A stretch of DNA of 40,372 nucleotides, from contig CACIVM010000005.1 of assembly GCA_902590115.1 (NCBI GenBank), positions 1 to 40,372 on the forward strand, read 5' to 3'. The position numbers and the translations under genes are program-made. The DNA comes from an uncultured Pelagibacteraceae bacterium. Lineage in GTDB: Bacteria > Pseudomonadota > Alphaproteobacteria > Pelagibacterales > Pelagibacteraceae. Below are positions 1 through 40,372 of the stretch, in pieces. The notes below the pieces were generated by a model, which saw only the letters and a list, made by a program, of their open reading frames with translations, was not told the origin of the DNA and made no database searches. Positions within the stretch are counted from its first letter, which is position 1. Every line of letters starts with the position of its first letter.

Positions 1-1
1 T

Positions 2-76
2 CAATTCAGAAATTTTGAGGATAGAGGAAATATTTTTAAAAAGATTGTGAGATCATATGGAAAAAAAAGTTTTTAG
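2..76 (+). CDS. murD: UDP-N-acetylmuramoylalanine--D-glutamate ligase, C-terminal end (partial)
   Basis: The window opens inside a reading frame that encodes QFRNFEDRGNIFKK and ends with TAG. The pattern of a phenylalanine, then F-E-x-R-G-x-x-F-K, is typical of the last 25 residues of MurD, the cytoplasmic ligase that adds D-glutamate to UDP-MurNAc-L-Ala. Only 24 codons are present. The frame overlaps the ftsW start by 20 bases, and murD directly before ftsW is the usual dcw-cluster order. The call rests on this short motif plus context. Confidence 0.75.
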   Translation, partial: QFRNFEDRGNIFKKIVRSYGKKSF

Positions 77-1181
77 AGATTTGATATTAAACTATTGGCG
101 AAATGTTGATAAAAAGATTTTAATAAGTTTTTTAGTCTTATTTACACTTGGTTTGTTTTTCTCTTTTTCATCAACTTCGACATTAGCAAGTGAAAGACTT
201 GATAAGGATAATTATTTCTTTTTCTCTAAGCACTTAATTTTTAGTGTATTTGCAATTGTTTTGATGGTTTTTATTTCTTTAATCAATTTAAATATTATAA
301 AAAAAAGTATAATCCCACTTTTTTTTATATCATTGGCACTTCTAATTTTAGTTAATTTTTATGGCATCGAAATTAAAGGTTCAAGAAGGTGGTTAAATCT
401 TTACATTTTTCAACTACAACCCGTTGAAATTCTTAAACCATTTTTTATTTTAGTTACAGCTACTCTATTATCTTTGACCGATAAAAAAAAATTTCTTTTA
501 AATTATTTCTTAAGTTTTTTAATTTTATTTATTGTCGTTATTTTATTAATTAATCAACCAGATATTGGCCAATCAATACTATTGATTATCACATGGGGTA
601 CCTTAATTTTCTTATCGGGTGTTAATGTTTTTTTAATTTTAAGTATGGCGCTAATCTTCTTTGCATTTCTCGCTTCACTGCTAATTATATTACCTGAAAA
701 ATTTGGATATATTGCCAAAAGATTAAGTACATTTTTAGATCCAGAAAAAGGTGATAGTTTTCAATCTGAAAAAGCTTTAGAAGCTATCAGGCAAGGTGGT
801 TTGAAAGGTCGAGGCATGGGAGAAGGAATATTAAAAGATAGTGTGCCTGAAGCACATACTGATTATATTATTGCAGTAATTACTGAAGAGTTTGGATCTA
901 TGATTTCAATTTTAATAATTTTTATTTTTTTGTATGTGGCATTTAGAGTTACAAAAATATGTATAAATGAAAAAGAAGATTATCTTAAAATATCTCTAGC
1001 TGGACTAATTACAATATTAATTTATCAAACATTTATTCATATTGGAGTTAATACAACCTTACTACCAACCACTGGTATGACTTTACCCTTTCTTAGTTAC
1101 GGAGGCTCTTCATTAATAGGTAGTTCGATACTCGCTGGAGTAATACTTAATTACACAAAAAATAGATATGAAAACGATTAA
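57..1181 (+). CDS. ftsW: Septal SEDS peptidoglycan glycosyltransferase FtsW
   Basis: This 374-residue polytopic membrane protein polymerises lipid II glycan strands at the septum together with a class B PBP. It has about ten hydrophobic segments and the SEDS signatures: GSRRWLN followed by QPVEILKP, then NQPDIGQS, and the extracellular loop EAHTDYIIAVITEEFG, whose aspartate matches the catalytic Asp known in RodA/FtsW. The C-terminal SYGGSSL motif is also present. Location between murD and murG distinguishes it from RodA, which appears at the other end of the window. It overlaps murD by 20 bases and murG by 14, so translation is probably coupled. Confidence 0.95.
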   Translation: MEKKVFRDLILNYWRNVDKKILISFLVLFTLGLFFSFSSTSTLASERLDKDNYFFFSKHLIFSVFAIVLMVFISLINLNIIKKSIIPLFFISLALLILVNFYGIEIKGSRRWLNLYIFQLQPVEILKPFFILVTATLLSLTDKKKFLLNYFLSFLILFIVVILLINQPDIGQSILLIITWGTLIFLSGVNVFLILSMALIFFAFLASLLIILPEKFGYIAKRLSTFLDPEKGDSFQSEKALEAIRQGGLKGRGMGEGILKDSVPEAHTDYIIAVITEEFGSMISILIIFIFLYVAFRVTKICINEKEDYLKISLAGLITILIYQTFIHIGVNTTLLPTTGMTLPFLSYGGSSLIGSSILAGVILNYTKNRYEND

Positions 1182-2262
1182 CCCAAAAAATAAGATTGTA
1201 ATTGCTACAGGGGGTACTGGTGGACATGTTTTTCCAGCAGTAAGTCTGGCTGAACATCTCACAAATAATTATGACGTTATGGTTACTACAGATCAAAGGG
1301 GATTAATTTATTTAAATAAATTACTGAAAAAATTTAAGATAAAAACAATAAACTCAAGCACAATCTTTAAGAAAAATCCACTTAAGATTTTTTACTCACT
1401 CTTTTTAATTTTATTCTCAACATGCAAATCATTTGTATTCTTAAAAAATTTTAAACCAAAGATAGTTATTGGAATGGGGGGCTATTCTTCCTTTCCTGTT
1501 TGCGTTTCAGCTTTAATTTTAAAAATACCTGTTATAATCTACGAAAATAACTTATTAATTGGAAAGGCTAATAAATATCTACTCCCGTTAGTAGATAAGA
1601 TTTTCTTGTCAACTCCCGAAACAAAAGGCATTAAACCTAAATATGAAAATAAAATATTTATATCTGGAAACTTTATTCGTCAAGAAATAGAAAATTACAG
1701 ACATAATATAGACTACAGAGATAAAAAACTCAAAATTGTAATTATGGGGGGCAGTCAGGCTGCAAAAATTTTTGGCGAAGTACTTCCGCGAATTTTCGTA
1801 GAGTGTAAAAAAGTTGGTATTCACTTAAGTATTGTTCAACAATGCTTAGATTCACAGAAAGAGTATTTAACAAATTTTTATAATACACAAAAAATTGACA
1901 ATGAAGTTTTTACATTTAGATCAGATATTACACAAATTTTTAAAAACACAAGTTTTGTGATAACAAGGGGAGGCGCTTCTGCTCAAGCTGAGCTTATAAA
2001 TTGTAATATTCCCTACATCGTGGTTCCTTTAAAAAATTCTACTGATGATCATCAATTTGAAAATGCTAGTTATTATAAAAAAAAAGGATGTAATTTTTTA
2101 GTTATTGAAGAAGAAATTGAAACTAAACTGTTAGATTTGATAAAAATGATAGATAAAGATAAAACTAAACTTTATGAAATAGTTCAAAATCAAAAAAAAC
2201 TTTTTAATCAAAATGTTTTGAAAAATGCTGACAATCAAATAAATATGATAATCAATAAATGA
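1168..2262 (+). CDS. murG: UDP-GlcNAc:lipid I N-acetylglucosaminyltransferase MurG
   Basis: MurG is a membrane-associated GT-B enzyme that converts lipid I to lipid II on the cytoplasmic face. The 364-residue length is normal. Near the N terminus is the glycine-rich GGTGGHVFPA loop, then GMGGYSSFP, a second glycine-rich loop GGSQAA in the C-terminal Rossmann domain, and ITRGGASAQAEL, which contributes to the UDP-GlcNAc site. The start lies inside ftsW and the stop overlaps the murC start (ATGA), consistent with one polycistronic message. Confidence 0.96.
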   Translation: MKTINPKNKIVIATGGTGGHVFPAVSLAEHLTNNYDVMVTTDQRGLIYLNKLLKKFKIKTINSSTIFKKNPLKIFYSLFLILFSTCKSFVFLKNFKPKIVIGMGGYSSFPVCVSALILKIPVIIYENNLLIGKANKYLLPLVDKIFLSTPETKGIKPKYENKIFISGNFIRQEIENYRHNIDYRDKKLKIVIMGGSQAAKIFGEVLPRIFVECKKVGIHLSIVQQCLDSQKEYLTNFYNTQKIDNEVFTFRSDITQIFKNTSFVITRGGASAQAELINCNIPYIVVPLKNSTDDHQFENASYYKKKGCNFLVIEEEIETKLLDLIKMIDKDKTKLYEIVQNQKKLFNQNVLKNADNQINMIINK

Positions 2263-3656
2263 CAAAACTAAATATAGGAAAGAACGAAATTATTCACTTC
2301 ATAGGAATAGGGGGGATAGGAATGAGTGGGCTTGCTCAAATAATGAAAACCATGGGTTTGAATATTCAGGGTAGTGATTTGACAAAAAATAAAAATATTG
2401 AAAATTGTAAAAAACTTGGCATTAAAATTTTTTATGGACAAAAAAAAAACAATATTTTAAAAGCTAGCATCATAGTTAAATCTTCTGCGATAAAAAAAAA
2501 TAACGTTGAAATTATTGAAGCAAAAAAAAGAAAAATTCCTATTTTTGAGAGAGTCGAGATGCTAGCAAATATCGTATCTTTAAAAAAAAATATAATAATC
2601 AGTGGGTCTCATGGAAAAACAACAACAACTTCATTAGTCGGTAAGATATTATCTTCATCAAAGATTGATCCAACAATAATAAATGGTGGTGTAATAAACT
2701 CACTTAGAAGTAACGCAAAGTTGGGAAAAAGTGAGTGGACTGTTCTGGAAGCCGATGAGTCTGATGGAAGTTTTCTTAAACTTCCAATAAACTATTCAAT
2801 AGTTACAAATATTGATTATGAGCATCTCGATTACTATAAAAATTTTCAAAATTTAAAAAAATCATTTATTAAATTTATAGATAAAACACCTCCTATAGGA
2901 AAATCATTTATTTGCATTGATGATATAACTATAAAAAACTTGATATCAAAACTTTCTACAAAAAATTATGTTACTTATGGCTTAAACCCTAAAGCAGATT
3001 ATCAAATTAAAAATATCAAATATGAAAAGGAAAAAACTAAATTTGACTTAATTATCAGAAATTTAAATGGTAAAAAGAAAATAATAAAAAATATTATCCT
3101 TAAGCTTAACGGTGAGTATAACGTAAAAAATGCGACTGCAGCTATCTCGATATGTTTAAATCTAGGAGTAACAATTAACGTTATCAAAAAAGCCCTTAAA
3201 AATTTTTCTGGTGTTCAAAGGAGAATGACAAAAATTTTTACAAAAAATAAAAATCTCTTTTTTGATGATTATGCGCATCATCCTACTGAAATTCAATCAG
3301 TACTTGATGGATTAAGAAAAATTTCTAATAAAAAAAAGATTATAACAATATTTCAACCACATAGATTTTCAAGGGTAAAACAACTAAAATTTAAATTTGC
3401 TAACTCGTTTAAAAAATCTGATTTAGTTATTCTATGCCCAATTTACTCAGCAGGAGAAAGAGTTGACAAAAGTTATAACAATATTAATTTTGCTAAAATG
3501 ATTTCTGATAACTCTAAAGTACAAGTTATTTTGATTGAAAAAATGGAAGAATTAGTAAACTTTTTAAAAAAATCTTTAGTAAGTGACGAAATTATAATAG
3601 GTATGGGAGCTGGGAGCATCTCAAATTGGATGAGAAATCTACAAAATTATTTATGA
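2259..3656 (+). CDS. murC: UDP-N-acetylmuramate--L-alanine ligase MurC
   Basis: MurC is the cytoplasmic ATP-dependent ligase that adds the first amino acid of the stem peptide. The 465-residue protein shows the N-terminal GIGGIGMSGLA nucleotide loop, the Mur-ligase P-loop GSHGKTTTTSL, an EADESDGSF segment (Mg/ATP site) and DYAHHPTEI, all diagnostic of MurC. The C-terminal domain includes FQPHRFSR. ATGA overlap with murG and a 4-base overlap with murB place it in a tightly coupled operon. Confidence 0.96.
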   Translation: MTKLNIGKNEIIHFIGIGGIGMSGLAQIMKTMGLNIQGSDLTKNKNIENCKKLGIKIFYGQKKNNILKASIIVKSSAIKKNNVEIIEAKKRKIPIFERVEMLANIVSLKKNIIISGSHGKTTTTSLVGKILSSSKIDPTIINGGVINSLRSNAKLGKSEWTVLEADESDGSFLKLPINYSIVTNIDYEHLDYYKNFQNLKKSFIKFIDKTPPIGKSFICIDDITIKNLISKLSTKNYVTYGLNPKADYQIKNIKYEKEKTKFDLIIRNLNGKKKIIKNIILKLNGEYNVKNATAAISICLNLGVTINVIKKALKNFSGVQRRMTKIFTKNKNLFFDDYAHHPTEIQSVLDGLRKISNKKKIITIFQPHRFSRVKQLKFKFANSFKKSDLVILCPIYSAGERVDKSYNNINFAKMISDNSKVQVILIEKMEELVNFLKKSLVSDEIIIGMGAGSISNWMRNLQNYL

Positions 3657-4558
3657 GTGTTTATAAAAAAGATTTAAAAAAAATCTTTGATAAAAATCTT
3701 ATTTTTAATGAGCTTTTATCTAAATATAGCTGGTTTAATATTGGCGGCCCAGCTGAAATATTTTTTAGACCTAGTAATTTTGATCAATTAACTACTTTTT
3801 TAAAAAAAATTAGAAATCTTAATTTACATATTAATACTATTGGAGCGGGCTCTAATACTTTAATCAGAGACGGAGGCATAAAAGGCATCACCATCAAATT
3901 AAGTTCAAAATTTTCTTTCTGCAACTTAATCGATGAAGAAAAAATAGAAGTTGGTGCAGCAACTTTGGATAAAAACATATCTAATTTTGCATTAGAAAAT
4001 TCTGTTACAGGAATGGAATTTTTGTCATGCATCCCTGGTACTATAGGTGGTTCAATTATAATGAATAGTGGTTGTTATGATCATGATATTTCTAAAATAC
4101 TACTATCAATTAAAACTTTAAATCATAAAGGAGAGATAAAAGTTATAGATAGAAACAATATAGAATTTTATTATAGGAGCACAAATATACCCAATGATCT
4201 TATTATAACTTCAGCAATTCTAAAAGGTAAGAAAGATAAAAAAATTAATATTGAAAAAAAACAACTTTCTTTCATTAAGAAAAAAAAATTATCTCAGCCA
4301 TCTCAAGTTAAGACTTGTGGAAGTACTTTCAAAAATCCCCCTAATAAAAAGGCATGGGATTTAATTGACCAATCTCATTGCGGGGGTCTAAGAGTTGGAA
4401 ATGCGAAAATATCAGAGAAACATTCAAATTTTTTTGTAAATGAGGGAAACGCATCTTCAGCTGAAATAGAAAAGCTGATAAATTTAGTCAAAGATAAAGT
4501 TTTGAAAAATACAGGAGTTAATCTTGAGCTTGAAATAAAATTAATTGGAGATAATTGA
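3653..4558 (+). CDS. murB: UDP-N-acetylenolpyruvoylglucosamine reductase MurB
   Basis: MurB is the FAD-dependent reductase that makes UDP-MurNAc. I chose the ATG at 3653 because it forms an ATGA overlap with the murC stop; an in-frame ATG 27 bases upstream is possible but lies deeper in murC. The 301-residue product has the FAD-binding GAGSNTLIRDGG, IPGTIGGS, and CGSTFKNP, whose Ser is the expected proton donor, plus a C-terminal LELEIKLIG with the conserved Glu. The NIGGPAEIF motif near the N terminus is also typical. Confidence 0.94.
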   Translation: MSVYKKDLKKIFDKNLIFNELLSKYSWFNIGGPAEIFFRPSNFDQLTTFLKKIRNLNLHINTIGAGSNTLIRDGGIKGITIKLSSKFSFCNLIDEEKIEVGAATLDKNISNFALENSVTGMEFLSCIPGTIGGSIIMNSGCYDHDISKILLSIKTLNHKGEIKVIDRNNIEFYYRSTNIPNDLIITSAILKGKKDKKINIEKKQLSFIKKKKLSQPSQVKTCGSTFKNPPNKKAWDLIDQSHCGGLRVGNAKISEKHSNFFVNEGNASSAEIEKLINLVKDKVLKNTGVNLELEIKLIGDN

Positions 4559-5490
4559 TTTTGAAAAAAAAAAAAATTTTATTAGTTTTAGGCGGCGCAT
4601 CAAAAGAAAGAAAGATAAGTTTAAAAAGTGGGATAGCGTGTTACAAGGCTTTGAAAAACTTGGGACATTCCGTACAAAAATTTGATCCATTAAAAGAAGA
4701 CTTGGCAAGTATTAGAAAAAAAAAATACAACGCTATCTTTAATGCCTTACATGGAAAAGGTGGAGAGGATGGAGTTATACAAACCTTTTTTGAATTTTTA
4801 AAAGTTCCTTATACGCATTCAGGTATAATATCCTCATTTAATTCTATGAATAAAATTTTATCCAAAAAAATTTTTATTAAAAATAAAATTCTCACACCAA
4901 AATATTTTTTACTAAATAAATCCAATTTTTGTAAGAGAAATTTAAAGAAACTTATAAAAAAAAATAAAATTGGTTATCCTATTGTTTCAAAACCAATTAA
5001 CGAGGGATCAAGTATTGGTGTTAAAATTTGTATGAATTTTAAATCTTTGTATAATCATTCCAAAACACTTTTAAAAAAATATGATGATATTATAAACGAA
5101 AGCTATATTGGCGGTCAGGAAATTCAGGTTGCAATAATAAATGATAAAGCCATTGGTGCCATTGAACTAAGACCTAAAAGAAAATTTTACGATTACAAAG
5201 CAAAGTATTTAAAATCTGCAAAAACAGAACACATAATGCCAGCAAATTTAACAAAAAAAAATTATAATAAAGTTCTTGGAATTGCAAAAAAAACACATCT
5301 TGCACTAAAATGTAGGGGTGTTACGAGATGTGACTTTAAGTTTTGGAAAAACAAATTTTATCTTTTGGAGCTTAATACTCAGCCAGGTATGACGAATTTG
5401 TCTTTAGTCCCCGAGATAGCAAAATATAATAACATTACTTTTAATAGACTTATTCAGAAAATTTTAGCTGATGCTGATGTGAATAAATAA
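4555..5490 (+). CDS. ddl: D-alanine--D-alanine ligase
   Basis: Ddl is an ATP-grasp ligase that makes the D-Ala-D-Ala dipeptide for peptidoglycan. No ATG is available: the frame opens with TTG at 4555, overlapping the murB stop as TTGA, and another TTG follows at 4561. Motifs include HGKGGEDG, EGSSIGVKI in the ATP-grasp fold, and CDFKFW...LELNTQPGMT, which carries the metal-binding Glu and Asn. The 311-residue length fits the short DdlB type usual in dcw clusters. Confidence 0.94.
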   Translation: MILKKKKILLVLGGASKERKISLKSGIACYKALKNLGHSVQKFDPLKEDLASIRKKKYNAIFNALHGKGGEDGVIQTFFEFLKVPYTHSGIISSFNSMNKILSKKIFIKNKILTPKYFLLNKSNFCKRNLKKLIKKNKIGYPIVSKPINEGSSIGVKICMNFKSLYNHSKTLLKKYDDIINESYIGGQEIQVAIINDKAIGAIELRPKRKFYDYKAKYLKSAKTEHIMPANLTKKNYNKVLGIAKKTHLALKCRGVTRCDFKFWKNKFYLLELNTQPGMTNLSLVPEIAKYNNITFNRLIQKILADADVNK

Positions 5491-5492
5491 TA

Positions 5493-6161
5493 ATGAAGGA
5501 CTCAAAATTTATATTTTTTTTATTATTCCTCATAGTAATTTTTTCTACTTATGCTCCGACAAAAAATAAAAAACAAAATCTCTTCTCTATAAATAAAATA
5601 TTAATACAAGGGGAAAATAGAATAAACTTTTCTGAGCTTTCAAATAAGCTATCTCTAATAAAAGGAAAGAATTTGTTATATATTTCTAATGCCGACATTG
5701 CAAAACTTTTAGATAATTTTAAACAAATAGATTACGTAAAAATAAAAAAAATTTACCCCGATACAATAAAATTGATTATAGAAGAGAAAGAAATAATAGG
5801 GATTACCTCTCGGAATAATGAATTATTTCTTGTTACTCAAGATGCTGATTTAATAACGTTCGATAAAAATGATATTCATAATATTCAAAAATTAATTTTT
5901 ATAGAGGGAGATGTTAAAAAATTCTTATCATTATATAAGAGTCTCAATTTACTAAATTTTAGAGTCGAAAATATTAAGAGTGTCCAATACTTTGACATTG
6001 GAAGATGGGATATTAAGATGAAAGACGGCATCAAAATTAAATTACCAGTTGAAAATTATACCTCTAGCTTAAAAAATTTTAAAAATTTAAAGAGTGAAAA
6101 TAGATTGGAGAAATTTACGATATTTGATTACAGAATAGAAAATGAATTAATTTTAAAATGA
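5493..6161 (+). CDS. ftsQ: Cell division protein FtsQ (POTRA domain)
   Basis: This 222-residue bitopic membrane protein belongs to the divisome assembly platform. One transmembrane helix lies at about residues 6-22, directly at the N terminus with almost no cytoplasmic tail. A POTRA-like segment follows (FSINKILIQGENRINFSEL, about residues 30-48), then a FtsQ/DivIB beta domain containing the IYPDTIKLIIEEKE pattern. It is shorter than typical FtsQ. Position between ddl and ftsA, and the ATGA overlap with the next gene, support the call. Confidence 0.87.
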   Translation: MKDSKFIFFLLFLIVIFSTYAPTKNKKQNLFSINKILIQGENRINFSELSNKLSLIKGKNLLYISNADIAKLLDNFKQIDYVKIKKIYPDTIKLIIEEKEIIGITSRNNELFLVTQDADLITFDKNDIHNIQKLIFIEGDVKKFLSLYKSLNLLNFRVENIKSVQYFDIGRWDIKMKDGIKIKLPVENYTSSLKNFKNLKSENRLEKFTIFDYRIENELILK

Positions 6162-7354
6162 TTTTTGACAAACCAATATTATTTCTAGAAATAAATAAAA
6201 ATAACATAATAATTTTTTCTGGAAAATATAATGAAAATTTTGATTTTGAAATTTTATTTAAAGATATATTTAATTTAAGTAATTTTAAATTAGGAGTTCC
6301 TGATAATTCAAAAGATTTTTTTGAAAATATTAAAAATGCAATTTTTTTAGCAGAAAAAAAAATAAATTTTACTTTTAAAAATTTAATACTAATCTTAGAC
6401 TCTCCAGAAATATTTTGTGTTAACGTTTCAGGGTCAAAAAAAATTAATAAATCACAAATTAATGAGGATGATATTACTTTTATTTTGAATGATTTAAAGA
6501 AGACTGTTCAAGAAAGTTATAAAAGATCTTCTATAATTCATCTTTTTAACACAAATTTTGTTTTAGATAATAAAAAATTTGATAATCCTCCAGTTGGCTT
6601 AATAGGGGATAGGTATTTCCATGAAATATCTTTATTTTTATTACCAAGCAATGACTTAAAAAATATTTCTTCATCTTTTAAGAAGCTTAATCTTACAGTC
6701 GACAGAATTTTGTTTAAAAATTTCCTAGAAGGAATGGAAAAAATGCATAATAGTAGTAAAAAAGATTTCTTCAAAATTAATTTAAATAAAGAAAGTTGTG
6801 ATTTGTCCTTCTTTGATAATTCATCGTTCGTTTTTTATGAAAATTTCAAATTTGGTTCAAATAAATTTAAGCAAGATGTTTCGAAAGTATGTTCCTTGAG
6901 CAACGAAAGTGTTGATCAAATATTCAAGACTATAAGTTTTAATGGTGTTATTAAAAAAAAATCAGATATGTTGTTAGATAAATCTATGTTCAAAGATAAT
7001 TCATTCAGAAAAATTTCGCTAAATCATATATTTGAAATTATAGACGCAAGAAACACAGAAATTTTTAATTTAATTTTTAACAAAAATACAAATATATTAA
7101 ATCTAAAAAAGTACACCGACAATATTTTTATTGAAGTAGAAGATGAGTCGATTTTTAATAATCAAGCTGAAATGATTAAAAAAAATTTTGATCACACGTT
7201 TAATGTTTCATTAAAGCACAAAACCCATAATGACCAATACCTAAACTGTTCCTTTGCTGCCGAACTTATTTCTAAGGGATGGGATAGAGAGGTAATTGCA
7301 TATACTCAAGATAAAAAGTCCCTTATTTCAAGAATTTTTTCAAAAATATTCTAA
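6158..7354 (+). CDS. ftsA: Divergent FtsA-like cell division protein
   Basis: Position right after ftsQ with an ATGA overlap, a length of 398 residues and a C-terminal amphipathic stretch (SLISRIFSKIF, like the FtsA membrane-targeting helix) point to FtsA, the actin-like membrane tether for FtsZ. The sequence itself is very diverged: I cannot pick out the usual actin-fold phosphate-binding loops, and the protein is very rich in Lys, Asn, Phe and Ile. The identification rests mainly on gene order and the C-terminal helix. ftsZ does not follow it, which is unusual. Confidence 0.7.
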   Translation: MIFDKPILFLEINKNNIIIFSGKYNENFDFEILFKDIFNLSNFKLGVPDNSKDFFENIKNAIFLAEKKINFTFKNLILILDSPEIFCVNVSGSKKINKSQINEDDITFILNDLKKTVQESYKRSSIIHLFNTNFVLDNKKFDNPPVGLIGDRYFHEISLFLLPSNDLKNISSSFKKLNLTVDRILFKNFLEGMEKMHNSSKKDFFKINLNKESCDLSFFDNSSFVFYENFKFGSNKFKQDVSKVCSLSNESVDQIFKTISFNGVIKKKSDMLLDKSMFKDNSFRKISLNHIFEIIDARNTEIFNLIFNKNTNILNLKKYTDNIFIEVEDESIFNNQAEMIKKNFDHTFNVSLKHKTHNDQYLNCSFAAELISKGWDREVIAYTQDKKSLISRIFSKIF

Positions 7355-7422
7355 TAATTTATTATGTTTTTTTTTGAAACATTAGTTGTTTTAAATTTGA
7401 GGCATAATTCATTTAAAAACAC

Positions 7423-8352
7423 ATGATGTCTAAGAATTTTCAAAAAACAATATCCAAACCTTTAGAATTTGAGGGCGTGGGTCTTCACACTGGAGTGAAA
7501 TCAAAAATTAAAATTAGACCTGCAAGTGAAAATACCGGAGTGGTTTTCGAGAGAATAGATGTTAAAAAAAATAACCTAATACTTGCGAATTTTAAAAATG
7601 TATCTTCTAGCGTTTTATGCACTAAAATAACAAATAGTAAAAATGTATCTGTTTCAACTGTAGAGCATTTACTGGCCTCTTTTTATATTACAGGAATCGA
7701 TAATGTAATCGTTGAAATAGATAATATTGAGGTTCCTATAATGGACGGATCCTCAAAAGATTTTGTTGAAGGCATATATAACACAGGTATTGATGAACAA
7801 ACTGTCGTAAAGAATACTTTTAACATCGAAAAAAAAATTGATTTAAAGATAGATAACAAGTTTATTTCTTTAGAACCAAACGATAATGGTCTTGTCGTAG
7901 ATTTTAAACTTAATTATAAGAACGACATTATTGGAAATCAAAGAAATGTGATTAACTTTAATGATAAAGAATTAAAAGATGTTTATACATCGAGAACATT
8001 TTGTTTATTTGAAGATATTGAAAAAATTAAAAAACTTGGATTTGCAAAAGGGGGCTCCCTCGACAATGCTATAGTTGTTAAAGAAAATGAAATATTAAAT
8101 ATAGGTGGATTAAGAAATAAACTTGAGTTTGTAAATCATAAAATTTTGGATTTAGTTGGGGATTTTTTACTTTCAGGATACAGAATAAATGGAAAAGTTA
8201 CTACAATTGAAGGTGGACATAATTTAAGCATAAGTTTTTTACAAAAACTATTCAATGAAATAATCATAAAAAAAGAAGTTTTCGTTAAACCTATCAAAAA
8301 CTCAAAAAACATAATACAAAAAGTTCCAAATCAATTAGCTGTTAATAGCTAA
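7423..8352 (+). CDS. lpxC: UDP-3-O-acyl-N-acetylglucosamine deacetylase LpxC
   Basis: LpxC catalyses the committed, Zn-dependent deacetylation step of lipid A synthesis in the cytoplasm. Zinc ligands are visible: H82 in TVEHLLAS, and His and Asp in HKILDLVGD in the second half; the catalytic His lies in EGGHNLS. The N-terminal GVGLHTG motif is canonical, and 309 residues is normal. The start is one of two adjacent ATGs (ATGATG). A 68-base gap separates it from ftsA; a CATAAT box at 7403-7408 could be part of its own promoter, but I see no good -35 element. Confidence 0.96.
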   Translation: MMSKNFQKTISKPLEFEGVGLHTGVKSKIKIRPASENTGVVFERIDVKKNNLILANFKNVSSSVLCTKITNSKNVSVSTVEHLLASFYITGIDNVIVEIDNIEVPIMDGSSKDFVEGIYNTGIDEQTVVKNTFNIEKKIDLKIDNKFISLEPNDNGLVVDFKLNYKNDIIGNQRNVINFNDKELKDVYTSRTFCLFEDIEKIKKLGFAKGGSLDNAIVVKENEILNIGGLRNKLEFVNHKILDLVGDFLLSGYRINGKVTTIEGGHNLSISFLQKLFNEIIIKKEVFVKPIKNSKNIIQKVPNQLAVNS

Positions 8353-8361
8353 TTAGCTTTT
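8333..8361 (+). terminator. AT-rich stem-loop at the end of lpxC
   Basis: AATTAGCT at 8333-8340 is perfectly complementary to AGCTAATT at 8347-8354 with a six-base loop, followed by AGCTTTT. It overlaps the lpxC stop codon and precedes a promoter-like sequence for bamD. The stem is AT-rich, so a terminator role is plausible but weak. Confidence 0.35.
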
Positions 8362-8366
8362 AAAAA

Positions 8367-8395
8367 TTTACCTAAAAAGAAATATTTGATAATAT
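8367..8395 (+). promoter_or_regulatory. Candidate bamD promoter, leaderless
   Basis: TTTACC (8367-8372) and TAATAT (8390-8395) are separated by 17 bases. The expected transcription start falls on or within a base or two of the bamD ATG at 8402, so the message would be leaderless. There is no Shine-Dalgarno-like sequence in front of the gene, which agrees with this. Confidence 0.35.
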
Positions 8396-8401
8396 TAATT
8401 C

Positions 8402-12949
<4,548 letters not shown>

Positions 12950-12962
<13 letters not shown>

Positions 12963-14995
12963 TTTAACATTTTATTTTTTTTAAATCTCTCCCATCCTGG
13001 ACTTCTATATTCATCATCAAATTCAATTTCAAAGTCCTGATTGAATTCAAATTCATCCTTATCTTTTAAATTTTTTTCGTTTTTTTCGATGTTATTATCT
13101 GGAAGTTCAGCAACAAATCTAGAGGGTATACTATCCATCCAGTCACCATGATAAGCTCTTTTAAGAACAAATGATAAAAATACCTCTTTTTTAGCTCTTG
13201 TAATCGCTACATACGCCAATCTTCTTTCCTCTTCCAAAGCGAAATCACCTTTTTCCTCTAGAGATTTTTGATGTGGAAAAAGACCTTCCTCCCAGCCTGG
13301 AAGAAATACGGCCTCAAATTCCAAACCTTTTGCAGCATGCATTGTCATCAAATTAATCTTTTTACCATCCCAATCTTGATCTATTGAGGTAGCCAACGAT
13401 ACGTGTTCTAAAAAAGATTGTAAATCGTCATACTCTTGCATACCTCTCAAAAGTTCTTTAATATTTTCTAAACGATTTTCGTTCTCCAAATCTTTTTTGT
13501 TTTTTAATATCGACGAGTATCCAGATTCGTCAATTATTATTTTTAATAAATCGAAATGTTTCATCTTTTTTGAGTCCACCCTCCACTTGAAAATCATTTT
13601 CATTAAACTCTGAAGAGAATTTTTTATTTTTGGTTTAAATTGATTTAATTCTATCATTTTTATTATAGAATCCTCTAAACAAACCTTGTTTTTACTTGAA
13701 AACTCAAAAATTTGTTTGAGCGTAGAGTTTCCAACACCTCTTTTTGGGACACCAATCACTCTCTCAAGAGCCAAGTCGTCAAATTTTTGATTAACTATTC
13801 TTAAATATGAAATTACGTCTTTTATTTCAGCACGTTCATAAAATCGCACACCACCTAAAATTCTATAACCGATTCCAACCTTAAGGAATCTCTCCTCCAA
13901 TTCTCTGGTTTGATAAATAGCTCTTACAAGAATTGCTATATTATTTAAGTTATATTTATCTTTTATCTTACCCTCAATAAGGTCGCTAATGCCTGCAGCT
14001 TCCTCTTTACCATTTCCATAACAATTTAATTTTACCAATTCCCCAATATCATTTGTAGATTTTAACACCTTTCCAACACGATTTTCATTATTAGCAATTA
14101 AAATTGAGGCAGTATCTAAAATATTTTTGGTAGATCTATAATTTTGTTCAAGCTTAAAAACTTTACAATTTTTATATATTTTATCGAAGTTTAAAAAATT
14201 CTGTATTTCTGCACCTCTCCAACTATAAATTGATTGATCGTCATCACCAACGCAGCATATGTTTTGATTATCATTTACCAACAAATTTAACCATTTATTT
14301 TGTATAAAATTTGTATCTTGAAACTCGTCTACCAAAATGTACTTAAAATTTTTTCTATAAATTTCTCTCACATCTTTATGTTTCTCGAATAACTTTACCG
14401 AGTAAAGAATTAAGTCTCCAAAATCTAAAGCATTTAAATCTTTTATTTTCTTTTGATATATCTCGTAGATTTTCAAAATAGTTTTTTCTAAAATATTTGT
14501 TTTTTTTATTTCAACATCTTCTGGAAGTAACCCTCTATTTTTCCATTTATCAATAAAAGCTAATACAAATTGAGGTGAAATTTTTTTCAAATCAACATTT
14601 TCAGACTCTGCGATTTTTCTAATAATTTTTTTTTGGTCGTCTGTATCAAGTATAGTAAAATTACTTTTGAACCCTAAAACCCCAGCATGTCTTCTCAAAA
14701 ATTTAACACTTATCGAGTGAAAAGTTCCAAGCCAAGGAACAGATTTTGACATCCCTTTAAGATAACTTATAACTCTATTTTGCATTTCTCTTGCAGCTTT
14801 ATTCGTAAAAGTCACACACAAGAGTTGATTTGGCCAAGCCTTTTTCTGACTTATGATGTAAGCTAATTTAGTTGTTAAAACTCTAGTTTTTCCCGAACCA
14901 GCACCAGCAACTATTAAATTTGGTCCTTCAGTACTCTCCACTGCCTGTTTTTGCTCACTGTTTAAATTATCTAGTAAATTTTTTATAACGTCCAT
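12950..14995 (-). CDS. uvrD: UvrD/PcrA-type superfamily 1 DNA helicase
   Basis: This is a 3'-5' DNA helicase of nucleotide excision and mismatch repair. Superfamily 1 motifs appear in order: LNSEQKQAV, Walker A GAGSGKTRVLT, LLCVTFTNKAAREM (Ia), ILVDEFQDTN (II), GDDDQSIYSWRGA (III), EQNYRST (IV), LMTMHAAKGLEFE (V) and EERRLAYVAITRAKK (VI). I start it at the ATG at 14995 (MDVIKNLL) because homologues begin there; an in-frame ATG 24 bases upstream would add MYKSKFIF. The Asp/Glu/Asn-rich tail ends in PGWERFKKN, typical of the UvrD C-terminal motif. Confidence 0.95.
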
Positions 14996-15081
14996 AAATA
15001 TGAATTTACTTTTATACACTACTTACTTAAATAAAAAAAATGATTAATATTGTAGAACAAAAAAAACAGTTGATATTTTAA

Positions 15082-16437
15082 ATGATTAAATTTTTCCTAA
15101 ATCTTAAATATTTAATTTTAACTCTGATACTTATAATAATTTTTTTTTTTCAATTACCTAAATTGTTTGAATTTGAAGATAAAATTCCATTAATTAAAAA
15201 AGATCTACAAAAATCCTACGATATTCAGTTAGAAAGTTATGAAAAATTAAAGTATAGCATTTTGCCGTCCCCAAATTTATCAATAATAAATCCAAAATTT
15301 TACTTTGTTGAAAATAATTTGAAATCCACTGATGGCATATTGATAATGAGTATAAATTTATTTGATATTTACAACTTTAAAAAAATGCAAATAAAAAATA
15401 TTCATATAAAAGAAAATAAGTTTTCAATCGAAATTAATAATTTAATAGAAGATATAAATTCATTAATAAAAGTTAAAAATAAATTTTTTGTTTCCGACTC
15501 TTCATTATTAATTCATGAAAAAAATGATGAAATAACTAAATTAACTAATTTTAATTATGATAATTCCAATCATGATAAAATTAATTTCTCGTTAAATTTT
15601 TTTGGAAATGGGTTTAACTTTACATTAAACAAAAAAAAAATAGTAAATAATTTTTTAGTCTCAAGCAAAGATTTGGGTTTAAAATGTGATATAAATTTTA
15701 AAAAAAAAACTAATAATTTTGAAGGGGATGGAAAAATTGAGCTTCTAAATAGTATACTAAAATTCAAATTTACCCAAGATAATGAAAGGTTAAACCTTGA
15801 GAAAACAATTTTTAGAAATAATAATATTTTATTAAATCTTAATAGCGCTATAATTTTAAAACCATTTTTTCTCATCGATGCAATAATCAATCTTGAAAAG
15901 TTCAATGTTGATAAAAAATCCTTTATATCATTTTTGAACAACATTGATAAATTCAAATATAAAAGAAAAATTAATGGTAAATTTCAATTTATAAGTAAAA
16001 ATAGATTATTTAATAATGAATTATTTAAAGAGCTTTTCCTAAATTTAGAATTTGAAAATGGAAATATTAAGATCAACAAAAGTTTTATAAAATTTGAAGG
16101 TGGATCAGTTTTTTTTAGTGGAGAATTAAAGGATTTTGGAGATTATAAAAGGCTAAACTTAAACAAACAATTAATTATTAATGATATGGAATTATTCAAA
16201 AAAAAATATAGAATCACAAATTTAGTTAATGAAAATAAGAATATTGAAATTTATAGCTCGATAAACCTTACAACTGGAAAAATAAATCTTAATGAGATAA
16301 TTTATCAAAAAAGAAAACTTTCTAAAACTGACTTAAAAAGTTTAAAAGTTAAGATTGAAAAATTTTTAATATATGAGGGTATATTAAATTCTTTAGATTA
16401 TGATAAAATAAGAATTTTTATTGAAGAGATAATTTAA
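15082..16437 (+). CDS. AsmA-like envelope protein
   Basis: This 451-residue protein has one N-terminal transmembrane helix (about residues 9-26) and a long periplasmic region rich in beta-strand patterns with alternating hydrophobic residues. The segment around ILPSPNLSIINPKF, and later GGSVFFSGELKDFG, resemble AsmA-family proteins, which act in phospholipid transport or outer membrane homeostasis. The family call is by overall architecture; I see no catalytic motif. It is divergent from uvrD, and its stop codon directly abuts the end of fumC on the other strand. Confidence 0.6.
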   Translation: MIKFFLNLKYLILTLILIIIFFFQLPKLFEFEDKIPLIKKDLQKSYDIQLESYEKLKYSILPSPNLSIINPKFYFVENNLKSTDGILIMSINLFDIYNFKKMQIKNIHIKENKFSIEINNLIEDINSLIKVKNKFFVSDSSLLIHEKNDEITKLTNFNYDNSNHDKINFSLNFFGNGFNFTLNKKKIVNNFLVSSKDLGLKCDINFKKKTNNFEGDGKIELLNSILKFKFTQDNERLNLEKTIFRNNNILLNLNSAIILKPFFLIDAIINLEKFNVDKKSFISFLNNIDKFKYKRKINGKFQFISKNRLFNNELFKELFLNLEFENGNIKINKSFIKFEGGSVFFSGELKDFGDYKRLNLNKQLIINDMELFKKKYRITNLVNENKNIEIYSSINLTTGKINLNEIIYQKRKLSKTDLKSLKVKIEKFLIYEGILNSLDYDKIRIFIEEII

Positions 16438-17826
16438 TTACTTTGGCCTAGTCATTAAAAATGGATTCATAATTTTATCATATTCTTTTTCTGTTAGAAT
16501 TTTTGATTTTAAAATCTCCTCCTTCAAGGTTGTTCCTTTTTTATGTGCTGCTTTAGCAATCTTAGCAGCTTTGTCATACCCAATCTTTGGAGTTAAAGAA
16601 GTCACAAGCATTAAGGAATTTTTTAAAAGACTATCAATCCTTTTTTTATTAGCTTTTATTCCACTCACACAATATTTTGCGAATGTCATAGACGAGTCAG
16701 CCATAATCTCTATTGATTGTAATATATTATGGATAATAAGTGGTTTAAAAACATTAAGCTCGAAATGACCATGAGAACCAGCCATAGTAATACCATTATG
16801 ATTTCCAATTACTTTGACGCATACCATTGTTACAGCTTCAGTTTGTGTTGGATTTATTTTTCCAGGCATTATTGATGAACCAGGTTCGTTCGATGGAAGA
16901 ATTAATTCACCGTAACCTGCTCTAGGTCCTGATCCCAAAAATCTTATATCGTTTGCAATTTTCATTAAAGAAACCGCAGCTGTATTTAGTGTTCCGGAAA
17001 AATTGACAATTGGATCATGTCCGGCTAAAGCAGCAAATTTATTTTTAGCAGACCGAAAAGGTATTTTCGTTATTTTACTAATTTCTTTTACAACTTTTTT
17101 ATCAAAACCTTTTCTTGTATTTAGCCCCGTTCCTACCGCAGTGCCTCCTTGTGCTAAAAAGTATATTTCTTTAAGTGCGTGTTCTATTCTTTCTATACAT
17201 TTGTTTAGCTGGGATTGATAACCAGAAAATTCCTGACCTAATGTAATTGGGGTTGCGTCTTGTAAATGAGTCCTACCAATTTTTACAATATTTTTAAATT
17301 GCCTAGTTTTTTTTTGGAGCTCCTTATTTAATAACTTAAGAGAAGGCAATAACTTTTCTCTAGTCTTTATTGCGATTGCTATATGCATTGCTGTTGGAAA
17401 AACATCATTAGTTGATTGAGATTTATTTACATGATCATTAGGGTGAACCGGAGTTTTACTTCCCATCTTGCCTCCCATTAATTGAATTGCTCTATTTGCA
17501 ATTACTTCATTAACGTTCATATTTGTCTGAGTGCCCGACCCAGTTTGCCAAACCTTTAGAGGGAAATTATCATTTAATTTACCTTTGATTACTTCATCTG
17601 AGGCTCTAATTATAAACTTACAAATCTTTTTGTCTAAATCTTTATTCTTGGCATTAACAATGGCTGCTGCTTTTTTTATAACGGCTATAGACTCGATAAC
17701 TATAGGTCTAACAAGAAAGTCACCAATATTAAAATATTTATTTGATCTTTGAGTTGAAGCTCCCCAATACTTATCACCAGGTACTTTAATTTTTCCTATA
17801 CTGTCAAACTCAGTTCTGTATTTCAT
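16438..17826 (-). CDS. fumC: Class II fumarate hydratase
   Basis: FumC is the iron-independent, homotetrameric TCA cycle enzyme that interconverts fumarate and L-malate. The 462-residue protein carries the superfamily signature [13 protein letters not shown], the [19 protein letters not shown] segment and [14 protein letters not shown] and [10 protein letters not shown] substrate-site motifs. The [11 protein letters not shown] and NDHVN features favour fumarase over aspartase or argininosuccinate lyase. It is divergent from the MazG-like gene across a 61-base AT-rich gap that must hold both promoters. Confidence 0.97.
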
Positions 17827-17887
17827 TAGTGATTCTATGGTATATTACACTTTAATTAATAATTAATAAATTATAAATGGAGCAAAA

Positions 17888-18259
17888 ATGAGTAACTTTG
17901 AAAGTGTAAAAAAATTCATGTTAAAATTCGGTCAAGAAGTTAAAGAAAATGCTGATTTTCCTTCAGAAAAAATAACCAAATTAAGATATGATTTAATAAG
18001 TGAAGAATTGGGCGAACTGAAGTCTGCCATAGGCAAAAAAGATTTAAAAGAAATTGCTGATGCGCTTACTGACATATTATACGTTACTTATGGAGCCGGA
18101 CATGCCTTTGGAATAAACTTAGATAAATGCTTTCAAGAAGTTCAAAATTCAAATATGAGCAAGCTAGGTAATGACGGAAAACCTATATATAACGAAAGCG
18201 GCAAAGTTATGAAAGGGCCAAATTATTTTAAACCTGATTTAAGCAAATTTGTAGCATGA
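17888..18259 (+). CDS. MazG-like nucleotide pyrophosphohydrolase
   Basis: This 123-residue all-alpha protein shows the metal-binding pattern of the MazG/PRA-PH superfamily: ISEELGELKSAI (E-x2-E-x2-E type helix) followed by KEIADALTDILYVTYG (E-x2-D/x3-D helix). Such enzymes hydrolyse nucleoside triphosphates or related nucleotides; the substrate cannot be told from the sequence. A ribosome site GGAG lies five bases before the ATG. The C-terminal segment PIYNESGKVMKGPNYFKPDL resembles phage and bacterial homologues acting on nucleotides. Confidence 0.82.
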   Translation: MSNFESVKKFMLKFGQEVKENADFPSEKITKLRYDLISEELGELKSAIGKKDLKEIADALTDILYVTYGAGHAFGINLDKCFQEVQNSNMSKLGNDGKPIYNESGKVMKGPNYFKPDLSKFVA

Positions 18260-18336
18260 AAGATATTTATTATTATTTACTAATTGGAATATGTTTAGGT
18301 TTAGTATTTTATTTGTCACAAAAATATATTTTCTAG
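18256..18336 (+). CDS. Small single-pass membrane protein (26 aa)
   Basis: ATGA overlap with the stop of the MazG-like gene opens a 26-codon frame, MKDIYYYLLIGICLGLVFYL followed by SQKYIF and TAG. Nearly the entire peptide is one hydrophobic helix ending in a short polar tail. The ATGA overlap and membrane-like composition suggest a real translationally coupled gene, but the length is close to chance in an AT-rich genome. The function is not known. Confidence 0.4.
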   Translation: MKDIYYYLLIGICLGLVFYLSQKYIF

Positions 18337-18348
18337 TTTTCTTTTTAA

Positions 18349-18471
18349 CTAAAAACCCATATTAGACCAATTGTCTTTTTTCTCGAACCTTTTCATTTCA
18401 TCTTTAGAAATTGGTCGGACAAGATAAAAAATTATAAATAAAACGATTATAACAGTCAAAATTAATTCCAT
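18349..18471 (-). CDS. Small single-pass membrane protein (40 aa)
   Basis: A 40-codon frame on the minus strand encodes a hydrophobic helix (MELILTVIIVLFIIFYLV) followed by a charged tail that begins RPISKDEMKRFEKKD and ends NWSNMGF. The clean helix-plus-tail architecture in the only sizeable gap of this part of the window makes a real short gene likely. It converges on the 26-residue frame on the other strand, with 12 bases between the stops. Topology would be N-out or N-in single pass; the function is unknown. Confidence 0.55.
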   Translation of the reverse strand: MELILTVIIVLFIIFYLVRPISKDEMKRFEKKDNWSNMGF

Positions 18472-18518
18472 AATTGATATTATCGTAAGTTTTAAAAAAA
18501 ACAATGCGACTAATTATA

Positions 18519-18836
18519 TTAAGAACAATTCTTTTTTTCTTTAAGTTTGTTTAAATGTTGAGCTCGAAGTTGAGCTGCTTTAGTTGCCTCATCAACATTT
18601 TTCATTGTTACACCAACTCCAGGTAAGTAAAACAATAATGCGCCTATGTTATGTGGTGCACTCATCTTTTTTTGTTTTTGAGCTTTATTAAATAACGCAT
18701 TTGCTTTCTCAATTTCTCTACTTAATTCCTTACAATTTAAAGAACTATCATTAGGACCTATTATATTTACTACTTCAGGTGTTGCACATGAATATAAAAA
18801 TATTGATGTTAAAAATATAATTAACTTTTTTTTCAT
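18519..18836 (-). CDS. Small putative lipoprotein
   Basis: The 105-residue product begins with MKKKLIIFLTSIFLYSCA, a lipoprotein signal with Cys17. The mature part holds a coiled-coil-like helix (CKELSREIEKANALFNKAQKQKK), a hydrophobic glycine-rich segment (IGALLFYLPGVGVTM) and a second charged helix. I do not recognise a family. I chose the ATG at 18836 because the signal peptide starts there; in-frame ATGs at 18851 and GTG-type starts further up would add only a charged lead. A TATAAT at about 18853-18858 on the minus strand sits between this gene and the tmRNA-derived repeat at 18863, so transcription could start in the repeat's edge. Confidence 0.7.
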   Translation of the reverse strand: MKKKLIIFLTSIFLYSCATPEVVNIIGPNDSSLNCKELSREIEKANALFNKAQKQKKMSAPHNIGALLFYLPGVGVTMKNVDEATKAAQLRAQHLNKLKEKKNCS

Positions 18837-18862
18837 TCTGTCTTTTCTCATATTATATAACA

Positions 18863-18887
18863 AGGGGCGTTCTGTTGCTAGGTGCCC
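18863..18887 (-). repeat. tmRNA 3'-end repeat, copy 1 (outermost)
   Basis: This 25-base copy matches the 3'-terminal hairpin of the tmRNA gene at 23305-23329 with one difference (TTGCTAGG instead of TTGCCAGG). It has the same orientation as the tmRNA. The flanking CTAACCCC also resembles the tmRNA continuation GAACCCC. I interpret it as the most distal attachment-site copy left by stacked integrations at the end of ssrA. Confidence 0.75.
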
Positions 18888-18901
18888 TAACCCCAATTAA
18901 A

Positions 18902-19108
18902 TTAACCTTTAAATAAATTTAAAGCTTTCTTTAAAAGTTTTTCTGAATTAGCGTGATTGCCACTTGAATGTTCCTTTACACCTTCGTCATGAAGCTTTTT
19001 TGCCTCTTCAATTTTGGATTGCACTTGACCTGCTAACATCGGACAAGAACCTGCAAACGCCGAACTTGTAAATAACGTGACTGCTAAAATTAATAATATT
19101 TTTTTCAT
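18902..19108 (-). CDS. Small secreted protein (68 aa)
   Basis: The product starts MKKILLILAVTLFTSSAFAG, a clear Sec signal with predicted cleavage after AFA, leaving a mature helical peptide of about 48 residues (CPMLAGQVQSKIEEAKKLHD, then GVKEHSSGNHANSEKLLKKALNLF). The mature part looks like one TPR-like helical hairpin and has a single Cys. I chose the ATG at 19108 because the signal starts there; an in-frame ATG 33 bases upstream would add a polar lead. The function is unknown. Confidence 0.72.
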   Translation of the reverse strand: MKKILLILAVTLFTSSAFAGSCPMLAGQVQSKIEEAKKLHDEGVKEHSSGNHANSEKLLKKALNLFKG

Positions 19109-19159
19109 GATTATTACTAAATTATTGGAATTTAATTTCACTGCGACCTATCAGCTTTA

Positions 19160-19180
19160 AGGGGCATTCTGTTTCGCCCT
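19160..19180 (-). repeat. tmRNA 3'-end repeat, copy 2 (degenerate)
   Basis: AGGGGCATTCTGTTT followed by CGCCCT keeps both ends of the tmRNA-end hairpin but has lost several internal bases. It lies in the same orientation as the other copies and forms the left boundary of the restriction-modification cassette. Confidence 0.55.
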
Positions 19181-19220
19181 CAATTTTAATTATTAACAGA
19201 AAATAAGACTTTTTGGAACG

Positions 19221-19274
19221 ACTTCATTGAGAGTTTTAACTTTTGTCCTGAACCTTGTTTTGAAACTTCATTGA
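19221..19274 (+). repeat. Left-end iterated motifs of the RM cassette
   Basis: ACTTCATTGA occurs at 19221-19230 and 19265-19274. The second copy is embedded in a sequence starting AACCTTGTTTT (19251) that recurs with one mismatch at 21480-21503 near the other end of the cassette. The second copy overlaps the -35 region of the candidate methyltransferase promoter. Confidence 0.75.
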
Positions 19275-19303
19275 GGTTTGTTAATTTTGCATGATATTAT
19301 GCA
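19271..19303 (+). promoter_or_regulatory. Candidate methyltransferase promoter with palindromic operator
   Basis: TTGAGG (19271-19276) and TATTAT (19295-19300) are 18 bases apart, placing the start about 11 bases before the methyltransferase ATG. The palindrome TGCAT-N6-ATGCA (19288-19303) covers the -10 box, as an operator for autoregulation would. Confidence 0.35.
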
Positions 19304-19317
19304 TTGATTCTTAAATT

Positions 19318-20643
19318 ATGAATAAAAAATTTGCTATTAGTTTGTTTAGTTCATCAGGTATTGGAGATATTGCTCTGAAAAAAAGCAAATATAATGTTTT
19401 AGTAGCAAATGAATTATTAGAAGATAGGTCTAAATTATATAAATTAAATTTTCCAGAAACAGAAATGATAACTGGAGATATCTGGATTAAAAAAGAAGAG
19501 ATTATAAAAACAACAAAAAAATTAGTTAGAAACAATAAATTAGATTTGGCATTAGTTTCTCCACCCTGTCAAGGAATGTCAAAAAATGGAAGAGGAAAAT
19601 TATTGTCTGAAATAAAAGCAGGGAGAAGACCAAAAGAAGATCCAAGAAATGCTTTAATTATTCCTGCAATAGAAATTATTTCTTCTTTGAAACCAGAGAC
19701 AATCGTTTTTGAAAATGTAATAGAGATGAAAAATACTTTAATAAGTATTAAAAAAAAAGCATTGTTGATTACTGATTATATTAAAGAAAAATTACCCGAA
19801 TATATTGTTGATGTGAATGAAGTTAATTTTGCAGATTATGGAGTGCCACAAAATAGGAAAAGATTAATTACTATTGTAACGAAGAATAAAAAATTAATTA
19901 ATTTTTACAATAAATTTGGCACTTTGATTCCTGAAACTACTCACTCTAAACAAGGCAAAGATAAAAAGAAATGGATTTCTGTAAAAGATAAAATTTTTGG
20001 ATTAGAAAAACTGGATGGAAAGTTAAAATTAAGATCAGAAAATGATCCTCTTCACAAAATTGTAAAATTAGATGATAGAAAATATTGGTGGGTATCAAAT
20101 ACTCCTTCAAATGAGAGTGCATTTAATAACCAATGCATTAATTGTAATTATAAGGAAAATTTAAGACACACTTCAAAAAAAAATTCATCTGGAGTTAACA
20201 CTTCTTCTAAGAACACTCCTATTTATTGTTCGAAATGCAAGAGTCTTTTACCAAGACCCACAACTATAAAGAACAATATAGTTAAGTTGATGAAAGGGTT
20301 TACAAGTGCATACAAAAGAATGAGTTGGTCAGAACCTGCAAGTACAATTACCAGAAATTTTCCATATGTGTGTAGTGATAATAAGATACACCCTCAACAA
20401 CATAGAGCATTGTCATATCGTGAGGCATGTATCTTGCATACAATAGAAAAACAAGATTTTAAATTTATTGATGATAGCAAAAACCAAACTAATGATGTTT
20501 TAATTAGAGATACTTTAGGTGAGAGCATTCCACCAAAATTTTTAGAAACTTTATTAGAGTTTTTTGAGAAAATTGAAAAAAAAAAAATAACTTTTAAAAT
20601 TCCAAAGCAACAAAAATTTTTATTTACTCAATCTTTGAATTAG
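19318..20643 (+). CDS. DNA (cytosine-5-)-methyltransferase of a type II RM system
   Basis: The 441-residue protein methylates cytosine C5 in a specific DNA site, protecting it from the neighbouring nuclease. Conserved motifs appear in order: motif I FSSSGIGDIAL (atypical for FxGxGG), motif IV with catalytic Cys84 in SPPCQGMS, motif VI FENVIE (132-134 ENV), motif VIII YGVPQNRKR, and motif X GESIPPKF near the C terminus. An insert in the target-recognition region has a CxxC...CxxC pair (C273, C276, C304, C307), which looks like a zinc ribbon. The gene converges on the endonuclease gene with a 24-base overlap. Recognition site cannot be deduced. Confidence 0.93.
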   Translation: MNKKFAISLFSSSGIGDIALKKSKYNVLVANELLEDRSKLYKLNFPETEMITGDIWIKKEEIIKTTKKLVRNNKLDLALVSPPCQGMSKNGRGKLLSEIKAGRRPKEDPRNALIIPAIEIISSLKPETIVFENVIEMKNTLISIKKKALLITDYIKEKLPEYIVDVNEVNFADYGVPQNRKRLITIVTKNKKLINFYNKFGTLIPETTHSKQGKDKKKWISVKDKIFGLEKLDGKLKLRSENDPLHKIVKLDDRKYWWVSNTPSNESAFNNQCINCNYKENLRHTSKKNSSGVNTSSKNTPIYCSKCKSLLPRPTTIKNNIVKLMKGFTSAYKRMSWSEPASTITRNFPYVCSDNKIHPQQHRALSYREACILHTIEKQDFKFIDDSKNQTNDVLIRDTLGESIPPKFLETLLEFFEKIEKKKITFKIPKQQKFLFTQSLN

Positions 20644-21372
20644 TTTCTCACTAGGGTAAGTATCTTCATCTAAAAGCAAAATCATACCTTTATACATTTT
20701 AGAAATACCTTTTTTATTCATAATACTTACTGATGTAGTTCTACCGCCACCTTCTTTGGGTTTTACTGTTTCACCCCAATCAGACATTTCTAGATCATTT
20801 GAATACATAATTGAAATAATTGTTGGTATATTATTCACAAAATCCCAAATTATACCCAACAAATTATTTGTAAATCTGTGATGTGATTTCCAATTATAAC
20901 CAGTAACATATTCTAATCTTGGGTCACCCAAATCAGGTTTTTTAATATTTTTTTCAGTAAACCATTTTCCAGATTTTAAATCTCCACATGTTGCTTTAAC
21001 CTCTATTCCACCAGTTTCAAAATAACTAAATGGTTCTTTTTCATGCATTCTGTTTTTAAATTTATTCCAAGCATTTTTTCCAATTTTATCCATAATCAAT
21101 AGATCTGGATAACCATCTTGGTGAGGATTTTTTTTTATTTTAGTCTTAGATACTTTACAAACTGAAATATTATACAATTCACCTATAAAAGAACTTAGAT
21201 TTCTTAAACCTAAAACTTGTCCTATAGGTAACTCTATTTCCTCAAATGTTTTTAGATAATTGTTAAATGTATCTATTGCATCAATAAAATATTTTATATC
21301 AACAGTACCTTTTGAATTGTCTTTCCTAACAAAGTTTATTTTTTTACTCTTTGAAAAATTTTTATAATTCAT
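20620..21372 (-). CDS. Type II restriction endonuclease, PD-(D/E)xK fold
   Basis: The 250-residue protein has a plausible PD-(D/E)xK nuclease core: GYPDLLIMD (PD at 89-90) and GGIEVKATCG (E124, K126), with a preceding conserved-looking Glu in FIGELYN. The catalytic assignment fits the fold spacing, and the position next to a methyltransferase makes a restriction enzyme the best reading. I do not recognise the specific subfamily or cut site. The genes are convergent with overlapping 3' ends, which gives each its own promoter and lets methylation appear independently of the nuclease. Confidence 0.8.
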   Translation of the reverse strand: MNYKNFSKSKKINFVRKDNSKGTVDIKYFIDAIDTFNNYLKTFEEIELPIGQVLGLRNLSSFIGELYNISVCKVSKTKIKKNPHQDGYPDLLIMDKIGKNAWNKFKNRMHEKEPFSYFETGGIEVKATCGDLKSGKWFTEKNIKKPDLGDPRLEYVTGYNWKSHHRFTNNLLGIIWDFVNNIPTIISIMYSNDLEMSDWGETVKPKEGGGRTTSVSIMNKKGISKMYKGMILLLDEDTYPSEKLIQRLSK

Positions 21373-21450
21373 AAATATTTTATGAAGAATGCCAGATTTA
21401 TAAAATATTGCTACGATTAATATTTAGCAGTTATTTGATTAAATTTAAGC

Positions 21451-21476
21451 GTTATACACGCACTTGCGCGTATAAC
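21451..21476. promoter_or_regulatory. Stem-loop upstream of the endonuclease gene
   Basis: GTTATAC (21451-21457) pairs with GTATAAC (21470-21476); after one A/C mismatch CGC pairs with GCG around an ACTT loop. It lies about 80 bases before the endonuclease start and 18 bases from the right-end motifs. It could be an operator for the nuclease gene, or a structural element of the cassette end. Confidence 0.4.
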
Positions 21477-21493
21477 GGCAACCTTGTTTTCAA

Positions 21494-21526
21494 ACTTCAT
21501 TGAAACTTCATTGAGGACTTCATTGA
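21494..21526 (+). repeat. Right-end iterated motifs of the RM cassette
   Basis: ACTTCATTGA occurs three times, at 21494-21503, 21505-21514 and 21517-21526, with periods of 11 and 12 bases (about one helical turn). The same motif occurs twice at the other end of the cassette and I did not see it elsewhere in the window. The array ends 45 bases before the tmRNA-end repeat at 21572. Confidence 0.8.
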
Positions 21527-21571
21527 ACTTTTAAGAAAAAAGATGAGTAAGGACAAGGGAAATCTTTGGAA

Positions 21572-21596
21572 AGGGGCGTTCTGTTGCCAGGTGCCC
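21572..21596 (-). repeat. tmRNA 3'-end repeat, copy 3
   Basis: This is a 25-base perfect copy of the tmRNA terminal hairpin region (same as 23305-23329). It keeps the potential hairpin with GGGC/GCCC base and CTG-GCAA-CAG top on the minus strand. It separates the RM cassette from the next one. The roughly 70 bases to its right resemble those to the right of copy 4 closely, marking related cassette ends. Confidence 0.85.
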
Positions 21597-21662
21597 TTAA
21601 CCTTGTAACATTATTCTTTATTATACGCCATTCGCAATTACTTAAAATCTCAAACTTTGATG

Positions 21663-21686
21663 AAAATTCCGCCCCAGCTCCGCCCA
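21663..21686 (+). repeat. Left-end paired TCCGCC motifs of cassette A
   Basis: TCCGCC at 21668-21673 and 21679-21684 (period 11) sits in a 24-base block that recurs at 22335-22358 with two mismatches. The GC-rich motif is striking in this AT-rich sequence. It overlaps the -35 position of the extended -10 promoter (TGCTAGGAT) for the first cassette gene. Confidence 0.8.
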
Positions 21687-21693
21687 AAATTAT

Positions 21694-21701
21694 GCTAGGA
21701 T
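21694..21701 (+). promoter_or_regulatory. Extended -10 promoter of cassette A
   Basis: TG-C-TAGGAT at 21694-21701 is an extended -10 box. The expected start falls within two bases of the ATG at 21710, giving an essentially leaderless message. Cassette B has the same arrangement (TGCTAGAAT). Confidence 0.45.
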
Positions 21702-21709
21702 CGTGGAGT

Positions 21710-22012
21710 ATGAAAAAAGCTAAATGTTTTAAATGTGATAAAGTTTTAAAATTTAATCCAGGGTTTGGCGGTCATGGAGATTTTGTCTTAGATAAAAGAG
21801 ACAAAGATGGTTTAGATATTTTTATGTGTGGTTGTCCAAGAACATTAAGGTTTAAAATTGATGTTAAGCATTATATGAAAAACCGCTCTAAAGGGGATTT
21901 TATTGCTAAAACAGTTGATGCATATTTAGACTTCTCAGATGGTATGGATAAAAAACCAAAAAAAGTAAAAGGATCTTCTGCAAAAAAAATACTAGACTTT
22001 TTTGGATTTTAG
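21710..22012 (+). CDS. Small zinc-ribbon-like cytoplasmic protein (100 aa)
   Basis: The product has C6-x2-C9 and C40-x-C42, a likely single zinc-binding ribbon, followed by a basic C-terminal region (KKPKKVKGSSAKKILDFFGF). There is no signal peptide or membrane segment. I chose the ATG at 21710 since the extended -10 box ends eight bases before it; upstream in-frame starts lie within the promoter and the tmRNA-end repeat. I do not recognise the family. The basic tail and zinc ribbon could suit nucleic acid binding, which is only a guess. Confidence 0.65.
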   Translation: MKKAKCFKCDKVLKFNPGFGGHGDFVLDKRDKDGLDIFMCGCPRTLRFKIDVKHYMKNRSKGDFIAKTVDAYLDFSDGMDKKPKKVKGSSAKKILDFFGF

Positions 22013-22333
22013 ATGAAAAAACTTTTAGCGATCATAGTTCTGGGTTTATTGTGGAGCAATAATTCTTACGCAGGATTTTTAGGTAAAGATGGGATACAGG
22101 CGAATATTTATGCATGTAAAGCCCAACAAAAACAAAGACCTATTAATAAAAATATAGAAGAAGCTAAAATAAATAAATATTGTGAGTGTTATGTTAATAA
22201 ATTTGACAATTCATTAACACAAGCCGATGCAAGATATTACCAAGCAAATGGAAGATTTCCTGACTCAATAAGATCAAAAGTTTATGAAGCATCTAAAACT
22301 TGTGCTCTTAAAATTTTGAATAGAAAAGAATAA
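22013..22333 (+). CDS. Small secreted cysteine-containing protein (106 aa)
   Basis: The ATG directly follows the stop codon of the previous gene. A Sec signal (MKKLLAIIVLGLLWSNNSYA) predicts cleavage after A20. The mature 86 residues carry four Cys (C35, C57, C59, C97), compatible with two disulfides, and helices such as NIEEAKINKYCECYVNKFDN and SKVYEASKTCALKI. This spacing resembles small periplasmic helical-bundle proteins, but I recognise no family. Cotranscription with the zinc-ribbon gene is likely. Confidence 0.68.
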   Translation: MKKLLAIIVLGLLWSNNSYAGFLGKDGIQANIYACKAQQKQRPINKNIEEAKINKYCECYVNKFDNSLTQADARYYQANGRFPDSIRSKVYEASKTCALKILNRKE

Positions 22334-22334
22334 A

Positions 22335-22358
22335 AAAATTCCGCCATAGCTCCGCCCA
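22335..22358 (+). repeat. Right-end paired TCCGCC motifs of cassette A
   Basis: TCCGCC at 22340-22345 and 22351-22356 (period 11) repeats the left-end block in the same orientation. It begins two bases after the stop codon of the secreted-protein gene and ends 56 bases before the next tmRNA-end copy. Confidence 0.8.
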
Positions 22359-22414
22359 GCTAGGTTGTATAATTTAAATCAGCAATATAAATTAAAGAAA
22401 ACTTGAAAGTTGTT

Positions 22415-22439
22415 AGGGGCGTTCTGTTGCCAGGTGCCC
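22415..22439 (-). repeat. tmRNA 3'-end repeat, copy 4
   Basis: A second perfect 25-base copy of the tmRNA terminal hairpin, separating cassettes A and B. The sequence to its right (about 22440-22509) aligns to 21597-21666 with only scattered differences, so the left ends of A and B share ancestry up to the arm motifs, where they diverge. Confidence 0.85.
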
Positions 22440-22505
22440 TTAACCTTTTAACATTATTCCTTATTATACGCCATTTGCAATTGTTTAAAATCTAAAACTT
22501 TGATT

Positions 22506-22532
22506 AAAATTACGAGTAGATTACGAGTGAAA
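22506..22532 (+). repeat. Left-end paired TTACGAGT motifs of cassette B
   Basis: TTACGAGT at 22510-22517 and 22521-22528 (period 11) replaces the TCCGCC pair found at the equivalent place in cassette A. The block recurs at 23226-23252 with three mismatches. It overlaps the -35 position of the cassette B promoter. Confidence 0.8.
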
Positions 22533-22538
22533 TCTTGT

Positions 22539-22546
22539 GCTAGAAT
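22539..22546 (+). promoter_or_regulatory. Extended -10 promoter of cassette B
   Basis: TGC followed by TAGAAT (22541-22546) forms an extended -10 box eight bases before the ATG at 22555, as in cassette A. The message would have a leader of only about two bases. Confidence 0.45.
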
Positions 22547-22554
22547 CATGGAGC

Positions 22555-22851
22555 ATGAAAAAACTTTTAACTCCAATTTTAATAGGCTATTTTGCTATCG
22601 GCTCAATCTTATCTTTTCCTATGGCTTTATCTTATGTTTATGCTCAGTGGTTTGTTTTAATTAACATGGGCTGGTCAGTTTTTAGTTTGTCTGGTTTAGG
22701 ATTTATAATGATGTCTGGTTATCTAATTGTTTTTTCACCAATGATAAGAGCAGTACTTTGGTTGCCATCATTAATTATGTGGTTCAACGATCCTGGCGCA
22801 TATAGCTTTATGATGTGGCTTGCACCAGGTTTTTACGCTTCTACAGGCTAA
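22555..22851 (+). CDS. Small multi-pass membrane protein (98 aa)
   Basis: The product is almost wholly hydrophobic, with three to four predicted helices: PILIGYFAIGSILSFPMAL, YAQWFVLINMGWSVFSLSG, FIMMSGYLIVFSPMI and a final one around AVLWLPSLIMWF. There is no enzymatic motif. The ATG at 22555 is preferred over a GTG at 22537 that lies in the promoter. The stop overlaps the start of the next gene (TAATG). Function unknown; in a mobile cassette a small membrane protein could act in defence or as a toxin, but nothing in the sequence shows this. Confidence 0.65.
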   Translation: MKKLLTPILIGYFAIGSILSFPMALSYVYAQWFVLINMGWSVFSLSGLGFIMMSGYLIVFSPMIRAVLWLPSLIMWFNDPGAYSFMMWLAPGFYASTG

Positions 22852-23210
22852 TGGGAATATTCAATAAAATTTTTGGAAAGAAAAAAAGTTCAAAACTAGA
22901 TCCGCCTTTGTTAGATGAAAAATTTCATGGGTTGATGGGGTTAGAATTTGGCATGTACTTAACCTGGGTTGAGGATACAACTGGCAAAAGTATTATGGGA
23001 AAAGAGCTAGAAAGAAGAATTAAAATGTTTTTACAAAAAGAAAAAAAATTAGGTCAAATCCAAGGCTTCAACAATACTGATGTAATGTACATAAATACAG
23101 TTGCATTAACTTGTGATATTAAAACAATGCAAAGAGAGAGAAAGAAAAATAAATTAGATGGTAGGTGGCCCCTAATGGAAAAACACATTGGTCTAAAAAA
23201 GAAAAAGTAA
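22851..23210 (+). CDS. Small soluble protein of unknown function (119 aa)
   Basis: The ATG overlaps the previous stop by one base (TAATG), so I start here rather than at an in-frame ATG 36 bases upstream inside the membrane-protein gene. The N terminus MGIFNKIFGKKKS is an amphipathic, basic helix that might associate with membrane; the rest is helical, with ELERRIKMFLQKEKK, and a basic tail ending HIGLKKKK. One Cys, no known motif. Coupled expression with the membrane protein suggests the two act together. Confidence 0.62.
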   Translation: MGIFNKIFGKKKSSKLDPPLLDEKFHGLMGLEFGMYLTWVEDTTGKSIMGKELERRIKMFLQKEKKLGQIQGFNNTDVMYINTVALTCDIKTMQRERKKNKLDGRWPLMEKHIGLKKKK

Positions 23211-23225
23211 TTAAAAACCTTAAAG

Positions 23226-23260
23226 AAAATTACGAGTCAATTACGAGTAAAAATACTCGT
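23226..23260 (+). repeat. Right-end TTACGAGT motifs of cassette B
   Basis: TTACGAGT at 23230-23237 and 23241-23248 repeats the left-end pair in the same orientation. A third, inverted unit follows: ACGAGTA (23243-23249), four A, TACTCGT (23254-23260). The block ends 44 bases before the tmRNA 3' end. Confidence 0.8.
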
Positions 23261-23303
23261 TAGGATAGTAAACATAATACGCAAATAGAATAAGTAAAGT
23301 TTG

Positions 23304-23561
23304 AAGGGGCGTTCTGTTGCCAGGTGCCCCGAACCCCGTTACTTAATTAACAAGTTAATTAAGCAGCAAGAGCAAATTTATCATTTGCATTTATAATTGG
23401 CCCGTTACGTCGGAACCATCTCGTACGAAAGAATAACTTTTAGACATCCGTCGAGCCTAATTCACCCCCTCAAGTTGTAAATGGTGGAGGTGGTGGGTAC
23501 TGCCCCCACGTCCGCAATGTTTATTACGAAATTCGTTTATCGTCATAGTTGGAAAACCAAC
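23304..23561 (-). ncRNA. ssrA: Circularly permuted two-piece tmRNA
   Basis: tmRNA rescues stalled ribosomes and tags nascent proteins. Reading the minus strand, the acceptor RNA comes first and ends at 23482 with CACCTCCACCA, preceded by a T-arm GTGGG-GGCAGTA-CCCAC. After a 12-base spacer the coding RNA starts at 23469 with GGGGGTGAATTAGGCTCGAC, matching the usual tmRNA 5' end. The 7-bp acceptor stem pairs fully and keeps the G3-U wobble required for alanylation. GGACGT and ATGTCT can form helix H2. The tag frame (23388-23359) reads ANDKFALAA-stop, and the stop sits in helix H5 (TTAATTAA-CTTG-TTAATTAA). The coding RNA ends with hairpin GGGGC/GCCCC capped by CTG-GCAA-CAG. Exact ends are estimates. 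Confidence 0.92.
23305..23329 (-). repeat. tmRNA 3'-end hairpin, the resident copy
   Basis: This is the in-place copy of the repeated sequence, forming the last helix of the tmRNA coding piece: GGGGC pairs with GCCCC, and CTG with CAG around a GCAA (GNRA-type) loop. Four more copies lie to the left in the same orientation. It is the likely attachment core for the cassettes. Confidence 0.85.
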
Positions 23562-23565
23562 GTTA

Positions 23566-23595
23566 ATAATATAAAACGTTTTAAATTAGATTCAA
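23566..23595 (-). promoter_or_regulatory. Candidate tmRNA promoter
   Basis: On the minus strand TTGAAT (23590-23595) and TATTAT (23566-23571) are separated by 18 bases. The expected start is near 23559-23561, at the GTTGG-TTTT-CCAAC hairpin (23548-23561) that I take as the first structure of the acceptor RNA. Confidence 0.45.
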
Positions 23596-23607
23596 TATTT
23601 TTTTCTT

Positions 23608-24555
23608 ATGAAATTAACCATAGAACAAAAAAAAGAAATTTCGGAACAACAATCTCAAAAAAATGAGACAAAAAGAGTTACTTCTCCTGAATTGGAAAAA
23701 ATTTTGTACGAAGCTTTGCCAGTTCTTGATCACGGATTCATTAGAGTGGTTGATTACATGGGTGATGACTCCTCAATCGTACAGTCAGCCAGGGTTTCTT
23801 ACGGAAAGGGCACAAAAAAAGTTTCAACTGATGAAGGTTTAATAAAATATTTAATGAGACATTGGCATTCTACTCCATTTGAAATGTGTGAAATTAAGTA
23901 TCATGTTAAGTTACCAATATTTATTGCACGTCAATGGATAAGACATCGAACAGCTAACGTAAACGAGTACTCTGCAAGATATTCAATTCTAGATAAAGAA
24001 TTTTACATTCCCGAAAAAGAGCAATTATCTGCACAATCTACTTCTAACCGTCAGGGAAGAGGAGATTTAATTACAGGGAAACAAGCAGATGAGGTACTCA
24101 AAATCTTAAAAGATGATGCAACTAGGACTTATGATAATTATGAAAAGATGCTTAATGAAAGATACGATGGCAGCACAATAGATGAAAATAAAACTGGTTT
24201 AGCCAGAGAATTAGCAAGAATGAATTTAACACTCAACTCTTATACTCAGTGGTATTGGAAAACAGATCTTTTAAATTTACTCAATTTTTTATTTTTAAGA
24301 GCAGACAATCATGCACAATATGAAATAAGAGTTTATGCAGAAAAAATGCTTGAAACAGTAAAAAAATGGGTCCCAATTACACATTCTGCTTTTATAGACT
24401 ATAGAGTTGGAGCAGTGCATGTCTCAGCAAAAGGTAAAAAAATAATTCAGAAAATGGCAAGGGGAGAAAAAATTAATTATGAAAATTCTGGACTATCTAA
24501 AAGAGAATGGAATGAATTAATGTCATCTTTCGATTTTAAGGATAAATTAATTTAG
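23608..24555 (+). CDS. thyX: Flavin-dependent thymidylate synthase ThyX
   Basis: ThyX makes dTMP from dUMP using FAD and methylene-tetrahydrofolate. The signature RHR-x7-S is present as [11 protein letters not shown] (112-122), the family hallmark. Other features are the N-terminal [12 protein letters not shown] and HSTPFEMCE segments, and the C-terminal [20 protein letters not shown] region for substrate contact. The 315-residue length is normal for alphaproteobacteria. It is divergent from tmRNA with about 47 bases between, and converges on the mrp gene with a 9-base overlap. Confidence 0.96.
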
Positions 24556-25332
24556 GTAAGTTTTAATTTTTTTTGCAACAGTTTCAAATTTCTTGGAAAT
24601 TTCATGATCTGGTTCAGAGTCTGTTATAGGGCTTCCTTCATCACATGATTTTCTTAAATCTGGATGTAAAGGTAAGTGGCCTAAAAATTCTTTATTAAAT
24701 TCTTTCGCAGTTTTTTCCACGCCTCCTTCTCCGAAAATTTTATACTTCGTTCCATCATTACCTTTAAAATAACTCATGTTATCAATTAATCCTAGAATTT
24801 GAACACCTAACTTATCGAACATTTGAATCCCTCTCTTAACATCTAATAGCGCTAAGTCCTGGGGAGTGGAAATTATAATTGCCGCATCAATTTTAATTTC
24901 TTGTGCAAAAGTTAATTGCGTGTCTCCAGTGCCTGGCGGCATATCAATAACAATTACATCCAGATTTTTCCAAAGTACATTTTGGGTTAATGTTTTAATT
25001 GCGCTTATTACCATTGGCCCTCTCCACATCATTGGTGTCTTTTCATCAACTAACAAACCCATAGAGATAAATTGAATTCCATTCTTTTCAACTGGTATTA
25101 AAAATTTGTTATCCTTACTCTCTGGCTTGTTGTAAACGCCCATTAATTTTGGTAATGATGGGCCGTAAATATCAGCATCTAAAATACCCACCTTGAGACC
25201 TAAATTTTTTAAAGCATAGGCAATATTTACTGAGAAGGTTGATTTTCCCACTCCACCTTTCGCGCTTGAAATTACAAGGGAAAATTTGACGCCTTTAATT
25301 GGGTTTTTGCTAAATCTCTTTTTTTCGGTCAT
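24547..25332 (-). CDS. mrp: Mrp/NBP35-family P-loop ATPase (Fe-S cluster carrier)
   Basis: This cytoplasmic ATPase is thought to deliver Fe-S clusters to target proteins. A deviant Walker [11 protein letters not shown] (residues 23-32), [10 protein letters not shown] and a Walker B-like region [14 protein letters not shown] are all diagnostic of ApbC/Mrp. At 261 residues it lacks the N-terminal DUF59 (MIP18-like) domain found in longer Mrp proteins. I do not see the C-terminal CxxC; a single IDNMSYF motif replaces the usual ENMSYF-C-x2-C. That may affect cluster binding. Confidence 0.9.
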
Positions 25333-25351
25333 TATAACGCTTTAACTTACC

Positions 25352-25379
25352 TTGTTTTTAATTAAAAAGTCACTATATA
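25352..25379 (+). promoter_or_regulatory. Candidate hflK operon promoter, leaderless
   Basis: TTGTTT (25352-25357) and TATATA (25374-25379) are 16 bases apart. The -10 box ends seven bases before the hflK ATG at 25387, so transcription would begin at or just before the start codon. Confidence 0.4.
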
Positions 25380-25386
25380 AAGTGTC

Positions 25387-26481
25387 ATGAATAATAAAGG
25401 GTCAATTTTAAAAAATCAGTCACCATGGGGATCAGGTCCATCTCAAGGAAATGGCTCTGGATCTAGACGAGAACCTCCTAATATCGATGATGTGGTTAGC
25501 AATTTACAAAAATTAATTAAAAAATTTCTTCCTGGTGGTAAGACTGGTGGCAGCAAACCAATAATTCTTGGATTAGTAATTTTAGCGGTCATTTGGGTCC
25601 TCAGTGGTTTGTATAGAGTTCTACCAGATGAGCAAGGAGTAGTATTAAGATTTGGTAAATATATAAATACAACTCAACCCGGGTTAAATTATCATTTTCC
25701 TTTTCCGATAGAAAGAGTTTTAAAACCAAAAGTAACGAAGGTTAACAGAATTGATGTTGGCTTTCGAGGCGCAAGTGATTCAGGTAGGTCTTCTGGAATA
25801 GGCGAAGTACCCGAAGAAAGTTTAATGTTAACTGGTGATGAAAATATAGTTGATATTAATTACTCAGTTTTCTGGGTTATAAAAGATGCAGGTAAATTTT
25901 TATTTAATATTCAAAGTCCTGTTGAAACCGTTAAAGCAACTTCGGAAACTGCAATGAGAGAAGTAATTGCAAAAAGTGAAATACAATCAATTTTAACCGA
26001 GGGAAGATCGAATATTGAAATTGAAGTTCAAGAAATTACTCAAAATATTTTAGATGAATATGGATCTGGTATTCAAATTACACAAGTTCAAACACAAAAA
26101 GCTGACCCGCCAAGTCAAGTTATTGATGCTTTCAGAGATGTTCAAGCTGCTAGAGCAGATAAAGAAAGATCAAAAAACGAAGCTGAAGCTTATGCAAATG
26201 ATGTAATACCAAGAGCGCGGGGTGATGCAGAAAAAATTTTACAAGAAGCTGAGGCTTACAAAAAAGAAGTTGTTGCAACAGCTGAAGGTGAGGCTTCAAG
26301 ATTTTTAGCAATTTATGATGAGTACAAAAATGCAAAGCAAGTAACTCAAGAGAGGATGTTTCTCGAGACAATGGAAAAAGTCTTAGCTGATATTGATAAA
26401 GTTATAATCGACAAAGAGTCAGGTTCAGGAGTTGTACCTTACTTGCCTTTACCAGAAATTAAAAAGAAAAGTGGAAGTTAA
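25387..26481 (+). CDS. hflK: Membrane protease regulator HflK (SPFH/prohibitin domain)
   Basis: HflK forms with HflC a large periplasmic cage that restrains the FtsH protease. The 364-residue protein starts with a Gly/Ser/Pro-rich cytoplasmic segment (NQSPWGSGPSQGNGSGSRRE), one transmembrane helix (about residues 58-76), and an SPFH domain that begins YRVLPDEQGVVLRFGKY. A long helical part rich in Ala, Glu and Lys (EAEAYANDVIPRARGDAEKI) forms the wall. TAATG overlap with hflC shows coupled translation, expected for equimolar partners. Confidence 0.96.
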   Translation: MNNKGSILKNQSPWGSGPSQGNGSGSRREPPNIDDVVSNLQKLIKKFLPGGKTGGSKPIILGLVILAVIWVLSGLYRVLPDEQGVVLRFGKYINTTQPGLNYHFPFPIERVLKPKVTKVNRIDVGFRGASDSGRSSGIGEVPEESLMLTGDENIVDINYSVFWVIKDAGKFLFNIQSPVETVKATSETAMREVIAKSEIQSILTEGRSNIEIEVQEITQNILDEYGSGIQITQVQTQKADPPSQVIDAFRDVQAARADKERSKNEAEAYANDVIPRARGDAEKILQEAEAYKKEVVATAEGEASRFLAIYDEYKNAKQVTQERMFLETMEKVLADIDKVIIDKESGSGVVPYLPLPEIKKKSGS

Positions 26482-27353
26482 TGAAAATATCTAAATTTTT
26501 TATACCATTAGTTGTTGTTTTAGGCATAACTGCCTTCCAATCAATTTTTATAGTTCAAGAAATTAACCAGGCTATTGTTTTACAATTCGGAGATCCAAAA
26601 AAAATTGTGAATAAATCTGGTTTAAATTTCAAATTACCATTTATTCAAAATGTAGCTTATCTAGATAAAAGAGTTTTAAATTTGGATAACCCACCTGAAG
26701 AAGTTATTGCTGCAGATCAGAAAAGATTGATAGTTGATGCAATAGCAAGGTTTAAAATAGTCGACCCATTAAAATTTTATATTTCTGTGGGCAATGAAAG
26801 GGTTGCTAGACAAAGACTTGCCACTATTATCAATTCAAGAATAAGAGGTGTTTTAGGTAAACAAGAGCTTGCTACCCTCTTATCAAAGGATAGAGCAAAA
26901 CAAATGTCCATCATTCAAAATGATGTAAACATAGAAGCTAAAAATTTTGGAATAGAGATAGTTGATGTTCGAATTAAAAGAGCTGATTTACCTCAAGCAA
27001 ACAGTGAGGCCATTTATGCTAGAATGCAGACAGAGAGACAGAGAGAGGCAAAAGAATTTAGAGCCCAGGGAGCTGAGATAGCAACACGAATAAAATCTAC
27101 AGCTGACAAAGAGGTTACAGTAATTCTAGCTAATGCGAAGAAAAAATCAGAGATTATGAAGGGTGAGGGAGACGGTCAAAGAAATAAAATATTTGCTGAT
27201 GCTTTTGGTAAAGACCCTCAATTTTTTAGCTTTTATAGAGCAATGCAATCTTATGAAAAATCCCTTATAGGCGGAGATACATCTTTAATACTTTCACCAG
27301 ATAGTGATTTCTTTAAATTTTTTGGAAAATCTGGTCTAATTAAAAAAAACTAA
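26481..27353 (+). CDS. hflC: Membrane protease regulator HflC (SPFH/prohibitin domain)
   Basis: This 290-residue partner of HflK has an N-terminal transmembrane helix (about residues 5-25), an SPFH domain with VQEINQAIVLQFGDPKK and a helical region containing RMQTERQREAKEFRAQGAE, which is strongly conserved in HflC. It ends with the LSPDSDFFKFF segment. The order hflK-hflC-DUF2065-degP is the standard alphaproteobacterial one. Confidence 0.96.
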   Translation: MKISKFFIPLVVVLGITAFQSIFIVQEINQAIVLQFGDPKKIVNKSGLNFKLPFIQNVAYLDKRVLNLDNPPEEVIAADQKRLIVDAIARFKIVDPLKFYISVGNERVARQRLATIINSRIRGVLGKQELATLLSKDRAKQMSIIQNDVNIEAKNFGIEIVDVRIKRADLPQANSEAIYARMQTERQREAKEFRAQGAEIATRIKSTADKEVTVILANAKKKSEIMKGEGDGQRNKIFADAFGKDPQFFSFYRAMQSYEKSLIGGDTSLILSPDSDFFKFFGKSGLIKKN

Positions 27354-27361
27354 TCTAAAAC

Positions 27362-27547
27362 ATGAGTGATCTTATCACGGCTATAGGATTACTTTTTTTC
27401 ATAGAAGGACTTCTACTTGCCATGTTTCCGTCAAGAATAAAAATTATTATGCAATCTATTGAAAAAATATCTGACTCAAAGCTTAGATTATCTGGTATTG
27501 TTTTTTTTGTTATCGGTTTTTTTATAGTTTGGTATATAAGAAATTAA
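27362..27547 (+). CDS. DUF2065 small membrane protein
   Basis: This 61-residue protein has two transmembrane helices (about residues 3-23 and 42-59). It matches in size, topology (AIGLLFFIEGLLLAMFPSRI then LSGIVFFVIGFFIVWYIR) and position the DUF2065 proteins that follow hflC in many proteobacteria. The function is unknown; the constant link to hflKC and degP suggests membrane protein quality control. Its stop codon overlaps the degP ATG by one base. Confidence 0.85.
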   Translation: MSDLITAIGLLFFIEGLLLAMFPSRIKIIMQSIEKISDSKLRLSGIVFFVIGFFIVWYIRN

Positions 27548-28959
27548 TGAAAGTTTTAAAATATACTTTAGTTTGTTTACTTGCAGTCCTTTTTATAGTT
27601 CCTGTGAAAGCTCAAAATGCGCCAAAATCTTTCGCTGATTTGGCTGAAAAGCTTATGCCTTCAGTAGTAAATATTTCTACTACTCAAACTGTCAGAACAA
27701 GCACTAACGCTTTCCCATTTCAATTTCCTCCAGGTTCTCCATTCGAAGATATGTTTAAAGAGTTTCAAAGACCGACAGAGCGAAAGGCATCATCGCTGGG
27801 CTCAGGATTTATAATTAATAAGAATGGAACAGTTGTTACAAATAACCATGTTATCGCTAATGCTGAAGATATAATAGTAAGAGTAGAAGATAAGGAGTTT
27901 AAGGCCGAGGTGGTTGGATCGGATCCATTTGCAGATATTGCGGTTCTTAAAATTAAATCTAACGAAACATTTCTGCCAGTAAAATTCGGTGACTCAGATA
28001 AGGCCAGAGTAGGTGACTGGGTGGTGGCTATTGGAAATCCATTTGGATTAGGTGGAACTGTTACATCAGGAATAATTTCTGCAAGAAATAGAGATATAAA
28101 TTTAACTCGTTATGATGATTTTATTCAAACAGATGCATCAATTAATCAAGGTAATTCCGGTGGACCACTTTTTAATTTAGATGGAGATGTTGTTGGTATT
28201 AACACTGCTATAATTGCACCTGGCCAACAAGGTTCAATAGGTATTGGTTTTGCAATTCCAGCTAACGCAGCTTCGACAGTAATTGATCAACTTATAAAGT
28301 TTGGAGAAACAAGAAGAGGATGGTTAGGAGTAAGAATTCAAGAGGTCACAAAAGAAATTGCAGAAGTTGAAAAATTAAAAAAACCTGTTGGTGCTCTTGT
28401 TGCAAGTGTTGGAGAGAAGAGTCCCGCTGATAAAGCTGGTATCAAAGCCGGGGATATTATTCTAGAGTTTGATGGAAAAAAAATTGACACAATGAGAAAA
28501 CTTCCTAAAGTTGTTGCTTCTACTGCAGTAGGAAAATCAGTTCAATTAAAAATTTGGAGAAATAAAAAAGAAATTACAAAAAGACTTACTTTAGGAAGGC
28601 TTGAGTCATCAGCAGAGTTTAAAGAAAAAAAAGCCTCTACTCCTAAAAAATCTAAAGAGTTTACAATTGACACTCTTAAAATTACTGTGCGAGACTTAAA
28701 TTTAACAGATAAACAAAATAGAAAATTAAATAATAATTTAAAAGGCTCTGTTATTTTAGAAATTGGAAATAGAAGTCCTTTAGCAAGACAATTATCTGTG
28801 AATGATATAATTATCGAAGTTCAAAAAAAACCTGTAATATCGTCAGCGACCTTAGATAATATGATTAAAGATATTGTAGCGAAAAAAAATCAAACATTGT
28901 TATTAACAATAATCAATAGCTCGAACCAAAGACGATATCTTGGTGTTAAAATTAGATAA
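27547..28959 (+). CDS. degP: Periplasmic serine protease/chaperone DegP (Do/HtrA)
   Basis: DegP degrades or refolds misfolded envelope proteins. I chose the ATG at 27547 (MKVLKYTL) because it overlaps the upstream stop as TAATG and begins a Sec signal cleaved after VKA; an in-frame start 18 bases upstream only adds six residues. The catalytic triad is visible as H101 (TNNHVI), D130 (FADIAVL) and S204 (GNSGGPL). Two PDZ domains follow, the first around GWLGVRIQEV...GIKAGDIIL, the second near the C terminus (RSPLARQLSVNDIIIEV). 470 residues. Confidence 0.96.
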   Translation: MKVLKYTLVCLLAVLFIVPVKAQNAPKSFADLAEKLMPSVVNISTTQTVRTSTNAFPFQFPPGSPFEDMFKEFQRPTERKASSLGSGFIINKNGTVVTNNHVIANAEDIIVRVEDKEFKAEVVGSDPFADIAVLKIKSNETFLPVKFGDSDKARVGDWVVAIGNPFGLGGTVTSGIISARNRDINLTRYDDFIQTDASINQGNSGGPLFNLDGDVVGINTAIIAPGQQGSIGIGFAIPANAASTVIDQLIKFGETRRGWLGVRIQEVTKEIAEVEKLKKPVGALVASVGEKSPADKAGIKAGDIILEFDGKKIDTMRKLPKVVASTAVGKSVQLKIWRNKKEITKRLTLGRLESSAEFKEKKASTPKKSKEFTIDTLKITVRDLNLTDKQNRKLNNNLKGSVILEIGNRSPLARQLSVNDIIIEVQKKPVISSATLDNMIKDIVAKKNQTLLLTIINSSNQRRYLGVKIR

Positions 28960-29878
28960 TAATTCAAAAAAAATAATTCTCATCTCCGGCCCAACCGCAT
29001 CAGGGAAAACTAAAATTGCTATAAAGCTTGCAAAAAAAATTAATGGAGAAATTGTTAACGCTGATAGCATGCAAGTTTATAAAGAAATTTCAATATTGTC
29101 ATCTAAACCATCCAAATCAGATATGAAAGCTGTTAAACATCATTTATTTAGTTTTATTAGTGTAAAGAAAATCTTCTCCTCGGGTAAATGGTTAATCTTA
29201 GCAAAAAAAAAAATCGATCAAATACTGAAAAAAGGCAGTATTCCAATCGTCGTTGGAGGTACGGGTTTATACTTTAATTCGATAGAAAGAGGTCTTAGCA
29301 AAATACCAAAAATAAAAAAACCTTTAAGCAAAAAAATACGAAATTTACATAAAAAAATTGGTCAGGATAAATTCTATAAAAGATTAATAAATTTAGATCC
29401 ACTCACAATAGGTAGATTTTTACCTACAGATACGCAAAGAACTATACGAGCTTTTGAAGTGTTTATGTCTACAAAAAAATCAATTTATATTTGGAGCCAA
29501 AATACGAAATCATTATTTAAAAATTACGATATTCGAAAAATTTACATAAATATTCCGCGGGAAACACTTATAAAAAATATTAATACTCGCACAAACTTTA
29601 TCATTAACAAAAAATCAATAAGTGAAGTTAAAAATTTTTTAAAATTGAAACTTGATAAATCACTTCCAGCAAACAAGATTATAGGTATCAAAGAAATTCA
29701 AAGTTTTTTAAACAAGACTAAGAAAATTGAGGACGTTAAAGAGCTTATAAATATTAAAACAAGACAATATGCTAAGAGGCAAAAGACCTGGTCCAGAGGC
29801 TATATGAGTGAGTGGAACATGGTTTATAGTAAAGATTTATCTGCTCTTTTAAAAAAAATTTTAATTCTTACAAGCTAA
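28940..29878 (+). CDS. miaA: tRNA dimethylallyltransferase MiaA
   Basis: MiaA transfers an isopentenyl group to A37 of tRNAs reading UNN codons. The 312-residue protein has the P-loop GPTASGKTKIA, the NADSMQVYKE motif, VGGTGLYF and TQRTIRAFEV, the family hallmarks. No ATG is available: the frame can start at TTG 28940 or GTG 28943, both inside degP, giving a 17-20 base overlap. It ends 37 bases before ilvB; the miaA-ilvB order is common in alphaproteobacteria. Confidence 0.95.
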   Translation: MVLKLDNNSKKIILISGPTASGKTKIAIKLAKKINGEIVNADSMQVYKEISILSSKPSKSDMKAVKHHLFSFISVKKIFSSGKWLILAKKKIDQILKKGSIPIVVGGTGLYFNSIERGLSKIPKIKKPLSKKIRNLHKKIGQDKFYKRLINLDPLTIGRFLPTDTQRTIRAFEVFMSTKKSIYIWSQNTKSLFKNYDIRKIYINIPRETLIKNINTRTNFIINKKSISEVKNFLKLKLDKSLPANKIIGIKEIQSFLNKTKKIEDVKELINIKTRQYAKRQKTWSRGYMSEWNMVYSKDLSALLKKILILTS

Positions 29879-29881
29879 AAC

Positions 29882-29909
29882 TTGACCAAAGTAGATACTG
29901 CTGTAGATT
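29882..29909 (+). promoter_or_regulatory. Candidate ilvBNC promoter, leaderless
   Basis: TTGACC (29882-29887) and TAGATT (29904-29909) are separated by 16 bases. The -10 box ends six bases before the ilvB ATG at 29916, so the predicted start coincides with the start codon. I see no leader peptide or attenuator ahead of the genes. Confidence 0.45.
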
Positions 29910-29915
29910 GTAAAT

Positions 29916-31681
29916 ATGCCAAAATTATTTACAGGTGCTGAAATAGTATTCAAAGCTTTAGAAGACCAGAAAGTGGAGTATATTTTTGGTTATCCGGGCG
30001 GTGCAGTATTACCAATTTATGACGAATTAAAAAATCATAAATCAATTAAACACATTCTAGCACGTCATGAGCAAGGTGCAGGGCATGCCGCAGAGGGATA
30101 TGCTAGATCAAGTGGAAAAACTGGAATTATTTTAGTGACATCAGGACCGGGAGCGACTAACGCTGTTACAGCATTAACAGATGCTTACATGGACTCCGTC
30201 CCTCTTGTTTGTATCTCAGGTCAAGTGCCAACTCACTTAATTGGTACAGATGCATTTCAGGAGTGTGATACAACTGGAATCACTAGACCATGCACTAAAC
30301 ATAATTGGCTTGTAAAAGATGTAAATAAACTTGCAGAAACTCTACACTTAGCCTTCGAGGTTGCTTCCACTGGTAGACCAGGTCCAGTGCTTGTTGATAT
30401 ACCAAAAGATATTCAATTTAAAAAAGGCATATATAAATTTATCAAAGGAAAATTGAAAAACAAACTTAATGGTAAAGCATTAATCAAACCCTCAAAAAAA
30501 GTATTAGATCAATTTATCGAAATGATAAAAAACTCTTCAAAACCAATTATATATACTGGAGGAGGTGTTATTAACTCAGGCCCTGAAGCAAGTGAACTTT
30601 TAAAGGAGTTTGTTAACATTACTGGATTTCCAATAACTTCAACTCTTCAAGGACTTGGAGCATATCCTGGCGATGATCCACAATTTTTAGGAATGTTAGG
30701 AATGCACGGTACTTTCGAAGCTAATAATGCAATGCATGATTGCGATCTTATGATAAATATCGGAGCAAGATTCGATGATAGAATTACAGGTAAGGTAGAT
30801 AAATTTTCTCCTTACTCAAAAAAAATTCACGTAGACATAGATCCATCATCAATAGGAAAGAATATTAAAGTTGATTTAGCAATTGTGAGTGATGTAAAAG
30901 AACTTTTAAAAGGTCTGATAAAAAGATTTAAAGAAAAAAATAAAAACTTTTTACAATCAAACAAAGGCAAAACTGCTAAATGGTGGGAGCAAATAAGTAA
31001 ATGGAAAGAAAAAAAATCCTTAAATTTTATTAATAGCAATAAAGTAATTAAGCCACAACACGCAGTCCAAAGATTGTATGAACTCACTAAAAATAAGGAT
31101 ACTTACATTACCACCGAGGTTGGCCAACATCAAATGTGGGCTGCCCAACACTATAAGTTCAATAAACCTAATAGGTGGATGACTTCAGGAGGACTAGGCA
31201 CCATGGGATATGGTCTTCCAGCTGCAGTCGGTGTTCAAATAGCACATCCAGGTAAATTAGTAATTGATATCGCTGGTGAAGCTTCAGTTTTAATGACTAT
31301 GCAAGAAATGTCTACTGCTGTTCAATACAGACTTCCGATTAAGATTTTCATTTTAAACAATGAATATATGGGTATGGTTAGACAATGGCAGGAACTTTTG
31401 CATGAAAAAAACTATTCTGAAAGTTATACTGCTGCACTCCCAGATTTTGTTAAGCTTGCTGACTCATACGGTTGTGTGGGTATTAGAGCAAAAACACCAG
31501 ATGAGTTGGACAGCAAAATTAAAGAGATGATAGAAGTAGATAAACCTGTAATATTTGATTGTGTTGTTGATAAAGCTGAAAATTGTTTCCCAATGATACC
31601 CTCTGGTAAACCTCATAATCAAATGATTCTTGGACCTGAAGAGGAAGAAGAAATTTCCGATGAAGGTAAAATATTAGTTTA

Positions 31682-31682
<1 letters not shown>
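29916..31682 (+). CDS. ilvB: Acetolactate synthase large subunit
   Basis: This TPP-, Mg- and FAD-dependent enzyme starts branched-chain amino acid synthesis. The 588-residue protein carries the catalytic Glu in ARHEQGAGHAAEGYAR, the FAD region GARFDDRITG, and the TPP motif AGEASVLMTMQEMSTAVQYRLPIKIFILNN (quoted in two parts in homologues). The Glu of GEAS in place of the more usual Asp is, as I recall, common in alphaproteobacterial enzymes. The last base of its stop overlaps the ilvN ATG. Confidence 0.96.
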
Positions 31683-33252
<1,570 letters not shown>

Positions 33253-33293
33253 CCCATTCTGGGAGAATTCTTCATTAATCGATCTGATTATAA

Positions 33294-33321
33294 TTGCAAA
33301 ATCCCGTATTAATTGTATAGT
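33294..33321 (+). promoter_or_regulatory. Candidate leuA promoter
   Basis: In the 123-base gap after ilvC, TTGCAA (33294-33299) and TATAGT (33316-33321) are 16 bases apart. The start would be near 33328, leaving a leader of about 48 AT-rich bases. I see no clear riboswitch or attenuator fold in it. Confidence 0.45.
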
Positions 33322-33375
33322 GTTTTGAAATTAAATGTCATTAATTTGCCATTAATTATTTTAAAATTTTAATAT

Positions 33376-35992
<2,617 letters not shown>

Positions 35993-36007
35993 TAGAAGTT
36001 TGATGAG

Positions 36008-36862
36008 ATGTCCTCAAGTCGTGATGATTTTACAATAGCAGTTAGATCGGCCCTTCTTCAAAAAGGTACTCGACACAAATTTTCATTATTTTTCTTACTC
36101 TCGTTATCAGTAATTATCTTTTTTTTAGATATAAAAGAATTTACATTTACGTCTTATATTAGATCGACATTAAACGATTTGATCTATAGGGTTTCTAACG
36201 TAGCCACGTCTCCAGCAAGAATATTCGCTGAAGTAAATAAAGACATTAAAAACGTAATTTTCGTATATAGAGAGAATAAAGATTTAAAAAAGGAATTGAA
36301 CAATTTAAGAGCCAAAGACTTTGAGGTAGAGTTTTTGAAAAATCAAAATTTAAACCTTAGAAAAACACTTGAAGCTGAAAAAAATATTGAAAACGAAAAC
36401 ACTTTAGCCAAGGTTTTGTTAGACAAAGATAGTCCTTATCTAAAATCAATAATTATTAATAGAGGATCTAAGTCAGGCATTATTAAAGGTATGCCAGTAG
36501 TTGATGGAAATTACTTAATAGGAAGAATTGTTGAGGTAAACTTTCTCTCTTCAAGAGTTCTTCTTTTAAATGATTTAAATAGTAGAATACCTGTTACTTT
36601 TGGATCAGAGGATACTCAAGCAATTTTATCTGGCATCGGAGGTAAACAACCAAAATTGGAGTATTTACCAGAGCAATACATACCTGAGAAAAACGTAACT
36701 GTTTTTACTTCAGGGAAAGACGGTATTTTTTCTCCTGGAATACCAATTGGAAAAACTATTATTGAGAAAGATGATATAGTTGTTAAACTGTTTTCTGATC
36801 CAAACCAATTGTCTTTCGTTACTGTACAATTAATTCAAATAAATAATGAGGATTTTAAATGA
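36008..36862 (+). CDS. mreC: Rod-shape protein MreC
   Basis: MreC is the periplasmic scaffold linking MreB to PBP2. The 284-residue protein has a short cytoplasmic basic tail, one transmembrane helix (about residues 25-41), a coiled coil (around NKDLKKELNNLRAKDFE, residues 85-125) and a beta-rich core with DKDSPYLKSIIINRGSKSGI and a later FTSGKDGIFSPGIPIG motif, both typical of MreC. It overlaps mreD as ATGA. Confidence 0.94.
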   Translation: MSSSRDDFTIAVRSALLQKGTRHKFSLFFLLSLSVIIFFLDIKEFTFTSYIRSTLNDLIYRVSNVATSPARIFAEVNKDIKNVIFVYRENKDLKKELNNLRAKDFEVEFLKNQNLNLRKTLEAEKNIENENTLAKVLLDKDSPYLKSIIINRGSKSGIIKGMPVVDGNYLIGRIVEVNFLSSRVLLLNDLNSRIPVTFGSEDTQAILSGIGGKQPKLEYLPEQYIPEKNVTVFTSGKDGIFSPGIPIGKTIIEKDDIVVKLFSDPNQLSFVTVQLIQINNEDFK

Positions 36863-37374
36863 GATTCTTATTTAAAAATTTTAGAATTTCTGTTTTAAAT
36901 TCGGTTCCATTAATTTTACTTTATTATTTATCAATAAGCGAAATAGATACTCAATTCAGCAATATGTTTGAAATATTATCATTTAATCTACAAATAATAA
37001 TTATATATTATTGGATGCTTAAAGATGAAAACGTGATTGGTCCAGGTCATATATTTTTAGCAGGCATAATTAATGATGTTGTTACAGGATTTCCCATTGG
37101 ATTAAGTGCAATTACTTATCTGATAGTTTCATTTGTAGCCAATTATGTGAAAAATGTAACAGTTAACTTCTCGCTTTTTACTGACTGGTTTACTTTTTTA
37201 CTAGCAATATTTTTTTCTAATCTTTGCTTTATGGTATTTATCCAAAATTTTACTGATTTACAGTTTTCTTATTCAGATATCTTCTATAATTCTTTCTTTA
37301 CTTTTATTTTCTTTCCTTTTTTCTGGACTATATTTAATCTTTATAAAAATGTTATGAGGTTAAAAAATGATTAG
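36859..37374 (+). CDS. mreD: Rod-shape protein MreD
   Basis: This 171-residue integral membrane protein has five to six hydrophobic helices and belongs to the elongasome. The segment HIFLAGIINDVVTGFPIGLSAITYL matches MreD, where a G-x-x-x-D-x-x-x-G-x-P-x-G motif is conserved. Position between mreC and mrdA confirms the call. It overlaps mrdA by eight bases. Confidence 0.9.
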   Translation: MRFLFKNFRISVLNSVPLILLYYLSISEIDTQFSNMFEILSFNLQIIIIYYWMLKDENVIGPGHIFLAGIINDVVTGFPIGLSAITYLIVSFVANYVKNVTVNFSLFTDWFTFLLAIFFSNLCFMVFIQNFTDLQFSYSDIFYNSFFTFIFFPFFWTIFNLYKNVMRLKND

Positions 37375-39301
37375 TTTTGGGTCTGGAAGCACAGTCATAA
37401 AATCTAAACTTATAGGCAGACGTATGTTTATTTTATCCGCTGCCAAGGCTGTTGTATTTTTTGGAATTTTTGGCAGGCTTGTCTCCTTACAAATTAATGA
37501 GGCAAATAAATACAAAACTCTTTCTGATAAAAACAGATTTCGGGAGTGGAGACTTGCACCTCAAAGAGGAATAATTAAAGATTTTTTTAATAAAGATATT
37601 GCATCAAATGAAAAAGTCTATCAATTGCATATAACTCCAGAAAACTCACCAAATATTGAAGAACTCTTTTTCAGATTAAAAGTGATGTTAAATTTATCAG
37701 ATAATAAGGTATTTTATCTAAAAAGAAAAATTGCAAAACAAAAACCATGGGAACCTATTATCGTATCTGATAATTTAACATGGTCTGAATTTTCTAGATT
37801 GAATTTATTTTTACATGAATTACCTGGTGTTGAACCTGTAGTTTCAGTAGCTAGGAAATACACTGAAATATCTAGTGCACATTTAGTAGGATATGTATCT
37901 CAAGTTAGTCAATCAGATTTACAGAAAAAAAGCTATTTAAGAGATATGAATGTTACTGGCCTTTCTGTGGGCAAAACTGGGTTAGAGTATAGTTTAGATG
38001 AACAAATTATAGGAGAGGTAGGTTTTCAAAGGTATGAAGTTAATGCATATGGAAAAAGAATAAAACAAATAAAATTAGATAAAGGTAAAGCAGGAAAAAA
38101 TTTTAGAACCACACTTGACAATGAAATTCAAAAATTCTCTTTATCACTTTTAAAAGACAAAGCTGGTGCAGTTTGTGTCATGGATATTTTTAATGGGGAT
38201 CTAGTGAGCATAGTATCTTCACCAGCTTATGATCCTAATGCATTCGTTCATGGTATTAATAAAAAATATTGGGAAGAATTAATTAGTAATCCAAAAAAAC
38301 CTTTAAATAACAAAGCTATTTCAGGTCTTTATCCTCCAGGATCAACGATAAAAACTATTGTCGCTTTAAGTGCACTGGAAAATGATGTTTGGAATCCAAA
38401 AAAATATTTAAATTGCAATGGGAAAATTGAATTATACGGCGAAAAATTTCATTGCTGGAAAAAGAAAGGACATGGAGCAGTGAATTTAAGATCAGCAATA
38501 CAAAAATCTTGTGATGTTTATTTTTATGAAGTTGCTAGATTGCTTGGAGTTGATAGGCTATCAGAGACTGCAAAAAAATTTGGTTTAGGAAAAAAAATAC
38601 TACCAAATTTTATTGAGGAAAGGCCCGGAGTAGTACCAAACACTAAATGGAAAAGAAAGTTTATTGGTAAAAATTGGTATCTTGGTGAAACACTTCACTC
38701 TGGTATAGGGCAGGGATATTTTCAATCTACTCCTTTACAACTTTGTTTGATGACTGCTCAGATAGCTAATGGAGGTTTTGAAATTAAACCAAACATTTTA
38801 GTAGATAATCGACAAAACAATTTACGTGATTATCTTAATTTTAAAAATACAAACCCGGATAACACTCTACCGATTGATTTGCTTATATCAAATTTTAACC
38901 TTAAACCTTTATTTAGAAATCAGGAAAATATTAACTTTGTAAAAGATGCGATGTTTGCCGCGACAAATGAAGTGGGTGGCACCTCTTATGCATCAAGAAT
39001 TAAAGATAAAAAATTTATGTTTGCTGGTAAGACTGGGTCTTCACAAATAAAAAAGTTTACAGAGTTGCAAAGAGAATTAGAAGTTAAGCAAAAGGATCTG
39101 AAATATGAGGACAGAGATCACGCTCTTTATGTTGCTTTCGCACCTTATAAAGATCCAAAGTATGCAATAAGCGTTGTAATTGAGCATGGTGGATCAGGAA
39201 GTAGTGCAGCAGCTCCGGTTGCAAAAAAAATAATAAAAAAAGTTTTAGAGAGACACGAAATTAGAGAAAATTATAAAAATTCAGTCGGGGAGGTAACTTG
39301 A
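37367..39301 (+). CDS. mrdA: Penicillin-binding protein 2 (elongation transpeptidase)
   Basis: PBP2 cross-links lateral wall peptidoglycan in partnership with RodA. The 644-residue protein has an N-terminal helix (about residues 22-40), the PBP dimer/pedestal domain with RLAPQRGIIKD and VTGLSVGKTGLEYS, and the transpeptidase domain. Its three active site motifs are STIK (326-329, Ser326 nucleophile), SCD (381-383, the SxN-type motif with Asp) and KTG (555-557). A Ser-Cys-Asp in this second motif is usual for PBP2. The stop overlaps rodA by one base. Confidence 0.96.
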   Translation: MISFGSGSTVIKSKLIGRRMFILSAAKAVVFFGIFGRLVSLQINEANKYKTLSDKNRFREWRLAPQRGIIKDFFNKDIASNEKVYQLHITPENSPNIEELFFRLKVMLNLSDNKVFYLKRKIAKQKPWEPIIVSDNLTWSEFSRLNLFLHELPGVEPVVSVARKYTEISSAHLVGYVSQVSQSDLQKKSYLRDMNVTGLSVGKTGLEYSLDEQIIGEVGFQRYEVNAYGKRIKQIKLDKGKAGKNFRTTLDNEIQKFSLSLLKDKAGAVCVMDIFNGDLVSIVSSPAYDPNAFVHGINKKYWEELISNPKKPLNNKAISGLYPPGSTIKTIVALSALENDVWNPKKYLNCNGKIELYGEKFHCWKKKGHGAVNLRSAIQKSCDVYFYEVARLLGVDRLSETAKKFGLGKKILPNFIEERPGVVPNTKWKRKFIGKNWYLGETLHSGIGQGYFQSTPLQLCLMTAQIANGGFEIKPNILVDNRQNNLRDYLNFKNTNPDNTLPIDLLISNFNLKPLFRNQENINFVKDAMFAATNEVGGTSYASRIKDKKFMFAGKTGSSQIKKFTELQRELEVKQKDLKYEDRDHALYVAFAPYKDPKYAISVVIEHGGSGSSAAAPVAKKIIKKVLERHEIRENYKNSVGEVT

Positions 39302-40372
39302 TGTTTCAACCTAGATCAATTCAAACATCTTTAAGTTTTAGAGACAAGATAGTTTCTCTAGACTTTATTTTAGTCTTATCTATTTTCATATTAGGAATCA
39401 TAAGTATGTTTGCAATGTATTCAACAGACGGTGGAGAATTTAAGTACCACACAAAAAGCCATATAATTAGATTTGCAGTTTTTTTTGTTATGTTCTTTGT
39501 GATATCTTTTATTCAAATTAGGTTTTGGCATCAAACAAGTCTTCTTTTTTATATTTCAATTTTTATACTTCTACTTGGGGTTAAATATTTTGGATTAACG
39601 TCCTCTGGATCACAAAGATGGCTTAATTTTTATTTTATGAATTTACAACCTTCAGAGCTTATGAAAGTAAGCTTAATTCTTTTTTTAGCGAACTATTACC
39701 ATAGAATCTCTACCCAAGATGTTAATAAGATTAAATACTTATTTTTACCAATCGTCGCTCTTGTTGCTCCAGTGCTTTTGGTGATCGCGCAGCCAGATTT
39801 GGGAACATCATTATTAATCGCGGCTGGCGGAGTGACTGTCGCTTGGTTAGCTGGGGTCAGAGTAAAATTTTTTACATATGCATTTATTTTATTTTTATCT
39901 TTGATGCCTATAGCTATCTCATTTTTGAAGCCTTATCAAAAAACACGTATTCTGACATTTCTTAATCCTGATCGAGATCCTTTAGGTGCAGGATACCAGA
40001 TAATTCAGTCAAAAATTGCTATCGGTTCAGGTGGGCTATTCGGAAAAGGTTTTTTAAACGGATCTCAGAGTTATCTTGATTACTTGCCTGAGAAACACAC
40101 AGATTTTATTTTTACATTATTTTCAGAGGAATTTGGTTTTTTTGGTTCTATGGTTATCTTATTGTTATATAGCTTGATCATTTATCGTATAATTGCTATC
40201 GGTCATGTAACCAGAAGTAGTTTTGGCAAGCTATATTGTTATAGTTTTGGAACAGCTTTCTTCATATATGTTGCTGTTAACATGGGGATGGTTTTAGGAT
40301 TATTGCCAATAGTTGGCGCGCCTTTGCCAATTATGTCTTATGGCGGTTCATCAATGATGGCAATTATGCTGG
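39301..40372 (+). CDS. rodA: Elongasome SEDS glycosyltransferase RodA (3'-truncated by window)
   Basis: RodA polymerises glycan strands for elongation with PBP2. The ATG overlaps the mrdA stop (TGATG). The 357 codons present include the SEDS signatures GSQRWLNFYFMNLQPSELMK, QPDLGTSLL, GAGYQIIQSKIAIGSGGLFGKG, EKHTDFIFTLFSEEFGF with the catalytic Asp, and LPIMSYGGSS at the end. Only a handful of C-terminal residues are missing. It is paralogous to ftsW at the other end of the window. Confidence 0.96.
   Translation, partial: MFQPRSIQTSLSFRDKIVSLDFILVLSIFILGIISMFAMYSTDGGEFKYHTKSHIIRFAVFFVMFFVISFIQIRFWHQTSLLFYISIFILLLGVKYFGLTSSGSQRWLNFYFMNLQPSELMKVSLILFLANYYHRISTQDVNKIKYLFLPIVALVAPVLLVIAQPDLGTSLLIAAGGVTVAWLAGVRVKFFTYAFILFLSLMPIAISFLKPYQKTRILTFLNPDRDPLGAGYQIIQSKIAIGSGGLFGKGFLNGSQSYLDYLPEKHTDFIFTLFSEEFGFFGSMVILLLYSLIIYRIIAIGHVTRSSFGKLYCYSFGTAFFIYVAVNMGMVLGLLPIVGAPLPIMSYGGSSMMAIML

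Follow-up and report, generated by a model that had tools for sequence, protein, structure and literature searches.

A restriction-modification gene pair in a cassette at ssrA that lacks an integrase and is probably mobilised in trans, in a Pelagibacteraceae genome

CIMEs, which Pavlovic et al. are said to have described in 2004 along with accretion, are reportedly stretches of cargo bounded by attL and attR that have no integrase or transfer genes of their own and stand in tandem stacks; they are said to stem from a known resident ICE. The ssrA genomic islands of Dehalococcoides stand in tandem at that gene and are marked by its 3'-end repeats; in the part of the report drawn on here, 15 islands lack an integration module and are suggested to be cis-mobilisable, and 16 have a module including a serine-recombinase integrase (PMC3146451). 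For the additive flexible genomic island of Ca. Methylopumilus, contents of 330 bp to 42 kb are given, and the Tycheposon is described as having its own tyrosine recombinase, in the portions of a second paper that concern these elements (PMC10872708).

We analysed a stretch of 40,372 nucleotides (the window) from an uncultured Pelagibacteraceae bacterium, a marine organism with a very small genome, 29.6% G+C and a tmRNA of the permuted alphaproteobacterial type. In this stretch a restriction-modification (RM) pair lies in a row of cassettes beside ssrA, an essential RNA gene. The features are as follows; L numbers denote stretches fetched from other genomes.

16438..18259, conserved left flank: a fumarase-like gene (minus strand), which we take to be fumC, and a MazG-like gene (plus strand; PRA-PH + MazG), with homologues in 32 of 60 array loci each
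18863..18887, plus strand: outermost recognisable tmRNA-end site, a match to the tmRNA 3' end
18863..19159, minus strand: small cassette whose 79-aa ORF, taken to encode a secreted protein, has relatives in 5 of 60 array loci
19160..21571, plus strand: RM cassette, which starts with its tmRNA-end site and stops one base short of the next; its termini are common to L197 and L198
19160..19173, plus strand: left attachment-like site of the RM cassette, a 14-base tmRNA-end match followed by TCGCCC...; same left sequence in L073, L197 and L198
19221..19230, plus strand: arm-type repeat ACTTCATTGA, +61 from the left core
19265..19274, plus strand: arm-type repeat ACTTCATTGA, +105 from the left core
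19318..20643, plus strand: m5C DNA methyltransferase, 441 aa (PF00145, 3.5e-35), with PPCQ, ENV and QxRxR motifs and four conserved cysteines
20620..21372, minus strand: type II restriction endonuclease of the PD...ExK type, 250 aa (PADLOC REase_II PDLC03564, 4.1e-55)
21494..21503, plus strand: arm-type repeat ACTTCATTGA, -78 from the right core
21505..21514, plus strand: arm-type repeat ACTTCATTGA, -67 from the right core
21517..21526, plus strand: arm-type repeat ACTTCATTGA, -55 from the right core
21572..21596, plus strand: right attachment-like site of the RM cassette and left site of the next cassette, a tmRNA-end match
21572..22414, plus strand: neighbouring cassette with two ORFs and TCCGCC(C) at 21668, 21679, 22340 and 22351 (weaker repeat evidence)
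22415..22439, plus strand: tmRNA-end match between the next two cassettes
22415..23304, plus strand: cassette adjoining ssrA, with two ORFs and ATTACGAGT at 22509, 22520, 23229 and 23240
23268..23577, minus strand: permuted tmRNA gene ssrA, tag ANDKFALAA (ARAGORN; Rfam alpha_tmRNA at 23302-23599, minus strand, 220.7 bits)
23305..23329, plus strand: tmRNA-end site within the 3' end of ssrA itself (tmRNA-end match; ARAGORN, Rfam)
23608..24555, plus strand: conserved right-flank gene, presumably thyX, with a homologue in 45 of 60 array loci

The tmRNA-end repeat AGGGGCRTTCTGTT occurs at 18863, 19160, 21572, 22415 and 23305, always on one strand, and the match to the tmRNA end spans 14 bases at 19160 and at least 24 bases at the other four sites. 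Nowhere else in the 732,702-base source assembly does it occur with up to one mismatch (a reversed-pattern control gave 0), and because this assembly, in 40 contigs, is 63.7% complete, further sites elsewhere in the genome are possible. As expected of an integrative element, a 3'-end repeat of the tmRNA gene marks the far boundary and ssrA is intact; as in CIMEs, attL and attR enclose the window cassettes without integrase or transfer genes. The initial annotation had called the RM pair cargo of a tmRNA-end cassette, and the copies of the tmRNA 3' end that bound the cassette bear this out. It had overlooked the repeats at the ends of this cassette, and also that the cassette is one of a widespread system of such units.

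The carrier is best read as a variant of the tandem "additive" islands and CIMEs, new as a variant. With CIMEs it shares integrase-less tandem cargo bounded by attL and attR, but no parent element was found here, and unlike the Tycheposon the cassettes lack a tyrosine recombinase of their own, both in the window ORFs and in the stretches of 59 relatives. Compared with integron gene cassettes, the boundaries here are copies of the ssrA end. The Dehalococcoides islands resemble the array in being tandem units at ssrA bounded by its 3'-end repeats (PMC3146451, in the part cited above), whereas the units described here are mostly 0.24-3.4 kb, lie in stretches without a tyrosine integrase, and have an 11-bp register that hints at one. 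The Ca. Methylopumilus island sits at tRNA-Lys rather than at the tmRNA gene, and the part of that paper cited here describes no arm repeats (PMC10872708).

Judged from its sequence, the RM pair is complete and intact; it belongs to a known family and is unremarkable within it. A methyltransferase with PPCQ and ENV is paired with a PD...ExK endonuclease, as in type II RM systems, and an alignment of six homologues shows invariant methyltransferase motifs and C273, C276, C304 and C307, as well as invariant P89, D90, E124 and K126 in the endonuclease. The endonuclease had no match at E 0.1 in Pfam and NCBIfam and none among the sequences of solved structures, and an AlphaFold2 model built from two sequences only gave no usable fold (mean pLDDT 33.6). 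Against the nearest relative, dN/dS is ~0.24 for the endonuclease and ~0.30 for the methyltransferase at dS >1, which suggests that both genes have been kept functional; the reason for keeping them is a separate matter.

The two ORFs are convergent and have 20620-20643 in common, so the 24-base overlap reported in the initial annotation is confirmed by the ORF coordinates. Convergent order is a trait of the family, found in five of six homologous systems, the remaining one being divergent. The proposal that the overlap serves as a special device for balancing expression is weak, and we have dropped it because the overlap is not conserved: spacing at the 3' ends ranges from a 57-nt overlap to a 58-nt gap. 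The patchy occurrence that had been anticipated is borne out: among 297 genomes of the order (one per species) the endonuclease occurs in the source genome only, and relatives of neither RM gene occur in the 60 fetched array loci; uniform presence at this locus in all relatives was not seen. Viral contigs yielded no relatives of the endonuclease.

A SnaBI-like system in Streptococcus phage phi-SsuHCJ31 is similar in gene content and order: its endonuclease, annotated 'R.SnaBI', is 41% identical to the window endonuclease by tblastn, its methylase is homologous to the window methyltransferase (48%), and the two genes are adjacent and convergent. Host and carrier differ, and the recognition site comes from that one annotation, the target of SnaBI being TACGTA. 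The source genome has 39 TACGTA sites, ranking 7th of 61 from the low end in density and 10th of 61 in ratio with relatives' sizes rounded; compared with these relatives there is no clear signal of avoidance that would support TACGTA as the target of the window pair.

All five copies of ACTTCATTGA and all four of ATTACGAGT in the window lie at cassette ends; for the TCCGCC(C) repeat, three exact TCCGCCC were reached in 1 of 100 window shuffles. Two other genomes have cassettes with the termini and arm geometry of the RM cassette but with unrelated cargo, in one case an AlwI-type RM system. In both (L197 and L198) the right arms stand at -78, -67 and -55, as in the window, and the left arms start at +61; compared with the window, the left termini are 81-83% and the right termini 93-94% identical, and beyond the termini only short arm repeats are similar (E 1e-3). 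These two are the complete cassettes among eight further stretches (L197-L204) fetched for the arm sequence. Four others have the left end without right arms (L199, L200, L202 and L203), one has arm words without the left core (L201), and one has neither an exact arm word nor a core (L204).

Many relatives carry tandem cassettes with other cargo between fumC-mazG and ssrA-thyX; the family scan of this cargo covered 150 of 168 ORFs and the 25 most frequent families per library. At least one core site is present in 231 of 297 genomes of the order and at least two in 24 of 61 genomes of the genus, and in L125 the site is nearly empty, with mazG ending at 5885 and the tmRNA starting at 5931. The fetched loci were chosen from genomes with a known core, mostly at least two, so frequencies among them are not those of the order. 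From 53 of 61 sources, the window included, we collected 98 cassettes, leaving out cores that differed from the 24-mer at more than 3 positions (unless they matched the short core with at most 1 mismatch) and core pairs less than 240 bp or more than 10 kb apart. A first wide-window test used 96 cassettes of up to 4 kb; the arm tests used the 92 of at least 300 bp (6 of 98 being shorter), and comparisons with other windows used those of at least 700 bp.

In arm windows picked post hoc, after inspection of the data, 38 of 92 cassettes have a word of at least 8 nt common to their left and right termini, against 8.9 on average (sd 2.7) and 23 at most when the ends were re-paired 20,000 times. Among cassettes of at least 700 bp, matched words were found at the ends of 27 of 60 and in 6-10 of 60 for five other window pairs. 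The words differ between cassettes, and the 38 fall into 37 sequence clusters. Self-repeats at a lag of 11 occur at 35 left and 37 right ends of the 92, compared with 0, 0 and 2 of 60 in three control windows; 50 cassettes have 11-bp-spaced repeats at one or both ends and 22 at both. This register suggests the arm sites of a tyrosine integrase. Conversely, 54 of the 92 cassettes fail the matched-word test, and in L096 and L101 the two ends are of different types. Matched ends are commoner in innermost cassettes, beside ssrA where the tmRNA was found (28 of 51 vs 10 of 41, p = 0.005).

We therefore favour, with a probability of about 0.68, a cassette at ssrA that carries the RM genes, has no integrase and is probably mobilised in trans. 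Each cassette would be a minimal non-autonomous integrative element of the form attL-cargo-attR; an arm-binding tyrosine integrase acting in trans would recombine the circular cassette at the ssrA 3' end, restoring the gene, and repeated insertion would stack the cassettes. As in type II systems generally, the methyltransferase of the cargo would mark the host site and the endonuclease would cut unmarked incoming DNA, with post-segregational killing that holds the cassette a possible side effect. The RM cassette lacks one left arm that L197 and L198 have and may no longer move, and the single-ended copies of its termini lower our confidence in this mobile-cassette reading. A helper element was found neither in the source assembly nor in the array stretches or viral contigs, and neither a recombinase for the cassettes, nor an excised circle, nor a site occupied and empty within a single species came to light. 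Integrase families had no match among the window cassette ORFs, PF00589 had none in the array stretches of 59 genomes and a single one in the source assembly, on another contig, and phmmer with seven integrases found nothing in L069-L128; nor did the window ORFs and the incomplete source assembly show an integron integrase beside the array. Eight viral contigs contain the exact 24-mer core, each with a tmRNA gene; the three arm patterns hit 4, 0 and 0 viral contigs, the four lacking the core and looking unrelated in sequence, and the core region matched no phage record. One recombinase family accounts for 29 of 35 examined integrase loci, with no core in any fetched stretch, and, given how much the arms vary, we think it unlikely to be the helper.

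The absence of integrases from the array stretches would also fit an array of relics, left by larger ssrA islands or prophages whose integrases were deleted, now immobile and varying in cargo by loss and homologous recombination. Outer cassettes more often miss matched ends, the RM cassette is short of an arm and several of its relatives are single-ended, all in keeping with such decay; three cassettes with near-identical termini around wholly different cargo, and the spread of the 38 matched-word cassettes over 37 clusters, are hard to obtain by independent decay, and we consider this origin unlikely. Cassettes might instead be swapped between the short core repeats by homologous recombination or natural transformation, without any recombinase. 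Ends of different types in some cassettes agree with this, as does the high recombination described for coastal SAR11 in the part of the report cited (PMC2217521), but a core of 14-25 bp is short and matched repeats at fixed distances from it would go unexplained, and we think such exchange improbable.

That the repeats at the cassette ends serve the cargo genes as operators or promoter elements, and are not recombinase arm sites, seems very improbable to us. In matched-end cassettes 57 of 63 ORFs of at least 80 aa are co-oriented, and in the two inner window cassettes the left repeats lie just upstream of the first ORF, as this would predict; identical words nevertheless stand at the opposite end too, at fixed distances from the core. 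The fragmented and incomplete source assembly could raise the thought of an artefact at repeats, which is scarcely credible given that the repeats are short and that a one-contig genome rated 99% complete (G003, L076) has the same architecture. Beyond the mobile cassette itself we propose, tentatively and at a little short of even odds, that ssrA serves throughout the SAR11 family as a platform for gene capture, much like an integron but made of integrase-less mini-elements, in which RM and other cargo are swapped between common termini. Each element would have its own paired arm address in 11-bp register, in one of at least three scaffold classes, and each helper integrase would move its own subset of elements.

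Few bacterial groups are as abundant as SAR11, which is regarded as poor in mobile DNA. How its strains gain specific genes, for example for phage defence, would become a testable question with a precise and widely shared attachment site: readable boundaries make cassette turnover countable from metagenomic reads, and the arm words indicate which integrase to seek. With stacks of other cargo in many relatives, a gene-swapping platform may exist in a lineage thought to be poor in mobile DNA.

In the restriction-modification (RM) cassette at 19160-21571, the initial annotation had described a convergent gene pair overlapping by 24 nt, and the open reading frames of the window bear out the positions, the order, and the overlap. 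Across the Pfam, NCBIfam, and PADLOC libraries, the endonuclease matched one model only.

19318-20643, plus strand: m5C methyltransferase (PF00145, 3.5e-35)
20620-21372, minus strand: restriction endonuclease (PADLOC REase_II model PDLC03564, 4.1e-55)
23268-23577, minus strand: permuted tmRNA gene (tmRNA gene prediction)

The core that bounds the cassette, AGGGGCRTTCTGTT, derives from the tmRNA 3′ end and occurs at 18863, 19160, 21572, 22415, and 23305, with no copy elsewhere in the assembly (63.7% complete) at up to one mismatch. When searched as a 25-mer with up to two mismatches, at least one core appears in 231 of 297 genomes of the order and in none of those listed from the other family. 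Within the genus, 45 of 61 genomes contain the core and 24 contain two or more (manual count). For comparison, 59 genomes supplied 60 stretches, the majority picked for having two or more cores. Homologues of the right-hand gene, which we take to be thyX, occur in 45 of the 60, and homologues of the left-hand mazG and presumptive fumC in 32 each; in one stretch, L125, the site is nearly empty. ARAGORN found no tmRNA in six core-bearing stretches (L077, L085, L086, L103, L112, and L114), and tandem tmRNA-end arrays are present in these as well. In the window, a small ORF (18902-19141) sits alone in a 297-bp cassette; its relatives lie in arrays with a tmRNA in the stretch (L091, L108, and L123) and without one (L085 and L114). 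Eight contigs of one viral collection (L158-L165) contain the exact 24-base tmRNA end and a tmRNA gene each, with the tag ADENLALAA in seven and a longer tag ending in ADENLALAA in L162.

We excised 98 cassettes from 53 of 61 sources, the window included; 92 are at least 300 bp long, three of them from the window. Within terminal windows fixed after inspection of the data (+76 to +126 on the left, −92 to −42 on the right), a word is repeated at 11-bp spacing in 35 of the 92 left ends and 37 of the 92 right ends, compared with at most 13 at other lags from 8 to 18 and, at lag 11, with 0, 0, and 2 of 60 in three control windows. This repeat occurs at either end in 50 cassettes and at both ends in 22. 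In 38 of the 92 (37 sequence clusters), the left and right ends of a cassette have a word of at least 8 nt in common, against an expectation of 8.9 ± 2.7 and a maximum of 23 over 20,000 re-pairings. All five copies of ACTTCATTGA in the 40-kb window lie at the RM cassette ends, and all four copies of ATTACGAGT lie at the ends of the ssrA-adjacent cassette; the third window cassette has three exact copies of TCCGCCC, a weaker case taken alone. Grouped manually, the arm words appear to follow at least three styles (xxCGxxx, TGxGxxx, and ACTTCxxTGx). Paired arm sites of this kind serve arm-binding tyrosine integrases.

The arm sequence of the RM cassette, allowing two mismatches, is found in 13 of the 297 genomes. 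Among eight stretches fetched for it (L197-L204), two hold complete cassettes of the RM type.

L197, 1986-9475: cassette adjoining a tmRNA
L198, 2861-4420: cassette close to the contig end, in a stretch without a tmRNA

Both have arms at +61, +73, and +118 on the left and at −78, −67, and −55 on the right; the window RM cassette has the same right-hand sites and one left site fewer (+61 and +105). Compared with the window's RM cassette, these two show 81-83% identity across 128-134 bp at the left terminus and 93-94% across 142-152 bp at the right. Beyond the termini and short arm repeats, their DNA shows no similarity to the window at E 1e-3, and each of the nine cargo proteins compared matches only itself. 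In L197 the cargo comprises an AlwI-type endonuclease (PF09491, 1e-43), a methyltransferase of the N6/N4 type, and additional defence-like genes; in L198 it is a DUF6804 protein together with a small one that matched nothing. The left end (+61, +73, and +117) is present and the right arms are missing in four further stretches (L199, L200, L202, and L203). L201 contains two arm words and lacks a left core, and L204 lacks both an exact arm word and a core. In L203 (1942-2171), the left end adjoins a tRNA-Leu gene, and the core is only degenerate.

The patchy occurrence anticipated for the RM pair is what we observe: the endonuclease was found in one of 297 genomes of the order, the window's own, and in two of 398 genomes of the phylum (family model search), and neither gene is matched in the 60 array loci. 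We aligned six homologous pairs, from the window, isolate AG-896-A16 (L006, titled uncultured Alphaproteobacteria), a genome of the same class (L171), a Streptococcus suis phage, a Peribacillus plasmid, and an E. coli plasmid. Endonuclease residues P89, D90, E124, and K126 are invariant, as are the methyltransferase motifs and four cysteines. Gene order is convergent in all systems except Peribacillus, with overlaps of 24 (window), 15 (L006), 57 (L171), and 11 nt (E. coli) and a 58-nt gap in the phage. Against L006, the endonuclease has a dN of 0.297 and a dS of 1.248, and the methyltransferase a dN of 0.380 and a dS of 1.267. One record annotates an endonuclease homologue as R.SnaBI; the implied site, TACGTA, has 39 copies in the assembly, without clear avoidance. 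The nearest relative of the RM pair, in AG-896-A16 (L006:5452-8419), is also flanked by direct repeats, which share 82-91% identity across 93-196 nt, and ACAGACAC/ACGCAGACAC words occur there at a spacing of 11-12 bp; ARAGORN found no tRNA in the locus, which is perhaps another cassette system.

Cargo families are mixed (150 ORFs, window included), spanning DUF2784, trypsin-like, DUF805, superoxide dismutase, McrB-like, and DpnI-like proteins and methyltransferases, and 127 of 168 cargo ORFs are oriented toward the ssrA side. An 8.5-kb cassette (L103:3306-11821) encodes a caspase-domain protein and a TPR-trypsin protein. Searches with PF00589, the tyrosine integrase family, gave no match within the stretches from 59 genomes and one in the window's assembly, on another contig; among the 98 cassettes, ten ORFs taken from the largest two contain no recombinase domain. 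One tyrosine recombinase family (304-325 aa) accounts for 29 of 35 integrase loci examined, and its member in the window's genome (L068, G000:C12:3482-3976) adjoins a gene read as a glycosyltransferase.

Our literature search, which covered few subscription papers and no bioRxiv preprints, found no title or opening of an abstract that describes SAR11 ssrA cassette arrays; an earlier description may exist. In the portions available, work on SAR11 hypervariable regions reports that attC sites were not found with them (PMC2217521), and the terms tmRNA, additive, and integrase do not occur in the accessible text of PMC7318151 and PMC7542561.

The best reading, to which we assign a probability of roughly two in three, is that the cassette is a minimal attL-cargo-attR element with its integrase in trans and the RM pair as cargo. 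Past this anatomy, the steps we infer are binding, excision, transfer, and restriction in vivo: an integrase supplied in trans would move the minimal element, and the RM pair would travel with it.
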